Assembly: GCF_041438805.1 (NCBI RefSeq)
Contig: NZ_CP109190.1
Location: forward strand, 4,898,001-4,962,000
From: Streptomyces sp. NBC_01707
GTDB taxonomy: Bacteria; Actinomycetota; Actinomycetes; Streptomycetales; Streptomycetaceae
Length of the DNA: 64,000 bases
Reading direction: 5' to 3'
Shown here: in pieces, positions 1-64,000 of the stretch
Layout of the letters: every line of letters begins with the position of its first letter
How positions within the stretch are numbered: the stretch's first letter is position 1
The notes under the pieces: generated by a model
Seen by the model: the letters and a program-made list of their open reading frames with translations, nothing else
What the model was told of the DNA's origin: nothing
Database searches by the model: none
Position numbers and translations under genes: made by a program

Positions 1-1304
1 TGCAGGCTCTCGATCCAGGGCACAGTGCGCGACATCGACGCCGGGTCGAATTCGTGGCGGACCGCGGCACGCTGCTCCTCGGTGAGGTCAGGTCGCAGCG
101 CCACCATCGAGCGGATGTCGTCGCAGGCGTCCTGCGCCAGGACCGCGACACCGTGCGCGCCGAGCCGTGGGTTGGCGGCCAGCGCCCGGCGTACCTCCTC
201 GTCCCCGTCCCGGACCAGCTCCGCCTCCAACCCGGGTGCGAGGCAGCACTGTTCGAGCGCCCGCCGGGGCGCGGGCAGCGCGGTGAAGACCTCGCGAGGC
301 ATGGGGACGCCGGTGTGATGGGCAAGCAGCGCCGCCGTACGCACCGCGTCGTCGGTGTCGGCCAGCAGCCGCTCCCGCAGCGGCGCGGGGAGGTCGTCCC
401 ACCGGGCGCAGCCGGCTGCCCGCACCCGGGGATCGGCATCGGCCACGAGACCGGGGAGATGGTGGGCGGGGAGCCCAGGCAGTTCGGCGGCCTGGGCGCG
501 GGACGGGCCGGCGAGTAGGTCGTCGTACAGGTCCGCGGGGAGTTCGACCCCCCAGGCGCAGGCATGCTCGGCCCAGAGCACGCGCCGGCTCGACGACGGT
601 TCGGCGCGGACCAGGCGTACCCACTGATCGGACGTGAGCTTGGGCCGGAAGGTGTCGGCGGGCCTCGACCGCACCCGCGGATCGGGGTGCGCCACGGCGG
701 CGTCGAGGACGGCAGGCCGGTCGCAGCCGTGCAGGAAGCCCTCCGCCACATCCAGCAGCCGGATCAGCAGCTCGTCCGGCGCGGCCGGATTGGACCCGAT
801 CCCCTCCGCCCAGTGCAGAGGCCACGCCGGCCGACCGGGCACGGCCGCCCACACCTCGGCGCGCTCGACCTCCGTCTCGCGCCCGGCGGCCGCCGCGGCC
901 TCCTCCAGCCGCTCCGGCAGTCGGTCGAGGGCCGTCACCCGAGGGCCGTCCGCGCCGGGCACCTCCGCCAGCAGCACCTGTCCGTCGAGGGAGAGCGCCA
1001 CGAACCCGAGGTCGCCGATCAACTCCGGCACACCGCCGCCGGCATAGCGGACCCGGGTCCACCAGGAGTCGTTGCCGCCGATCCGGTACCCGAGGACGGC
1101 GACCAGAAATCCGCCGTCGGCACCGGCAAGGCGGCGCCACCACACGGCGTCGAGCGCTTCCCGGGCCGCGCCGCCCGGCGCCGCGATCCCTCGCGCGATG
1201 CGCCAGCCGGCCTCCGGCGGGAACAGGCTGCCCGGGCGCACGTCCTCGACGACCGTGAGCCCGGCCCGCGCGAGCAGTTCGTGGAGTCCCTCTCGGTGTT
1301 GCAC
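1..1304 (-). CDS. HEAT/LRV-repeat-like protein, 3' end beyond the window
   Basis: An open minus-strand frame runs from a GTG at 1304 off the left edge, giving at least 434 codons without a stop. A GGTGGGGA stretch about 9 nt upstream supports the start. The N-terminal ~150 residues are not a recognised domain. After that come repeated helical units with Ala-Asp-Pro-Arg-Val-Arg-type turns (AHPDPRVRSRP, ADADPRVRAAG, RDGDEEVRRALAANPRLG), as in leucine-rich-variant or HEAT-like repeats. Such repeats usually act as protein-binding scaffolds. The function is unknown. No signal peptide or membrane segment is seen. Confidence 0.75.
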   Translation of the reverse strand, partial: MQHREGLHELLARAGLTVVEDVRPGSLFPPEAGWRIARGIAAPGGAAREALDAVWWRRLAGADGGFLVAVLGYRIGGNDSWWTRVRYAGGGVPELIGDLGFVALSLDGQVLLAEVPGADGPRVTALDRLPERLEEAAAAAGRETEVERAEVWAAVPGRPAWPLHWAEGIGSNPAAPDELLIRLLDVAEGFLHGCDRPAVLDAAVAHPDPRVRSRPADTFRPKLTSDQWVRLVRAEPSSSRRVLWAEHACAWGVELPADLYDDLLAGPSRAQAAELPGLPAHHLPGLVADADPRVRAAGCARWDDLPAPLRERLLADTDDAVRTAALLAHHTGVPMPREVFTALPAPRRALEQCCLAPGLEAELVRDGDEEVRRALAANPRLGAHGVAVLAQDACDDIRSMVALRPDLTEEQRAAVRHEFDPASMSRTVPWIESL

Positions 1305-1731
1305 GCGGTCATGATCCCCACCGACTCGCGGTGGGACAAGGCCCACAGCCCAGGCGCGACCGGCCCCGCACCCCCGTACACGTCATCGGCTGCGACGTCG
1401 TTCGGCGGTCCCCACGCGGGCGGCTCGGGCCGGACCCGCCACTGCATCAAAGGCTTCGGCCCGGATTCGGACGAGACAGGGCCAGGTCGGCATGGGTCCG
1501 AGGATCCCGTCATGCGTCGCGAAACAGGTGACCGGACCGGTCAGGATTCGAGAAGCGCGGACCCCCGAGCCGCAGTTAGCGTGACCGCGCGGAGGTGGTT
1601 CCGTTGGCTCTCCTTCTCTTGCGGGCTCGCCCCGGTCAAGACGAACGGCCAGCGGAGAAATCACCGTCCGAGGCGATCGGGCTGCCGATCGCCGGACCGT
1701 CCCGACCGGACCCACGACTTCAGGAGCGACC
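1305..1731. other. Intergenic region between divergent genes, with one short palindrome
   Basis: No supportable gene was found; the open frames here lack family resemblance and ribosome-binding sites. The only regular element is TGACCGGaCCGGTCA at 1529-1543, a perfect 7-bp inverted repeat around one base. It lies about 190 bp upstream of the VOC gene and could be an operator. Confidence 0.4.
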
Positions 1732-2088
1732 ATGACCGGCTCTTCCACCCAGGGAATCAAGACCGTGCTGCATCCCGTTTCCGACCTGGCGGCGGCCAAG
1801 AAGGTGTACGCCGCCCTGCTCGGCGTACCGCCGCAGGCCGACGAGTCCTACTACGTCGGCTTCGAGGCCGCGGGCCAGCACATCGGGCTGGTGCCGGGCG
1901 GTGGACCGCAGGGCATGGCCTCACCGGTGGCCTACTGGCACGTGCCGGACATCGAGGCGAAGCTCGCCGAGGTGACCGCCGCGGGTGCCACCGTGAAGGA
2001 GCCCGCTCACGACGTCGGTGGCGGCCGCCTGGTGGCCACCGTCACCGACCCCGACGGCAACGTCCTCGGGCTGCTGCAGGACCGATGA
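1732..2088 (+). CDS. VOC (glyoxalase/bleomycin-resistance fold) family protein
   Basis: 118 aa, the usual length for a single-unit VOC protein with paired beta-alpha-beta-beta-beta modules. The start of module 1 (VLHPVSDLAAAKKVYAALLG) and the end of module 2 (VTDPDGNVLGLLQD) are typical of the family. A GGAG sits 7 nt before the ATG. Members bind or modify small molecules such as antibiotics or methylglyoxal, often through a metal. Substrate cannot be read from the sequence. The next gene downstream is a UvrA-like ATPase, a class also linked to drug self-resistance, so a detoxification role is possible. Confidence 0.85.
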   Translation: MTGSSTQGIKTVLHPVSDLAAAKKVYAALLGVPPQADESYYVGFEAAGQHIGLVPGGGPQGMASPVAYWHVPDIEAKLAEVTAAGATVKEPAHDVGGGRLVATVTDPDGNVLGLLQDR

Positions 2089-2450
2089 GCGCCGGCTGAG
2101 TGCCGACCCCCGCTCCCACGCCCCGGTCCACCCGCGAGGTGTCCGTGATCGCCGACGAAGTCGAGGTCCTCGCGATCGATGGGCTGAGGCAGGAGCGGGG
2201 CGGCCGGTTCACCGCGCACACCGGCCTCGCCCCGCGTGCGTCGGCCACCCCCGTACCTCCCGTTCCGCACCGCTTCGCGCGCCGCCGGCTGGTGCGCCGC
2301 GTCGACGGGCGGGACGCGTCGCCGCGAACCGGCGGTTCCACGGGCCGAAGCAGAAGAGAAGCGGACGTACTGCTCGAATTTTGGTTGGATCGAGCCAGGC
2401 GACACCGACGGAGACCGCGAAGGCGGGCCCGCCCGACAGATGGAGACACC
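2089..2450. other. Intergenic region upstream of the UvrA-like gene
   Basis: The UvrA-like reading frame stays open upstream into this stretch, but the translation there is arginine-rich and unlike any UvrA N-terminus, so I treat it as non-coding. A locally AT-rich patch near 2376-2395 could be promoter DNA. No other feature was seen. Confidence 0.4.
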
Positions 2451-4841
<2,391 letters not shown>

Positions 4842-5019
4842 CCGCGGCCTGACGGACATCGCCCGACGGAACGAGTGCACGACGCCGTCGGGCTAGAAGT
4901 GGGGCGCCGCGTCTGCCGCACCCGGCGCGGACGCGGCGGGTGCGGCGGCCACTACGACAGCGACGATCGGGGCCTGCCGGGGCGCAGGTGGGGGCGCCGG
5001 GCTCAGGACGTCTGGTTGC

Positions 5020-5250
5020 CCGCACGCGCCACTCCGGGGCAAGCACCGACCGGATCTCCTCGTCGCGCCTTCCCCTCCGGTACAGATGGGCTTGGCCACA
5101 GCACGCCGTCTCTCGTCATCTCGAGCCGCGCGTTGTGCTGCCCGATTTTGACTCCCGTCCTCGGTCGGTGTGGACCAGGAACTCCTCTGCCCGCCAGGGC
5201 TCCAGCGGGCGCAGTTCGGAGTCGTCGCCGCCCAGGGATACCGCGTACAT
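5020..5250 (-). pseudogene. GNAT acetyltransferase remnant with internal deletion and frameshift
   Basis: From an ATG at 5250 the frame reads MYAVSLGGDDSELRPLEPWR, the typical N-terminus of RimJ/RimL-like acetyltransferases, then runs to a stop at 5116. In the next frame, around 5134-5072, NARLEMTRDGVL resembles the C-terminal part of the same family (usual form: ERLGMTRDGVLR). After another shift, GRRDEEIRSVLAPEWR (about 5070-5020) matches the family C-terminus. Roughly the central two thirds, with the acetyl-CoA loop, are missing. A GGGGTG stretch precedes the ATG. This is a decayed gene, not a functional enzyme. Confidence 0.6.
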
Positions 5251-5589
5251 CGTCACCCCTGCAGTCGGAACCGGCGTACGGCGAAGGGGGTCTTCCCGCG
5301 GTCGGCGCCACCGACGACGCCTGAGTGGTCGAGATCTGTCGGATCGAGCCTGTGCGCCCGTTCGGGGTCGACCTCCGCGAAGCATGGAACCTTGGCGACG
5401 GACCTCATCGGCCTTTATTTCAGGGGCAGTTGGAGGTTTATCTACGCGCGGAGCTATGCCTACCGAACGATCATTCGGGCATATCCGGCAGGTTCCTGCA
5501 CGGCTATTACCGGCCGGTACCCACAGCTGCTAGAAACGTGCTCGCTCACTCAACCCCCCACCCACCCCCCACACTTCGGAGGGCTGACA
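5251..5589. other. Intergenic region upstream of the SGNH hydrolase
   Basis: No gene is supported. The stretch 5400-5560 is clearly more AT-rich than its surroundings and probably carries the promoter of the following secreted hydrolase. An imperfect inverted repeat, ATGCCtaCCGAA...TTCGGGCAT, lies around 5456-5482. Confidence 0.4.
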
Positions 5590-5592
5590 GTG

Positions 5593-6399
5593 ATGTCAGT
5601 ACGGAGATTATGGGCGTCCGCATCCACTCTGGTCCTCGCAGCCTCGGTCGCACTGGGCGTTGCCCAGCCGGCCTCGGCAACCTCCCAGGCCGCCGCCGGC
5701 GGGTACGTCGCTCTCGGCGACTCGTACTCGTCCGGCGTCGGCTCAGGAAGCTACCTCTCCGACAGCGGTGACTGCCATCGGAGCACCAAGGCCTACCCCT
5801 ACCTCTGGGCCACCCAGAACTCACCGTCCTCGTTCGCCTTCGTGGCCTGTTCGGGGGCCACGACGGGTTCGGTGGCGAGCACCCAGCTGGGCGTGCTGAG
5901 TTCGTCCACCACCTTGGTCAGTGTCACGGCGGGCGGCAACGACGTCGGATTTGCCGATGTCATGGAGGACTGCGTCCTGTACAGCGAGGCCACCTGTCTG
6001 AGCAGCGTGAACGCGGCTGTCTCGCAGATGCAGAACACACTGCCGTCCGGGCTCGGTTCGCTCTACGGCTCCATCCGGTCACGCGCCTCACAGGCCCATG
6101 TGGTCGTGCTGGGCTACCCGCGCTTCTACCAGCTGAGCGGGGACTGCATCGCCGGTCTCTCCGAGACCGAGCGCTCCGCCATCAACAACGCGTCCGACGT
6201 ACTGAACGGCGTCATCGCCCAGCAGGCGGCCGACGCCGGGTTCACATTCTCCAGCGTGGTCGACGAGTTCACGGGGCATGAGCTGTGCTCCGGCAGTCCG
6301 TGGCTCAACAGCGTGACCGTCCCTGTCTACGAGTCCTACCACCCCAAGTCCGCGGGGCAGTCGGGAGGCTACCTGCCCGCATTCCGCTCGGCCGCGTAA
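5593..6399 (+). CDS. Secreted SGNH/GDSL-family hydrolase (lipase/esterase) with a TTA codon
   Basis: 268 aa. An Arg-Arg-containing signal peptide (residues 1 to about 30, ending AQPASATS) directs secretion. The SGNH blocks are present: GDSYSSG (catalytic Ser, block I), GGNDVGF (block III) and YHPKSAG (catalytic Asp/His region, block V). Cysteine pairs fit extracellular disulfides. The product probably hydrolyses lipid or other ester substrates outside the cell. GGAGG at 5577-5582 fits the ATG at 5593; a GTG at 5590 is an alternative. Codon 6 (5608-5610) is TTA, which in Streptomyces needs the bldA tRNA, so expression is probably tied to development. Confidence 0.9.
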   Translation: MSVRRLWASASTLVLAASVALGVAQPASATSQAAAGGYVALGDSYSSGVGSGSYLSDSGDCHRSTKAYPYLWATQNSPSSFAFVACSGATTGSVASTQLGVLSSSTTLVSVTAGGNDVGFADVMEDCVLYSEATCLSSVNAAVSQMQNTLPSGLGSLYGSIRSRASQAHVVVLGYPRFYQLSGDCIAGLSETERSAINNASDVLNGVIAQQAADAGFTFSSVVDEFTGHELCSGSPWLNSVTVPVYESYHPKSAGQSGGYLPAFRSAA

Positions 6400-6422
6400 T
6401 CCGCTCGCACGTGGCCCTGTTC

Positions 6423-6465
6423 GAGACGGCGGTCCACCGGCGCGTCACCGGTGGGCCGCCGTCTC
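6423..6465. terminator. Bidirectional hairpin terminator
   Basis: GAGACGGCGGtCCACCGG pairs with CCGGTGGgCCGCCGTCTC across a 7-nt loop, with one T-G opposition. It lies between two convergent genes, the SGNH hydrolase and the MFS transporter. Confidence 0.8.
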
Positions 6466-6495
6466 CTCGTCCCGCTCCGTTCCGTCCGGTACGTG

Positions 6496-7998
6496 TCAGG
6501 CGCGGCCCGCGGCGCCCGGCCGGGGCAGCGCGAGGGCGGCAGCCGCGGCCAGTACGGCGGTGGCGGCCGCCGCCCACCAGCCGTGCCGGAACGCGACGAG
6601 CGCCGCGGCCGGGCCGTCCGGGATGGCGAGCAGCGTGACCATCAGGGCGACACCCAGGACCGAACCGGTCTGGCGGGCCATCGTGGTGACGGCCGACCCG
6701 GTCGCGAACCGGGTGGGCGGCAGGGCCGCCGCGGCCGCACCGACCAGGGTGGGCAGAGCGAAGCCGACGCCGATACCGGTGATCAGCATGCCGGGCAGGA
6801 GCCCTGCCGCATAGTGCGGGGCCGTGTCGAGCGCGACGGCCCACCAGCCGAGGCCCACGGCGAACAGCAGACAGCCGAACGCCGCCGTGCGGCCCGCGCC
6901 GAAGCGGCGGACCAAGGGGCCCGACGTGACGGCGAGCACCGGCACGACCAGCGGCCCGGGAGCGATGGCAAGTCCGGTGCGGATCGCCGAGTAGCCCCAC
7001 ACCTGCTGGCACCAGAGCACAGACGTCAGCAGCATCGCCGCGAACGCGACGGAGAAGAGCAGCGCAGCGAGGGTCGCCGCCGCGAAGGCCGGGGTGCGCA
7101 GCATGGGCAGTTCGACGATCGGGGCGCTGTGCCGGGCCGAGCGCAGCCAGAACACCCCGGCGAGGACGACCGCCGCGACGAACGAGCCGATCACCTCCGG
7201 CGAACTCCAGCCCCACGCGTCCGCCTTGACCAGGCCGAGCGCGAGTACGCCGATGGCGAGCGTGAGCAGCGCGGCGCCGACCAGGTCCGGCAGCCGTCCG
7301 GCGCGGTCCGGGCGGGCATCGGGCAGCAGCCGGGCCCCGGCCACCAGGCCGACCGCACCGACCGGCACGTTGACGAGGAACACCCAGCGCCAGTCGGCCT
7401 CCACGAGCAGCCCGCCGATCACTGGACCCAGCCCGGCGGCGATGCCTCCGATCGCCGCCCAGCCGCGGATGGCCTGCGGCCGACGCTCCGGCGCGGTGTT
7501 GACCAGCAGCAGAGCCAGCGAGGTGGGCATCAGGGCGGCGGCTCCGGCCGCCTGCAGGGCACGGGCGGCGACCAGCCAGCCGACCCCGGGGGCGACGGCA
7601 CACAGCACGGAGGCCACGGTGAAGACCGCCAGGCCGAGGAGGAAGCCGCGCCGGTGTCCGTACCGGTCCGCGAGCCGGCCCGCGACGACGAGCAGCGCGG
7701 CGAAGACGATCGCGTACGCGTTGAGCACCCAGGACAGCGAGGCGAGCGAACTGCCGTCGAAGGAGTCGCCGAGGGCGGGGACGGCCACGTTGACGATGAA
7801 CAGGTCGAGGTTCACGACGAAGACCCCGGCCGACACGATCCAGGCCGTCGCACGGGATCCAGTGGAGGGACTCTTCGCGGGCCCGTTCGCCGAGCCCTTC
7901 GCGGGTCCGTTCGCCGTGGGCGACCCAGGCTCCACGTGCGGGGCGGGCGGCCTCCGGTCGGCCGCATCCGCGAGTGAGTTTGATTTTCCAACTGTCAT
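6496..7998 (-). CDS. MFS drug-export transporter, DHA2 type
   Basis: 500 aa with about 14 hydrophobic segments after a hydrophilic N-terminal tail of about 45 residues. The motif GRLADRYGHRRG lies between TM2 and TM3 (motif A) and APGVGWLVAARALQAAGAAA follows. Proton-driven export of small toxic compounds is the usual role. The gene is divergent from an HxlR-type regulator whose start is only 55 bp away. The shared intergenic region holds repeated GATGGCAA elements, so local repression by that regulator is likely. Start chosen at MTVGKSN. The substrate is unknown. Confidence 0.9.
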   Translation of the reverse strand: MTVGKSNSLADAADRRPPAPHVEPGSPTANGPAKGSANGPAKSPSTGSRATAWIVSAGVFVVNLDLFIVNVAVPALGDSFDGSSLASLSWVLNAYAIVFAALLVVAGRLADRYGHRRGFLLGLAVFTVASVLCAVAPGVGWLVAARALQAAGAAALMPTSLALLLVNTAPERRPQAIRGWAAIGGIAAGLGPVIGGLLVEADWRWVFLVNVPVGAVGLVAGARLLPDARPDRAGRLPDLVGAALLTLAIGVLALGLVKADAWGWSSPEVIGSFVAAVVLAGVFWLRSARHSAPIVELPMLRTPAFAAATLAALLFSVAFAAMLLTSVLWCQQVWGYSAIRTGLAIAPGPLVVPVLAVTSGPLVRRFGAGRTAAFGCLLFAVGLGWWAVALDTAPHYAAGLLPGMLITGIGVGFALPTLVGAAAAALPPTRFATGSAVTTMARQTGSVLGVALMVTLLAIPDGPAAALVAFRHGWWAAAATAVLAAAAALALPRPGAAGRA

Positions 7999-8039
7999 GA
8001 TGGCAAGGTAGCGCCAGTAAGTTTGAGATGGCAACCTTG
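7999..8039. promoter_or_regulatory. Probable operator between MFS exporter and HxlR regulator
   Basis: GATGGCAA occurs at 7999-8006 and again at 8027-8034, 28 bp apart. Overlapping these, CAAGGT (8004-8009) and ACCTTG (8034-8039) form an inverted repeat. The position between two divergent starts suits a dimeric HxlR regulator. Confidence 0.5.
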
Positions 8040-8053
8040 TAGGGGTGAGTGCA

Positions 8054-8602
8054 ATGAATGGTTCCGGCAGCCGTATCGAGATCGGCGCACTGCCCGGTCG
8101 GCCGTGTTCCGCCGCTGCCGCGCTGCAGGTGGTGGGCGAGAAGTGGACGCTGCTCGCGGTGCGCGAGATCTTCTTCGGCAATCACCGGTTCGAGGCGATC
8201 GCCCGGAACACCGGTGCGCCCCGGGACCGGCTCGCGGCCCGGCTACGGTCGCTGGAGCACGCCGGCCTGGTCGAGCGGCGCCCCTACAGCGAGCGGCCGC
8301 CGCGCCACGAGTACCACCTGACCGAGGCGGGCCGCGACCTCGCCCCGGTGATCCGGGCCCTGCTGGACTGGGGCGACCGCTGGGTGCACGAGGAACCGCC
8401 GGTCGTCATGGTCCATGAACCGGCGGCCACCACGGACGCGGAGAGCCGTGGCAAGGGCGACGGCTCGCACGGGCATGACCTGGACACCGCATGGATCTGC
8501 CGCACCTGTGGGGAGGAGGTCGTGAGGGGTTCCCTCACCGTCGACGTCCGCTCCCCCGGTTGGGACCGGACCGGCCCCGCATCCGCGCCGGCGGCACCCT
8601 GA
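8054..8602 (+). CDS. HxlR-family winged-helix transcriptional regulator
   Basis: 182 aa. The N-terminal ~110 residues carry the HxlR fold, with CSAAAALQVVGEKWTLLAVR leading into the winged helix and RLRSLEHAGLVERRPYSERP as recognition helix plus wing. A C-terminal extension of about 65 residues has a CRTCGEEV motif that could bind metal or sense redox state, which is longer than the usual 110-150 aa. The AGGGG at 8041-8045 is well spaced for the ATG at 8054; a GTG at 8045 overlaps it and is less likely. It probably controls the divergent exporter. Confidence 0.85.
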   Translation: MNGSGSRIEIGALPGRPCSAAAALQVVGEKWTLLAVREIFFGNHRFEAIARNTGAPRDRLAARLRSLEHAGLVERRPYSERPPRHEYHLTEAGRDLAPVIRALLDWGDRWVHEEPPVVMVHEPAATTDAESRGKGDGSHGHDLDTAWICRTCGEEVVRGSLTVDVRSPGWDRTGPASAPAAP

Positions 8603-8715
8603 CAGCCCGTCAGCCCGACCGGGTGCGCGATGCCTCGCCCCGACCGGCCCGGAAGTTGTCCACAGGCTGCGGACGCTGCGAGCCGAGTGTCCGCCCCCGG
8701 CGCAGAATGGGGGGC

Positions 8716-10560
8716 ATGACTGAGATCACTGGCTCGACGACCGAATCCGTTCCGGCGCCGACGACCGATTCCGTTCCGGCGTGGGAGCAGCGCTTCCGGG
8801 CGCCCCGGGTCTCGTTGCCCGACTGGGCGGAGGACGCGCCGGACCGTGCGCTGTTCGTCTCCAACGCGACGGGGACGTACGAGCTGTACGCCTGGGACCG
8901 GTCGACCGGGGAGCAGCGCCAGGTCACCGACCGGCCGAACGGGACGACGGACGGGATACTGACGCCGGACGGCGAGACGATCTGGTGGTTCGACGACACC
9001 GACGGCGACGAGTTCGGGGTGTGGATGCGCCGGCCCTTCGGCGCCGGCGGGAGCGAAGGGGCGGCGGACGAGCCCGCGGCTCCCGGGCTCGAACCCTCGT
9101 ACCCGGCGGGACTCGCGATCGGCCGGGACGGGACGGCGGTGGTCGGCCGGTCGACCGATGAGGACGGGACGACGATCCATGTCGTACGCCCCGGGGCCCC
9201 GCCCGTCGAGATCTACCGGCACCGCGAGTCGGCGGGCGTCGGGGACCTGTCGCACGACGGGACGCTGATCGCGCTGGAGCACACCGAGCACGGCGACGCG
9301 ATGCATTCGGCGCTGCGGGTGGTGCGGCCGGACGGGACGACGGTCGCCGAGCTCGACGACACCAAGGGCGGTACGCAGGAGCTCGGTCTGTCGGTGCTGG
9401 GCTTCGCTCCGGTGGCCGGGGACACCCGGCTGCTGGTCGGGCATCAGCGGCGGGGCCGCTGGGAGCCGATGATCTGGGACCCGGTGGCGGGGACGGAGAC
9501 GGATCTTGCGCTGGATCTGCCCGGTGACGTGAGCGCCGAGTGGTATCCGGACGGCTCCGCGCTGCTCATCGTGCACGGCTTCGAGGCCCGCAGCGACCTG
9601 TGGCGGTACGAGCCGGGGTCCGACAGCGCCCCGGTGCGGGTGGAGACACCTGCCGGATCGGTGTCGGATGCCACGGCCCGGCCCGACGGCACCGTGGAGT
9701 ACCTGTGGTCGTCCGCCGCCCAGCCCCCCGCCGTGCGGTCCACGACGGGCGCGGTGGTGCTCGATCCGCCGGGTGCGAAGGCTCCGGCGTCCGTCCCGGT
9801 GGAGGACGTCTGGGTGGACGGGCCCGGCGGCCGGATCCACGCGCTCGTGCAGCGGCCCGCCGCCCCGGCCGAGGGGCCGTTTCCGACCGTCTTCGAGATC
9901 CATGGCGGCCCGACCTGGCACGACAGCGACGCCTTCGCGTCCGGACCCGCCGCCTGGGTGGACCACGGCTACGCGGTCGTCCGCGTCAACTACCGCGGCT
10001 CGACGGGGTACGGGAGGGCCTGGACGGACGCGCTCAAGCACCGAGTGGGCCTGATCGAGCTCGAGGACATCGCGGCGGTCCGGGAGTGGGCGGTGAAGTC
10101 CGGGCTGGCGGACCCCGCGAAGCTGGTCCTGGCCGGGGGCTCGTGGGGCGGCTACCTGACGCTGCTCGGCCTCGGTACGCAGCCGGAGGACTGGGCGCTG
10201 GGCCTGGCCGCGGTCCCGGTCGCGGACTACGTCACGGCGTACCACGACGAGATGGAGGCCCTGAAGGCGATGGACCGCACGCTGCTGGGCGGTACGCCGG
10301 AGGAAGTGCCGGAGCGGTTCGAGGCCTCGTCCCCGCTGACGTACGTCGACGCCGTGCGGGCGCCGGTCTACATCTCGGCGGGGGTCAACGACCCGCGGTG
10401 CCCGATCCGCCAGGTCGAGAACTATGTGGACCGGCTGAAGGCCCGGCAGGCGGTGCACGAGGTCTACCGGTACGACGCGGGGCACGGCTCGCTCGTCGTC
10501 GAGGAGCGCATCAAGCAGGTCCGGCTGGAGCTGGACTTCGCCCGGCGCCACCTCGGGTAG
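8716..10560 (+). CDS. S9-family serine peptidase (prolyl oligopeptidase/acylaminoacyl peptidase type)
   Basis: 614 aa. The N-terminal ~370 residues form a beta-propeller-like region with WD-like repeats such as ATGTYELYAWDRSTGEQRQ. The C-terminal alpha/beta-hydrolase domain holds the triad: Ser in GGSWGGY (about residue 476), Asp in GVNDPRCP (about 558) and His in DAGHGS (about 590). No signal peptide is seen, so it is a cytoplasmic peptidase cleaving short peptides. Start chosen at MTEITG (8716); an in-frame ATG at 8707 is the alternative. SURF1 follows 79 bp downstream. Confidence 0.9.
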   Translation: MTEITGSTTESVPAPTTDSVPAWEQRFRAPRVSLPDWAEDAPDRALFVSNATGTYELYAWDRSTGEQRQVTDRPNGTTDGILTPDGETIWWFDDTDGDEFGVWMRRPFGAGGSEGAADEPAAPGLEPSYPAGLAIGRDGTAVVGRSTDEDGTTIHVVRPGAPPVEIYRHRESAGVGDLSHDGTLIALEHTEHGDAMHSALRVVRPDGTTVAELDDTKGGTQELGLSVLGFAPVAGDTRLLVGHQRRGRWEPMIWDPVAGTETDLALDLPGDVSAEWYPDGSALLIVHGFEARSDLWRYEPGSDSAPVRVETPAGSVSDATARPDGTVEYLWSSAAQPPAVRSTTGAVVLDPPGAKAPASVPVEDVWVDGPGGRIHALVQRPAAPAEGPFPTVFEIHGGPTWHDSDAFASGPAAWVDHGYAVVRVNYRGSTGYGRAWTDALKHRVGLIELEDIAAVREWAVKSGLADPAKLVLAGGSWGGYLTLLGLGTQPEDWALGLAAVPVADYVTAYHDEMEALKAMDRTLLGGTPEEVPERFEASSPLTYVDAVRAPVYISAGVNDPRCPIRQVENYVDRLKARQAVHEVYRYDAGHGSLVVEERIKQVRLELDFARRHLG

Positions 10561-10639
10561 CGGGCACCCCGGCCACCGGGGGGTGACGTCGGCGGCACCC
10601 CGCTCCGGGGTTCCGGAGCGGGGACCGTACCGTGGAGGG

Positions 10640-11473
10640 GTGTACCGGTTCCTGCTGACCCCGCGATGGTGGGGGATCAACCTCTTCGCCGTACTGGCCA
10701 TCCCGCTCTGCGTCTTCATGGGCACCTGGCAGCTCGGCCGCTTCGAGGACCGCGTGCAGTCGCACGAGCAGGCCGCGAAGCAGCCGGCCCCGGGGGCGAG
10801 AGCGGCAGAACCTCTCGATGATCTGCTGCCGGTCGACACGGTGACGTCCGGCCGCCCGGCCACCGCCACCGGCCGGTACGCCGACCAGTTCCTGGTGCCC
10901 GGACGGGAGTTGGACGACAAGAGCGGCTTCTACGTCCTGAACATGCTGCGCACCGACGACGGCAAGGCCCTGCCGGTGGTACGCGGCTGGCTGCCCGGCA
11001 GGCCCGGGCACACGCCGGTGCCCGCCGCGCCGACCGGCGAGGTCACGGTGACCGGCGACCTCCAGGCGTCCGAGAACACGGGCACCGACGGCGTCGACAC
11101 GGCGGGAGGCCTCCCTGACGGGCAGCTCGGCATGATCAGCGCCGCGTCTCTCGTCAACCTCGTGCCGTACGACGTGTACGACGCATGGGTGACCCTCCAG
11201 GACACCGACAGCAGCGGCGACGCCGAGGACGGTGCGCTGCGCCCCGTACCGGCCGTGGCACCGCAGGGCAGCGGTCTCGACCTGAAGGCGTTCCAGAACC
11301 TCGGCTACACGGGCGAGTGGTTCGTCTTCGCCGCCTTCGTGCTCTTCATGTGGTTCCGGCTGGTCCGCCGCGAGGCGGAGGCCGCGCGGGACGTGCGGCT
11401 GGGCCTCGTGCCCGACACGGGTACGGACGCGGACACGGGTACGGACGCGGACGCGGGTACGCGCACAGCCTGA
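10640..11473 (+). CDS. SURF1-family cytochrome oxidase biogenesis protein
   Basis: 277 aa. The SURF1 signature is clear: an N-terminal TM helix (WWGINLFAVLAIPLCVFMGT), then GTWQLGRFEDR, an external domain with the conserved PVVRGWLPG, and a C-terminal TM helix (YTGEWFVFAAFVLFMWFRLV). It helps assemble haem a3 into the aa3 oxidase in the cytoplasmic membrane. The start is uncertain: GTG at 10640 gives the family-typical N-terminus VYRFLLTPRWWG, whereas a GTG at 10583 would add 19 residues. The C-terminal tail contains short GTDAD repeats (DTGTDADTGTDADAGT). Confidence 0.88.
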   Translation: MYRFLLTPRWWGINLFAVLAIPLCVFMGTWQLGRFEDRVQSHEQAAKQPAPGARAAEPLDDLLPVDTVTSGRPATATGRYADQFLVPGRELDDKSGFYVLNMLRTDDGKALPVVRGWLPGRPGHTPVPAAPTGEVTVTGDLQASENTGTDGVDTAGGLPDGQLGMISAASLVNLVPYDVYDAWVTLQDTDSSGDAEDGALRPVPAVAPQGSGLDLKAFQNLGYTGEWFVFAAFVLFMWFRLVRREAEAARDVRLGLVPDTGTDADTGTDADAGTRTA

Positions 11474-11494
11474 GCCGTCACGGCGTACGCACAT

Positions 11495-11534
11495 ACGTGG
11501 GGCCCGCTGCTCGAACCGGCGGGCCCCCTCACGT
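11495..11534. terminator. Bidirectional hairpin terminator
   Basis: ACGTGGGGCCCGC pairs with GCGGGCCC...CACGT with a 2-nt bulge. It is centred between the convergent SURF1 gene and the anti-sigma-like gene. Confidence 0.7.
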
Positions 11535-11547
11535 ACGCGTCATGGTG

Positions 11548-12894
11548 CTAGGCCGTCGGTGCGAGCACGCCCGTCCGGTAGATCGTGCCCGCGCAGGCGT
11601 TGGGGATCTTCGCCTCCGCGACCGGCGCTCCGGGCTCCGGCGTGTGCGTCACGGCGACGCTGCCGTCGAGCGTCGTGCCGCCGTCCTCGCTGCCGAGCTG
11701 GACATCCGCCTGCGACGTGCCGTCACCGGTGCCGTCCGAGGTACCCGCGGCGCCGTCGGTCGGGGTCGGGGTCGGCGACCCGCCGGAGGTCGGGCAGGTG
11801 TCCTTGGGGACCCAGGCGAACTGCACCTCGTACGCCATGGCCGGCTTCAGCAGCACAGCGCCCGCCTCCTGCGACGGGTCGGGCAGTCCGGCCGCCGCGT
11901 CGCCCGCGGTGTGCTGCACGACCTCGATCTTGGCCGGGTCGGCCGCGCCCATCGCCTGGAAGCCCACGGTGCCGCTGGTGGTCACCGAACAGTCCTTGCC
12001 GGAGACGTTGGAGATCCGGAAGCTGCCGTACACCGTGCCGTCGGCACCGGCCGCGCCCGTCTCGGCCGAGGCGACGCCGAGCTGGCTCGGGTCGCAGACC
12101 GGCATCGAGGCCGCCGCGCTGTCGGCGGGGCCCGCACCGCCGGCGGCCGCGTCGCCGGCCGTGCCCTGGCCCCCGGTGTCCGAGGGGCTGCTGGCGCCGT
12201 TCGGGTGGCCCTTGCCGCCGGTGCCCCGTCCGCCCGCATCGCCGCCACCGGCCTTCTCACCGGCTGCCGAGCCGGTGTCGGAGCCACTGCCGCCCTGGGC
12301 CTGCTCGCCGTGCGCGGCCATGGCCGGGTTGGCGGTGCTCGCGCCGTCGGAGTTGGCGACGTGCACGAACGCGGGGATCGCGGTGCCGATCAGCAGCACC
12401 GCCGCCGCCGCGCCGACGACGGCCTGCCGCTTCCTGGCGCGCCGGGCGGGGACGGCGCGCTTCAGATGGTCGAGAGTGCCGTCACCGGGTGCGAGACCCT
12501 CGACAGCGCCCCGCAGCATGCGACGCAGGACGACTTCGTCCAGCTCCGAACCTGAGTCGTCGAAGTCGTCGGAATCACCGGAGCCGGCGGAGCCGCCGGA
12601 ACCACCACCGGAGCCCCGGCCCGATCCGGCACCTGGGCCCACGCCCGGTACCGTGCCGAAGAGGGCCGTCAAGCCGGCGAGCCGTCCCATCTCGGCGGTG
12701 TCGTCCGCCTCGCCCTGCGTTTCCGGCACTCCCTCGCCGGACACGGCATCCGTATCCGGGTTCCCGTCCGAGTTCACGTTCGGCGCGTTCGACGCGTTCT
12801 CCGGCCCGTGGTTCACAATTCCGTTTCCAGTCCGGTCGATCTCAAGCTCGTGCGTGCGTTCCTGTGCGGGGTCCTCGTGCTCGCGCCGACTCAT
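11548..12894 (-). CDS. Single-pass membrane protein paired with the ECF sigma factor (candidate anti-sigma factor)
   Basis: 448 aa. The cytoplasmic part (1-155) is acidic, then Gly/Ser-rich, then basic just before one membrane helix (about 158-180, VVGAAAAVLLIGTAIPAFVH). Outside there is a long Gly/Ser/Ala linker and a C-terminal beta-rich domain with cysteines (CDPSQLG, CSVTTSG, TCPTSGG, ACAGTIY). Its ATG overlaps the sigma gene stop by ATGA, so the two are translationally coupled. No ZAS zinc motif (HxxxCxxC) is visible, so the anti-sigma role rests on coupling and topology. Confidence 0.75.
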   Translation of the reverse strand: MSRREHEDPAQERTHELEIDRTGNGIVNHGPENASNAPNVNSDGNPDTDAVSGEGVPETQGEADDTAEMGRLAGLTALFGTVPGVGPGAGSGRGSGGGSGGSAGSGDSDDFDDSGSELDEVVLRRMLRGAVEGLAPGDGTLDHLKRAVPARRARKRQAVVGAAAAVLLIGTAIPAFVHVANSDGASTANPAMAAHGEQAQGGSGSDTGSAAGEKAGGGDAGGRGTGGKGHPNGASSPSDTGGQGTAGDAAAGGAGPADSAAASMPVCDPSQLGVASAETGAAGADGTVYGSFRISNVSGKDCSVTTSGTVGFQAMGAADPAKIEVVQHTAGDAAAGLPDPSQEAGAVLLKPAMAYEVQFAWVPKDTCPTSGGSPTPTPTDGAAGTSDGTGDGTSQADVQLGSEDGGTTLDGSVAVTHTPEPGAPVAEAKIPNACAGTIYRTGVLAPTA

Positions 12895-13553
12895 GCCTGA
12901 GCCTCCATCACGGCGCGCAGCGCCGCGATACCGCGGGAGCCGTACGCCTTGACCGAGCCCAGGGAAATCCCCAGCGTCTCCGCCACCTGCGCCTCGGTCA
13001 TGTCTGCGAAATAACGCAGCACCAGCACCTCCCGCTGGCGCCGTTGCAGCCCCCGCATCGCTTTGATCAGCGCGTCCCGCTCCAACTGGTCGTACGCGCC
13101 CTCCTCGGCGCTCGCCATGTCGGGCATCGGCTTGGAGAGCAGCTTCAGCCCGAGGATGCGGCGGCGCAGCGCGGAGCGCGACAGGTTGACGACCGTCTGA
13201 CGCAGGTACGCGAGTGTCTTCTCCGGCTCACGTACCCGGTTCCGCGCCGAGTGCACGCGGATGAACGCCTCCTGCACCACGTCCTCACACGACGCGGTGT
13301 CATCCAGCAGCAGGGCCGCCAGGCCGAGCAGCGAACGGTAGTGGGCGCGGTAGGTCTCGGTGAGATGGTCGACCGTGGTACCAGCAGCCACGATCTCCTC
13401 AGCACCCCCGCGCTGCGAAGGCAGCTGAGCCGGGCGCGCAGCCGGCATGGGCGCAATCACCGGCATACCGCCGGGTGCGCGGGGCCGCCGGAGCGGACGC
13501 ACGGAAGCGCCTCGCAACGGGCCCACCACTGTGATGTCGAGAACCTCTGCCAC
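12891..13553 (-). CDS. ECF-type RNA polymerase sigma factor (SigE-family)
   Basis: 220 aa. A ~50-residue N-terminal extension precedes sigma region 2 (YRAHYRSLLGLAALLLDD, then EDVVQEAFIRV). Region 4 is QRREVLVLRYFADMTEAQVA followed by the HTH residues ETLGISLGSVKAYGSRG. It should recruit RNA polymerase to a small regulon under control of the coupled membrane protein. The start is the GTG giving VAEVLDI; internal ATGs at about residues 30 and 36 would remove the extension. About 290 bp of upstream DNA without a gene probably contains its own promoter. Confidence 0.9.
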   Translation of the reverse strand: MAEVLDITVVGPLRGASVRPLRRPRAPGGMPVIAPMPAARPAQLPSQRGGAEEIVAAGTTVDHLTETYRAHYRSLLGLAALLLDDTASCEDVVQEAFIRVHSARNRVREPEKTLAYLRQTVVNLSRSALRRRILGLKLLSKPMPDMASAEEGAYDQLERDALIKAMRGLQRRQREVLVLRYFADMTEAQVAETLGISLGSVKAYGSRGIAALRAVMEAQA

Positions 13554-13845
13554 GCCAGTTGGACACGCGTCCCCCCGTCAGGGTTGTACGCGTGCGGCAC
13601 CGCGTTTGACGCTGTGCGACATGCCCTCATACGTACCTGCTCTTCCACAAATGCCCCGTTTTCGCGCCCCACCACCCGCGAAGTGACGGCATAGACGCGC
13701 GCTGCCCGACCACTGGTTCCAGCGGGCCGAAAGGTCATCGTCGGACACCGCAACGCCCCAGCTCAAGAGGTTCAGACCAGCAACTTGCTCACAAGGGCTT
13801 CACAGAGAGTACAAAACAGGTTCGATCGTGAACCGCCCGGCCGGA

Positions 13846-14910
13846 TCAGGCTCGGGGGAACTCGGCAGCCACGGATTCGGCGATCTGCGCCACGTTCAGC
13901 GCCGCCCCCTTGCGGAGGTTGTCACCGCATACGAACAGCTCCAGGGCGCGCGGGTCGTCCAGCGCCCGCCGCACCCGTCCCACCCAGGTCGGGTCGGTGC
14001 CCACGACATCGGAAGGCGTCGGGAAGTCGCCGGAGGCCGGGCTGTCGAACAGGACCACACCGGGTGCGGTCGCCAGGATCTCGTGCGCCCGGTCGACCTC
14101 GACCTCGTTCTCGAAGCGCGCGTGCACGGACATCGAGTGTGTCGCGACGACGGGTACGTACACACAGGTCGCCGCCACCGGCAGGTTCGGCAGGTCCAGG
14201 ATCTTGCGGCACTCGTCGCGGATCGCCAGCTCCTCGGACGACCAGCCGTCCCCGGCCTCCGTTCCGGCCCAGGGCACGACGTTGAGGGCCACCGGAGCGG
14301 CGAACGGCGAGTCCTCGGTCTCCCCGACGGCCCGGCGTACATCTCCGGGCTTGGTACCCAGTTCCGTACCCGCGACCATCGACAGCTGTTCGCGCAGCGC
14401 CGCGACTCCCTCGCGGCCCGCTCCGCTCACCGCCTGGTACGAGGAGACGACGAGCTCCCGCAGCCCGAACTCGGCGTGCAGCGCACCGACCGCGACGATC
14501 AGCGACGCCGTGGTGCAGTTGGGGCTGGCTACGATGCCCCGGGGCCTCATCCGTACGGCGTGGGGGTTGATCTCGGGCACGACCAGCGGCACGTCCGCGT
14601 CCAGCCGGAACGCCGCCGAGTCGTCGACGACGACCGCACCCTTGGCGGCGGCGATCGGCGCCCAGCGCGCGGACACCTCGTCGGGCACCAGGAAGAGAGC
14701 GACGTCGACACCGTCGAACGCGTCCTCGGTGAGTTCGAGGACTTCGGTCTCCTCACCGCGCACGACCAACTTGCGGCCGGCCGAACGCGGCGAGGCGATC
14801 AGCGACACTTCGCCCCAGACGTCCGCGTGCTGCGAAAGGATCTGGAGCATGACGCCGCCGATCGCCCCGGTCGCTCCGACGACCGCGAGCGAAGGGCGGC
14901 GAGGTGTCAT
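13846..14910 (-). CDS. asd: Aspartate-semialdehyde dehydrogenase
   Basis: 354 aa. It reduces aspartyl-4-phosphate to aspartate-4-semialdehyde with NADPH, the second step towards Lys, diaminopimelate, Met and Thr. The N-terminal Rossmann motif is [13 protein letters not shown]. The catalytic Cys lies in ASPNCTT near residue 130, and conserved [12 protein letters not shown] follows. Its ATG overlaps the lysC stop (ATGA), so translation is coupled to aspartokinase. The next gene downstream is an ECF sigma factor, so asd closes this operon. Confidence 0.96.
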
Positions 14911-15428
14911 CGGCCGGTGCCCCCGTACACGACGGCCTCGTCGGAGTCGCTGTCGAGGCCGAAGGCCGTGTGCACGGCGCGCACGGCCTCGATGACGTCG
15001 TCGGCGCGGGTGACCACCGAGATGCGGATCTCGGACGTCGAGATCAGCTCGATGTTCACACCGGCGTCGGACAGCGCCTCGAAGAAGGACGCGGTGACCC
15101 CGGGGTTGGTCTTCATACCCGCGCCGACCAGGGAGATCTTCGCGATCTGGTCGTCGTAGCGGAGCGACTCGAAGCCGATCGTGCCGCGGGTGCGCTCCAG
15201 GGCGTCGATGGCCTTGCGGCCCTCGGCCTTCGGCAGCGTGAACGAGATGTCGGTCAGACCGGTCGACGCGGCGGAGACGTTCTGCACCACCATGTCGATG
15301 TTGACTTCCGCGTTCGCGATGGTGCGGAAGATCGCGGCGGCCTCGCCCGGCTTGTCGGGCACGCCGACGACGGTGACCTTGGCCTCGGAGACGTCATGGG
15401 CGACTCCGGAGATGATCGCGTGCTCCAC
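14907..15428 (-). CDS. Aspartate kinase beta subunit from internal start within lysC
   Basis: An in-frame GTG at 15428 (codon 251 of lysC) is preceded by AAGGGGA about 8 nt upstream. The product starts [20 protein letters not shown], aligning with the known internal start of the Corynebacterium glutamicum beta subunit (about codon 250). It would contain only the two ACT regulatory domains (173 aa) and form an alpha2-beta2 enzyme. The internal start is inferred from position and RBS. Confidence 0.65.
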
Positions 15429-16178
15429 CTTCTGGTCCCCTTGCGGCTCGTTGCTGACCCAGGTGCCACGCAGTCCGGAGAAGGACGAGCGGACGTGGAT
15501 CGGGATGTTGTAGCGGCGTGCGTACTCCACGCACCGGTGCAGCAGCACCTTGGAGCCGGACGCGGCCAGCTCCAGCATGTCCTCGAAGGAGATCCAGTCG
15601 ATCTTCCGGGCCTTCTTCACGACCCGCGGGTCGGCGGTGAAGACACCGTCCACATCGGTGTAGATCTCACAGACCTCGGCGTCCAGCGCGGCCGCCAGAG
15701 CGACGGCGGTGGTGTCGGACCCGCCGCGGCCGAGGGTGGTGATGTTCTTGCCCTCCTGGCTCACCCCCTGGAACCCGGCGACGATGGCGATGTTGCCCTC
15801 GTCGATCGAGGTCCGGATGCGGCCCGGCGTGACATCGATGATGCGCGCTTTGTTGTGGACCGAGTCGGTGATGACGCCGGCCTGGCTGCCCGTGAACGAC
15901 TGGGCCTCGTGGCCCAGGTTTTTGATCGCCATCGCCAGCAGGGCCATGGAGATCCGCTCTCCTGCGGTCAGCAGCATGTCGAACTCACGCCCTGCGGGCA
16001 TCGGTGACACCTGCTCGGCGAGATCGATCAACTCGTCCGTCGTGTCGCCCATCGCCGACACCACGACAACCACCTGGTTGCCGTTCTTCTTGGCATCGAC
16101 GACTCGCTTGGCGACACGCTTGATGCCTTCGGCATCGGCTACGGAGGAGCCTCCGTACTTCTGCACGACAAGGCCCAC
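14907..16178 (-). CDS. lysC: Aspartate kinase (alpha subunit)
   Basis: 423 aa. It phosphorylates aspartate as the first step of the aspartate pathway. The N-terminal kinase domain begins [12 protein letters not shown] and contains [11 protein letters not shown] and the [16 protein letters not shown] region. Two ACT domains occupy about 262-400 and mediate feedback control by Lys/Thr in this class. As in Corynebacterium and other actinobacteria, an in-frame internal start yields a separate beta subunit. It overlaps asd by 4 bases. DUF5063 lies upstream across about 220 bp that probably hold the promoter. Confidence 0.96.
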
Positions 16179-16397
16179 GTGCGCTCCTCGCTCATTCCAT
16201 TGCTTCGGTCCGCTCAGTTTAACGAGCAGTCCGGAAACGCCCCGTGGATATCACATCGTGAGATGTCCCGCTCACCACGTGATCTCGACGTGCCGTCCCG
16301 AACTGCTCGTACCGGGCTGCTGCCCGGCGCACCGGAATCCACTCCTGTATGTGCCCCACTCCACACGCCGGGCCGGCTGCTCGGTGCGGCCGAGCGG

Positions 16398-17057
16398 CTA
16401 CTTCACCGGGCGCAGGCCCAGCGGTCCCGCGATCTCCTCCGCCATGACCCGGCCCGCCTCCTCGGCCAGGTCGTCCTCGCCCGCGTCCTGGTCCGTGTCC
16501 AGCCCGTCCAGCTCCTGGAGGGGCTGGTTCAGGCGGATGTGGGCGACCAGGGACTGGATGGCACGCAGGGTCGCGGAGGCGGTGGAGCCCCAGTTGGAGA
16601 AGTACGAGAACTGCCACCACCACAGCGCCTCGGTCGTGCGGCCCGCCTCGTAGTGGGCCAGGCCGTGGCGCAGGTCCGTGACCAGGTCGGCCAGGCCGTC
16701 GGAGATGCGGCACGGGACCGGGGCCTTGCGGGGCTCGTACGGGTCGAAGACCTCGGAGTACACGTCGATCGGCTCGAGGAGGACCGCGAAGCGCTCGCGC
16801 AGGCCGTCCGCGTCCGGTTCGGCGCCGAGGTCCGGCTCGTAGCGCTCGTCCGGGACGATGTCCTCGTACGCGCCGAGCCGGCCTCCCGCCAGCAGCAGCT
16901 GGGAGACCTGGAGGAGCAGGATCGGGACGGCCTGCTCCGGCTCGTCGACCTTGGACACCTCGGTCACGGCGACGATGAACGACTTGATCTGGTCCGCGAT
17001 CTGGACGGCGAAGTCGTCCGGATCCTGCGTGACGGAGTTCAGCGTGGCGTCAGACAT
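16398..17057 (-). CDS. DUF5063 domain-containing protein
   Basis: 219 aa, acidic and soluble, without signal peptide or TM segment. The family is conserved in Streptomyces beside recR and lysC. The sequence is mostly helical, with a Trp-rich stretch EALWWWQFSYFSNWGSTASA and a C-terminal acidic patch (DTDQDAGEDDLAEEAG). The biochemical role is unknown. It lies 92 bp downstream of recR on the same strand, so cotranscription is possible. Confidence 0.88.
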   Translation of the reverse strand: MSDATLNSVTQDPDDFAVQIADQIKSFIVAVTEVSKVDEPEQAVPILLLQVSQLLLAGGRLGAYEDIVPDERYEPDLGAEPDADGLRERFAVLLEPIDVYSEVFDPYEPRKAPVPCRISDGLADLVTDLRHGLAHYEAGRTTEALWWWQFSYFSNWGSTASATLRAIQSLVAHIRLNQPLQELDGLDTDQDAGEDDLAEEAGRVMAEEIAGPLGLRPVK

Positions 17058-17149
17058 CGAGGGGACCTCCCGTGGGCACGGTCACGAACGGTGAGAAGAA
17101 CATAGCGTCGCTGAACATAAAACCGTCGTGAGACGTGGTGGTACGGGTG

Positions 17150-17749
17150 CTACACATCGAGCAGCCGCCTCCCCTCGAACGCGCGGCCCAGGGTGACCTC
17201 GTCCGCGTACTCGAGGTCGCCGCCCACCGGCAGCCCGCTGGCAAGCCGCGTCACCCGCAGGCCCATCGGCTTGATCATCCGCGCCAGGTACGTCGCGGTG
17301 GCCTCGCCCTCCAGGTTGGGGTCGGTGGCCAGGATCAGTTCCGTGACGGACCCGTCGGCGAGCCTCGCCAGCAGCTCACGGATGCGCAGATCGTCCGGAC
17401 CGACGCCCTCGATCGGGCTGATCGCCCCGCCGAGGACGTGGTAACGGCCGCGGAACTCACGGGTCCGCTCGATCGCCACGACATCCTTCGGCTCCTCGAC
17501 CACACAGATCACCGTCCGGTCGCGACGCGCGTCGCGGCAGATCCCGCACTGCTCCTCCTGCGCGACATTGCCGCACACCGAGCAGAACCGGACCTTGTCC
17601 TTGACCTCCAGGAGGGCATGGGCGAGACGGCGTACGTCGGTGGGCTCGGCCTGCAGGATGTGGAAGGCGATCCGCTGCGCGCTCTTGGGACCGACGCCGG
17701 GCAGCCTGCCCAGTTCGTCGATGAGGTCCTGGACCACGCCTTCGTACAA
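17150..17749 (-). CDS. recR: Recombination mediator protein RecR
   Basis: 199 aa, the normal length. With RecO it loads RecA on SSB-coated single-strand DNA during gap repair. The N-terminal HhH ([20 protein letters not shown]), the C4 zinc finger ([21 protein letters not shown]) and the Toprim domain ([15 protein letters not shown], then [17 protein letters not shown]) appear in the expected order. It lies downstream of a YbaB gene, the usual bacterial pairing. Confidence 0.96.
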
Positions 17750-17822
17750 CGGAACGCCTTCCTGAGCTGGAACCCGCGGCTGTCGCCGTCGTGGTAGGTA
17801 CGGTAGTTGGTGTGCTGACGGA

Positions 17823-18158
17823 TCAGAAGGGCAGACCGGGCATGCCGCCCAGCCCCTGGGCCAGCGGGCCCAGCTTCTGCTGCTGAAGCTGCTGCGCGTT
17901 CTCGTTCGCCGCCTGGACGGCGGCGACGACGAGGTCGGCGAGCGTCTCGGTGTCCTCGGGGTCGACGGCCGCGGGGTCGATGACCAGGCTGCGGAGCTCG
18001 CCCGAACCGGTCACGGTCGCCTTCACCAGACCGCCGCCCGCCTGCCCCTCGACCTCGGTCCTCGACAGCTCCTCCTGGGCCTCGGCGAGGTCCTGCTGCA
18101 TCTTCTGGGCCTGCTGCAGCAGCTGCTGCATATTGGGCTGACCACCACCGGGAATCAC
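17823..18158 (-). CDS. YbaB/EbfC-family nucleoid-associated protein
   Basis: 111 aa. The family forms DNA-binding homodimers and is nearly always next to recR. The N-terminal part is Gln-rich and helical ([19 protein letters not shown]), followed by the conserved [18 protein letters not shown] and a second Gln-rich helix near the C-terminus. A GTG at 18158 has AGGAG 7 nt upstream. The ATG five codons earlier would place that AGGAG inside the gene, so I prefer the GTG. Confidence 0.92.
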
Positions 18159-18517
18159 GGTCACTCCTGGCATTTCGACGACAAATGTTTCGGTATGCCG
18201 AGCCTACGTGGTCCCCGGGCACCACGCCCCACCCACTGGCGAGCAACTCTTTCGGGTGAGATCCCGTCAACGACGGCGAGACTCCTATACCTGATCACAG
18301 GCCCTACCCACCCAGAAATACCGCGGTTTCGACCCCACGCCCCACCATTCGGCGGTAGGAAGGGCATGCGTATCAGTACGCATACGTGCACCGCCCGTCA
18401 CGCAGGGTTACGCAGGCGCGGGACAGGTCGGCCACGTCGAAAGTCCGCCCGCCGTCGAGTGCACGCGTCGAAGCACGCGTTGGTACGTCGATACGCAGAG
18501 TGCAGAGGAGTGCCCCG
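18159..18517. other. Divergent intergenic region between ybaB and the SLATT gene
   Basis: No gene is supported in these 359 bases. ATGCGTA-TCAG-TACGCAT at 18366-18383 is a perfect 7-bp inverted repeat about 135 bp before the SLATT start and could be an operator. The section 18270-18330 is relatively AT-rich and may hold promoters for either side. Confidence 0.4.
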
Positions 18518-19333
18518 GTGAGCCAGCCGGAGATGCAGCCCGAGGGAGCGCCCCGCAACGAGCCCGGTGCGCCGGGTTCGGCCGTTCCACCCGGCTCGGG
18601 CCCGGAGACGAGCTCAGGCCCCGGCCCGGGTCCGGGTTCCGGTGCGCGGGGCGGGGATCTGACCGGGCAGCCGTTCCCGCTCGGCGACTGGGGTGAACCC
18701 GCGGAACGCCTCGACGAGCTGTACCGGTATGTCGAGGCCGACGCGCTGCGCACCGCCGGCTGGTACCTGGCCGACCGGGTGTGGAAGCGACGCGGCGCCA
18801 GGGCGCTGCGGATCGGCACGGCGGCCGGGGTGGTCGCGGGTGCCGCGCTGCCGCTCCTCGATCTGACGGGGGCACTGGACGGCGCGGCCGGCTGGGGCTA
18901 CCTGTCGCTGTTGCTGGGCGCCGCGTGCATGGCCTGCGATCGGTTCTTCGGCCTGACCTCAGGCTGGATAAGGAACCTCGCCACGGCCCAGGCCGTGCAG
19001 CGACGGCTCCAGGTGCTGCAGTTCGACTGGGCGTCGGAGTGTGTACGGGAGGTGCTCGGGCCGACCGAGGGGACGGCGAGCGAGGCGGCGGAGCGGTGCC
19101 TCGGGGTGCTGCGACGGTTCTCGGAGGACATCACGGAGCTCGTGCGGTCCGAGACCGCGGACTGGATGGTCGAGTTCCGGGCCGGTCCGGCGCCGATAGG
19201 GATGCAGGCACTGGTGTCCGGCAGCGGGGTCGGGGGGCGTACGGAGCATTGGGCGCCGCCGGGGCGGTTCCCGCTCCAGTCGATGACCCGCCCGAACATG
19301 CCGCGGCAGCGGCCCCCGGAGCCACCGCGCTGA
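18518..19333 (+). CDS. SLATT-domain two-TM membrane protein
   Basis: 271 aa. A Pro/Gly/Ser-rich disordered N-terminus (1 to about 45) precedes a helical region (LDELYRYVEADALRTAGWYL). Two TM helices follow (IGTAAGVVAGAALPLLDLTG and WGYLSLLLGAACMACDRFFG), then a long cytoplasmic helical part. This is the SLATT layout, the two-TM effector proposed to pair with nucleotide-sensing defence modules. Here it stands alone beside ybaB-recR. GAGGAG 7 nt upstream supports the GTG start. The hairpin at 19315-19361 overlaps its stop codon. Actual function unknown. Confidence 0.8.
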   Translation: MSQPEMQPEGAPRNEPGAPGSAVPPGSGPETSSGPGPGPGSGARGGDLTGQPFPLGDWGEPAERLDELYRYVEADALRTAGWYLADRVWKRRGARALRIGTAAGVVAGAALPLLDLTGALDGAAGWGYLSLLLGAACMACDRFFGLTSGWIRNLATAQAVQRRLQVLQFDWASECVREVLGPTEGTASEAAERCLGVLRRFSEDITELVRSETADWMVEFRAGPAPIGMQALVSGSGVGGRTEHWAPPGRFPLQSMTRPNMPRQRPPEPPR

Positions 19334-19361
19334 TCGGTGACCGGCGATCGGTGGCTCCGGG
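19315..19361 (+). terminator. Terminator overlapping the SLATT stop codon
   Basis: CCCGGAGCCACCG pairs perfectly with CGGTGGCTCCGGG over a 21-nt loop. The left arm lies inside the last codons of the SLATT gene. Confidence 0.6.
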
Positions 19362-19400
19362 CGGGCTGGTGACTTCCGGGACGGGGGCCCGGCCGTCGCG

Positions 19401-20051
19401 TCAGCTGAAGATGATCATTGAGCCTTGGGCGAGACTTCGGGTCACCGCCGCGTGCAGGCCCAGCCAGACGTGCCGTTCCCGGGCGAACGGACTGTCGTCG
19501 TACGGAATCGGGCTCGCCGGCTCCTCCAGTGAGGTCGGTGCGACGGGCGGTGCGGGGGCGGCCGGCGGGTTCGCCGGGTCGATGCCGATGGAGGGGGCGA
19601 CGAACTCCAGCTCGCGCAGCAGCCCGTGTGCCGAGCCCAGCGGGCCGCCACCCTCCAGCAGTTCGTCGTTGGTGAGCGGGGAGGGGAAGTCCACGGGGAC
19701 GTAGGCCCCCGCGTGGTCGTAGTGCCACACCAGATGGGACTGCTGCGCCGTCGGCTCGAACATCTCCAGCAGCTGCTCGTAGTCCCCGCCCAGTTCGTCG
19801 ACGGGTGTGACGGCGAGGCCGCTCAGCTGGAGCAGATAGGCGCGACGCAGGAAGTGCAGGGCGTCGTAGTCGAAGCCCGCCACTGGGGCCACGTCGCCGG
19901 TCAGGCCCGGCATGTAGGCGTAGACGGGTACGGCCGGCAGTCCGGCGTCGCCCAGCGCCTTGTCGTAGATGGCTATCTCTTCGGCGAACGGGTTGTCGGG
20001 GCTGTGGCACAGCACATCGACGAGGGGGACCAGCCACAGGTCACAGGCCAC
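19401..20051 (-). CDS. Conserved hypothetical protein
   Basis: 216 aa from a GTG with GGAGAG upstream, starting VACDLWLVPLVDVLCHSPD. It is acidic and soluble with no signal peptide. Visible blocks include NPFAEEIAIYDKALGDAGLP, PVAGFDYDALHFLRRAYLL and QSHLVWHYDHAGAYVPVDFP. A Pro/Ala-rich linker precedes the C-terminal helix. I do not recognise the family. It follows a GntR regulator gene on the same strand at a gap of about 130 bp. Confidence 0.75.
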   Translation of the reverse strand: MACDLWLVPLVDVLCHSPDNPFAEEIAIYDKALGDAGLPAVPVYAYMPGLTGDVAPVAGFDYDALHFLRRAYLLQLSGLAVTPVDELGGDYEQLLEMFEPTAQQSHLVWHYDHAGAYVPVDFPSPLTNDELLEGGGPLGSAHGLLRELEFVAPSIGIDPANPPAAPAPPVAPTSLEEPASPIPYDDSPFARERHVWLGLHAAVTRSLAQGSMIIFS

Positions 20052-20184
20052 GGAGTCTCGCTCTCCAACGGGTTCTCGCAAGGGTGCGTGCGATGGTCGG
20101 GACAGCGTAATGCGATCGGCACGTTGCGCACAGTGGTCCCTCGTCACCGGCTCGGGAACACCTTGCTGCCGGGGCCGGCCGTCT

Positions 20185-20916
20185 CTACGGCGCCTTCGGG
20201 TTCCCGCCGTGTCCCGGGTGCGCCGGGTCCCCGGCCGCGAGCCGGTCCGCCCACATCAGCGCGTGGGCGTTGTAGTCGTCGATCACCGCACGAACCGCGT
20301 CGTGCTCGCCCAGCGTGACGGCCGCGACCAGGGCGGGATGGCCGTTCCAGAGCCAGTCCCGTACGTCGACGTCGCTGCGCAGGTACGGCACGGCGAACAC
20401 CCAGCACTGGACGCGCAGCCGGTGCAGGAAGTCGGTGATGTACGGGTTGCCGACGAGCGCGCCGAGCTCACGCCAGAAACGCAGGTCGTAGCCGATCAGG
20501 ATGTCGAGGTCACCGCCGCGCGCCGCCCGCGCGGCCTCATCGGCTCTTCGCCGCACCGAGACCAGGCACTCGCGGTACTTCGCCGCCTGCGCGCGCGAAG
20601 GCGGTGGTCCGGAGAAGATGTCGCGGATGACTCCGTCCATGACCAGGGTGCGGGCCTCGACCATCGCCCGGTAGTCGGCCACGGTGAACTCGTGCACCCG
20701 GAATCCGCGGTGCTGATCGGATTCGAGCAGGCCCTGTGCCGAGAGGTCGAAGAGCGCCTCGCGCACGGGCGTCGCGGAGACCCCGTACTGCTCGGCGATC
20801 TGCTTGACGGTGAACTCCCGCCCCTGCTGCATACGCCCGGCGAGCACCTCGTCACGCAGCGCGTCCGCGATCTGCTGCCGCAGCGTACTGCGGGTCACAG
20901 TTCCGCCCGCGCCCAT
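20185..20916 (-). CDS. GntR-family (FadR-like) transcriptional regulator
   Basis: 243 aa. The N-terminal winged helix (about 10-75) includes QIADALRDEVLAGRMQQGRE, TVKQIAEQYGVSATPVREAL and the wing ESDQHRGFRVHEF. The C-terminal FCD-like helical ligand domain has metal-binding-type residues (DLRFWRELGALVGNPYITDF). It lies 112 bp downstream of a class III aminotransferase on the same strand and probably responds to an amino-acid-derived ligand of that pathway. Confidence 0.92.
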   Translation of the reverse strand: MGAGGTVTRSTLRQQIADALRDEVLAGRMQQGREFTVKQIAEQYGVSATPVREALFDLSAQGLLESDQHRGFRVHEFTVADYRAMVEARTLVMDGVIRDIFSGPPPSRAQAAKYRECLVSVRRRADEAARAARGGDLDILIGYDLRFWRELGALVGNPYITDFLHRLRVQCWVFAVPYLRSDVDVRDWLWNGHPALVAAVTLGEHDAVRAVIDDYNAHALMWADRLAAGDPAHPGHGGNPKAP

Positions 20917-21028
20917 GGCGACCCTCCCTCTTCGGCTGCGGCCACCTTAAGCCAGGGCCGGTGTGCCCGGTTCCGGGCAGGGGGAGGGGCGCCATGCGGG
21001 ACGCGCGCGGACGCGTCGGACGGATACG

Positions 21029-22411
21029 TCAGACGGTGTGCTCGTCCGCGACCGACAGGGCCACGTCCAGTGCCGCCAGTCCCTCCTTGGCCTCCGCCTC
21101 CGTGACGTTGCAGGCCGGAACGGCGTGGGTGCGGTTCATGTTGATGAAGGGCCACAGGCCGTTCTTCTTGCACGCGGCGCCGAAGGCCGCCATCGGAGCG
21201 TTGGCCTCGCCCGACGCGTTGTACGGAACCAGCGGCTCGCGGGTCTCCCTGTCACGGACCAGTTCCAGCGCCCAGAACGCGCCGAGGCCGCGTACCTCGC
21301 CGACCGACGGGTGGCGCTCGGCGAGCTCGCGCAGGCCGGGCCCGAGGACCGTCTCGCCGATGTGGGCCGCGTGCTCGACGACCTTCTCGTCCTCCATCAC
21401 ACCGATGGTGGCGACGGCGGCGGCACAGGCCAGCGGGTGACCGGAGTAGGTGAGTCCACCCGGGTAGGGGCGGGTCTCGAAGGTGGCGGCGATCTCGGCG
21501 GAGACGGCGACGCCGCCGAGCGGCACATAACCCGAGTTGACGCCCTTGGCGAAGGTCATCAGGTCGGGTGTGACGTCGAAGTGCTCGGCGGCGAACCACT
21601 TGCCGGTGCGCCCGAATCCGGCCATCACCTCGTCGAGGACGAAGACGATGCCGTACCGGTCGCAGATCTCGCGGACACCGGCGAGGTAGCCGGGCGGCGG
21701 CGTCATGATCCCGGCCGTGCCGGGGATCGTCTCCAGGATGATCGCGGCGATGGTGGCGGGGCCCTCGAAGGCGAGGGTGTCCTCGAGGTGCTGGAGGGCG
21801 CGGGCGCACTCCTCGGCCTCGGTCTCGGCGTGGAACGGCGAGCGGTACAGGAACGGGGCCCAGAACCGGACGACGCCCGCCGAACCGTTGTCGGACGGCC
21901 AGCGGCGCGGGTCGCCGGTCAGGTTGATGGCCGTCGAGGTGGCGCCGTGGTACGAGCGGTAGGCGGAGAGCACCTTCGTACGGCCGGTGTGCAGCCGGGC
22001 CATCCGGACGGCGTTCTCGACGGCCTCGGCACCGCCGTTGGTGAAGAAGATCTTGTCCAGGTCGCCGGGGGTCCGCTCGGCGATGAGGCGTGCGGCCTCG
22101 GAGCGGGCCTCGATCGCGAACGCGGGGGCGAAGGTGGCGAGCTTGCCCGCCTGCTCCTGGATCGCGGCGACGACGGTGGGGTGCTGGTAGCCGATGTTGG
22201 TGAAGACGAGGCCGCTGGTGAAGTCCAGGTAGCGGTTGCCGTCGTAGTCCCAGAAGTACGCCCCCTCGGCGCCGGCGACGGCGAGCGGGTCGATCAGGCC
22301 CTGGGCGGACCAGGAGTGGAACACGTGCGCACGATCGGCGGCCTTCACGGCCGCACCGGCCGCGGAGTCGACCTGCGGAGCGTGGGATCCATGGGAGGCA
22401 TGAGGGGTCAT
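21029..22411 (-). CDS. Class III PLP-dependent aminotransferase
   Basis: 460 aa. PLP binds at the Lys in DLMTFAKGVNSGYVPLGG. The cofactor Asp is in VFVLDEVMAGFGRTG and the phosphate-binding region is in FFTNGGAEAVENAVRMAR. The sequence is closest to omega-amino acid:pyruvate aminotransferases acting on amines such as beta-alanine, taurine or GABA; the actual substrate is not clear. Start at MTPHASHG, where family similarity begins. The GntR gene follows downstream and may regulate it. Confidence 0.9.
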   Translation of the reverse strand: MTPHASHGSHAPQVDSAAGAAVKAADRAHVFHSWSAQGLIDPLAVAGAEGAYFWDYDGNRYLDFTSGLVFTNIGYQHPTVVAAIQEQAGKLATFAPAFAIEARSEAARLIAERTPGDLDKIFFTNGGAEAVENAVRMARLHTGRTKVLSAYRSYHGATSTAINLTGDPRRWPSDNGSAGVVRFWAPFLYRSPFHAETEAEECARALQHLEDTLAFEGPATIAAIILETIPGTAGIMTPPPGYLAGVREICDRYGIVFVLDEVMAGFGRTGKWFAAEHFDVTPDLMTFAKGVNSGYVPLGGVAVSAEIAATFETRPYPGGLTYSGHPLACAAAVATIGVMEDEKVVEHAAHIGETVLGPGLRELAERHPSVGEVRGLGAFWALELVRDRETREPLVPYNASGEANAPMAAFGAACKKNGLWPFINMNRTHAVPACNVTEAEAKEGLAALDVALSVADEHTV

Positions 22412-22589
22412 GCGGCGAGCGTAGGTCGTGCGGTGAGCGGCTCGACATGGCCATCTTGTATGGCGTGGGGCGGTTTGGTGGGCAGGGTGTCGGGTCGGCG
22501 GCTCGCGGTGTCCCGGCCCGGTCCTCCGCCGGACGCTATTCTCGTGCCGCATCGGCGGTGTGTCGCCGGAGGGGGAAGGACTGCACACC

Positions 22590-24443
22590 ATGGACGAGCT
22601 CGGCTCCGGGGATCCGCAACGCATCGGCGCATACCGCCTGCTGGGGCGGCTGGGCGCGGGCGGCATGGGGCAGGTCTATCTGGCCCGCTCCGATCGCGGC
22701 CGTACGGTCGCGATCAAGCTCGTACGCAGGGAGCTCGCCGAACAACAGGAGTTCCGCGACCGCTTCCGTCAGGAGGTGCGGGCCGCCCGCCGGGTCGGGT
22801 CGGCCTGGACGGCCCCGGTGCTCGACGCCGACACCGAGGCCGCGGTGCCGTGGGTCGCGACCGGGTACGTCGCCGGGCCTTCCCTCCAGGCCACCGTCTC
22901 CGGTCGCGTGGGCGCCACGGCGCCCCCGGGCCCGGGGGCGTACGGTCCGCTGCCCGAGCGTTCGGTCCGCATCCTGGGTGCCGGGCTGGCCCACGCACTC
23001 CGGTCCATCCACTCCGCCGGCCTCATCCACCGGGACCTGAAGCCGTCCAACATCCTGCTGACGATCGACGGTCCCCGGGTCATCGACTTCGGTATAGCCC
23101 GGGCGCTCGACACCGTCACCGACGCGGGTCTCACCCGCACCGGCTCGCTGATCGGATCGCCTGGGTTCATGGCGCCGGAGCAGGTACGGGGTGAGCGGGT
23201 GACCGCGGCGTGCGATGTGTTCTGCCTCGGCTCGGTGCTGGCGTACGCGTCGACGGGGCGGCTTCCGTTCAGTGGAGCGGACAACGAGGTCCATGCCCTC
23301 CTCTTCCGGATCGCACAGGAGGAGCCGGACCTGACCGGGGTCCCGGTGGACCTGGTCGACCTGGTCCGGGACTGCCTCCGCAAGGACCCGGCCGACCGGC
23401 CGACCACGGACGCGATCCTGGAACGGCTGGTGGAGGGCGAGACGGCCGAACCGTGGCTGCCGGGCGCACTGATCGCCCAACTGGGGCGCCATGCGGTGGA
23501 GTTGCTGGACTCGGAGGACCCGGAGGAGTCGGCGGCCGCGGGACCGCAGGACGCGGTGCCACCCGCGGGCGATCCACAGCCTCCGCCGGCCCGGTCGCCC
23601 GGCGCGGTCCACGCGCTCCCCACGGTGATCGGCACCCAGCCCCCCGCGCCGGCCCCGGCCCCGCACGCGATCCCTGGGTTCGGACCGCCACCCGGGCCCA
23701 TGCCGCCCGGCCATCCCGCCCCCGGGTACGGCTACCCGCAGCTGCCCGCCCAACCGCATCCCGGTCAGGGCTACGGCTATCCGCAGCAGCACCCGGGCTT
23801 CGGCCCCACGCCCCCGTACGGCCCGCTCCACCCCACCGGCGCCCAGCCCGCGCCGACGCGACGCAGCACGGGGTCGACCATCGCGCTCGTCGCGGTCGCG
23901 GTGCTCGTCGCGATCGGCGCCGGCGGCTCGGTGTACGCGCTCATGAGCGACGACGGCAAGAAGCCCGCCGCGTCGCCCACCGCATCCCCCTCCGCCTCGT
24001 CCGACCCGTCGGACTCCCCCACCCCCGACGGCTCCCCGTCCTCCACCGGCCCGTCCCCCGGCGACGAGTCGAAGGACGGCGACGGCCCCATCCCCGAGGC
24101 CTACCTCGGCACCTGGTCCGGCACCATCGACAACGCCGCGGGCCACTCCACCCGCGAACTCGTCATCCAGCAGGGCAAGGTGGGCCAGGCCGTCCTCACC
24201 CTCACCGCGGAGGGTCCCGTCGACAGCGGTGGCACCTACCGCTGCGTCTTCCAGGCGGACCTGACCTCCGAGCCCTCCCCCGACGGACCGATCCACATCG
24301 GTCCTTCCACGGTGACGCTCGGCGAACCCATGTCGTCCTGCACCCCGGGCAAGGCCACCACACTCACCCTGCTCCCCGACGGCACCCTGCGCCGCGAGAA
24401 CACGGAGACCGGCGAGCAGCTCACGTACACGAAGCGCGACTGA
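22590..24443 (+). CDS. Membrane Ser/Thr protein kinase with extracellular sensor domain
   Basis: 617 aa. The kinase domain (about 12-290) has the P-loop LGAGGMGQVYLA, the Lys in AIKLV, HRDLKPSNILL (catalytic loop), DFGIA and APEQ, so it looks active. A Pro/Gly/Tyr-rich juxtamembrane linker (about 320-425) precedes one TM helix (TIALVAVAVLVAIGAGGSVY). Outside are a Ser/Pro linker and a beta-sandwich-like domain of about 115 residues beginning YLGTWSGTIDN. There are no PASTA repeats. GAAGGA about 9 nt upstream supports ATG 22590; a GTG at 22560 is possible. Confidence 0.92.
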   Translation: MDELGSGDPQRIGAYRLLGRLGAGGMGQVYLARSDRGRTVAIKLVRRELAEQQEFRDRFRQEVRAARRVGSAWTAPVLDADTEAAVPWVATGYVAGPSLQATVSGRVGATAPPGPGAYGPLPERSVRILGAGLAHALRSIHSAGLIHRDLKPSNILLTIDGPRVIDFGIARALDTVTDAGLTRTGSLIGSPGFMAPEQVRGERVTAACDVFCLGSVLAYASTGRLPFSGADNEVHALLFRIAQEEPDLTGVPVDLVDLVRDCLRKDPADRPTTDAILERLVEGETAEPWLPGALIAQLGRHAVELLDSEDPEESAAAGPQDAVPPAGDPQPPPARSPGAVHALPTVIGTQPPAPAPAPHAIPGFGPPPGPMPPGHPAPGYGYPQLPAQPHPGQGYGYPQQHPGFGPTPPYGPLHPTGAQPAPTRRSTGSTIALVAVAVLVAIGAGGSVYALMSDDGKKPAASPTASPSASSDPSDSPTPDGSPSSTGPSPGDESKDGDGPIPEAYLGTWSGTIDNAAGHSTRELVIQQGKVGQAVLTLTAEGPVDSGGTYRCVFQADLTSEPSPDGPIHIGPSTVTLGEPMSSCTPGKATTLTLLPDGTLRRENTETGEQLTYTKRD

Positions 24444-24530
24444 CCCCCGTCGGACCGGGCCGAACTCCACCGCCTACGGCGCCTGGAGGTACTTCCGCCT
24501 CACGAAGTGCCCGGGCGACAGGGCCGGCTG

Positions 24531-24551
24531 CGGGGCGGGTGCCCGGCCCCG
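24531..24551. terminator. Possible short terminator hairpin
   Basis: CGGGGC and GCCCCG flank a GC-rich 9-nt loop between the convergent kinase and PucR genes. The stem is short, so support is weak. Confidence 0.35.
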
Positions 24552-24600
24552 CGGTGCTGTCCGTAGGCGTGGCGCACCGGGGCCGACTGCGCGGCGGTCC

Positions 24601-26088
24601 TCACCCGGTCTCGGTGCCGTCCGCGACGTCCAGCGCGTGGAACGCCAGCCACAAGTCGTAGCGTGCGCTGGGGGTTTGGAGCAGCGAGCGTTGGAGCACG
24701 GCTTCGAGCCGTGTGAGGCGTTTGCGGATGCCCGGCACGGAGATACCCAAAGCGGCTGCGGTCGGCCCGAGTTGGGTCTCGCACTTCAGCCAGGTGCGCA
24801 GAGTGGTCTCGGCCGCCGCACCGGTCCCGGCGAGTGGGCGCAGCTGCTCGGCCGCCCACTGCCCGACGGCGGGACACCGCAGGATCTCGTCCAGCGCGCC
24901 GGCCGGCGCCGGCTCCGTGGGCCGGGCGGCGCGCGCGGGTACGGCCCGGATGCGCAGGGCCAGGTCGAGCGCCGCCTGATCGGCGACCCGGTGGAGGTCC
25001 AGGCCGAGCAGCTCGCCGATCAACCGCAGCCGTGCGGCCAGGGTGTTGCGGTGGATCTTCAGGTGCTGCGTCGCGTGCGACGAGAACGCCAGCCAGGAGG
25101 AAAGGGTTGCCGCGAGCTCCTGGCTGCCCGGGTCCTGGCTGCGTCGTGGCAGATGGGTGAGCAGCGGGGCCAGCAGGGTGTCCGCCCATTGCGCGCCCGC
25201 CTCGCCGACGACCAGGGCCGGTTCCGGTGCCGAGCCGAACCGGGCGTGCCGCGCGGGCATTCCGCGCGCCACGGCCAGGGCGTGGAACGCCTGCCGGTAT
25301 CCGGTCGCCGTGTCGCTCAGCGGCACGTCCTCGCTCGCGCCCACGACACAGTCGTCCACCACGGCGGCGACGTCGAGGCCGAGTCGCGGATCGGCGCCGT
25401 CCGGCCCGGCGGGCACGATGAGGATCAGGTGGCGTGCGTACACCGGGCACCGCACGATCCAGGACCGTCCGCCGGAGATGTCCGCGCACACCCGCGCCAC
25501 CTCGTCCCGTCGGCCGCCCGAGCACTGCACCACGCAGACCTGGACGGGGTCCGGCAGCGTGGGTTTCAGCGCGCCCGCCACCTGATGGGCGATGGAGAGC
25601 TGGCCGGTCATCAGCAGATGCAGCACCGCTTCCCGGCCGCGGGACTCGGCGAGGTCGACGCGGCGGCGCTTGCGTTCGACCGTCTCTGCTGCCCAGCACA
25701 CGGTCAGGGGCATCGCCACGTCGGCGAGAAGCGTGGCCAGTCCGTCCGGCAGCGGCCGGCGGGCGACGACGGCGAGGATCGGTGCGGGGGCGTCGGGAGT
25801 GCCGTCGAGAGGAAGCAGCAGGGCCGTGTCCGGGCCCTTGTCGAGAGCGAAGGAGCGGCCGCGGAGGGCTGTCAGCTCCTTCACCCCCTCGGTGGCCAGC
25901 GCGAGGGCCGAGGCGCTCGAGAAGTCCGGGGTGCGGGCCACACCGCGCAGTACGGTGCCGTCACTGTCGAGCAGACCGGCCCAGCCGCCGGCCCGCCCCG
26001 ACACCCAGCGCAGCAGCTCCGGTGAGCCGCCGGCGCGGGCCAGGCGGTGCATCCGCAGCACGTCGTCGGCACGTTCCCCTGCTCGCAC
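24601..26088 (-). CDS. PucR-family transcriptional regulator
   Basis: 495 aa. The central GGDEF-like CdaR region and the C-terminal HTH (TLRTWLKCETQLGPTAAALG, then ISVPGIRKRLTRLEAVLQRS) follow the PucR/CdaR plan. A second HTH-like segment, HATQHLKIHRNTLAARLRLI, lies near residue 350, so the protein appears to carry two PucR-type HTH units. The N-terminal ~150 residues may bind a ligand. Members regulate purine or amino-acid metabolism or secondary metabolism. The target is unknown; the divergent neighbour is a second beta clamp. Confidence 0.85.
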   Translation of the reverse strand: MRAGERADDVLRMHRLARAGGSPELLRWVSGRAGGWAGLLDSDGTVLRGVARTPDFSSASALALATEGVKELTALRGRSFALDKGPDTALLLPLDGTPDAPAPILAVVARRPLPDGLATLLADVAMPLTVCWAAETVERKRRRVDLAESRGREAVLHLLMTGQLSIAHQVAGALKPTLPDPVQVCVVQCSGGRRDEVARVCADISGGRSWIVRCPVYARHLILIVPAGPDGADPRLGLDVAAVVDDCVVGASEDVPLSDTATGYRQAFHALAVARGMPARHARFGSAPEPALVVGEAGAQWADTLLAPLLTHLPRRSQDPGSQELAATLSSWLAFSSHATQHLKIHRNTLAARLRLIGELLGLDLHRVADQAALDLALRIRAVPARAARPTEPAPAGALDEILRCPAVGQWAAEQLRPLAGTGAAAETTLRTWLKCETQLGPTAAALGISVPGIRKRLTRLEAVLQRSLLQTPSARYDLWLAFHALDVADGTETG

Positions 26089-26419
26089 CGGTCCCTCGCT
26101 CCTTCCTCGTCCCGCACCCCGCCGAAAAGCGGAGTGCAGCGTACCGGTTTGACTGTGCGAACTGATACCCCTGTAACGCCCACACAGTGCGAATTGAATC
26201 TCCCTGCCCGTCTACCCGCAGTCCTAGAGTCCGAACGTGTTCCGGGGGCCGTCGGGGGAACACGCGGCCGCCTCGGACCCGGGGGACGACGGGGAGGCGC
26301 GGCGGCAGCGACCCACGGGGGTGGTCGCTGTCGTCGGCCGCACCGGTCCTGGGCCGATTGTCAGTGGCACCGCCTAACGTCGGGTCGACACCTGGACCGA
26401 CGGAGAAGGGCGCCCCGCC
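26089..26419. promoter_or_regulatory. Divergent region upstream of the second beta clamp, with two inverted repeats
   Basis: CGTGTTCC...GGAACACG (26236-26243 and 26257-26264) is a perfect 8-bp inverted repeat. CAGCGACC...GGTCGCTG (26306-26313 and 26323-26330) is a second, with a 9-nt loop. Both lie 90-185 bp before the clamp gene. They could be operators or a structured mRNA leader. Confidence 0.5.
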
Positions 26420-27556
26420 ATGGAATTCCGTATCGATCGCAGTGCACTGACCGATGCCGTGGCCTGGGCGGCCCGCGTGCTGCCCACTCGCTCGCCCGTG
26501 CCGGTGCTCGGCGGGCTGCTGCTGGAGGCGGACAGCGGCCGGCTGCGGATCTCCGGCCTCGACTACGAGGCGTCCGCCTGCATCGAGGTCGAGGCGGAGA
26601 CCGTGCGGGCCGGGCGGGTGCTGGTCATGGGGAGACGGCTGCTCGACGTGTGCCGCGTGCTGCCGGAAAGTCCGGTGGTGTGCGCGGTGGAGGGTTCACG
26701 GTTCTCGGTGACCGGCGGCGGCGCCCGGTTCGGGCTGTCGGTGCTGCCGCTGGACGACTATCCGGCGCTGCCGCCGCTGCCCGGGGTGCTCGGGGCGGTG
26801 GACTCGGAGGAGTTCGCCGCGGCCGTCGCCCATGTGGCGGTGGCCGCGGGTCGCGACGACACACTGCCGACCCTCACCGGGATCAGGGTCGGACTCGACG
26901 GCGACACGATGACGCTGGCCGCCACCGATCGGTACCGCTTCGCGGTGCGCACGCTCGCATGGAAGCCGGCGACGGCGGATGTCTCGGCCGATGTGGTGGT
27001 GTCGGCCCGGCGCCTGACGGAGATCGCCCGCTCATTCGGCCGCTCCGGCATGATCGACGTCGCCCTGGACGCCGGATCGGCCGGCTTCGAACTCGCCGGA
27101 ATGCGCACCACGGTCCGGCTCCTGGACGGCCGGCTCCCCCGGCACGACAAGCTGTTCGCGATGGCGGACCCGACGACCGCGGTGACGGACCGGGCGCCCC
27201 TGGTCGAGGCGGTCAAGCGCGTCGCGGTGGTGGCGGACGGCGACAGCCCGCTCCAACTGGCCTTCTCCGGCGACTCGGTGCTGCTTCAGGCCGGGTACGA
27301 GGACGATGTCGCGTCCCAGCGGCTGCCTGCCGTCCTGGAGGGTGCCGACGAGCTGACGGTCGCGTTCAACCCCTCGTACCTCATGGACGCCCTGGCCTCG
27401 TTCGACGCACCGGTCGTCCAGTTCGCCCTGATGGGCCCCGGCCAACGCGCCATGATCACCGGCCGGACGGACGAGGAGAGCACGGCGTCCGACCAGGGCG
27501 CCGCACCTCGTCCGACGCACCGACACCTGTTGATGTCGGTGAAGCCGCTGGTCTGA
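26420..27556 (+). CDS. DNA polymerase III beta-subunit (sliding clamp) paralogue
   Basis: 378 aa, full clamp length, with three clamp domains. Characteristic stretches are DAVAWAARVLPTRSPVPVLG, AAGRDDTLPTLTGIRV, ATDRYRFAVR and FNPSYLMDAL. The ending HLLMSVKPLV matches the usual MPVRL-type C-terminus. It is not in the dnaA-dnaN-recF context of the replicative clamp and differs from it throughout, so it looks like the second DnaN-like protein known from streptomycetes. Roles in repair or in a specialised developmental stage are inference. Confidence 0.88.
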   Translation: MEFRIDRSALTDAVAWAARVLPTRSPVPVLGGLLLEADSGRLRISGLDYEASACIEVEAETVRAGRVLVMGRRLLDVCRVLPESPVVCAVEGSRFSVTGGGARFGLSVLPLDDYPALPPLPGVLGAVDSEEFAAAVAHVAVAAGRDDTLPTLTGIRVGLDGDTMTLAATDRYRFAVRTLAWKPATADVSADVVVSARRLTEIARSFGRSGMIDVALDAGSAGFELAGMRTTVRLLDGRLPRHDKLFAMADPTTAVTDRAPLVEAVKRVAVVADGDSPLQLAFSGDSVLLQAGYEDDVASQRLPAVLEGADELTVAFNPSYLMDALASFDAPVVQFALMGPGQRAMITGRTDEESTASDQGAAPRPTHRHLLMSVKPLV

Positions 27557-27624
27557 GGCCGGCGAGGCAGCGCCCGGACTCGTGGAACCGGAACCTCCGG
27601 CGAACCCTCCCCGAAAACCGGAGC

Positions 27625-27659
27625 GGGGGCGTGTCCGGGCCGTGGCCGGACACGCCCCC
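27625..27659. terminator. Bidirectional terminator
   Basis: GGGGGCGTGTCCGG pairs perfectly (14 bp) with CCGGACACGCCCCC around a 7-nt loop, between the convergent clamp and chitinase genes. Confidence 0.85.
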
Positions 27660-27712
27660 GTCGGGCGGAGGGATCCACAGGCTGTGGATCGACAGGTCGA
27701 TTCAGCGGCGGA

Positions 27713-28594
27713 TCAGCAGCTCAGGTTCGAGCCGGGGGTGGTGCCGAGGATCTGTACGAAGGCCTGGTACCGGTCGATGCGGCTCTGGACCTGGGCGGGA
27801 TTGCCGCCGTTGCACTCCAGCGAGCCGTTGATGGAGCGGATCGTCTCGCCGAAGCCGGCGCCGTTGACCATCGCGTTGTGGGCGGTCATGGTGCCCGGAC
27901 CGTTCTGGGTGTTCCAGTACCAAAGACCCGTCTTCCAGGCCACGGACGCGTTCTGCTCGACCAGGTAAGGGTTGCCGAGCAGGTCGATGCCGAGCGCGTC
28001 GCCCGCTGCCTTGTAGTTGAAGTTCCAGCTGAGCTGGATCGGGCCGCGGCCGTAGTACGCGGACTGTCCGGCCGGGCAGCCGTACGGCTGGCCGGTGTCG
28101 CAGTAGTGCGGGTAGTTGGCCGTGTTCTGCTCGACCACGTACACCAGTCCGCCCGTCTCATGGCTCACGTTGGCGAGGAACGCCGCCGCCTCCTGACGCT
28201 TGACCGTGTCGCTTCCGGTGTTGGCGAAGCCCGGGTAGGCGCTCAGGGCCGCGGTCAGTCCGCTGTACGTGTAGAACGGGTTCCGGCTCGGGAACATCTG
28301 GTTGAACTGCGCCTCGCTGACGACGAATCCCGACGGGGTGCCCGGATCCGTTCCGCCACCGCAGCTGCCCTGGTCCGCCCAGACGTCGGAACTGCCCGGC
28401 CGCTCGTTCTGGGTCCACCACTTCGCGGTCCAGTTGTGCCCGTTGTACGAGGCCGCTCCGCCGCCCGTGTAGACGGACGAGGCGTTCCAGGGCGCCGCGC
28501 ACGCGGCCGCCGACGCGGTGGAGGCGGGGAGGACGACGAGCATCGCGACGACCGCGCCCAGCGTGGCCAGCATGCCCATGACACGTCGCATCAT
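27713..28594 (-). CDS. Secreted family 19 chitinase with N-terminal chitin-binding module
   Basis: 293 aa. A signal peptide (to about residue 30, ending ASTASAA) is followed by a CBM5/12-type module of about 45 residues (aromatic core HNWTAKWWTQNERPG, ending WADQGSC). A Gly/Thr/Pro linker then leads to the GH19 catalytic domain. The catalytic acid lies in NVSHETGGL, and the family signature YYGRGPIQLSWNFNY is intact. It cleaves chitin outside the cell by inversion. GAAGGAG is 7 nt before the first of two adjacent ATGs. The upstream promoter carries typical chitinase regulatory repeats. Confidence 0.95.
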   Translation of the reverse strand: MMRRVMGMLATLGAVVAMLVVLPASTASAAACAAPWNASSVYTGGGAASYNGHNWTAKWWTQNERPGSSDVWADQGSCGGGTDPGTPSGFVVSEAQFNQMFPSRNPFYTYSGLTAALSAYPGFANTGSDTVKRQEAAAFLANVSHETGGLVYVVEQNTANYPHYCDTGQPYGCPAGQSAYYGRGPIQLSWNFNYKAAGDALGIDLLGNPYLVEQNASVAWKTGLWYWNTQNGPGTMTAHNAMVNGAGFGETIRSINGSLECNGGNPAQVQSRIDRYQAFVQILGTTPGSNLSC

Positions 28595-29002
28595 GTGATC
28601 ACTCCTTCGGCGCGGTGCACCGAACTCGTCGGTGCACCGCCATGGGGGGTGACCGTCACTCAAGCGTCGCTGGTCTGTACCTGTCAAGGTCTAGACCAGC
28701 GCGTGAAATCTTTCCTAAGACGCGCCACAGAGCGCGTCCGCAGCGAATGCGCCGCGCCGGGACGGCCCTCAACAGGAGTAATTCCGGAAGGAGTTCATCC
28801 GGATCAAGGGGCGGACAGGCGGTCGGACCCGAACGAAAAACCTCCGGTTCCGTCCAGCATGCGGAACGACGGACCGGCCGGCCCGCCGGACCCGGCCGCT
28901 GCGCGAACGGCAGGCGAACGTCAGCCGAAAGGATCCGGCCGACCGCCCCGACTCCCGTACCGCGCACATACGGTGACCGGACCGGGGACCGGTGGTGCCC
29001 GC
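28595..29002. other. Divergent intergenic region between chitinase and PstS-like gene
   Basis: Besides the chitinase promoter at 28671-28698, no other gene or strong signal is seen. The frame of the downstream gene stays open upstream, but its translation there has no family features. Confidence 0.4.
28671..28698 (-). promoter_or_regulatory. Chitinase promoter with paired regulatory repeats (DasR/chitinase box-like)
   Basis: Two 12-bp imperfect palindromes, TGGTCTGTACCT (28671-28682) and AGGTCTAGACCA (28687-28698), flank a minus-strand -35 hexamer TTGACA (28683-28688). On the minus strand they read AGGTACAGACCA and TGGTCTAGACCT. They match the paired 12-bp repeats known at Streptomyces chitinase promoters and resemble the DasR responsive element (ACTGGTCTAGACCACT). 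Induction by chitin oligomers or N-acetylglucosamine with glucose repression is expected. Confidence 0.8.
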
Positions 29003-30568
29003 ATGCACGCGTTCGACGAGGGGAGCGCGAGGAAGCCCGTGGAGTGGTTCAGCGCCGAGAACATCGTGGCCGTGTGCACCGCCGTGCTGGGTGTCCTGGC
29101 CTCCGTCGGAGTGCTCTGGTACGAGCGCCGCGTCCCCCGCCGCAAGCGCATCGGCTACCGGGTCCAGATGGACACCCCGATCGGCAGCGACGTCAGCGAG
29201 GGCCGGGCCAATGTCCGGCTCGGGCTCTTCAGCGAGACCCCCGACATGGCCGATGCCACGCTCGTCCTGCTGCGCGTCGAGAACGACGGCTCACAGTCCA
29301 TCGCCGACAACGACTACACGGGTCGTGAACTGCACGGACTGACCGTGGAGTTCACCGGCCGCACCGTACGCGGCATCGCAGTCACCCAGGCACCCGGCGC
29401 CGACCATCTGATGGAGCACTTCACCCCGGCGGGCGGGATGCGCAACAGCGGCCGGCTCATCCGGCTGCCGCGCGTCCCCCTCAACCGGGGCGAGCACTTC
29501 AAGCTGCTGGTGCTGCTCACCGGCTCGCACGTGGGAAGCCCCATCAGGATCACCGGCGGCATCCGGGACGGCGAGGTGACACCGAACACCGCCGCCCGCC
29601 CCGACGACAAGCCCCCGATGTTCGGCCGGGCCGCCCGGCTCATCACCGTGGCACTGACCGTCTGCGTCATCACCCTTGCCTCGATCATCCTGGTCCGCGA
29701 CGACACCCCGCCCCCGATCGGCTGCGCCCGGGGCACCCTGACGGTGACCGGCTCCACCGCCTTCGAACCGGTCGTGCGGGAACTGGCGCGGAAGTACGAG
29801 AAGGAGTGCGAGGGGTCCACCGTCACCGTCGACGCGCACGGCAGCAACGCGGGGATACGGGAGCTCGCCGACCGGGGCGCCGATGCCGGGAGGTCCGGCT
29901 CCCCCGCACTGATCGCCCTCTCCGACGGCCCGAAACCGGACGGCTATCCGCAGCTGCGCGAGAACAGGGTCGCGGTCTCGCTCTTCCGCCTGGTCGTCAA
30001 CGACCGGGTGCCCGTCAAGAACCTCTCCCTGGCCACCGTCCGGAAGATCTACCGGGGCGACATCCGCAACTGGAAGGTGCTCGGCGGACCCGACCTGCCC
30101 GTACTCCTGGTCAGCAGGGACGCCAACTCCGGCACCCGCGAGGTCTTCCAGCGTCGCGTCCTCGGCCACAACGAACCCGCCCAGTCGTCCCGCGACTGTG
30201 CCACCAAGGACGACGCCGCGGCCCGGGTCATCCGCTGCGAACTCGACTCCACCGACCAGGTCCTGGCCACCGTCGGCCGGCTCGACGGCGCGATCGGCTA
30301 CAGCGAACTGCGCGCCGGAACCGCCCTGAAGGGGGCGCACCAGCTCGCCATCGACTCCACCGTCCCGTCCGTCGACACGATCGGCTCCAGCAGCTACCCG
30401 TACCGGGAGATCGAGTACGCCTACACGTACGGCCAGCCACCCGCCGACTCGCTGACCTCCAGCTTCCTTGGCTATCTGAGCCGCGGCAACGGCCAGGACG
30501 TCATCCGTACACACGGACATCTGCCGTGCGCGACGCCGAAGGGGCTGCGGATCTGCGGGGAGGAGTGA
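29003..30568 (+). CDS. Two-TM membrane protein with C-terminal PstS-like substrate-binding domain
   Basis: 521 aa. TM1 is near 18-38 (IVAVCTAVLGVLASVGVLWY), followed by the strongly basic ERRVPRRKR, which suggests the next ~170 residues are cytoplasmic. TM2 (about 213-232, ITVALTVCVITLASIILV) leads to an external periplasmic-binding-protein domain with TVTGSTAFEPVVRELARKY, RKIYRGDIRNW and SRDANSGTREVF, as in phosphate-binding PstS. No pstCAB genes are near and there is no lipobox. The fusion suggests a transmembrane ligand sensor rather than a transporter component. The start is tentative. Confidence 0.75.
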   Translation: MHAFDEGSARKPVEWFSAENIVAVCTAVLGVLASVGVLWYERRVPRRKRIGYRVQMDTPIGSDVSEGRANVRLGLFSETPDMADATLVLLRVENDGSQSIADNDYTGRELHGLTVEFTGRTVRGIAVTQAPGADHLMEHFTPAGGMRNSGRLIRLPRVPLNRGEHFKLLVLLTGSHVGSPIRITGGIRDGEVTPNTAARPDDKPPMFGRAARLITVALTVCVITLASIILVRDDTPPPIGCARGTLTVTGSTAFEPVVRELARKYEKECEGSTVTVDAHGSNAGIRELADRGADAGRSGSPALIALSDGPKPDGYPQLRENRVAVSLFRLVVNDRVPVKNLSLATVRKIYRGDIRNWKVLGGPDLPVLLVSRDANSGTREVFQRRVLGHNEPAQSSRDCATKDDAAARVIRCELDSTDQVLATVGRLDGAIGYSELRAGTALKGAHQLAIDSTVPSVDTIGSSSYPYREIEYAYTYGQPPADSLTSSFLGYLSRGNGQDVIRTHGHLPCATPKGLRICGEE

Positions 30569-30571
30569 AAG

Positions 30572-30616
30572 CGCGGAGGGGGGCCGGGGCGACAGCCGCC
30601 CCGGCCCCCCTCCGCG
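30572..30616. terminator. Strong bidirectional terminator
   Basis: A perfect 20-bp stem (30572-30591 with 30597-30616) closes a 5-nt loop, ACAGC, between the convergent PstS-like gene and purA. Confidence 0.9.
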
Positions 30617-30626
30617 TTGTCCCTTC

Positions 30627-31910
30627 CTACAGGAACGAGTTGATCTCGATCGTCTCGGTACGGCCGGGGCCGACACCGATCGCGGAGATCGGGGCGCCGG
30701 ACATGTCCTCCAGCGCCTTCACGTACGCCTGCGCGTTCTTCGGCAGATCGCCGAAGGTCTTGGCCTTCGTGATGTCCTCGGACCAGCCCGGCAGCATCTC
30801 GTAGACCGGCTTCGCGTGGTGGAAGTCGGTCTGGCTGTACGGGAGTTCCTCGACCCGCTTGCCGTCGATCTCGTACGCGACGCACACCGGGATCTGCTCC
30901 CAGCCGGTCAGCACGTCCAGCTTGGTGAGGAAGAAGTCGGTGAGACCGTTGACCCGGGTCGCGTACCGAGCGATCACCGCGTCGAACCAGCCGCAGCGGC
31001 GGTCACGGCCGGTGGTGACACCGCGCTCGCCACCGATCCGGCGCAGTGCCTCGCCGTCCTCGTCGAGCAGCTCCGTCGGGAACGGGCCGGCGCCGACGCG
31101 CGTGGTGTACGCCTTGAGGATGCCGATGACCCGGCTGATCTTCGTCGGGCCCACGCCGGAACCGGTGCAGGCGCCGCCCGCGGTCGGGTTCGAGGAGGTG
31201 ACGAAGGGGTACGTGCCGTGGTCGACGTCGAGCAGCGTGCCCTGACCGCCCTCGAAGAGGACGACCTTGCCCGCGTCGATGGCGTCGTTCAGGATCAGCG
31301 TGGTGTCGGCGACGTACGGCTTGATCTGATCCGCGTACTGGAGCATCTCCTCGACGATCTTCCCGGCCTCGATGGCGCGCCGGTTGAAGACCTTGGCGAG
31401 GAGCTGGTTCTTCTGCTCCAGCGCTGCTTCGACCTTCTGCTCCAGGATCGACTCGTCGTAGAGGTCCTGGACGCGGATGCCGACCCGGTTGATCTTGTCG
31501 GCGTACGTCGGGCCGATGCCGCGGCCGGTCGTGCCGATCTTGCGCTTCCCGAGGAACCGTTCCGTCACCTTGTCGATCGTGACGTTGTACGGGGTGATCA
31601 AATGGGCGTTACCGCTGATCAGCAGCTTGGACGTGTCCACGCCGCGGTCGTTCAGCCCACTCAGCTCGGAGAGCAGGACGGCCGGGTCGACGACGACACC
31701 GTTACCGATGACCGGGGTACACCCCGGTGAAAGGATTCCGGAGGGGAGGAGATGAAGTGCGTACTTCTGGTCACCGACGACCACCGTGTGGCCGGCATTG
31801 TTGCCGCCCTGGTAACGCACCACATAGTCCACGGATCCACCGAGGAGGTCGGTGGCCTTTCCCTTGCCCTCGTCACCCCACTGAGCACCGAGCAGCACAA
31901 GTGCGGGCAC
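30627..31910 (-). CDS. purA: Adenylosuccinate synthase
   Basis: 427 aa. It joins IMP and aspartate with GTP to give adenylosuccinate, the first committed step of AMP synthesis. The N-terminal phosphate loop is [13 protein letters not shown], followed by [11 protein letters not shown]. The IMP site [13 protein letters not shown] and the C-terminal guanine-binding region are intact. It is monocistronic between two strong hairpins. The leader contains conspicuous inverted repeats (31965-31995) and a stable hairpin (32035-32062). Confidence 0.97.
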
Positions 31911-31964
31911 AGGCGTACACCCCTTCCGGGCGGGGCATGTCCAAGGTCAGGGGGCGTACGTAAA

Positions 31965-31995
31965 CGTCGTACACGCCGTACGACGATGTACGACG
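31965..31995. repeat. Inverted repeat cluster upstream of purA
   Basis: CGTCGTACA (31965-31973) and TGTACGACG (31987-31995) form a perfect 9-bp inverted repeat. Another CGTACGAC lies between them, so the TACGAC core occurs three times within about 31 bp. The element starts 55 bp before the purA start and is a candidate operator. Confidence 0.6.
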
Positions 31996-32034
31996 AAGCC
32001 TGAACCGTCGAACCGGGTGCCCCGGAATAGACGA

Positions 32035-32062
32035 AGCCCCTGGCGCAATAGCGCAAGGGGCT
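32035..32062. terminator. Hairpin between divergent purA and DGK-like genes
   Basis: AGCCCCTgGCGC pairs with GCGCaAGGGGCT around a 4-nt loop, AATA, with a single G-A mismatch. It lies in a divergent intergenic region, where a terminator is not expected. It may be a leader hairpin of purA or insulate the two promoters. Confidence 0.5.
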
Positions 32063-32096
32063 CTTGCACCAAGATGCTACCCGAGGAAGGACCGAG

Positions 32097-32954
32097 GTGT
32101 CGGCTGCCCAGCCCCCCGGCAACGGTGCGCACCAACTGCTGGTGGTGATCGACCCGGTCGCCCGCCGGACCGACGGCGAGTCCGTCCGTATCGCGAAGGA
32201 CGTGCTGAGCGCGGGCTCGCACGCGAAAATCTGCCTCCCGGACGGGCCGGAGGAATTCGCGCGGGCCTTGTCCCGCCGGGGCAGTCGGCGTCCGGTGGTC
32301 GTCGGCGACGACCGGACACTGCTGCGCGCCGTGACGCTGCTGCACCGGGACAGGGAGCTGGCCGGTGAGGCGCTCGCGCTCGTTCCGGTGGGCTCGGAGG
32401 CAATGCTGGAACTCGCGCGTTCGCTCGGCGTGCCGATGGGCTCGGTGGCCGCGGCACGTGCCGCTCTGGACGGTGCCGTACACCGCCTCGACCTGCTGGC
32501 CGACGACAGCGACGGCGTCGTCCTGGGCGCCCTGCGCATCCCCGCCCCGCCCGCCGCGCCGGGCTCTGCGGCCGCGCACACGGGCGTCACGGCGGTCTGG
32601 GACACCTGCCGCTCCCTGGTGCGCACCCTGGTGCGTCCCGCCCCGCCCACCACACCCGCCGCACCTCGCACCCACCGACTGCGGGTCGAGACGGACGGGG
32701 TGGTGCTGAACGATCTGGACAGCCCGGTCGAATCGGTGACGGTGACCTCGCAGGGCGGCGGCGGAGGTCTCGCGGACGTGGTCGTCCACACCGCGAGGGG
32801 AGAAGCGCTGACGGCGGAGGCCAAGGCGGTCACGGTCTCCGGCGCGGACTTCCGCTACCGGGCGGACACCCAGGTCGCCGGCCCGGTCCGGACGCGGACC
32901 TGGACGGTGCGGGCGGGCGCGTGGGGGCTGATGCTTCCGGTGGCCGAGGGGTAG
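32097..32954 (+). CDS. Diacylglycerol kinase-like protein with a degenerate nucleotide motif
   Basis: 285 aa from a GTG preceded by GGAAGGA. The N-terminal part resembles the DGK catalytic fold (LLVVIDPVARRTDGESVRIA, then VVVGDDRTLLRAVTLLHRD). The canonical GGDGT is replaced by GDDRT, and the usual second-domain motifs are weak, so lipid kinase activity is doubtful. A C-terminal beta-rich part ends TWTVRAGAWGLMLPV. It is cytoplasmic, without TM segments. The position divergent from purA is typical in Streptomyces. Function unknown. Confidence 0.75.
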   Translation: MSAAQPPGNGAHQLLVVIDPVARRTDGESVRIAKDVLSAGSHAKICLPDGPEEFARALSRRGSRRPVVVGDDRTLLRAVTLLHRDRELAGEALALVPVGSEAMLELARSLGVPMGSVAAARAALDGAVHRLDLLADDSDGVVLGALRIPAPPAAPGSAAAHTGVTAVWDTCRSLVRTLVRPAPPTTPAAPRTHRLRVETDGVVLNDLDSPVESVTVTSQGGGGGLADVVVHTARGEALTAEAKAVTVSGADFRYRADTQVAGPVRTRTWTVRAGAWGLMLPVAEG

Positions 32955-32957
32955 CTC

Positions 32958-32978
32958 CACGGTCGGGGGCCGACCGTG
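32958..32978 (+). terminator. Terminator after the DGK-like gene
   Basis: CACGGTCGG pairs perfectly with CCGACCGTG around GGG, starting 4 nt after the stop codon. Confidence 0.75.
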
Positions 32979-33030
32979 CGCGGGCGCGGGAACGGGCGCA
33001 CTCTGGTAACAGGTCCCGGAGGTGATGGTC

Positions 33031-33303
33031 ATGATGAAGACCGCTGTCGGATGGCACATCGAGCTGGAATTCGAGGAAGACAACCACCGCACCCGCGCCG
33101 CCGCTCTCGTACGGCTCCCTGATGGCAACGAGGTACGCGCGCACGGATACGCCAGCCGCCACCCTTCCGACACCCAGCAGCCGAGAGTCGGCGAGGAGAT
33201 CGCAGGAGCCAGAGCGATGAACGAGCTCGCGATGAACCTCCTGACCAAGGCGCACGACGAGATCGACGAGGCGTCCGGCCGGACGTCGCACCCGCTGGCC
33301 TGA
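33031..33303 (+). CDS. DUF1876 domain-containing small protein
   Basis: 90 aa, matching the DUF1876 family (dsRBD-like alpha-beta-beta-beta-alpha fold) common in actinobacteria. The core is WHIELEFEEDNHRTRAAALV with PDGNEVRAHGYASRHPSD. Function is unknown; no catalytic residues are apparent. GGAGG at 33018-33022 is best spaced for the ATG at 33031, though GTG 33022 and ATG 33025 are in frame. Confidence 0.88.
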   Translation: MMKTAVGWHIELEFEEDNHRTRAAALVRLPDGNEVRAHGYASRHPSDTQQPRVGEEIAGARAMNELAMNLLTKAHDEIDEASGRTSHPLA

Positions 33304-33349
33304 GCCGGCCCAGCGCTCAGGGGGCGGCGCTCCGTCCCCAGCCGTTCCG

Positions 33350-33883
33350 TTACGGGAGGTCGAACTTCTTGCGGTAATCGCGCCAGCGGTCCATCAGGCC
33401 GACCAGCTCCGTCTGCAGGAACTCGAAGAACTCCGCCGTCTCCGTGAGCCGCGCACCGGCAGGCGTGTCCTGGCCAAGGGTGCGCGCGCCTTCCCTGAGG
33501 GTGCGCTCCCAGCGGGTCAGGACCTGGTCGCGACTGGCGAAGGTGGCGTACCAGATCTCGTTGTGCAGACGGTAGCGGTCCCGGCGGGAGCCGGGGTCGC
33601 GCTCCCGGCCGACCATGCTGACCTGGGTGAGGTAGTTGATCGCCCCGGATACCGCCGCCGGGCTGATCTGCAGCTGCTCGCTGAGCTCCGCCGAGGTCAT
33701 GGAGCCGTCGTCGTCCGCCAGCAGCGCGGCGAAGACGCGGGACGCCATCCGCTGCATGCCCGCCTCGGTCATCTCGGCCGCGAAGCGCTCCACGAACCGT
33801 GACACGGCCTCCTCGTCGCGGCCCTGCTCGGGCTCGCGCCCGGGTTCGCGCCCACGCCCGACTGCGCCGGTTTCGCTACTCAT
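33350..33883 (-). CDS. GbsR/MarR-like transcriptional regulator
   Basis: 177 aa. A charged N-terminal tail (1-25) precedes a winged-helix domain: FAAEMTEAGMQRMASRVFAA, then TSAELSEQLQISPAAVSGAI, NYLTQV, and a basic wing RERDPGSRRDRYRL. The C-terminal helices probably dimerise. This regulator is typically divergent from ABC drug-export genes, as here. The 114-bp gap between the two contains a palindromic TTCACAA-CT-TTGTGAA site. It is most likely a local repressor relieved by the exported drug. Confidence 0.9.
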   Translation of the reverse strand: MSSETGAVGRGREPGREPEQGRDEEAVSRFVERFAAEMTEAGMQRMASRVFAALLADDDGSMTSAELSEQLQISPAAVSGAINYLTQVSMVGRERDPGSRRDRYRLHNEIWYATFASRDQVLTRWERTLREGARTLGQDTPAGARLTETAEFFEFLQTELVGLMDRWRDYRKKFDLP

Positions 33884-33961
33884 CGCCCCATCGTCTCCCC
33901 TGGAATTCCGGCGGGGTTCCCCGGCCCCGGACCACACCTCGACTTTATACGTTTCCTTAAC

Positions 33962-33977
33962 TTCACAACTTTGTGAA
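33962..33977. promoter_or_regulatory. Palindromic operator of the ABC exporter
   Basis: TTCACAA-CT-TTGTGAA is a perfect 7-bp inverted repeat in an AT-rich region 20 bp before the ATPase start and about 80 bp before the divergent regulator. It fits a site for the neighbouring winged-helix dimer. Confidence 0.65.
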
Positions 33978-33997
33978 AGTAGCGTACGTTCAGAAAC

Positions 33998-34918
33998 ATG
34001 ACGAAGGCAATCACCGTGGCCGGACTGCACAAGTCGTTCGGGCGGACGCACGCACTGGACGGCCTCGACCTCGCGGTCGAGACCGGTGAGGTCCATGGCT
34101 TCCTCGGGCCCAACGGTTCCGGGAAGTCCACCACCATCCGGATCCTGCTGGGCCTGCTGCGGGCCGACTCCGGCGCCGCCCAACTGCTCGGCCGGGACCC
34201 GTGGAAGGACGCGGTCGAACTGCACCGCCGGGTGGCGTACGTCCCCGGTGACGTCACCCTGTGGCGCAACCTCTCCGGCGGCGAGGTGATCGACCTGTAC
34301 GGGAGGCTGCGCGGCGGCCTCGACACACAGCGGCGCGCCGACCTCGTCGAGCGGTTCGAACTGGACCCCACCAAGAAGGGGCGGACGTACTCCAAGGGCA
34401 ACCGCCAGAAGGTCGCCCTGGTCGCCGCACTCGCATCCGACGTCGACCTGCTGATCCTGGACGAGCCGACCTCCGGGCTCGACCCGCTGATGGAGGAGGT
34501 CTTCACGGACTACGTGCGGGAGGCCGCCCGCGAACGCGGCCAGACCGTACTGCTCTCCTCGCACATCCTGAGCGAGATCGAGACACTCTGCGACCGCGTC
34601 AGCATCATCCGCAGGGGCGTCACGGTCGAGACCGGGTCCCTCGCGGACCTGCGCCACCTGACCCGTACCAGCGTCACCGCCGAACTGGCCGCCGCGCCGA
34701 ACGGGCTCGCCCAGTTGCCCGGCGTCCATGACCTCGACGTCCAGGGCAGGCGGGTCCGGCTCCAGGTGGACACCGACAAGCTGGACGCCGTGCTGCGTTC
34801 GCTCACCACCTCGGGAGTACGGTCGCTGACCAGCACCCCGCCCACCCTGGAGGAGCTGTTCCTCCGGCACTACCAGGACGATGCGGCCACGGTCGCGGAA
34901 GAGGCGATGTCGCGATGA
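33998..34918 (+). CDS. ABC transporter ATP-binding protein (drug-export type)
   Basis: 306 aa. Walker A is [10 protein letters not shown], the signature is the variant [15 protein letters not shown], and Walker B is [13 protein letters not shown] followed by the switch SSHILSE. The C-terminal ~90 residues form the extension usual in DrrA-like exporters. It energises the permease encoded next, whose ATG overlaps this stop by 4 bases (ATGA). The substrate is not known; homologous pairs confer resistance to ionophores such as tetronasin. Confidence 0.94.
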
Positions 34919-36513
34919 CTGCGGGACTCGCGGTACGCGGCGACGCCGGCCAACTCACCGGCACCAACCCGCTGTTCAGGCTCGCTCTGCGCCGGGACCG
35001 CATCATGCTTCCGGTGTGGGTCCTCGTGCTCACCCTGATGGTCGTCAGCGGCGGCTCGTCGATCGAGCAGCTCTACGACACTCCGGCCGCGCGCGCCGAG
35101 GTCGCCGCGTCCATGAGCGCGAACAGCTCCCTGCGCTCCATGTACGGACCGGTCTTCGGTGACTCGATCGGAGGTCTGGTGGCCTGGCGGTTCGGCGTCT
35201 TCGCCGCCACGCTGGCCGCCGTGATGAGCCTGATCATCGTCATCCGGCACACCCGCGAGGAGGAGGAGACGGGCCGTCAGGAACTGCTCTCCTCGGCCAT
35301 GGTGGGGCGGCGCGCCCCGCTGACATCGGCACTGGTCACCGCCCTCGTCGCCAACGGGCTGGTCACCTTGTTCATCACGGGCGGCCTCGCCGCACAGGGT
35401 GGCACAGGAGCACTGGCGCTCGGGCTCGCCGTCGGCGCGACCGGAATGCTCTTCGCCACCATGGCGGCGATCGTCGCGCAGCTCACCGAGAGCGCGCGGC
35501 TCGCCAAGGGCATGACGGGCGGCGTGCTCGGCCTCGCCTTCCTGCTTCGGGCGGCCGGAGACTCCGGTGTGAACGACGGGTCGTCCGTGCTGACCTGGCT
35601 GTCGCCGATCGGCTGGGCCGAGAACATGCGGCCGTACGCCGGCGAGCGCTGGTGGGTGCTGCTGCTCTTCGTGGCGGCGATCGCGGCTCAGGCCGCGGCC
35701 GCGTACACACTCACCGCGCGGCGCGACATCGGCATGGGCTTCCTCCCCGCACGTCCGGGCCCGGCCGAGGGCCGGCTCGCCACCGCAGGGGGCCTGGCCT
35801 GGCGGCTGCAGCGCGGCACACTGTTCGGCTGGACCGCGGGCTTCGCTGTCGCGGGCGTCGTCTTCGGCGGCATGGCCGAGGGTGCGGCCGACCTGGTGGG
35901 TGACAACGAGCAGGCCAAGGAGATCTTCGCGCGGATGGGCGGACAGGAGGGCATGACCCAGGCCTTCCTGGCCACGATGGTCGGGATGCTGGGGATGATG
36001 GCCGCGCTGTACGTGGTGGCATCGATCCTGCGCCTGCACGGCGAGGAGACCTCGCAGCGCGCCGAACCGCTGCTCGCGAACCGCCTCGGGCGGTTGCGGT
36101 GGGCAGCCGGGCACCTGATGACCGCGTTCGGCGGCGCGATCGCCATCATGCTGGTCGGCGGGCTCGGTCTGGCCGTCGGATACGGCAACGAGTTCGGTGC
36201 GGTGCTCGGGGCCGCGCTGGTCCAGGTGCCCGCGATCTGGCTCCTCGGCGGTCTGGCGGTCCTGCTGTACGGAGCGCTCCCCAAAGCGGCTCCCGCGGCA
36301 TGGGGTGTGGTGGGAGCTTGCCTGTTGATCGGGTGGATCGGCCCGGCGCTCGACCTGCCCCAGTCGGTGATGAACCTGTCACCCTTCGGCCACCTGCCGA
36401 AGCTGCCGGGCACCGAGATGCAGTGGGCTCCGGTGCTGCTGCTCACCGCGATGGCGGTGGCGCTGACGGGCGCGGGACTGGCGGCGTTGCGGCGGCGCGA
36501 CCTCCTGACCTGA
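34915..36513 (+). CDS. ABC transporter permease (tetronasin-exporter-like)
   Basis: 532 aa with about 12 TM helices arranged as two six-helix halves. The motif [20 protein letters not shown] after TM2-3 and the parallel [15 protein letters not shown] in the second half are typical of TnrB3-type fused permeases. It forms the membrane part of a drug exporter with the coupled ATPase. Translation is coupled through ATGA. Confidence 0.93.
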
Positions 36514-36522
36514 GCGACGGAC

Positions 36523-36565
36523 CGGCCGAACCGGGTCCGGCCGAACCGCCGGGACGGCCGAACCG
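36523..36565. repeat. Three copies of CGGCCGAACCG
   Basis: The 11-mer occurs at 36523-36533, 36538-36548 and 36555-36565, right after the permease stop and before the convergent P450. Spacing is 15 and 17 bp. Confidence 0.7.
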
Positions 36566-36735
36566 CCATGCGGCCCGGCCCCGGAAGGACGGAACTCTTC
36601 CGGGGACGGGGCGCCGCCTCCTGGAGGGAAGTGGGGCCGCGCCCTCCCCTGTGCCCTGGTCCTGCCTGCGCGCACCGCCTTCGGCGTCCTGGAGAGACCG
36701 GGCCCCGTGTGCGGGGCGCGCCCGGCGGCTTCCCG

Positions 36736-37965
36736 TCACAGCTCCACGCGCAGCTCCTTCACGCCCCTGATCACGTAACCCGGGTTCCACTCCGGCTCGG
36801 CCGCCAGCCGCATCCCGGGCGCCCGGCGCAGCAACTCGCCGAAGGAGGCCGAGAGTTCCACCCGGGCGAGCGGCGCGCCCAGGCAGAAGTGGATGCCGGC
36901 GCCGAACGAGACGTGCGGATTCTCCCGGCGGGTCAGGTCCAGCGTCTCCGGGTCCACAAACCGCTCCGGGTCCCGGTTCGCCGACCCGAACAGCAGCGCC
37001 ACCTCCGAACCCCGCGGAATCACCGTGCCGTCGATCTCGATGTCGTCGAGGACCCAGCGCTCGAACATCTGCAACGGAGTGTCGTACCGCAGCAACTCCT
37101 CGACTGCCGTGGGCAGCAGCCCGTGGTCGGCACGCAGGGCCGCCAGCTGCTCGGGGTGGCGCAACAGCGTCCACCAGCCGTTCACGGTCGTGTTGACCGT
37201 CGCCTCGTGGCCCGCGTTCAGCAGGAGCACACAGGTGGAGACCATCTCCTGCTCGCTCAGCCGCTCCCCCTCGTCGTGCGCGGCGATGAGCGCGGAGATC
37301 AGATCCGTACCGGGGTTCCTGCGGCGCTCCGCGATCAGCTCCCGCAGATGGGCGGAGAACTCCTCCGAGGCGCGAACGGCGGCGCTCGCGGTCTCCTCGG
37401 ACGGGTTCAGTTCGAACATCCCGCAGATCGCCGCCGACCAGGGCCGCAACGGAGCGCGGTCGGACGCGGGGATGCCCAGCATCTCGGCGATGACGGCGAC
37501 GGGCAGCGGTTCGGCTACCGCGGTGAGCAGGTCGCCGCCGCCCGCCTCGACGAAGTCGTCGACCAGCTCGGCGGCCAGCCGCCGTACCGTCGGGACGAGC
37601 CGCTCCACCGTACGCGGCGTGAACGCCTTGGAGACCAGGCGCCGGATCCGGGTGTGGTCGGGGGCCTCCAGGTCGAGGAGCCCCTGCCCGTTGAGGGTGG
37701 TGAAGGGCTCGTACGCGGCGGGCGGCGGCGTGCGGCCGAACTCCTCGTGGGTGAAGCGGTGCAGATAGGTGCGGCCCAGGCGCCGGTCCCGCAGCAGCGC
37801 CGACACATCGGCGTGGTGCGGGACGAGCCACTGGTCCGTGGGCTCGAACCGGTGCACCCGGCCGGTGGCCCGCAGTGCGGCGTAGGCGGGGTACGGGTCG
37901 GCGACGAACACCGGCGACCAGGGATCGAACGAAGCGGCGGACTCGGGTTGCGGAGACGGGTGCAT
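36736..37965 (-). CDS. Cytochrome P450
   Basis: 409 aa, a soluble bacterial class I P450. The haem-binding loop is FGAGIHFCLGAPLARVE, with the Cys ligand near residue 357. The I-helix oxygen-activation motif is AGHEAT, the K-helix ExxR is in VEELLRYDTP, and the PERF-like region is DPERFVDPE. It needs ferredoxin and a reductase encoded elsewhere. It starts only 38 bp downstream of a NarL-type response regulator on the same strand, so cotranscription is likely. The substrate is unknown. Confidence 0.94.
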   Translation of the reverse strand: MHPSPQPESAASFDPWSPVFVADPYPAYAALRATGRVHRFEPTDQWLVPHHADVSALLRDRRLGRTYLHRFTHEEFGRTPPPAAYEPFTTLNGQGLLDLEAPDHTRIRRLVSKAFTPRTVERLVPTVRRLAAELVDDFVEAGGGDLLTAVAEPLPVAVIAEMLGIPASDRAPLRPWSAAICGMFELNPSEETASAAVRASEEFSAHLRELIAERRRNPGTDLISALIAAHDEGERLSEQEMVSTCVLLLNAGHEATVNTTVNGWWTLLRHPEQLAALRADHGLLPTAVEELLRYDTPLQMFERWVLDDIEIDGTVIPRGSEVALLFGSANRDPERFVDPETLDLTRRENPHVSFGAGIHFCLGAPLARVELSASFGELLRRAPGMRLAAEPEWNPGYVIRGVKELRVEL

Positions 37966-38003
37966 GGAAGGACGCTAACCGCCCGGCCCGCCGGTGGGGC
38001 GGC

Positions 38004-38666
38004 TCAGGCCGGGGTGACCAGCCTCGCCTCGTACGCGAACACCGCCGCCTGGGTACGGTCCCGCAGCCCGAGCTTCACCAGGATGCGGCTCACATGCGTC
38101 TTGATGGTGGACTCGGCGACCACCAGATGTGAGGCGATCTCCGCGTTCGACAGGCCCTGCGCGATCAGGACGAGCACCTCCGTCTCGCGCTCCGTCAGAT
38201 CGCCGATCCGGGCGAGCGCGGGCGGCCGGGGAGCCCCCGCGAGCCGGGAGAACTCGGTGATCAGCCGCTTTGTGACGGTCGGTGCCAGCAGCGCCTCCCC
38301 GGCCGCCACCACCCGTACCCCGTCGGCGAGCTGGCGGGCGGAGGCGTCCTTCAGCAGGAACCCGGACGCGCCGGCGCGCAGTGCCTGGTACACGTACTCG
38401 TCGAGGTCGAACGTGGTCAGCACGAGCACCTTGGCGTCCGCGTCGTTCGTGACGATCTCACGGGTCGCCTCGATGCCGTTGAGCTCCGGCATCCGGATGT
38501 CCATCAGCACCACGTCGGGCCGGAGCGCGGCGGCCTGGGCGATCGCCTGCCGGCCGTCGACGGCCTCGCCGACGACCTCGATGCCCGGCATCGCCCCCAG
38601 GAGCACCGAGAAGCCCTCCCGGACCATCATCTGGTCGTCGACGATCAGGACACGGATGTCGTTCAT
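38004..38666 (-). CDS. NarL/FixJ-family response regulator
   Basis: 220 aa. The receiver domain (1 to about 120) has the acidic pocket VDDQ, the phospho-Asp in PDVVLMDIRMPELNG, and Lys in SGFLLKDA. The C-terminal LuxR-type HTH is LTERETEVLVLIAQGLSNAE followed by IASHLVVAESTIKTHVSRIL. Its ATG overlaps the stop of the kinase gene, so the pair is coupled. Possible targets include its own operon and the downstream P450. Confidence 0.95.
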   Translation of the reverse strand: MNDIRVLIVDDQMMVREGFSVLLGAMPGIEVVGEAVDGRQAIAQAAALRPDVVLMDIRMPELNGIEATREIVTNDADAKVLVLTTFDLDEYVYQALRAGASGFLLKDASARQLADGVRVVAAGEALLAPTVTKRLITEFSRLAGAPRPPALARIGDLTERETEVLVLIAQGLSNAEIASHLVVAESTIKTHVSRILVKLGLRDRTQAAVFAYEARLVTPA

Positions 38667-39982
38667 GAGGTCTCGCTCTGCGTCGGTTCCTGGGCCAGGG
38701 CTACAGGGATGAACACGGCGATCTCGTACCCGCCGTCCCCGGTCGTCTCGGCGGTCATCTCGCCGTTCAGCATGGCGACCCGCTCCCGCATCCCCGTGAT
38801 GCCGTGCCCGGCCCCCGGCGAGGGCTTCACCGGGCCGGTCGGCGGCCCGTTGACGACCCGCAGTCCGAGCCCGCCGAGCACATAGCCGATCTCGACCTTG
38901 GCGGTGGCGCCGGGCGCGTGCCGCAACGTGTTGCTGAGGGCTTCCTGGATGATCCGGTACGCCGACAGCTCGACGCCCTGCGGCAGTTCGCGTACCGCAC
39001 CGGTGACGGTCTTCTCCGCCACCAGGCCCGCGTCCGCCACATTGGCGAGCAGTCCGTCCAGCTGGGCGAGGGTGGGCTGCGGGGCGTCCGGCGCCTCGTA
39101 GTCCTCGGCCCGTACGACGCCGAGGACGCGGCGCAGTTCGGTGAGGGCGGCGACGGCGTTCTCCCGGATGGTTACGAAGGCCTGCTCCAGCTCGGGCGGA
39201 GGGTTCTCCACCCGGTACGGGGCGGCCTCGGCCTGGATCGCGACGACCGACATGTGATGGGCGACCACGTCGTGCAGCTCGCGGGCGATGGTGGTGCGCT
39301 CCTCCAGCAGTGTGCGCCGGTCGCGCTCCACGGCGGTGACGGTGCGCTGCACGGTCACCTCACGCTCCGCCTCCCGACGGGTCTGCACGACGGTCACCAC
39401 GAGCAGGGCGAACGCGGAGGCCACGGCCATGGGCCCGGTGGTCGACGAGTAGTGCCAGCCGACGTTCTCCAGGAAGGTGCCGAGCACCACGGTCAGGACC
39501 CACATCCAGGCGGCGGTACGCGGCCGGGTCCGGGCGGCGACCACGACGAGCACCACCAGGTGCGAGAAGAACATGCTCGGCACCCACGGCCAGTCGCCGC
39601 CGGTGATCACTGCTGTCACCGGAGTGAGCGCCATCGACATCCAGAACGCGCCGACCGGCCGGAACAGCGTCATAGCGACGGTCAGTGCCGGGAGCAGCCC
39701 GGCCAGAACGATCTCGAACCCGGACCAGGGCCCGGGGCCGTCCGCCGCGCCGAGGCCTATGAGGGCCGTGATCAGCGCGGCCAGCCCGACCAGTGCGTGC
39801 GGCGTCCGGGCGGCCCGCGCGCGCATCCGCTCGGACAGCCGCCGGGTCAGCGCCCCGTCGGTCCGCATGGGCGCCAGCGGACGGTAGGCGAACGCATCAT
39901 GGAAGAGGTCCTGCCGCAGGCCGCCTATCGCCCCTGCGGCCAGCCGGAACTCGGGGCTTCTGGTCTTGGTGGTCTCGGTCAC
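38663..39982 (-). CDS. Membrane sensor histidine kinase (HisKA_3)
   Basis: 439 aa. About five to six TM helices (about 65-180) have short loops, so sensing probably occurs in or near the membrane. The dimerisation/phosphorylation box is TTIARELHDVVAHHMSVVAI and the catalytic domain ends with GAGHGITGMRERVAML. A second N-box-like region, SAYRIIQEALSNTLRHA, is intact. It phosphorylates the coupled response regulator. Confidence 0.94.
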   Translation of the reverse strand: MTETTKTRSPEFRLAAGAIGGLRQDLFHDAFAYRPLAPMRTDGALTRRLSERMRARAARTPHALVGLAALITALIGLGAADGPGPWSGFEIVLAGLLPALTVAMTLFRPVGAFWMSMALTPVTAVITGGDWPWVPSMFFSHLVVLVVVAARTRPRTAAWMWVLTVVLGTFLENVGWHYSSTTGPMAVASAFALLVVTVVQTRREAEREVTVQRTVTAVERDRRTLLEERTTIARELHDVVAHHMSVVAIQAEAAPYRVENPPPELEQAFVTIRENAVAALTELRRVLGVVRAEDYEAPDAPQPTLAQLDGLLANVADAGLVAEKTVTGAVRELPQGVELSAYRIIQEALSNTLRHAPGATAKVEIGYVLGGLGLRVVNGPPTGPVKPSPGAGHGITGMRERVAMLNGEMTAETTGDGGYEIAVFIPVALAQEPTQSETS

Positions 39983-40114
39983 GCTCCCAAGGTAGGCGGC
40001 CGGGCCCGCGACGTCGTCAGCAGTGATACGGATCCCGCGGCATCCGTCGCAAGGACTACCGAAGCCGGGAAATCGGCGACGAATGCGACTGCCGGATGCC
40101 TCCCGCGTCCCGTG

Positions 40115-40990
40115 TCACCACGCCAGCTGGGCGATCTCCTCCGCCACCACCGCACACGCGTCCGCCGCCGGATCGATCAACGGGAAGTGCCCGACCTCCT
40201 CCAGCAGTGTCAGCCCCACCGTCTCGCCCGCCTTGGCCGCCGCGTCCACGAACGCCTCGGCGACCGCGTGCGGCACGGTCAGATCGGTGCGTCCCTGCAC
40301 GACCGCGGTGGCGATCCCGGTCGGCAGCAGCGCGGCCGGATCGGCGTACGGGCTCCGCGCGGCGAAGTCCGCTTCCCGCCCGAGGAGTTGACCCACCGCG
40401 CCGGAGCAGACATCCAGCTCCACCGCCGTGGCGAAGTCGGCGATCGGCGCGAGGGCGACGACCCCGCGCAGCGGCGGCGCCGCGGCGAGCCGCCACGGCG
40501 ACCCCTGCGGCAGTACGTGCCGGGCCGCGGCCCACAGCGCCAGCTGGCCGCCCGCGGAATGCCCGGTCACGACGATCCGTCGCGCATCGGCGTCCGGAAG
40601 CGCGACGGCCAGCAGACCGGGCAGCGCGTCCATCGCCGCGGCGACATCGTCGAAGGTCTCCGGCCAACGGCCCGCGACCGGACCCGAACCCCGCTGCTGC
40701 GGAAGCTCGCTGCCACGCCGGTACTCGACGTTGGCGACGGCGAACCCGCGCCGGGCCAGGAAGTCCGCGAACGGCGTCACATGGCGCCGGTCGTACGGCC
40801 CCCGCCACGCACCACCGTGCAGGACGACCACGACGGGCGCCCCGGCCCGCCCGTCGCGCGGGGCGTAGAAGTCGATCACCTGGTCGGGATGGTCGCCGTA
40901 GGCGGCCGAGGCGTCGGGGGCGACGGCCGGATGCGAGAAGGCCGACTCGGTCTCGACTGCGTCCCGATCACGCGCGGCGGAATCCGACAT
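40115..40990 (-). CDS. Alpha/beta hydrolase, probable kynurenine formamidase
   Basis: 291 aa. The oxyanion motif HGGAWRG, nucleophile GHSAGGQLALW and C-terminal His in EEVGHFPLIDP give a complete hydrolase triad. The layout resembles the esterase-type arylformamidases that convert N-formylkynurenine to kynurenine. The assignment rests on being 108 bp downstream of kynU and kynA on the same strand. A perfect terminator hairpin (41059-41092) separates it from kynU, so it may be expressed separately. Another carboxylesterase role is possible. Confidence 0.72.
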   Translation of the reverse strand: MSDSAARDRDAVETESAFSHPAVAPDASAAYGDHPDQVIDFYAPRDGRAGAPVVVVLHGGAWRGPYDRRHVTPFADFLARRGFAVANVEYRRGSELPQQRGSGPVAGRWPETFDDVAAAMDALPGLLAVALPDADARRIVVTGHSAGGQLALWAAARHVLPQGSPWRLAAAPPLRGVVALAPIADFATAVELDVCSGAVGQLLGREADFAARSPYADPAALLPTGIATAVVQGRTDLTVPHAVAEAFVDAAAKAGETVGLTLLEEVGHFPLIDPAADACAVVAEEIAQLAW

Positions 40991-41058
40991 GGTGCTCCAA
41001 CCATCCGACAGAGGTGCCCAACTGGCCTGACCAGCGGGGACGGTATCAGCACGCGGTA

Positions 41059-41092
41059 CCGCGTCCCCACGGGGTTCACCGTGGGGACGCGG
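41059..41092 (-). terminator. Terminator of the kynA-kynU operon
   Basis: CCGCGTCCCCACG pairs perfectly (13 bp) with CGTGGGGACGCGG around an 8-nt loop, starting 7 nt after the kynU stop. Confidence 0.85.
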
Positions 41093-41098
41093 CAGGCG

Positions 41099-42337
41099 TC
41101 ACACCTCGCCGAGCACCCCGTCGAGCGCCCTGCCCGACACCTCGCTCAGCACCTCACCCAGCACCCGCGCAGCCCGCTCGACATCCGCGAATCCCACGTA
41201 GAGCGGGGTGAACCCGAACCTCAGCACATCCGGCCGCCGCAGGTCCCCGACCACGCCCCGCGCGATCAGCGCACGCATCACCGGCTCGGTGACCCCCGCG
41301 TCCACGCACCGCAACGACACCTGGCTGCCGCGCTCCGCATGTGCCTGCGGCGTGACCGGAACGACCACACCCTCCGGCGCATACGCCCCGACGCACTCCA
41401 GGAAGAAGTCCGTCAGGGCCAGCGACTTGGCCCGCACCGCGTCGACCGTCACCCCGTCCCACACGTCCAGCGCCGCTTCGAGCGCCAGCATGGACAGGAT
41501 GTCGGGGGTTCCGACCCGGCCGCGTACGGAACCGTCCGCGGGCGCGTATCCGGGATCCATCGCGAACGGGTCGGCGTGCGACGTCCACCCCGGCAGCGGC
41601 GAGTCGAAGGCCGCCTGATGCCGCTCGGCGACGTACAGGTACGCGGGCGAACCCGGGCCGCCGTTCAGGTACTTGTACGTACAGCCGACCGCCAGGTCCA
41701 CCCCGTGCCCGTCCAGGCCCACGGGCAGCGCGCCCGCGCTGTGGCACAGGTCCCAGACGGCGAGGCCGCCCGCCGCCTGCACGGTGGCGGTGAGGCCGGG
41801 CAGGTCGTGCAGCCGGCCGGTGCGGAAGTCGACGTGGTTGAGCAGGGCGACCGCGGTACGGGGCCCGACCGCGGTCGACACGTCCCCGGGTGCGACGGGG
41901 ACGAGCCGGTGCCCGGTCATCCGGGCGGCGGACTCGGCCATGTACCCGTCCGTGGGAAACGTCGTCGCATCGACGAGGATCTCGTCGCGCCCCTCCGGCG
42001 CCAGCCGGCTCGCGGCGACGACGGCCTTGAAGACGTTCACGCTGGTGGAGTCACCGACGACGATCTGCCCGGCGGCGGCCCCGACGAGCGGTGCTATCCG
42101 GTCACCGATCCGCTCGGGCGCGGTCCACCAGCCGCTCTCGTCCCAGGACCGGATCCGCAGCTCGCCCCACTCGCGGGTGAGGACCTCCTGCATCCGGGCG
42201 GGTACGTGCCGCGGCAGGGCGCCGAGCGAGTTGCCGTCGAGGTACACCCCGTCGTCGAGGGTGAACAGCTTGCGCAGATCAGCGAGTTCGTCGGCGGTGT
42301 CGAGTGCCGCGGCCCGCGCGGCGAAGGCCTCAGACAT
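41099..42337 (-). CDS. kynU: Kynureninase
   Basis: 412 aa. This PLP enzyme cleaves kynurenine to anthranilate and alanine. The PLP Lys lies in VGCTYKYLNGGPGSPAYLYV. Conserved sections include YLDGNSLGALPRHVP near the N-terminus and VWDLCHSAGALPV. The start overlaps the kynA stop by 8 bases, giving coupled expression. Anthranilate may return to tryptophan synthesis or feed secondary metabolism. Confidence 0.95.
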   Translation of the reverse strand: MSEAFAARAAALDTADELADLRKLFTLDDGVYLDGNSLGALPRHVPARMQEVLTREWGELRIRSWDESGWWTAPERIGDRIAPLVGAAAGQIVVGDSTSVNVFKAVVAASRLAPEGRDEILVDATTFPTDGYMAESAARMTGHRLVPVAPGDVSTAVGPRTAVALLNHVDFRTGRLHDLPGLTATVQAAGGLAVWDLCHSAGALPVGLDGHGVDLAVGCTYKYLNGGPGSPAYLYVAERHQAAFDSPLPGWTSHADPFAMDPGYAPADGSVRGRVGTPDILSMLALEAALDVWDGVTVDAVRAKSLALTDFFLECVGAYAPEGVVVPVTPQAHAERGSQVSLRCVDAGVTEPVMRALIARGVVGDLRRPDVLRFGFTPLYVGFADVERAARVLGEVLSEVSGRALDGVLGEV

Positions 42338-43178
42338 GGCTGCGCGCCGTCCACAGCTCGGGGAACACGTTCTTCGTGGCCCGCTTCTCCAGCCACGCGA
42401 CCCCGGCGGAGCCGCCGGTGCCGGTCTTCGAGCCCATCGCGCGCCGGGTGGCGACGAGGTGGTCGTTGCGCCAGCGCCACACCAGTTCGCCGACGTCGGT
42501 GAGCGCCTCGCCGAGCCGGACGAGGTCGTCGTACCGCTCGGGGTCGGCGTAGATCTCCGCCCAGACGGCCTCGACCTCGGGGGACGGCTCGTACTTCTGC
42601 GTCAGGTCGCGACCGAGAACGGACTGGGGCACCCCGTGGCCGCGCCGGGCGAGCAGGGCGAGCACCTCGTCGTACAGGCTCGGCTCGGCGAGCGCCTTCT
42701 CCAGCTCGGCGTGGACGCGGGGCGCGCCCCGGTGCGGTACGAGCATGGACGCGGACTTGTCGCCGAGCAGGAACTCCATCCGCCGGTACATCGCCGACTG
42801 GAAGCCGGAGCCCTCGCCGAGTGCGCCACGGTAGGAGTTGAACTGGGCGGGGGTGAGCTGGGCGAGCGGCGTCCAGGACGCGTTGAGCGCCTCCAGTTCC
42901 CGTACCGACCGCTTCAGCGCATCGCGCGCGACCGTCAGCCGGTCCTGGCGCAGGGCGTGCGCGGCGGTCTCCCACTCATGGACGATGACCGTGAACCACA
43001 GCTCCATGACCTGGGTGGTGACCAGGAAGACCATCTCGCCCGGGTCGTCGGAGCGAAGGTGCTGGAGGTGGGTCAGGACATCCGCCTGGACATAGTCCTC
43101 GTACGGAGTCGTTCCCGCGAAGTCCAGGTGCGGGGTGTCCGCACCGGTGGCTTCGGGGTCGGGGTGGATCGTCGACAT
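42330..43178 (-). CDS. kynA: Tryptophan 2,3-dioxygenase
   Basis: 282 aa, the usual bacterial length. A haem enzyme that opens the indole ring of L-Trp to N-formylkynurenine. Family blocks include LDFAGTTPYEDYVQADVLTH, EMVFLVTTQVMELWFTVIVH and SGFQSAMYRRMEFLLGDKSA. It is the first gene of kynA-kynU. The gap before DUF3151 is about 160 bp and contains the DUF3151 terminator, so the kyn promoter lies between 43179 and 43280. Confidence 0.95.
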   Translation of the reverse strand: MSTIHPDPEATGADTPHLDFAGTTPYEDYVQADVLTHLQHLRSDDPGEMVFLVTTQVMELWFTVIVHEWETAAHALRQDRLTVARDALKRSVRELEALNASWTPLAQLTPAQFNSYRGALGEGSGFQSAMYRRMEFLLGDKSASMLVPHRGAPRVHAELEKALAEPSLYDEVLALLARRGHGVPQSVLGRDLTQKYEPSPEVEAVWAEIYADPERYDDLVRLGEALTDVGELVWRWRNDHLVATRRAMGSKTGTGGSAGVAWLEKRATKNVFPELWTARSHV

Positions 43179-43283
43179 TTCTGTCTCCTCGACACGAGCT
43201 TCCGGGTAGCGGTCCGCCCCTTCCGTGAGGTGATGGAGCTCCGGTCCCCTGCCCGCATCCTAAGCGGACCCCGGGGAAACGTG

Positions 43284-43319
43284 CAGGCCCCGCAGACGGC
43301 GGTACGTCTGCAGGGCCTG
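43284..43319 (-). terminator. Terminator of the DUF3151 gene
   Basis: CAGGCCCcGCAGACG pairs with CGTCTGCaGGGCCTG around a 6-nt loop with one mismatch, 20 nt after the DUF3151 stop. Confidence 0.8.
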
Positions 43320-43338
43320 TGACACCGTCCCGGAGGTC

Positions 43339-43752
43339 CTAACCGAGGATCTCGGCGGCGGTCGGCGACGAGTCGCGGAGGAACGTCGAGCAGCGCTCGT
43401 ACTCCTCCTGCTCACCGATCGACTGAGCCGCGCGCGCGAGGGCGTGCAGGGCGCGAAGGAAGCCACGGTTCGGCTCGTGCTCGAACGGTACGGGCCCGTG
43501 GCCCTTCCAGCCGGCCCTGCGCAGTGCGTCGAGGCCACGGTGGTAGCCGGTGCGGGCGTAGGCGTACGACTCGACGACACGGCCGCCCTCGAACGCCTCG
43601 TCGGCGAGCTGCGCCCAGGCCAGCGAAGAGGTCGGGTACTTCGCGGCGACATCGGCCGGGGCTGTGCCGTTCGCGAGGAGCTCGCGCGGCTCGGGGTCGT
43701 CGGGCAGGTGGGTCGGGGGAGGTCCCCCGAGCAGGTTCTCGTGGATGGACAT
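43339..43752 (-). CDS. DUF3151 domain-containing protein
   Basis: 137 aa, soluble and helical, TPR-like in appearance: SSLAWAQLADEAFEGGRVVE and SYAYARTGYHRGLDALRRAG resemble paired helices with small residues at turns. The family is conserved in actinobacteria without a known function. The ATG at MSIHENLLGG matches the conserved N-terminus; a GTG seven codons earlier is possible. It is commonly found near fba in Streptomyces, as here (about 4 kb away). Confidence 0.88.
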   Translation of the reverse strand: MSIHENLLGGPPPTHLPDDPEPRELLANGTAPADVAAKYPTSSLAWAQLADEAFEGGRVVESYAYARTGYHRGLDALRRAGWKGHGPVPFEHEPNRGFLRALHALARAAQSIGEQEEYERCSTFLRDSSPTAAEILG

Positions 43753-43809
43753 GGGTTCAAGTGTGCCTGGCACATGCGCGCCGGGGGTAGCCGGGCGTCC
43801 TCGGACCGG

Positions 43810-45327
43810 TCAGGTCCGGCCGGGTTCCCCGTTCTCGTCCCGCACGGGCTCCAGCGGAGGCGCCGCGACGTTGCAGTGCACGGTGCATTCGGGACGCGCC
43901 TTGCCCTTCCGGACCACGGGCGGTGTCCGTACGGTCGCCCAGGCGATCACCGAACCCAGCACCATCAGGCCGGCACACATCGGCATGGCCCGCTTGAAGG
44001 CCGCCGCGAACTCACCCGCGTCGCGGTACGCCTCCGGGCCCATCCCGGCCAGCAGCGGCAGCGCGGCGACGGCGATCAGCCCGGCCGCCCGGGCCGCCGC
44101 GTTGTTGATCCCGCTGGCCAGTCCGGCCCGCGCGGTGTCGACGGAGGCGAGGACGGTCGCGGTGAGCGGCGCGACCAGGGTGACCAGGCCCAGGCCGATC
44201 ACGGCGACGGCGGGCAGCACATGCTGCACGTACCCGGAGACGGAGGCGTCACCGGGCCCGATCCGCAGCATGAGCAGCATCCCGGCGGCGGCGAGCAGCG
44301 GTCCGACGGTGAGCGGGATACGGGGCCCGATGCGCTGCGCCAGCTCGCCCGACGAGGCGGAGAACAGCAGCATCAGCACCGTGGTCGGAAGGAGGGCGGT
44401 GCCGGCGCCGAGGGCGGAGTACCCGGCCACGACCTGGAGCAGGATGGCGGAGAGGAAGAAATAGCCGCCGAGCGCCGCGTACACACAGAGCGTGACGATA
44501 TTGACGCTGGTGAACTGCCGGGACTCGAACACCGACGGGGGCAGCATGGGGTGTGCCCGCCGCCGCTCCAGCTGCACGAACGCCACCCCGAGCAGGACCC
44601 CGCCCACGGCCGCCCCGATCACCGCGGCGGACGCCCCCCGGCCGGGCGCCTCGATCAACGCATAGGTCACCAGGGCAAGAGCCAGTGCGCCGAGCACGGC
44701 CCCCAGAACGTCGAAGCGCCCGTGTGCCTGCGGGTCCCGCGACTCGGGTACGTGACGCAGCGCGACCGGCGCGCAGACGGCGGCCACCGGCACATTGATC
44801 AGAAACACCCACCGCCACCCGGGGCCGTCGACGAGCCACCCCCCGACGAACGGCCCGACGGCGGCCCCCACGCCGCCGAAACCCGACCACAGCCCGACGG
44901 CACGCGCCCGGTCGTCCGGATGAAAACTTGCCTGGATCAACGCCAGCGACCCGGGGGTGAGGAGTGCCCCGCCCACCCCCTGGAGGGCGCGGGCACCGAT
45001 CAGAACGGCGGCATTCGGCGCAATCCCGCACAGCAACGAGGCAGTGGCGAACCAGATCACCCCCACGACGAAGACCCTTCGCCGCCCGTACCGGTCCCCG
45101 AGTGCCCCTCCGAGAAGGATCAGCCCGGCGAGCGTCAGCATGTAGGCGTTGACGGTCCACTGCAGGGCGGCCAGATCGGTGCCGAGGTCCTTGCCGATAC
45201 GGGGCAGGGCGACGTTGATGACGGTGGAGTCGAGCAGGGCCATGCTGGACCCGAGGACGGTGGTCAGGATGACCCAGCGCCCGGGTGCGGAGGCAGCACG
45301 GATCTCACCGGCCGGTGTCTCACCCAT
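43810..45327 (-). CDS. MFS exporter, DHA2 (EmrB/QacA) type
   Basis: 505 aa, about 14 TM helices. Motif A is GGALGDRYGRRRVFV, and motif C-like FGGVGAAVGPFVGGWLVDGP marks an antiporter. N-terminal MALLDSTVINVALPRI is typical of EmrB-like exporters (motif D1). It probably pumps out drugs or metabolites using the proton gradient. No regulator gene is adjacent. The C-terminal tail carries two cysteines (ECTVHCN). Start at MGETPAGE. Confidence 0.92.
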   Translation of the reverse strand: MGETPAGEIRAASAPGRWVILTTVLGSSMALLDSTVINVALPRIGKDLGTDLAALQWTVNAYMLTLAGLILLGGALGDRYGRRRVFVVGVIWFATASLLCGIAPNAAVLIGARALQGVGGALLTPGSLALIQASFHPDDRARAVGLWSGFGGVGAAVGPFVGGWLVDGPGWRWVFLINVPVAAVCAPVALRHVPESRDPQAHGRFDVLGAVLGALALALVTYALIEAPGRGASAAVIGAAVGGVLLGVAFVQLERRRAHPMLPPSVFESRQFTSVNIVTLCVYAALGGYFFLSAILLQVVAGYSALGAGTALLPTTVLMLLFSASSGELAQRIGPRIPLTVGPLLAAAGMLLMLRIGPGDASVSGYVQHVLPAVAVIGLGLVTLVAPLTATVLASVDTARAGLASGINNAAARAAGLIAVAALPLLAGMGPEAYRDAGEFAAAFKRAMPMCAGLMVLGSVIAWATVRTPPVVRKGKARPECTVHCNVAAPPLEPVRDENGEPGRT

Positions 45328-45460
45328 GCGAGCAGCATCGCCGCTACGGGGCACTCCGGCCAGTCCGGGTCCGGCCGCCCCACTCGCGGCCGCCCGCGCC
45401 CGCAGCGCGTGAGCACTGAGTAATGTGTGCGGAAATGTCCCGGTTCCGGAGATGGATTCC

Positions 45461-46087
45461 ATGGATGACGACGAGACCGGCTCCGCAGGCGCGGGTGCCG
45501 CCACGGGCGCGGGCACGGGCCTCGGCCCCCACCTCAGCCGCAGCGCCGTCATCGGCCAGGTGGTACCGAGGACCGCCGTGATCGCCGGCGGCGGAGCACT
45601 GGCGATCTGGCAGCCCGCCTTCACGCTCGGCGCCTACAACGTCGTCTTCTACGACCAACTGCTCACCCTTTGGGCCGTGTCGACCGCCGTGATGCTGACC
45701 GCCCTGCTGCTGCGCGAACGCGGGCCGCGGCGCGGCTGGATGTACTGGGCGTGTCTGGCCCTGCCCAGTGTGTGGCTCGTCATCGCCGCCGTGGTGCCCC
45801 GCCACGGCGGCTGGCCGGACAAGACTCTCTTCTTCGCGGGCGGCATCCTCAGCATCATCGGCACCCCGCTGCTGGTCTGGGTGCTCCTGCACCTTCTGCT
45901 CTTCGGGGAGTCGGAGCTCTCCGCGCGCGAGCGGAGAGCGGTCATCGGCGTCGTCGTGGTCGTCGGCGCCCTCGCCTACGGGCTCGGCCAGCTGAACCAC
46001 GTCTTTCTCACCTGCGGGGACTTCGACATCAGCGGAAACAGCGTCCCGTCCGGATGCCGGCCGGGACACGCTTCCCCGCTCGGCTGA
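45461..46087 (+). CDS. Hypothetical four-TM membrane protein
   Basis: 208 aa. After a Gly/Ala-rich N-terminus come about four TM helices (VIAGGGALAIWQPAFTLGA, LWAVSTAVMLTALLL, WMYWACLALPSVWLVIAAVV and the later IVGTPLL and VVVVGALAYG regions). The C-terminus is probably external with two cysteines (LTCGDFD, SGCRPG). I do not recognise a characterised family. The GGAG at 45447-45450 fits the ATG at 45461; an ATG at 45452 also exists. Confidence 0.75.
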   Translation: MDDDETGSAGAGAATGAGTGLGPHLSRSAVIGQVVPRTAVIAGGGALAIWQPAFTLGAYNVVFYDQLLTLWAVSTAVMLTALLLRERGPRRGWMYWACLALPSVWLVIAAVVPRHGGWPDKTLFFAGGILSIIGTPLLVWVLLHLLLFGESELSARERRAVIGVVVVVGALAYGLGQLNHVFLTCGDFDISGNSVPSGCRPGHASPLG

Positions 46088-46139
46088 CGCACGGCTCCCC
46101 GGCGAACGCGTTCGCCCCTCGCCACCGGGCGGCCGTCCG

Positions 46140-47330
46140 CTACCTCACGGCCTCCAGCGCCCGCACCAGCGCGTCCACGCCCGCCTCGACCTTGCTCCGC
46201 GGGCACCCCACGTTCAGCCGCAGGAACCCCTCGGCCCCGTACACCGCACCCGGCATGATCGCGACCTTCTCGCGCTCGATCAGCACCCGCTGCAGGGCCT
46301 CGTCGTCCACACCCAGGGGGCGCAGATCGATCCACGCCAGATACCCGGCCTGCGGGGGCTGCCAGGACAGTTCGGGGGACGCCGCGTTCAGGCGTTCCGC
46401 GACCAGGGCCAGGTTCCCGGCCACGTACGCGCGTACCTCGTCCAGCCACGGCCCGCCCTGCCGGTACGCGGCTATGTGCGCGGTGAGCGACAGCACCGCC
46501 GGGGATGCCAGGCCCTCCGCCGTTTCCATGCGGCGCAGGAACTCCGTCCGGTCGGCCGGATCGCCGATGATGCCGTACGAGCCGGTCAGCGCCGGGAAGT
46601 TGAAGGACTTGGACGCGGACGAGATCACCGCCCAGCGGGCGTCACCGGCCACCCTCGTCCACGGCACATGCCGGTGGCCGTCGTGCACGAAGTCCGCATG
46701 GATCTCGTCACTGATCACCGCGACCCCGTGGCGCGCGGCCAGAGCGGCCATGCCGGCCAGCTCGGGCTCCGTCCACACCCGGCCGGTCGGGTTGTGCGGC
46801 GAGCAGAGCACCAGCACCTTCGCATCGGGGCGGGCCAGCTCCCGTTCCAGCGCCCCGGTGTCTCCCAGCGGCACGCCCCGCAGCTCGCGGCCGAGGCCGG
46901 TGATCGCCTTGCGGAAGCCGTCGTACGTGGGGGTGTGGACGACCACACCGTCGCCCTCGGCCGTCCACATCTGGAGGAGCTGCGAGAACTGGCTGAGCAC
47001 GGACGGGCCGTAGACCAGTCGGCCGGTGTCCAGCTCGGTGCCGTACCGGGTCTCGTACCAGTGCGCGATCGCCGACCGGAAGTCGTCATGCTGCCAGCTG
47101 GTGTAGCCGAGCACCCCGTGGTCGAGGCGGGTCCGCAGTGCGGTCAGGACCTCGGGGGCCGTCTCGAAGTCCATGTCGGAGATGGTGAACGGGAGCAGCC
47201 CGTCGACACCGAACCGGTCGGCGACCCCGTCCCACTGGACACACCAGGTGCCCCTGCGGTCGATGACGGTGTCGAAGTCATAGCGCGCGTTCGCTTGCAC
47301 AGTGGGCTCCTCGTGCTCGTTCACGGACAT
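46140..47330 (-). CDS. MalY/PatB-type PLP aminotransferase (cystathionine beta-lyase-like)
   Basis: 396 aa, fold type I. The PLP Lys is in ISSASKSFNFPALTG; other anchors are SPHNPTGRVW and VISDEIHADFV. MalY/PatB members split C-S bonds of cystathionine or cysteine conjugates and may have aminotransferase activity. The gene is next to fbaA on the same strand but separated by a strong hairpin, so it is independently transcribed. The physiological substrate is not certain. Confidence 0.92.
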   Translation of the reverse strand: MSVNEHEEPTVQANARYDFDTVIDRRGTWCVQWDGVADRFGVDGLLPFTISDMDFETAPEVLTALRTRLDHGVLGYTSWQHDDFRSAIAHWYETRYGTELDTGRLVYGPSVLSQFSQLLQMWTAEGDGVVVHTPTYDGFRKAITGLGRELRGVPLGDTGALERELARPDAKVLVLCSPHNPTGRVWTEPELAGMAALAARHGVAVISDEIHADFVHDGHRHVPWTRVAGDARWAVISSASKSFNFPALTGSYGIIGDPADRTEFLRRMETAEGLASPAVLSLTAHIAAYRQGGPWLDEVRAYVAGNLALVAERLNAASPELSWQPPQAGYLAWIDLRPLGVDDEALQRVLIEREKVAIMPGAVYGAEGFLRLNVGCPRSKVEAGVDALVRALEAVR

Positions 47331-47370
47331 GCCGTGGGCCCGGCACCCCAGGGAGTACCGGGCCCACGGC
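47331..47370 (-). terminator. Terminator of fbaA
   Basis: GCCGTGGGCCCGG pairs perfectly (13 bp) with CCGGGCCCACGGC over a 14-nt loop, between the fbaA stop and the MalY-like start. Confidence 0.8.
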
Positions 47371-47388
47371 CGCCGTTCGTACCTACTA

Positions 47389-48420
47389 CTACTTCAGCTT
47401 GGTGCCGGTGGACCGCAGGTTGGCGCAGGCCTCCGTGACGCGCTTGGCCATGCCCGCCTCGGCGGACTTGCCCCAGCTGCGCGGGTCGTAGACCTTCTTG
47501 TTGCCGACCTCGCCGTCGACCTTCAGCACGCCGTCGTAGTTGCGGAACATGTGGTCCACGATCGGGCGGGTGAAGGCGTACTGGGTGTCGGTGTCGAGGT
47601 TCATCTTCACCACGCCGTTCTCCAGCGCGGTGGCGATCTCCTGCTCGGTGGAGCCGGAGCCGCCGTGGAAGACGAAATCGAAGGGCTGGCTGCCGGCTGT
47701 CTTGCCGTACTTGGCGCCGACGCCCTCCTGGAGGTCCTTGAGGAGCTCGGGACGGAGCACGACGTTGCCCGGCTTGTAGACGCCGTGCACGTTGCCGAAG
47801 GAGGCGGCCAGCAGGTAGCGGCCCTTCTCGCCCAGGCCGAGCGCCTCGGCGGTGCGCAGCGCGTCGTCGACGGTCGTGTAGAGCTCGTCGTTGATCTCGT
47901 GGGTGACGCCGTCCTCCTCGCCACCGGTCGGGGTGATCTCGACCTCGAGGATGATCTTCGCGGCGGCGGCCTTGGCCAGCAGTTCCTGGCCGATGGCCAG
48001 GTTGTCGGCGAGGGTCTCGGCCGAGCCGTCCCACATGTGGGACTGGAACAGCGGGTTCAGGCCCTTGGCGACCCGCTCGGCGGAGATGTCGAGCAGCGGA
48101 CGTACGTAACCGTCCAGCTTGTCCTTGGGGCAGTGGTCGGTGTGCAGCGCGACCGTGACGTCGTACTTGGCGGCGACGATGTGCGCGAACTCGGCGAGGG
48201 CGACGGCGCCCGTGACCATGTCCTTGTTGTACTGGCCGCCGAGGAACTCCGCCCCACCGGTGGAGATCTGGACGATGCCGTCGCTCTCCGCCTCCGCGAA
48301 GCCGCGCAGTGCAGCGTGCAGGGTCTGGGTCGACGTCACATTGATGGCCGGGTAGGCGAACTTGCCTGCCTTCGCCCGGTCGAGCATCTCGGCGTAGACC
48401 TCGGGGGTTGCGATGGGCAT
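47389..48420 (-). CDS. fbaA: Class II fructose-bisphosphate aldolase
   Basis: 343 aa. A zinc enzyme of glycolysis and gluconeogenesis that cleaves fructose 1,6-bisphosphate. The first metal/catalytic block is VALHTDHCPKDKLD and the second is EVEITPTGGEEDGV. The phosphate-binding motif is FHGGSGSTEQE, followed by VVKMNLDTDTQYAFT. Start at MPIATPEVYAEM, the family-typical N-terminus. pyrE lies upstream on the same strand across about 210 bp that hold the parS-type hairpin. Confidence 0.96.
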   Translation of the reverse strand: MPIATPEVYAEMLDRAKAGKFAYPAINVTSTQTLHAALRGFAEAESDGIVQISTGGAEFLGGQYNKDMVTGAVALAEFAHIVAAKYDVTVALHTDHCPKDKLDGYVRPLLDISAERVAKGLNPLFQSHMWDGSAETLADNLAIGQELLAKAAAAKIILEVEITPTGGEEDGVTHEINDELYTTVDDALRTAEALGLGEKGRYLLAASFGNVHGVYKPGNVVLRPELLKDLQEGVGAKYGKTAGSQPFDFVFHGGSGSTEQEIATALENGVVKMNLDTDTQYAFTRPIVDHMFRNYDGVLKVDGEVGNKKVYDPRSWGKSAEAGMAKRVTEACANLRSTGTKLK

Positions 48421-48572
48421 CTGTCCGCTCCTTGGGATGTGCGGGTGTGCGTTGCTGGTTCCCTGACCTGGGGGCGACGTCATCGTCGCCCCCATCTTCC
48501 CAGACTCTCGCTTCGGCTCCACCCGGCGTACTCCCTCAACGTTCCGCCCGGGGAACTGAAGGCATACGACAA

Positions 48573-48604
48573 GGGCGGACGGTTTCACGTGAAACCATCC
48601 GCCC
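48573..48604 (-). terminator. pyrE terminator hairpin whose stem contains the parS site
   Basis: GGGCGGAcGGTTTCAC pairs with GTGAAACCaTCCGCCC, with one mismatch and essentially no loop beyond the palindrome. It lies 30 nt after the pyrE stop. The extended dyad is larger than parS alone. Confidence 0.55.
48582..48595. other. parS centromere-like site (ParB-binding)
   Basis: GTTTCACGTGAAAC is a perfect match to the 14-bp parS palindrome bound by ParB in Streptomyces. In S. coelicolor most parS sites cluster within a few hundred kb of oriC and are mostly intergenic, as here between pyrE and fbaA. It is expected to nucleate ParB for chromosome segregation during sporulation. Confidence 0.9.
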
Positions 48605-48633
48605 TCGGAGAAAATCGCAGATCAGACCGGCAA

Positions 48634-49173
48634 TCAGGCCAGGTCGAGGTCTGCCACGGTGTAGGCGTGGAGGTACGGGAGACCGGCCTCGGCAATGGCC
48701 GGAGCCGCACCCCGCTCCACGATCGTGGCGACGGCGACGACTTCGCCACCGGCCTCGCGCACCGCCTCGACGGCCGTCAGCGGCGAGCCACCGGTGGTCG
48801 AGGTGTCCTCGACCACCAGACAACGGCGGCCCTTCACGTCCGTGCCCTCGATCCGGCGCTGCATGCCGTGCGCCTTCTGCGCCTTGCGGACGACGAAAGC
48901 GTCCAAGGTCTTCCCGCGCGCGGCGGAGGCATGCAGCATCGACGTGGCCACCGGGTCGGCGCCCAGCGTCAGCCCGCCCACGCAGTCGTAGTCCAGCTCG
49001 GCGGTCTCGTCGAGCATGACCTGACCGACCATCGGAGCGGCCGTACCGTCCAGCGTGATGCGCCGCAGGTCGATGTACCAGTCGGCTTCCAGACCCGAGG
49101 AGAGGGTCACCTTGCCGTGCACCACGGCCTTGTCCTTGATCTGCTGGAGCAGCTCAGCGCGTACGTCAGTCAT
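48634..49173 (-). CDS. pyrE: Orotate phosphoribosyltransferase
   Basis: 179 aa. It transfers phosphoribosyl from PRPP to orotate in pyrimidine synthesis. The PRPP-binding loop is CLVVEDTSTTGGSPLTAVEA, and the mobile loop region is RKAQKAHGMQRRIEGTDVKG. It is the compact actinobacterial form. An aldose-epimerase gene lies 40 bp upstream on the same strand and may be cotranscribed. Confidence 0.95.
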   Translation of the reverse strand: MTDVRAELLQQIKDKAVVHGKVTLSSGLEADWYIDLRRITLDGTAAPMVGQVMLDETAELDYDCVGGLTLGADPVATSMLHASAARGKTLDAFVVRKAQKAHGMQRRIEGTDVKGRRCLVVEDTSTTGGSPLTAVEAVREAGGEVVAVATIVERGAAPAIAEAGLPYLHAYTVADLDLA

Positions 49174-49213
49174 GGCTACGAGCTTAAGGGCTGTCGCGTA
49201 GGGCCTGTCCGGC

Positions 49214-50011
49214 TCAGAGCCTGCGCCAGCTCCAGGTCGTCGCGATCTCCAGCGGCTCGATCGGGGTCACATACCGGGGCGCGGTGTTCAGTCCGTTCGG
49301 CGGGCCCGACTGCGGCTCCACGCAGACCGCCTCGGTCTGCTCGTCGTAGACGACGACCCATTCGGCCCGGCTCTTCACCTTCAACTCCAGTTGCTCCGGC
49401 CAGGTGAGCGTCACATCGACCCCGTCGGGCATCCCGAAACAGTCGTCCCACGGACCGGGCATGGCCGGGATCCGGCGGCCGGTCGGCAGATGGTCCTCGC
49501 CCCGCTCCTCCTGCCAGGCGGCGTCGAAGGCGATCTGTACGTCACCACCGGTCCCGAGATTCCGAAGGAACCACGGGTGCCAGCCGGCCTGCGCCGGGAA
49601 CGAGTCCCCGTACGTCTCGACACCGAAGGCGAGCGTGAGTGAGTCCTCGGCCAGTTCGAAGGTCTGGGTCACCCGGCCCGGGTACGGCCACGGCTCGGCG
49701 AGGTCGTAGTAGAACGCGGCCTGTGACTCGTCCGCCTTGGCGGTGCGCCAGGCCGTGTCGCGGCCGGTGCCGTGAATGGCGTGCGGCGGGGAGTTCACGG
49801 GCAGCTGGTGCGGCACGTCGCCGTTGAGGAAGTGCCCGTACCCGGTCCGTCCGCACCACGGCACCATCGGGAAGCAGCCGTACCGCTCCCCCTGCCGCAG
49901 CAGCTCGGTACCACCGATCCGGAGGCTGCTGATCCGGCAGCCGTTGGTGGGGTTCACGGTCAACTCGGTGTCGCCGACGGACAGCCGGACGTTCTTCTCG
50001 CTACTGCTCAC
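49214..50011 (-). CDS. Aldose 1-epimerase family protein
   Basis: 265 aa with the beta-sandwich fold of galactose-mutarotase-like proteins. Blocks include the general-acid/base region PHAIHGTGRDTAWR and the later WHPWFLRNLGTGGDV. The final catalytic-type Glu region is CVEPQSGPPNGLN. It interconverts alpha and beta anomers of sugars; the substrate is uncertain. The next gene upstream starts 21 bp beyond, on the same strand. Confidence 0.9.
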   Translation of the reverse strand: MSSSEKNVRLSVGDTELTVNPTNGCRISSLRIGGTELLRQGERYGCFPMVPWCGRTGYGHFLNGDVPHQLPVNSPPHAIHGTGRDTAWRTAKADESQAAFYYDLAEPWPYPGRVTQTFELAEDSLTLAFGVETYGDSFPAQAGWHPWFLRNLGTGGDVQIAFDAAWQEERGEDHLPTGRRIPAMPGPWDDCFGMPDGVDVTLTWPEQLELKVKSRAEWVVVYDEQTEAVCVEPQSGPPNGLNTAPRYVTPIEPLEIATTWSWRRL

Positions 50012-50032
50012 ACGACGACACTACTGGCGCCG

Positions 50033-50962
50033 CTACCTCCGGCGCCGCAGCGCCCGGCCCACCACGACCGCGGAAGCGAGCGCGAGGGCGGCCGCCGGCG
50101 CCACCCAGCGCAGGGTGGCACCCGCGGTGGTCGGGTCGGGCGACGGCACGGGGGCGTACCGCCCGCGCGGCGGCGCGTGGTCGACCTCCTCGGCACTGCG
50201 CCCGATCATGGTCCGCCGGGCGTGCGCGGCCTCGGCGGGCGGCTCGTCGGGGACGGTGAACTCGATGTCCGCGACGGGGTCGAGCGACGGTGGGGGGACG
50301 GGAGCGTCGAAGACCGAACCGGTACCGGGGAGCGACCCGGCGGCGTCGTCCTGGGTGGACCCGCCCTCGGGGGGCGCTTCGGGGGACTCCCCCGCCGTCG
50401 TCTCGTCCGCCGTCTCCGCGGCCTCCTCGATCGCCCGGTCCACGGCTTCGTCGACAGCCAGGTCCACAACCGCGCCGGCCGGCCCGTCGGACTCGCCCGC
50501 CGGTCCGTCGGCAGCCGGTCCGTGGGACGCCAGCGTCTCTGTCACCAGCTGCTGCGTGAAGCGGTCCAGCAGCCGGTGGGCCGCCGCGAGCGTCGCCTCG
50601 CGGTCCAGTTCCACGATGCGGCCCTCGCCGCCCGCCGTGCCCGTGAAGCCGATCGTCGTGCCGCCGTCCGTCTCCGTCAGGCGGATCGTCAGGGCGAGCT
50701 TCGCCGAGCCGCCGCCCCGCGCCTCGACGCCCTCGCCCTCGACGGAGATCCCGGCCCCGTCCGGCAGCGCGGCCGACGTCAGCGTGCCGCGGTATGTGAT
50801 CGTGTGGCTGCCGATCCGGACCTTGAGCCGGCCGGACAGGGGGCCCGCCGACGCGTCGGCGTCCTGCTGGAGGCCTGGTACACAGCGCGCGACCCGGGCA
50901 GGATCGCCCAGCGTCCGCCGAAGGGACAGGACCGGAACCGGAACGAACACCTCATGCTCCAT
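50033..50962 (-). CDS. CoxG-like SRPBCC protein with C-terminal membrane anchor
   Basis: 309 aa. Residues 1-145 resemble CO dehydrogenase subunit G (MEHEVFVPVPVLSLRRTLGD, then GLKVRIG-like and FTGTAGGEG segments), a START/SRPBCC hydrophobic-pocket fold. A long acidic linker (about 150-275) follows. One TM helix (WVAPAAALALASAVVVG) and a basic end RALRRRR anchor it to the membrane. No CO dehydrogenase genes are near. Role unknown; it may bind a lipid or a hydrophobic ligand. Confidence 0.8.
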   Translation of the reverse strand: MEHEVFVPVPVLSLRRTLGDPARVARCVPGLQQDADASAGPLSGRLKVRIGSHTITYRGTLTSAALPDGAGISVEGEGVEARGGGSAKLALTIRLTETDGGTTIGFTGTAGGEGRIVELDREATLAAAHRLLDRFTQQLVTETLASHGPAADGPAGESDGPAGAVVDLAVDEAVDRAIEEAAETADETTAGESPEAPPEGGSTQDDAAGSLPGTGSVFDAPVPPPSLDPVADIEFTVPDEPPAEAAHARRTMIGRSAEEVDHAPPRGRYAPVPSPDPTTAGATLRWVAPAAALALASAVVVGRALRRRR

Positions 50963-51050
50963 GGAAACCGAGCCTACTCAGGCGCGGCCGCCCCGTCAGC
51001 GCTTCCGCACCCGGAAGCGGGACTCGGCACCGAAGACCTCCCCCACCCCC

Positions 51051-52652
51051 TCACGGCTCCTCCCAGTACCGCGGATGCACCAGCGTCGACGGCGCCTGCT
51101 CCGGCAGCCGCCCCCGCTCCGCGTCCCGGGACGCGCCCGCCAGTACCTCGTCCGTCAGGAAGCGGAGTTCCGGTGCCCGGGGGGACAGACCCAGCGCCGG
51201 GGCCCGCGGCCCACGGTGGGCGAGAACGAAGCCCCAGCCGTGCGAGGCCTGCGCCCGGTCCGTCGTGCGGTCCGGGCCCGCCGAGACGCCGGTGCGGCGG
51301 CCGCTGATGCCGTACGAGCGGGTGCTCAGGCCCGCCGCCCGCACGGAGGCCTCGACCGTCCAGAACGTCCGCGGCCGGCTGTTCGGCGGCCCCCCGTGCA
51401 CCACCAGGCGGCCCCCCGGGGCCAGGGCCTCGGCGACCAGACCGTAGAACTCCGCGGAGTACAGCTTCGTGCTCGCCGTGATGCCGGGATCGGGCAGATC
51501 GGAGATCACCACGTCGTAGCCGCCGTGCCCCGCCCGCAACCAGTTGAACGCGTCCGCCGTCACGGCCGTCAGCCGCGGGTCGCGGTACGCGTGCGCGTTC
51601 AGCGCGGAGAGCGCGGGGTCCGTACGGGCCAGTCGGGTGACGCCGGGGTCGATCTCGACGAGCGTGACACTGCGTACGTCCGGGTAGCGCAGCACCTCAC
51701 GGGCGGCCAGACCGTCGCCGCCGCCCAGGATCAGCACCCGCGCGTGACGCCCGTCCATCGCCGGGTGGACCAACGCCTCGTGGTACCGGTACTCGTCCCG
51801 TGCGCTGACCCGCAGCCGCCCGTCCAGATAGAGGTCCAGGGAGCTGCGGCCCGTCCCGGTGAGGACCACCTCCTGCACATCGGTCTGCACGGCGACCCGC
51901 ACCTCGTCCCCGTACACCGCGCGCCGCGCCGCCCGCTCGAAGTCGTCGTCCAGGAGCGTGGCGGTGGCCAGCAGGGCGATCACCGACACGTTCACGAGGA
52001 TCAGCAGCCACCGCGAGCGCCGGGTGAGGTCCCGGCGGAACACCCACAGCACCAGCGCCCCGCCCGCCGCCGCGTTGACCATGCCGGTGAGCAGCGCCCC
52101 GGTGAGCTGGCCGAGGACCGGCAGCAGCAGGAAGGGGAAAGCCAGTCCGCCGACGAGCGCCCCCACGTAGTCGGCGGCGAACAGATCCGCGACCGTCCCG
52201 CCCGCGTCCTGCCGGTCGACACGCTGGATCAGGGTCATCAGCAGCGGGATCTCCGCACCGATGAGGACGCCTATCGCGAGCGAGAACCCGACCAGCGCGA
52301 ACCGGGACTCCCCGATCCAGGCGAACGACGCGTACAGCACGAGCGCGGAGGAGCCACCGATCAGTGCGAGCCCGGCCTCGATCAGCCCGAAGCCCACTGC
52401 CGCGTGGCCGCGTAACCGTTTCGCGAGCAGCGAGCCGATGCCCATGGCGAAGACCATCACGGACAGCACCACGGAGGCCTGGGTGACGGAATCTCCGATC
52501 AAGTAGGAGGCGAGCGCGACCAGTTCGAGCTCGTACACCAGCCCGCAGGCGGCGCAGATGAACACGGCGGCCAGCACGAGGAGCCGGCCGGTCCGCGGCC
52601 GCACGGGGATTCGCGCCGCGCTCCCTCGCAGCGACATCTGCTGGTCGATCAT
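51051..52652 (-). CDS. Spermidine-synthase-like protein with N-terminal membrane domain
   Basis: 533 aa. About seven TM helices occupy residues 25-240. The C-terminal aminopropyltransferase domain has the SAM motif [18 protein letters not shown], the acidic VEIDPGV, the catalytic ISDLPDPG and the conserved LYSAEFY. The membrane fusion is common in actinobacteria. It should transfer aminopropyl groups to an amine such as putrescine, but the fusion may use other acceptors. The DUF2617 gene lies about 75 bp upstream on the same strand. Confidence 0.9.
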
Positions 52653-52727
52653 GATGCGAACGCTACGTCACGACGGCGTCGCCACCTGTCACCCACAAGG
52701 GTGCAAGTGCCGTGCACGCAAAGGTGT

Positions 52728-53258
52728 TCAGGAATTTCGGTGAGCCACCGCCGGGGTGCGCACGCCCACGCGGGTGCGGGTCACCACCAGCTGCCCCTCC
52801 TGCGGGTACGCATGCCAGGTGCGCCACCGCACCTGGCCCTCCGTCCGCTGCGCGAGCATGGCGGTGAAGGCGTGCGGGCTACCGGGGAACGTGCCGGCGA
52901 GGCCGTGCGGATGGTCGGTCACCAGCGCGAGGAGTTCCTGCGCACGCCCCGCGAAGGAGTCCTCGGAGAGCGTCTCGACGCGCGCCGCGAATTCGTACTC
53001 CCACTCCCCGAGCCGTTTGGCGACTCCGAGCGGCAGAGGCGTGCTGCTGCCCGGGATGCAGGCCACCGTCTCGGAGCAGCTGCCACCGTCCTCCTCGAGA
53101 AGCACCTGATGGGAGGCGCCGAGCAGACGCAGTTGCAGTTGGGCACCGCCGAGCTGGAGGTCGAGCACGGCCAGGGCGGGGAGCGGTTCGCGCCCCAGCG
53201 CCCAGGCCAGATCGGCAGCACGGGTGTCGGAATAGGCCGTCTGGAGGGTCGTGAGCAT
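52728..53258 (-). CDS. DUF2617 family protein
   Basis: 176 aa, soluble. The DUF2617 family is usually next to the membrane spermidine-synthase gene in actinobacteria, as here. Conserved parts include LTTLQTAYSDTRAADLAWAL, LQLGGAQLQLRLLGASHQV and the Trp-rich QVRWRTWHAYPQEGQLVVT. Function is unknown. Start at MLTTLQ, where family similarity begins. Confidence 0.88.
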   Translation of the reverse strand: MLTTLQTAYSDTRAADLAWALGREPLPALAVLDLQLGGAQLQLRLLGASHQVLLEEDGGSCSETVACIPGSSTPLPLGVAKRLGEWEYEFAARVETLSEDSFAGRAQELLALVTDHPHGLAGTFPGSPHAFTAMLAQRTEGQVRWRTWHAYPQEGQLVVTRTRVGVRTPAVAHRNS

Positions 53259-53504
53259 GGGTCGGCTCCGCAAAACACGCGTGGACACATGGACAGGGGG
53301 CGCCCCCGTGGCGACGTACGTGGGAGGTGGGGAGCGCCCGATCAGGTCCAACTGGGGTCCGAGGGCTGAATGTTCTCTCCAACGAGGGAATCACGAAGTG
53401 CGACGATGCACAGCGTTTTTGCCCAACTTGACGTGGTTTCCATCCCCTCGGGGGCCCTACGGTTCACGTGTTCACCGGGTACCTGCTGTCCGACCCAACA
53501 AAAA

Positions 53505-53536
53505 GGTGCCCGGCGGGAGTTCACCCGCCGGGCACC
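53505..53536 (-). terminator. Rho-independent terminator with U-tract
   Basis: GGTGCCCGGCGGG pairs perfectly (13 bp) with CCCGCCGGGCACC around a 6-nt loop. On the minus strand it is followed by TTTTTGTTGGG, so it terminates the small membrane-protein gene at 53563-53862. Confidence 0.9.
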
Positions 53537-53562
53537 CGGTGACGCGGACCAGCTGCCCCGTG

Positions 53563-53862
53563 TCAGCTGCCTCCGCCGCATCCGCCCCCACCGCCGCACG
53601 ACGAACCACCGCCGCACGAGGAGCCGCCCCCGCACGAGTGACCACCGGAGTGACCGCCCGAGTGACTGCCGCCCCCGCAGGACGCGCCGCCGCCTGCGTC
53701 GCCGCCCGCCCACCAGCTGCCACCGGCGGCCGCGCCGGCGCCCGCGCTGCGGCGCCCGGAGCGCCGGGAGGACGACGACTTGCCGCTGTTCGCCGACCGC
53801 AACATGGCGACGACGCAGCCGATCACAACGATCCCGGCCACCACCCCGAAGAATGCCCCCAT
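53563..53862 (-). CDS. Small membrane protein with a Gly/Ser/Cys/His-rich tail
   Basis: 99 aa. One TM helix (residues ~2-20, GAFFGVVAGIVVIGCVVAML) is followed by a basic/Ser segment (SSSRRSGRRS) and a low-complexity tail with HSGGHSGGHSCGGGSSCGGG and further CGGG repeats. Six or more Cys and four His could bind metal ions or form disulfides. It has its own terminator. GGAAGGA sits 10 nt before the ATG at 53862, whereas a GTG 9 bases earlier would be too close. No family known to me. Confidence 0.75.
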   Translation of the reverse strand: MGAFFGVVAGIVVIGCVVAMLRSANSGKSSSSRRSGRRSAGAGAAAGGSWWAGGDAGGGASCGGGSHSGGHSGGHSCGGGSSCGGGSSCGGGGGCGGGS

Positions 53863-53995
53863 CGACCTCACGTCCTTCCGTCCCCCGAAGCGAGGTCCCC
53901 CGCTTCATTTCCTTCCGCTTCTTGCGTGAATGGGGGATGCCCCCGGCCCCGCGGAGCCAAAGCAGACTTGAGCAACTCCAGAGCTTCGGCACAGG

Positions 53996-55183
53996 ATGGC
54001 GGTCATGACACAGGGACGACCGCTGCTCAACCGCCGCCTCGCCGAATTCGGCACGACGATCTTCGCGGAGATGTCGGCGCTGGCCGTACGGACCGGCTCC
54101 ATCAACCTCGGTCAGGGCTTCCCCGACACCGACGGCCCCGAAGAGATCCGGGAGGCCGCGGTCCGCGCGCTGCGCGCCGGACACGGCAACCAGTACCCGC
54201 CGGGCCCCGGGGTTCCCGAGCTGCGCACCGCGATCGCCGCCCATCAGCAGCGGCGGTACGCGCTCACGTACGACCCCGACTCCGAAGTGCTCGTCACGGC
54301 GGGCGCCACCGAGGCCATCGCCGCCACCCTGCTCGCCCTCGTGGAACCCGGCGACGAGGTCATCGCCCTGGAGCCGTACTACGACTCGTACGCCGCGTGC
54401 ATCGCCATGGCGGGCGGCGCCCGCGTCCCGGTCACCCTGCGCCCGGACGCGCAGAGCGGTACGTACCGGCTCGACCTCGACGAGCTGCGCGCCGCCGTCA
54501 CCCCCCGCACCCGGCTGATCCTCCTCAACACCCCGCACAACCCCACCGGCACCGTCCTGACCCGCGAGGAGCTGGCGGCGATCGCCGAACTCGCCTGCGA
54601 GCGGGACCTGCTCGTCGTCACCGACGAGGTGTACGAGCACCTGGTCTTCGAGGGTGAACACCTGCCGATCGCCGGGTTCCCCGGAATGCGCGAGCGGACC
54701 GTGACGATCGGTTCGGCCGGCAAGACGTTCTCGTTCACCGGGTGGAAGGTGGGCTGGGTGACCGCGAGCCCCGGGCTGGTGACGGCGGTCCGCTCCGCCA
54801 AGCAGTTCCTGACGTACGTGTCCGCGGGCCCGTTCCAGTACGCCGTCGCCGAGGCGCTGAACCTCCCCGACAGCTACTTCGAGGGGCTGCGCGCGGATCT
54901 GCGGGCCAAACGGGATCTGTTGAGCGGCGGGCTCGCCGAGGCCGGTTTCGAGGTCTACCGGCCGGCCGGGACGTACTTCGTCACCACCGACATCCGTCCG
55001 CTCGGCGGTGGGACCGACGGCTTCGCCTTCTGCCGCGCGCTGCCCGAGCGGTGCGGGGTCGTCGCCATCCCCAATGCGGTGTTCTACGACGATCAGGAGG
55101 CCGGCCGCAGCAAGGTCCGATTCGCCTTCTGCAAACGCGAGGACGTCCTGCGCGAGGCTGTTTCACGGCTCAAGGGCCTGTGA
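53996..55183 (+). CDS. Class I PLP-dependent aminotransferase
   Basis: 395 aa, fold type I. The PLP Lys is in IGSAGKTFSFTGWKVGW; other anchors are NLGQGFPDTDGPEEIR, NTPHNPTGTVL and VTDEVYEHLVF. The sequence resembles kynurenine/glutamine aminotransferases and N-succinyl-DAP aminotransferase (DapC). A kyn cluster 11 kb away makes kynurenine a possible substrate, but DapC-like activity is equally plausible. Start MAVMTQ, with an alternative ATG at 54005. Confidence 0.92.
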   Translation: MAVMTQGRPLLNRRLAEFGTTIFAEMSALAVRTGSINLGQGFPDTDGPEEIREAAVRALRAGHGNQYPPGPGVPELRTAIAAHQQRRYALTYDPDSEVLVTAGATEAIAATLLALVEPGDEVIALEPYYDSYAACIAMAGGARVPVTLRPDAQSGTYRLDLDELRAAVTPRTRLILLNTPHNPTGTVLTREELAAIAELACERDLLVVTDEVYEHLVFEGEHLPIAGFPGMRERTVTIGSAGKTFSFTGWKVGWVTASPGLVTAVRSAKQFLTYVSAGPFQYAVAEALNLPDSYFEGLRADLRAKRDLLSGGLAEAGFEVYRPAGTYFVTTDIRPLGGGTDGFAFCRALPERCGVVAIPNAVFYDDQEAGRSKVRFAFCKREDVLREAVSRLKGL

Positions 55184-55240
55184 CCTCCGGGGAATGCACC
55201 GTGCCGGAGCTCGCCCTCGTCCGGCGTGCGGAGCGACGGA

Positions 55241-55288
55241 AGCCCGGCCGGAGGCGGCGGTCGTGGTGACCGTCGCCCCGGCCGGGCT
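55241..55288. terminator. Bidirectional terminator
   Basis: AGCCCGGCCGG pairs perfectly (11 bp) with CCGGCCGGGCT, and the inner GGCGgCGGTC/GACCGtCGCC extends the stem. It lies between the convergent aminotransferase and YbjN genes. Confidence 0.8.
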
Positions 55289-55309
55289 GCCGCTCGCAGG
55301 CGCTCCGGA

Positions 55310-55867
55310 TCAGGCGCTCGGCGCCGCGTCGTCGCCGTCGGTCTTCTTCTCGGCCGGCTCCAGGCCCAGACGCTCCAGCAGCCACTTGTCGAACTCGATC
55401 GAGGCCCGCACCCAGCTGACCGTCGACGAGACGAAGTGCTCCAGGCTGACGCCCGTACCGATGAGCATCTGCGCCTCACCGATCAGACGGACCGAGGTCT
55501 CCGTGTCCTCGGCGCCCTCCTCGGCCTCGTGGACGTGCGTGTAGACCTTCGGCCACAGCGTGCGGCGGTTCCAGTCGTCGATCGCGTCGAGGAGGACCGG
55601 ACGCTGGTCCATGGCGTGGGGACGGTCGTAGAACGTACGCACCGAGAAGACCTGCTGCTCGTCCTCACCACGGAACATGAAGTACGTGCGGAACTCTTCC
55701 CACGGCGCCGCGAGGTCGCCCTCGTCGTCGACGACGTACTTCAGCTCCATCTGCTCGAGGAGCTGCTTGACGAGGTCCTGGTCAGGGACGACGGGGCCCT
55801 CCGGTCCTGCCGCCTGCGGTTCGGGCTGGCCCCCGAAATTCGGAATCGAGGACGGGTCGATGCTCAC
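55310..55867 (-). CDS. YbjN domain-containing protein
   Basis: 185 aa. The YbjN fold resembles type III secretion chaperones and is often linked to stress tolerance. Core parts are LKYVVDDEGDLAAPWEEFRT, FMFRGEDEQQVFSVRTFYDR and VSSTVSWVRASIEFDKWLLE. The GTG at 55867 with GAAGGGAA upstream gives VSIDPSSI, the usual N-terminus. It lies about 260 bp downstream of clpB on the same strand, with a terminator between them. Role unknown. Confidence 0.86.
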   Translation of the reverse strand: MSIDPSSIPNFGGQPEPQAAGPEGPVVPDQDLVKQLLEQMELKYVVDDEGDLAAPWEEFRTYFMFRGEDEQQVFSVRTFYDRPHAMDQRPVLLDAIDDWNRRTLWPKVYTHVHEAEEGAEDTETSVRLIGEAQMLIGTGVSLEHFVSSTVSWVRASIEFDKWLLERLGLEPAEKKTDGDDAAPSA

Positions 55868-56055
55868 CGTGAATTTCCCTTCGTACGGTTGCCGCCATCC
55901 TCCCCCATGGCAGGCGGGGGATGGCAACCCCCAGCTGGGCCGATCAGCTACAGGCTGACACGATCCGGCCCGCGCGGTGCTCATGGGGAGCCGGTCCGGA
56001 GGGGGGAATGCCGTGGAAGGAACACCCGGACGGACTCATGCGGGCCCGGACAGTC

Positions 56056-56088
56056 GTGTACGAGGACGGGCACACCGTCCTCGTACAC
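56056..56088 (-). terminator. clpB terminator
   Basis: GTGTACGAGGACGG pairs perfectly (14 bp) with CCGTCCTCGTACAC around a 5-nt loop, about 36 nt after the clpB stop. Confidence 0.85.
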
Positions 56089-56124
56089 GTCAGCCCGTCC
56101 GGCGGCCGACGCCCGCCGGGCCCG

Positions 56125-58722
56125 TCACCGCACGGCGCCCACGATCAGGCCGGCCTCCTCGTCCTCCCCGAACACATCCACCCGTACGGTGTCCCCGTCC
56201 CTGACCTCGCCCGCGAGGATCTCCTTCGCGAGCCGGTCACCGATCGCGGTCTGGATGAGGCGACGCAGCGGCCGCGCCCCGTACGCCGGGTCGTTGCCCT
56301 CCTTCGCCAGCCAGGCCAGCGCGGCCGGGGTGACGTCGAGGGTGAGCCGCCGGTCGGCGAGCCGCTTGGCGAGCCGGCCGATCTGCAGCGCGGCGATGTG
56401 CGCGAGCTCGTCGCCGGAGAGGGCCGAGAAGACCACCAGGTCGTCGAGCCGGTTGAGGAACTCCGGCTTGAAGGAGGCGCGTACGACCTCCAGGACCCGC
56501 GCCTTCTTCTCCTCCGGCTTCATCAACGGATCGACCAGGAACTGGCTGCCCAGGTTCGACGTCAGGACCAGGATGGTGTTGCGGAAGTCCACCGTCCGGC
56601 CCTGACCGTCGGTGAGCCGGCCGTCGTCGAGCACCTGGAGCAGGATGTCGAAGACCTCGGGGTGGGCCTTCTCCACCTCGTCCAGCAGGATGACGCTGTA
56701 CGGACGGCGGCGGACCGCCTCCGTGAGCTGGCCGCCCTCCTCGTACCCCACATAGCCGGGCGGGGCACCGACCAGCCGGGCGACACTGTGCTTCTCGCCG
56801 TACTCGCTCATGTCGATACGGACCATGGCCCGCTCGTCGTCGAACAGGAAGTCGGCGAGGGCCTTCGCAAGTTCGGTCTTGCCGACACCGGTCGGACCGA
56901 GGAAGAGGAACGATCCGGTGGGCCGGTCCGGGTCGGCGATGCCGGCCCTGGTGCGGCGTACCGCATCCGACACCGCCTGCACGGCCTCGGCCTGGCCGAT
57001 CAGCCGCCTGCCCAGCTCCTCCTCCATGCGCAGCAGCTTCTGCGTCTCGCCCTCCAGGAGCCGGCCGGCCGGGATGCCGGTCCAGGCGCCGACCACATCG
57101 GCGATGTCGTCCGGGCCGACCTCCTCCTTGACCATGGTGTCCTTGGCGGCTTCCTGCTCCGCCTCGTCGGCTTCCGCGAGCTCCCGCTCCAGACCGGGGA
57201 TCTCCCCGTACAGCAGTTTGGAGGCGGTGTCGAAGTCGCCGTCGCGCTGGGCGCGTTCGGCCTGGCCGCGCAGGTCGTCGAGGCGCTCCTTCAGTTCACC
57301 GACGCGGTTGAGGCTCTGCTTCTCCTTCTCCCAGCGGGCGGTGAGGCCGCGCAGCTCCTCCTCCTTGTCGGCGAGGTCGCGGCGGAGTTTCTCCAGACGC
57401 TGGACGGAAGCGGCATCCGTCTCGTTCTTCAGTGCCAGCTCCTCCATCCGGAGGCGGTCGACGGAGCGCTGCAGTTCGTCGATCTCGACGGGCGAGGAGT
57501 CGATCTCCATGCGCAGCCGGGACGCCGCCTCGTCGACCAGGTCGATGGCCTTGTCGGGGAGGAAGCGGGAGGTGATGTAGCGGTCGGACAGGGTCGCGGC
57601 TGCAACCAGCGCGGAGTCCGCGATCTGTACCTTGTGGTGCGCCTCGTACCGCCCCTTGAGCCCGCGCAGGATCGCGATGGTGTCCTCGACGGACGGTTCG
57701 GCGACCAGAACCTGCTGGAAGCGGCGCTCCAGCGCGGCGTCCTTCTCGATGCGCTCGCGGTACTCGTCGAGCGTCGTCGCGCCGACCATCCGCAGCTCAC
57801 CACGGGCCAGCATCGGCTTGAGCATGTTGCCGGCGTCCATGGCGGAGTCCCCGCCCGCCCCGGCGCCCACGACGGTGTGCAGCTCGTCGATGAACGTGAT
57901 GATCTGCCCGTCGCTCTCCTTGATCTCGGAGAGGACGGACTTCAGCCGCTCCTCGAACTCACCGCGGTACTTGGCGCCGGCGACCATGGCCCCGAGGTCC
58001 AGCGAGACGAGCCGCTTGTTCCTCAGGCTCTCGGGCACGTCGCCCTTGACGATGCGCTGAGCAAGCCCTTCGACGACGGCCGTCTTGCCGACGCCGGGCT
58101 CGCCGATGAGCACGGGGTTGTTCTTCGTGCGCCGCGACAGGACCTGCACGACGCGCCGGATCTCGTGGTCACGCCCGATGACGGGGTCGAGCTTGCCCTC
58201 GCGCGCGGCCGCCGTGAAGTCGGTGCCGAACTTCTCCAGGGCCTTGTACTGGCCCTCCGGGTCGGGTGTGGTCACCCGGCGCCCTCCCCTGCTCTTCTCG
58301 AATGCGTTCAGCAGCTTCTTCGCACTGGCACCCTGCTGGGTGAGGATCTCACCGGCGCGGCCGCCCTCGGCCGCGATACCGATCAGCAGATGCTCGGTGG
58401 AGAGGTAGTCGTCGCCGAGCTCCTTCGCGCGCTGCGCGGCGTCGGCGATGACGGCGAGCAGCTCACGGTTGGGCTGCGGCGGGGCGACGGTCGCCCCGGT
58501 CACGCTGGGCAACGACGCGAGCAACCGGTCCGTCTGGGTCCGTACGGCGACCTGGTCGGCGTCGACAGCGGCGAGCAGGTCGATGATGTTCTCGTTGTCC
58601 TCGCCCTCCAGCAGAGCGAGCAGCAGATGCCCCGGGGTCAGATCGGCGTGCCCATCCTTCACGGCCCTGCTGGTGGCCGCATTGATGGCGTCCCGGCTCT
58701 TGTTGGTCAGCTCGGCGTCCAC
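56125..58722 (-). CDS. clpB: ATP-dependent disaggregase ClpB
   Basis: 865 aa. With DnaK it rescues aggregated proteins after heat stress. The N-domain (1-145) has two Clp-N repeats; NBD1 Walker A is [15 protein letters not shown]; a coiled-coil M-domain (about 400-520) follows; NBD2 Walker A is [15 protein letters not shown]. Both AAA modules are intact. Start [13 protein letters not shown]. The promoter region contains an HspR HAIR operator, and hspR-dnaJ lie 4 kb away on the same strand, so clpB belongs to the HspR regulon. Confidence 0.97.
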
Positions 58723-58775
58723 GTGCGCTCTCTCCTCCTTGCGGTGGCTGGTCCGTCCACATCTTTCGCGATAAC

Positions 58776-58818
58776 TGACTCAGTCAACGTCCACAAAGTT
58801 GAGTCTATTCCACTCAAG
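58776..58818 (-). promoter_or_regulatory. clpB promoter with HspR HAIR operator
   Basis: On the minus strand CTTGAGT-N7-ACTCAAC (58798-58818) matches the HAIR operator of HspR (CTTGAGT-N7-ACTCAAG) with one difference. Downstream on the same strand a TTGACT hexamer (58782-58787) could be the -35, overlapping the small palindrome TGACTcAGTCA (58776-58786). Repression by HspR, lifted when DnaK is titrated by unfolded protein, is expected. Confidence 0.8.
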
Positions 58819-58946
58819 GCGAGATCCTGGCGAAAACCACCGGACTCCGGCAGACCACCGATGGAAACCCGCTCCTGTCCGAGTCAACCGGCCGGACAAC
58901 CCCCGCGCCACCGCAGGACCGGGCGACGGCTGCCTACCCTTTGTCC

Positions 58947-59369
58947 ATGGCCGTAGACGTACGCAACCCCAGTCCCGAGTACCTCGCCTTCTGGCGCGAG
59001 TACCACGTGTGCACCCTGACCACCCTCCGCCCCGACGGCACCCCGCACGTGGTGCCGGTCGGCGTGACGTACGACCCCGAGGCCGGGCTCGCGCGCATCA
59101 TCACCAACAAGAGCAGCAGAAAGGTCGCCCACGTCCTGGCCGCCGGCCCGGACGGGGCACGGGTGGCGGTCTGCCAGGTCGACCGGGGCCGCTGGGCGAC
59201 GCTGGAGGGCCGTGCGACGATCCGCACGGAGCAGGACGTGGTCGACGACGCGGTACGCCGTTACGCGGAACGCTACGAGCGCACCCCGGCACCCAATCCG
59301 GACCGGGTCGTCATCGAGATCGCCCTCGACCGGGCCCTCGGGCGGGGCGCACCGGTCCGCACGGCCTGA
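58947..59369 (+). CDS. PPOX-class F420-dependent oxidoreductase
   Basis: 140 aa with the split-barrel flavin-type fold. Key parts are YLAFWREYHVCTLTTLRPDG, TPHVVPVGVTYDPEAGLARI, TNKSSRKVAHVLAAG and VDRGRWATLEGRATI. The family binds F420 in actinobacteria and reduces varied substrates. The true substrate is unknown. A TTG at 58941 gives an alternative start. It is divergent from clpB; the clpB HAIR region lies between them. Confidence 0.9.
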   Translation: MAVDVRNPSPEYLAFWREYHVCTLTTLRPDGTPHVVPVGVTYDPEAGLARIITNKSSRKVAHVLAAGPDGARVAVCQVDRGRWATLEGRATIRTEQDVVDDAVRRYAERYERTPAPNPDRVVIEIALDRALGRGAPVRTA

Positions 59370-59404
59370 CCGCCGGCAGCTCCCGGCCGCCCGTCCCCGG
59401 ACAG

Positions 59405-59447
59405 CACAGCGGCGCCACCGTGTTCAGGTCACGATGGCGCCGCTGTG
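59405..59447. terminator. Bidirectional terminator
   Basis: CACAGCGGCGCCA pairs perfectly (13 bp) with TGGCGCCGCTGTG, with an inner CGTG/CACG pairing, between the convergent F420 enzyme gene and the 106-aa gene. Confidence 0.85.
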
Positions 59448-59488
59448 TGGGGGAAGTGTCTGAGCGACATGGAACGACGGGGGATCGC

Positions 59489-59809
59489 TCAGGCACTGCG
59501 GGGGGTGGCGGTGATGGTTTCGGGTTCGATCAGCTGGTGGTCACGCTGATCGAGGTTGACGAAGATCATTCCGTACCGGATCGCACAACGAACGGGCTGC
59601 GGCGCCCCGCGGGGGCGACGAAGACATCGGTAGGCGCGGACCTCTTCGTCGTCCTCCAGGACGACGACGATCGGCTCCCCGAGCAGGGTGACCATCAACG
59701 AATCGCCATGGCGGGGGAGTGCCGTGAGCAGATCGATGAAGTGCCACCCTGAACGGTATGCGGAGGCCATCTCCCGCCGGAAAACCCGGTCGTCCGGCGG
59801 GATGGTCAT
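59489..59809 (-). CDS. Small protein resembling a Rieske N-domain that lacks metal ligands
   Basis: 106 aa. VFRREMASAYRSGWHFIDLL followed by PRHGDSLMVTLLGEPIVVVL and EVRAYRCLRRPRGAPQ aligns by eye with the start of Rieske oxygenase alpha subunits (usual form: FEREMERIFRRSW... GEPVVVV... CRHRGA). The CxH ligand pair is replaced by RRP, and the second CxxH motif reads CAIRYG, so a [2Fe-2S] cluster cannot form. About 20 residues between the motifs are also missing. Its ATG overlaps the stop of the upstream peptide gene, so the two are coupled. Its role may be binding or scaffolding. Confidence 0.65.
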   Translation of the reverse strand: MTIPPDDRVFRREMASAYRSGWHFIDLLTALPRHGDSLMVTLLGEPIVVVLEDDEEVRAYRCLRRPRGAPQPVRCAIRYGMIFVNLDQRDHQLIEPETITATPRSA

Positions 59810-60006
59810 GCGCCCGCCAGATCCGCCGGGATGCTGTCCCAGGTGATATCGCCTGCCACGTTCAACGACTCAGCACCTTGGGCGGCAGCACTCGGCACGG
59901 ACGCCGCATCGGCGCCCCCTCCGGAATAACCGCCGCTCAGTACGCCACAGGCCAATGCTGCGACGAAAGCAGTGGCAAGCACTGAGCGAAGCATTCGCTT
60001 GTACAT
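59806..60006 (-). CDS. Small secreted peptide precursor
   Basis: 66 aa from the ATG at 60006 (a GTG at 60024 would add six residues). A basic start MYKRMLR and hydrophobic helix SVLATAFVAALACGVLSGG form a signal peptide. The processed C-terminal part of about 30 residues, after GGADA, ends SLNVAGDITWDSIPADLAGA. There are no further cysteines, so it is neither a disulfide-rich nor an obvious lanthionine precursor. Its stop overlaps the start of the Rieske-like gene (ATGA). It is divergent from a regulator pair and might be a secreted signal. Confidence 0.65.
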   Translation of the reverse strand: MYKRMLRSVLATAFVAALACGVLSGGYSGGGADAASVPSAAAQGAESLNVAGDITWDSIPADLAGA

Positions 60007-60097
60007 AGTCGGCTTCGTCCTCACTTGATGGGTTCATCTCCCCCGCACTAAGAAGATGTCTCACCTGGGCACGCGAACACCACCGGGTCGATGCATC

Positions 60098-60121
60098 ATG
60101 TTCCTGCACGTTCAGGAACAT
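60098..60121. promoter_or_regulatory. Palindromic operator or leader hairpin of the regulator pair
   Basis: ATGTTCCTG-cacgtt-CAGGAACAT is a perfect 9-bp inverted repeat with a 6-nt spacer. It lies 14 bp before the first regulator start and about 90 bp from the divergent peptide gene. It may be an autoregulatory site or mask the ribosome-binding site. Confidence 0.65.
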
Positions 60122-60134
60122 GGGGGGTGGAGAA

Positions 60135-61118
60135 ATGACCACAAGCAACACAAAACCGGCACATCCTCATGGGATCACCGACCTATGCGAAGCGGGAAAG
60201 CGGCTTTACGCCAGCGCTTTGCGCTCCGGACGAATATCCCGTCCCGAGGTGGAACCGGCACCGTGCTTGGTGGATTTCGCGCTCCTGCACCCCGACCCTG
60301 ACGACGCCGACTGGCTTCGCCCGGTTCCGCCGTCCGCCGCACTGGCCAAGCGCCTCCACCCCATAGAACGCGAGATCCAGGAACGCCGGCACGCCGCTGT
60401 CGAACTGACCGACTCGTTCGAGCCGTTCATGGACATCAGCGCCCAGGACCCGCCGACCACGCACGCCATCACGGTGCTCGAGGGCGTCAATCGCATCAAC
60501 GCGGCGATCGACCTCGCCACCGCGGAGTGCCGCACCGAGGTACTCACCATCCAGCCCGGAGGCGGCCGGAGCGAGCACATCCTCAGCAAGGGCCTGGAAC
60601 GCGGCCAGGCAGTGATAGACCGCGGCGTCAGCATCCGCACCCTCTACCAGCACACGGTCCGGCACAACCGCGGCACCTTCGTCTATGCGGAACGGCTGGC
60701 CGAAGGCAAGGTGGAAATCCGTACGCTCGAAGAGCTCATCGAGCGCCTGATCATCTTCGACGGGACTGTCGCCTTCATCCCCGCACAGGATGATCGTCAA
60801 GTCGCTCTGGAGCTCCGCCACCCAGGACTGGTCTCGTACCTGACCAAGGTCTTCGAACAGCTCTGGCAGCGCGCCGACCCACTGCTGGAAGAGATCCAGT
60901 ACGACCCCGTCCCCAAGGGCATCAGTGGCGTCCAACGCTCCATCGCCCAACTCCTCGTCGAGGGACACGTCGACGACTCCATCGCTCGCCGGCTTGGAAT
61001 GAACGTACGCACCTGTCGCGCGCACATCGCCAAACTGAACGCCGCCCTCGGCAGCGGCAGCCGGGCCCAACTCGGCTATCTCATAGCCCAGTCGGGAATT
61101 CTGAACCAGAACCACTGA
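60135..61118 (+). CDS. LuxR-type HTH regulator with PLD/TrmB-like central domain (paralogue A)
   Basis: 327 aa. The N-terminal helical region (1-115) includes LYASALRSGRISRPEVEPAP and PVPPSAALAKRLHPIEREIQ. The middle (120-235) starts AITVLEGVNRINAAIDLATA and contains the conserved IIFDGTVAFIPAQDD strand, as in phospholipase-D-like ligand domains of TrmB regulators. The C-terminal HTH is VQRSIAQLLVEGHVDDSIAR followed by RLGMNVRTCRAHIAKLNAAL. The second gene is a close paralogue on the same strand, 172 bp downstream. Start at MTTSNTK, preceded by a G-rich stretch. Confidence 0.85.
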   Translation: MTTSNTKPAHPHGITDLCEAGKRLYASALRSGRISRPEVEPAPCLVDFALLHPDPDDADWLRPVPPSAALAKRLHPIEREIQERRHAAVELTDSFEPFMDISAQDPPTTHAITVLEGVNRINAAIDLATAECRTEVLTIQPGGGRSEHILSKGLERGQAVIDRGVSIRTLYQHTVRHNRGTFVYAERLAEGKVEIRTLEELIERLIIFDGTVAFIPAQDDRQVALELRHPGLVSYLTKVFEQLWQRADPLLEEIQYDPVPKGISGVQRSIAQLLVEGHVDDSIARRLGMNVRTCRAHIAKLNAALGSGSRAQLGYLIAQSGILNQNH

Positions 61119-61174
61119 CCACGACGCGCTCCTTCCCGGACGCGGGCGGCCGCGGCCGCGACACGGGGAAGTGC

Positions 61175-61248
61175 GGCCACGCTTCCACTGCACAGGAGGA
61201 GTTCACCACCCGGCGGGGACAACACTCCCCCGGTGGCCACGCTTCCAC
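61175..61248 (+). repeat. 14-bp direct repeat between the two regulator genes
   Basis: GGCCACGCTTCCAC occurs at 61175-61188 and again at 61235-61248, exactly 60 bp apart. A 7-bp inverted repeat CACTGCA/TGCAGTG (61186-61192, 61263-61269) overlaps and flanks it. The region lies 40-120 bp before the second regulator start and may be its promoter. Confidence 0.65.
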
Positions 61249-61290
61249 CACCGTCATCTTGCTGCAGTGCACAAAAGTAGGGGATCCCGA

Positions 61291-62310
61291 ATGAGCAGAG
61301 ATGAGGAGAAACCACCGCATTCGCACGGCGAGCTGGAACTGTGCGACTCCGCGATCCTGCTCTACACCGAGGCCCTCCGCAGCGGCCGGATCGCCCGCGC
61401 CGACCTCGCACCCGCCCCATGCCTCATCGACATGTCGCTCGTCCACCCCGACCCCCGGGACGACGCGTGGATGCGCCCCGTGCCACCGTCCGCCGCCCTG
61501 GCACATCTGCTGCAGCCCGTCACCCGCGACATCCACGAACGGATACGGCGCACAGCGGCCCTCGCGGACACACTGGCTCCCCTGGCATCCGTCGCCAGCG
61601 AGGACCCCGACCACGCCATCACCGTTCTTGAGGGAAAGCCGCTGATCAGGGCAGCCATCGGTGCCGCGACGGCGGAAGCATCGGAGGAGGTGCTGACGAT
61701 GCAGCCAGGCAGCACCAGACCCTTCAAGCAAATGCCGGAGGCGCTGCCCCGCGCCCTGTCCATGATCGAGCAAGGGGCCAGTCTGCGACACATCTACCAG
61801 CACTCGGCCCGGTACGCTCCCCGGCTCAAGGAATACCTGGCCCAGGTCCCCGCGGACCGTCTCCAGGTACGCACCGTCGAACAGACCGTGGAACGACTGC
61901 TCATCTTCGACCACGCGGTCGCCTTCATTCCCGCAAACGCCGAGCGGGACCTCGCCCTGGAGATCCGCCACCCCGCCCTGATCCACTTCCTGATCCAGAT
62001 GTACGAGGTCCTGTGGACGCAGGCCACTCCCCTCACCCAGCAACTGCCCACATCCTCCCCCGGCACCCCCGTCACCGCCGTACAACGCAGCATCGCGCGC
62101 CTCCTGGTCGAAGGCCACGTCGACGACGCGGTGGCCCGCAAGCTGGGCATCAGCGTCCGCACATGCCGGTCCCACATCGCCAAACTCATGCAGGCACTCG
62201 ACGCCTCCAGCCGGACCCAACTGGGCGCGCTCATCGTCCAGTCGGGCATCGCCGAGCCGGACGGTGCCGCCCGCACCGACGCGGAAGGCCCGCCACCCGT
62301 TTCCGGGTGA
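61291..62310 (+). CDS. LuxR-type HTH regulator with PLD/TrmB-like central domain (paralogue B)
   Basis: 339 aa. The order matches paralogue A throughout: LYTEALRSGRIARADLAPAP, RPVPPSAALAHLLQP, AITVLEGKPLIRAAIGAATA, LLIFDHAVAFIPANAERDLA, then the HTH (VQRSIARLLVEGHVDDAVAR, KLGISVRTCRSHIAKLMQAL). It probably arose by tandem duplication. An N-terminal His-rich start (PPHSHG) and a C-terminal extension differ. The ATG follows AGGGGAT at good spacing. A hairpin overlaps its stop. Confidence 0.85.
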   Translation: MSRDEEKPPHSHGELELCDSAILLYTEALRSGRIARADLAPAPCLIDMSLVHPDPRDDAWMRPVPPSAALAHLLQPVTRDIHERIRRTAALADTLAPLASVASEDPDHAITVLEGKPLIRAAIGAATAEASEEVLTMQPGSTRPFKQMPEALPRALSMIEQGASLRHIYQHSARYAPRLKEYLAQVPADRLQVRTVEQTVERLLIFDHAVAFIPANAERDLALEIRHPALIHFLIQMYEVLWTQATPLTQQLPTSSPGTPVTAVQRSIARLLVEGHVDDAVARKLGISVRTCRSHIAKLMQALDASSRTQLGALIVQSGIAEPDGAARTDAEGPPPVSG

Positions 62311-62317
62311 CGGGCCT
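62286..62317 (+). terminator. Terminator overlapping the paralogue B stop
   Basis: AGGCCCG-c-CACCC pairs with GGGTG-a-CGGGCCT around a 6-nt loop with one mismatch. The stop codon lies within it. It may also serve the convergent hspR. Confidence 0.7.
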
Positions 62318-62346
62318 CGGCCGTCGTACGTGCGCCGTAACCGTGC

Positions 62347-62793
62347 CTATTCCTTGGGCCTCTTCGGCCGCCAGACCACCAACGCACTCGTCTGCTGCAC
62401 ATCCTGATACGGCACCAGATCACGCCGGTACGACGCGTGCACCTGCGCCTCGCGCTGCTGCATCGCCGCCGCCGCGCCGTCCACCGCCGCGGAGAGTTCG
62501 GCGACGCGCTGCTGGAGCGCGGCGACCTGGTTCTCCAGCTCGATGATGCGCTTGATGCCCGCCAGGTTGATGCCCTCGTCCTGCGACAGTTGCTGCACGG
62601 TGCGCAGCAGCTCGATGTCGCGGGCCGAGTAGCGCCGGCCGCGGCCGGCCGTGCGGTCCGGGGAGACCAGACCGAGGCGGTCGTACTGGCGCAGTGTCTG
62701 CGGATGCAGGCCCGAGAGCTGGGCCGCGATCGAGATCACGTACACCGGTGAGTCATCGGTCAGTTGGTACGGATTACGTCGTCGGCCGTCCAC
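62347..62793 (-). CDS. hspR: Heat-shock repressor HspR (MerR family)
   Basis: 148 aa. The N-terminal winged-helix domain begins VDGRRRNPYQL and continues VISIAAQLSGLHPQTLRQYD with RLGLVSPDRTAGRGRRYSAR, nearly as in characterised streptomycete HspR. A Gln-rich coiled coil (ENQVAALQQRVAELSAAV) follows. It binds HAIR operators of dnaK and clpB with DnaK as co-repressor. The GTG start at 62793 has GGGAG 7 nt upstream, and the dnaJ stop is one base before it, so the two are coupled. Confidence 0.96.
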   Translation of the reverse strand: MDGRRRNPYQLTDDSPVYVISIAAQLSGLHPQTLRQYDRLGLVSPDRTAGRGRRYSARDIELLRTVQQLSQDEGINLAGIKRIIELENQVAALQQRVAELSAAVDGAAAAMQQREAQVHASYRRDLVPYQDVQQTSALVVWRPKRPKE

Positions 62794-62794
62794 A

Positions 62795-63982
62795 TCATGC
62801 TCCCTTCGCGGCCTGGAACAGCTCCGCCCGCGGGTCCTCCCCCGCGGTCGCCTTCCGGTAGGCCTCCAGCGCGTCCTGCGCCTCGGAACCCAGTTCCTTC
62901 GGCACGGCCACCTCGACGGTGACCAGCAGGTCGCCCCGGGTGCCGTCCTTGCGCACCGCACCCTTGCCCCGGGCGCGCATCGTACGCCCGTTGGGGGTAC
63001 CGGCCGGCAGTTTCAGGGTGACCGGAGGTCCGCCGAGCGTGGGGACCTTCACCTCGCCGCCGAGCGCCGCCTCCACGAAGGTGACGGGCACGGTGACCGT
63101 GAGGTTGTCGTCCCTGCGGCCGAAGACCGGGTGGGCGTCGACATGGACGACGACGTACAGATCGCCGGCCGGGCCGCCGCGCTCGCCCGGAGCGCCCTTG
63201 CCGCGCAGCCGGATCCGCTGGCCGTCGGAGACGCCCGCCGGGATCCTGACCTGCATGGTGCGCGACGAACGCGCCCGTCCACTGCCCTTGCAGACATCGC
63301 ACGGGTCCTGGGCGATGAGGCCCCGGCCCTTGCAGTCCACGCAGGGATCGGTGAGCGAGAACCCGCCGCCGCTGCCGCGCGACACCTGGCCGGTGCCGAC
63401 ACAGGTCGGGCAGACCCTCGGGGTGCCGTTCTTGTCGCCGGTGCCCGAACACGCCTTGCAGGGCGCCTGGCTGGACATCCGCAGCGGGACCGTGGCCCCG
63501 TCGACGGCCTCGGTGAAGCTGAGCGTCACCTCGGACTCGATGTCCTGGCCACGGCGTGGCTGCACACGCGTCCCCGCACCGCCGCCCCGGTTGAACAGGC
63601 CGCCGAAGACATCGCCGAGACCGCCGCCGCCGCCGAAACCACCGGGGCCGCCGGCTCCGCCGCCCTGGGTCCCTCCGAAGAGGTCGCCCAGGTCGAAGTT
63701 GAAGTTGCCTCCCGCACCACCGGGACCGGCCCGGAAGCCGCCGTTGCCGAAGAGGGCGCGCGCCTCGTCGTACTCCTTGCGCTTCTTGGAGTCGCCGAGG
63801 ATGTCATTGGCCTCGGAGATCTCCTTGAAGCGCTCCTCCGCCTTGTCGTCGCCCTTGTTGGCGTCCGGGTGGAACTCGCGGGCGAGCTTGCGGTACGCCT
63901 TCTTGATCTCGGCGTCGGTGGCGTCCTTGGGGACGCCGAGGACCTTGTAGTAGTCCTTCTCGACGAAGTCCTTCGTGCTCAT
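62795..63982 (-). CDS. dnaJ: Co-chaperone DnaJ
   Basis: 395 aa. The J domain (1-75) has YYKVLGVPKDATDAEIKKAY and the HPD motif in REFHPDANKGDD. A Gly/Phe-rich linker is followed by the zinc-finger domain with four motifs (CKACSGTG, CPTCVGTG, CVDCKGRG, CDVCKGSG). The C-terminal substrate-binding domain is complete. It is the distal co-chaperone of a dnaK-grpE-dnaJ-hspR operon; grpE and dnaK should lie just past the right edge. Only 18 bases precede its start in the window. Confidence 0.97.
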   Translation of the reverse strand: MSTKDFVEKDYYKVLGVPKDATDAEIKKAYRKLAREFHPDANKGDDKAEERFKEISEANDILGDSKKRKEYDEARALFGNGGFRAGPGGAGGNFNFDLGDLFGGTQGGGAGGPGGFGGGGGLGDVFGGLFNRGGGAGTRVQPRRGQDIESEVTLSFTEAVDGATVPLRMSSQAPCKACSGTGDKNGTPRVCPTCVGTGQVSRGSGGGFSLTDPCVDCKGRGLIAQDPCDVCKGSGRARSSRTMQVRIPAGVSDGQRIRLRGKGAPGERGGPAGDLYVVVHVDAHPVFGRRDDNLTVTVPVTFVEAALGGEVKVPTLGGPPVTLKLPAGTPNGRTMRARGKGAVRKDGTRGDLLVTVEVAVPKELGSEAQDALEAYRKATAGEDPRAELFQAAKGA

Positions 63983-64000
63983 CGACGTCCCTCCTTCCGG

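What the first reader, a model, noticed from the sequence alone, without database searches (positions are those of the whole stretch)
59489..62310. Compact divergent module: two paralogous PLD/LuxR regulators, a secreted peptide and a ligandless Rieske-like protein
Seen: two tandem genes share the same layout (helical N-domain, TrmB/PLD-like middle, LuxR HTH). Divergent from them are a secreted 66-aa peptide and a 106-aa protein, joined by an ATGA overlap, with a palindrome in between. Established: TrmB middle domains bind small ligands; secreted peptides can be cell-cell signals. Inference: the set may be a peptide-linked regulatory circuit that is not formally described.
Basis: partly seen in the sequence, partly recalled or inferred. 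Interest (0 to 1): 0.75.

Follow-up and report, generated by a model that had tools for sequence, protein, structure and literature searches.

The report
Streptomyces peptide-signal and receptor module
Most Streptomyces species appear to make their own short peptide signal (a D-x-x-W motif) beside a gene regulator whose sensor domain changes in step with that peptide, which looks like an undescribed bacterial chemical language.

Summary
At 250 Streptomyces loci, fetched through these genes, the secreted peptide lies between the ligandless Rieske-like gene and divergent regulator Reg1. It carries a tetrapeptide [D/E/N]-x1-x2-W, usually repeated: 172 of 183 distinct multi-copy precursors repeat one identical tetrapeptide, yet 43 occur overall. 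Core codons of adjacent repeats differ by 403 synonymous and 16 nonsynonymous changes. Reg1's phospholipase-D/TrmB-like domain tracks the core: residue 141 is Met for x1=Ser (59/59 sequences), Val for Thr (29/29), Leu for Pro (46/46), and changes on 30 of 49 x1-change branches of an independent clpB tree (p=6e-23). Met-for-Ser also holds in 30-40%-identical regulators with their own DxxW peptides (6/6 Ser, 0/12 Thr). Best reading: a species-specific peptide pheromone plus intracellular receptor. Binding, processing and import are inferred; two co-evolution tests did not single out the sensor; Reg2 does not follow the code; the Rieske-like role is unknown. S. coelicolor SCO3664, whose disruption raises actinorhodin over 50-fold, may be Reg1 by position.

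The parts
59489..59809 (-). Rieske-like 106-aa protein without iron ligands, conserved C-terminal TPRSA, start codon overlapping the peptide stop
   Evidence: 328 of 392 Streptomyces genomes, 31 of 394 class genomes, all of the own genus
59806..60006 (-). Secreted peptide precursor, 66 aa, N-terminal MYKRMLRSVLATAF signal-like segment
   Evidence: secretion judged by hydrophobicity only
59836..59850 (-). Predicted signal core DITWD (residues 53-57); D53 and W56 invariant in the alignment
   Evidence: per-position homogeneity and codon analysis
60093..60106 (-). Conserved DNA element CAGGAACATGATGC, right half of a palindrome, probable operator/promoter of the divergent pair
60098..60123 (.). 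Palindrome CATGTTCCTGCACGTTCAGGAACATG (imperfect at the centre) between the divergent genes
   Evidence: sequence; left half GTTCCTG within 1 mismatch in 180 of 212 loci
60120..61118 (+). Reg1: TrmB-like N-domain, PLD-fold sensor, LuxR-type HTH; proposed receptor (alternative start 60135)
60456..60902 (+). Reg1 PLD/TrmB-like sensor domain (residues 113-261)
60540..60542 (+). Codon of Reg1 Val141, the residue that tracks core position x1 most closely
   Evidence: not among the top six in the 55-locus tree
60570..60611 (+). Reg1 residues 151-164: S151, I154, S156, K157, G158, G162, Q163, A164 track x1 or x2
61291..62310 (+). Reg2, 48% identical to Reg1, same layout; neighbours of this kind do not follow the recognition pattern

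Best explanation
The module is a peptide-pheromone system. The small gene encodes a secreted precursor from which a short peptide with core [D/E/N]-x1-x2-W-x (DITWD here) is released, in many species from several copies per precursor. Mature peptide re-enters cells and binds the non-catalytic phospholipase-D-fold domain of Reg1, whose HTH domain then changes transcription, including of the divergent pair through the conserved palindrome. x1, x2 and the residue after W vary between species and set specificity (pherotypes); candidate reading residues are 131, 141, 151-164, 183-195 and 213-215. Shown here: gene association, core boundaries, purifying selection on the core, residue-specific co-evolution, and partial transfer of the rule to other genera. 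Inferred: secretion, cleavage, import, direct binding, autoregulation and target genes.
For: Peptide with [DEN]xxW next to Reg1 at 250 of 250 loci (loci fetched through module genes, ORF chosen partly by motif number). 172 of 183 multi-copy precursors have identical tetrapeptides (1000 shuffles: mean 4.4, max 12) while 43 major tetrapeptides occur. Within/between-precursor identity: x1 0.98/0.21, x2 0.96/0.23, W+1 0.77/0.13, flanks near background. Core codons 403 synonymous: 16 nonsynonymous; spacer codons 491:1565. On a tree built without the sensor domain, residue 141 changes on 20 of 33 x1-change branches (p=1.7e-19) and 158 on 19 of 55 x2-change branches (p=5.5e-12); the six Bonferroni-significant columns for x1 and the six for x2 all lie in the sensor domain. 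On an independent clpB DNA tree of 187 loci 141 ranks 1st and 162 2nd of 332 columns for x1. Nearest-neighbour prediction of the core with relatives excluded: sensor 0.36, N-domain 0.18, HTH 0.15, Rieske-like 0.06, random 0.02 (t=0.12). Distant regulators with their own DxxW peptides: Met141 in 6/6 with x1=Ser, 0/12 with Thr. Signal-like ORFs with D[ISTVPL]xW: 13 of 41 near non-Streptomyces regulators, 0 of 125 farther away.
Against: No expression, secretion, binding or import data. Among 98 disjoint sister pairs, sensor divergence after correcting for N-domain, HTH and Rieske-like did not differ between same-core and different-core pairs (p=0.16); without the N-domain as covariate both sensor and N-domain differed (p about 1e-6 each). 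On a clpB protein tree of 55 loci the top x1 columns were M6, R35, V165, L256, I172 and K157, not 141. On the clpB DNA tree 7 of 21 significant x1 columns and 4 of 14 x2 columns lie in the N-domain and 1 x2 column in the HTH. The absence of N-domain, HTH and Rieske-like hits is partly built in, because that tree was made from those columns. The Thr-Val half of the rule does not carry over to distant regulators (Leu, Ile, Ala or Val there), and those 18 were not corrected for kinship. 15 of 20 Streptomyces paralogue loci and 12 of 25 other-genus loci showed no such ORF within 700 bp. No protease or importer was seen among the genes examined between clpB and dnaJ. The Rieske-like protein's conservation is unexplained.
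Confidence: 0.8

Rival explanations
1. The precursor is a multi-core RiPP: the DxxW cores are modified, with the Rieske-like protein as partner, and the product is an antimicrobial or similar compound; Reg1 senses the product.
For: Multi-copy cores in a small precursor and a closely linked, often overlapping Rieske-like gene.
Against: Rieske ligands are absent; no modifying enzyme was seen among the genes examined from clpB to dnaJ; the N-terminus looks like a Sec signal (my hydrophobicity heuristic; no signal-peptide predictor was run); other genera have regulator plus DxxW peptide while the Rieske-like gene was found in no other genus at E<=1e-6.
Confidence: 0.1
2. The peptide acts inside the cell or in the membrane that made it (a self-sensing leader or anti-regulator that binds Reg1 directly) and is not a signal between cells.
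For: The co-evolution data show only that core and Reg1 match; nothing computed here shows export or import.
Against: Hydrophobic N-terminus with basic residues (required by the search, so not independent evidence); repeated cores separated by unconserved spacers suggest release of short pieces.
Confidence: 0.1
3. The homogeneous repeats are tandem duplications homogenised by recombination, and the match with Reg1 reflects shared ancestry of a linked cassette.
For: The module is physically linked; the sister-pair and small clpB-tree tests do not single out the sensor, and some N-domain columns also co-change.
Against: Adjacent repeats differ at many synonymous sites while spacers diverge; repeated Ser/Thr switches coincide with Met/Val at 141 on the clpB DNA tree (10 S>T with M>V and 7 T>S with V>M; 4 S>T without change); Met-for-Ser holds in distant regulators.
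Confidence: 0.04

Closest known systems
RRNPP/RRNPPA peptide quorum sensing of Bacillota (Rap-Phr, PlcR-PapR, NprR-NprX)
   Same: Secreted small precursor next to a cytoplasmic receptor; short mature peptide; tandem pheromone copies or pseudo-repeats are known in some Phr propeptides (PMC11343458, passages read). Other shared points are recalled.
   Different: Receptor is a PLD/TrmB-like plus LuxR-HTH protein, not a TPR protein; phylum is Actinomycetota, where signals are said typically to be enzyme-made small molecules (PMC10075063, passage).
TrmB/TrmBL2 family regulators
   Same: PLD-fold sensor domain, and by model a winged-helix-like N-domain with a long helix.
   Different: TrmB binds sugars (entry title of 2f5t); Reg1 has an added C-terminal LuxR-type HTH and co-varies with a peptide.
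LuxR-type quorum-sensing regulators (LuxR, CviR, VqmA)
   Same: C-terminal HTH; VqmA and response-regulator HTHs match Reg1 264-331.
   Different: No autoinducer-binding domain was detected; the sensor is a PLD fold.
BldK oligopeptide uptake and the 655-Da extracellular signal of S. coelicolor
   Same: An imported small peptide is presumed to signal onset of aerial growth, and different strains are suggested to use different peptides (PMC9640686, passage).
   Different: No sequence link found. The core of the locus nearest to S. violaceoruber (DSKWD) has mass 649.27, which does not match 655.

Membership tests
RRNPPA peptide quorum sensing | Receptor with TPR peptide-binding domain (recalled) | tested here: not met
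   No TPR family among Pfam hits up to E=1; the sensor is a PLD fold by model
RRNPPA peptide quorum sensing | Adjacent small secreted propeptide gene | tested here: met
   250 of 250 loci (loci chosen through module genes); secretion itself not tested
RRNPPA peptide quorum sensing | Mature peptide imported and bound by the cytoplasmic receptor | not testable with these tools
   Only co-evolution supports contact
LuxR (AHL) regulators | Autoinducer-binding domain | tested here: not met
   No such Pfam match up to E=1
LuxR-type HTH proteins | C-terminal GerE/LuxR HTH | tested here: met
   Reg2 above cutoff (30.5 against 23.5 bits); Reg1 below (17.3) but fold agrees
TrmB family | PLD-fold sensor after an N-terminal winged helix | tested here: inconclusive
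Phospholipase D enzymes | HxKx4D catalytic motif (recalled) | tested here: not met
   Absent in residues 111-255 of 250 of 250 Reg1 proteins
Rieske [2Fe-2S] proteins | Two Cys and two His iron ligands (recalled) | tested here: not met
   No Cys invariant in 37 aligned sequences; the one invariant His (H23) is not beside a Cys; NCBI still names many '(2Fe-2S)-binding protein'

The most novel reading that the evidence does not exclude
A phylum-level peptide language of Actinomycetota: hundreds of Streptomyces species, and other genera, each use a private [DEN]xxW pentapeptide read by a PLD-fold transcription factor through a readable residue code, tied to the control of antibiotic production and possibly to the long-sought imported developmental peptide.
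Probability: 0.6. Interest if true: 0.95.

Novelty: new variant of a known kind. Interest (0 to 1): 0.9.

Why it matters
One review-style passage I read assigns oligopeptide signals to Bacillota and enzyme-made small molecules to Actinomycetota (PMC10075063). A conserved peptide-receptor pair in most Streptomyces, with ligand and receptor specificity readable from sequence, would open cell-cell signalling in the main antibiotic-producing genus to direct test. If SCO3664 is Reg1, its disruption already raises actinorhodin more than 50-fold (PMC6585502), so the peptides might serve to wake silent antibiotic clusters. It would also be, as far as I recall, the first PLD-fold peptide receptor; I did not search the literature for that point on its own.

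Tried and rejected
Searched the library for a prior description or for locus tags with ten queries. No listed title or abstract start described a DxxW peptide or this pair. The library holds open-licence papers only and lists were capped, so absence is weak evidence. Papers: PMC6585502 (passages and section 7), PMC3282765, PMC2687793, PMC2631018, PMC9640686, PMC11343458 and PMC10075063 (passages only); the rest were seen as listings.

Reg2 as a second reader of the same peptide: 115 further regulators in 75 loci do not follow the code (x1=Ser: Val 32, Leu 15, Met 1 of 51).

Match with the 655-Da BldK signal: the nearest locus to S. violaceoruber gives DSKWD, 649.27 Da, so no support; the S. 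coelicolor peptide itself was not retrieved. SCO3664 as Reg1 is inferred from gene order (SCO3661 clpB, SCO3668 hspR), not from sequence. One search was meant to confirm it by name and did not (best named hit: S. violaceolatus). In PMC6585502 12 of 16 regulator mutants were restored by complementation; I did not see whether SCO3664 was among them.

A promoter/operator regulon: CAGGAACATGATGC occurs exactly once in the own genome and four more times with one mismatch, near the control count of two, so no regulon was inferred.

Peptides near the own-genome paralogues L003-L007: no signal-like DxxW ORF found within the fetched 1.5-kb flanks.

Limits of the counts: the 250 loci were gathered through peptide, Rieske-like or Reg1 searches and include some genomes twice; 220 precursors and 212 precursor-Reg1 pairs are distinct. 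The first, simpler search missed the peptide at 50 loci and picked a wrong ORF at 18 more; one search listed these 68 and one search replaced the rule. In one search the peptide ORF was chosen by signal-like N-terminus and then by number of [DEN]xxW motifs. Counts such as 59/59 are sequences, not independent events. In one search 19 distant regulators had a peptide; one (L332, DDDW) was left out of the Ser/Thr count, and L323 (FDWG repeats) was not counted. Asp162 was present in all 18 but also in many regulators without a peptide, so it does not discriminate there. Of the genomes with a regulator match, G018, G031, G058, G060, G064, G086, G088, G090, G096 and G137 (weak match only) were not fetched, and a 100-base stub (L274) stood in for G048, which was not examined.
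Full report
What is there. The window is from a Streptomyces-type genome (G000, 9.9 Mb). Between clpB and hspR/dnaJ lie a PPOX-class gene, the Rieske-like gene, the peptide gene, and two regulators.

Conservation of the module. The Rieske-like gene is found in 328 of 392 Streptomyces genomes and in 31 of 394 genomes of the class, all of one genus out of 137 (both at E<=1e-6). Of 162 homologues in the protein database 120 were shown, and those that carry an organism name are Streptomyces. I gathered 250 loci through the peptide, the Rieske-like gene and Reg1. All 250 have the Rieske-like gene, a signal-like small ORF ending near its start, and a divergent Reg1 orthologue. clpB is seen in 242 of 250, and 51 of 56 distinct long loci show both clpB and hspR. 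These figures are conditional on how the loci were found.

The peptide carries a core. A first alignment of 19 relatives showed a nearly invariant MYKRMLRSVLATAF and a variable number of DITW-like units; over all loci the N-terminus varies more. The unit is [D/E/N]-x1-x2-W. Copy number runs from 1 (37 of 220 distinct precursors) to 12. Of 183 precursors with two or more copies, 172 repeat one identical tetrapeptide; shuffling motifs among precursors gives 4.4 on average and 12 at most in 1000 trials. Over all precursors 43 major tetrapeptides occur: DSGW, DIGW, EPSW, EPTW, DITW, DIAW and others. Identity within against between precursors is 0.98/0.21 at x1, 0.96/0.23 at x2, 0.77/0.13 at the residue after W, and much nearer background outside. 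So the unit is a tetra- to pentapeptide. Adjacent repeats differ by 403 synonymous and 16 nonsynonymous codons at D, x1 and x2, but by 491 and 1565 in the spacers. The gene is therefore under selection for these residues, and the repeats are not merely young duplicates. The window's own precursor has one copy, DITWD.

The regulator tracks the core. For 212 distinct pairs I compared Reg1 divergence with core identity. At matched HTH and Rieske-like distance, sensor-domain distance is lower when cores agree in each of six bins (for example 0.17 against 0.36); the N-domain shows the same with a smaller gap (0.30 against 0.37 in that bin). When close relatives are excluded, the nearest sensor domain predicts the full core in 36% of cases, against 18% for the N-domain, 15% for the HTH, 6% for Rieske-like and 2% at random (t=0.12). 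I then mapped changes on trees by parsimony. On a tree that leaves out the sensor domain, residue 141 changes on 20 of 33 branches where x1 changes (p=1.7e-19) and residue 158 on 19 of 55 where x2 changes (p=5.5e-12). The six significant columns for each lie in the sensor domain, none of 110 N-domain or 71 HTH columns, and no Rieske-like column is significant; this last contrast is partly built in, since that tree was made from N-domain, HTH and Rieske-like columns. On an independent clpB DNA tree of 187 loci, residue 141 ranks first (30 of 49, p=6.2e-23) and 162 second (p=8.4e-15) of 332 columns for x1; S151 and G158 lead for x2. The pattern is simple: 141 is Met for x1=Ser (59/59 sequences), Val for Thr (29/29), Leu for Pro (46/46) and mostly Val for Ile, Leu, Val; 162 is Asp for Ser or Thr (88/88), Gly mostly for Ile and Leu, Ser or Gly for Val, Val/Met/Ile for Pro. 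This suggests direct contact, for example a hydrogen bond from Asp162 to Ser or Thr (inference). The window fits: x1=Ile with Val141 and Gly162, x2=Thr with Gly158.

Results that do not favour the reading. In 98 disjoint sister pairs the sensor showed no excess once the N-domain was a covariate (p=0.16); with HTH and Rieske-like alone as covariates, both sensor and N-domain diverged more when cores differed. With 55 long loci and a clpB protein tree, M6, R35 and V165 led for x1 and 141 was not in the top six, though G158 led for x2 (22 of 22 changes). In the 187-locus tree 7 of 21 significant x1 columns are in the N-domain, and 4 N-domain and 1 HTH of 14 x2 columns. For the first core residue one of four significant columns (K27) is in the N-domain. 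The N-domain may take part, or may mark whole-cassette exchange.

Beyond the module. Reg1 relatives at E<=1e-25 occur in 15 of 137 genera of the class. Of 25 loci fetched outside Streptomyces, 13 have a signal-like ORF with D[ISTVPL]xW within 700 bp of the regulator; such ORFs are 13 of 41 near the regulators and 0 of 125 farther away. Examples are DTGWN four times (L306), DTSWGRG three times (L311) and DTAWE twice (L320). In the examples seen they lie on the opposite strand just downstream of the regulator, unlike in Streptomyces. Of 20 Streptomyces paralogue loci 5 have one, with 5 of 41 near against 1 of 63 far. These regulators (30-40% identical to Reg1) give an out-of-sample test: residue 141 is Met in 6 of 6 with x1=Ser and in 0 of 12 with x1=Thr (by my arithmetic Fisher p = 1/18564, with no correction for kinship). 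With Thr they have Leu, Ile, Ala or Val, so only the Met-for-Ser half carries over; Asp162 is present in all 18 but also in many regulators without a peptide.

Control region. The element CAGGAACATGATGC is exact in 193 of 212 loci and within two mismatches in all 212, 11-14 bp from the Reg1 start in 211. It is the longest conserved stretch between the genes and forms an imperfect palindrome with GTTCCTG. It occurs exactly once in the genome. Autoregulation of the pair is the natural reading (inference).

Link to physiology. In S. coelicolor SCO3661 is clpB and SCO3668 hspR, so SCO3662-SCO3667 occupy this place. SCO3665 and SCO3666 are listed as LuxR-family. SCO3664, called 'regulator', is among the insertion targets that raised actinorhodin more than 50-fold, some more than 200-fold. 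That SCO3664 is Reg1 fits the order and the weak LuxR score of Reg1 but was not checked by sequence.

Verdict. The finding is real. The best reading is a peptide-pheromone and intracellular-receptor pair, a new variant of peptide signalling with an unrelated receptor fold, in a phylum for which I found no such system described in ten searches. Contact between core and Reg1 is strongly supported by co-evolution, with the counter-results above; export, processing, import and output remain inference.

Noticed in passing
L323, about 650-950 bp upstream of the regulator: A signal-like ORF with three copies of GFDWG next to a distant Reg1-family regulator; perhaps a variant core type.
   Followed up: no
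L004 (own genome, contig C2:220113-220979): Paralogous receptor with Met141, Asp162, Ala158, which by the code predicts a DS[A/G]W ligand, but no peptide ORF within the fetched flank; possibly an orphan receptor.
   Followed up: partly
59489-59809: NCBI names many homologues '(2Fe-2S)-binding protein' or ring-hydroxylating dioxygenase although no iron ligand is conserved; an annotation carry-over. The C-terminal TPRSA after a variable linker is nearly invariant.
   Followed up: yes
60120-60137: Reg1 start is probably ATG 60135 with GGGGGTGGAG ahead of it; the conserved CCCCC on the other strand is this ribosome-binding site.
   Followed up: partly
58941-59369: PPOX-class F420-dependent oxidoreductase-like gene, convergent with the Rieske-like gene, between the module and clpB.
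   Followed up: no
L116, L124, L188: Precursors with two different cores (DLAW and DLGW), three of the 11 exceptions to core identity; they may be pherotypes in transition.
   Followed up: no
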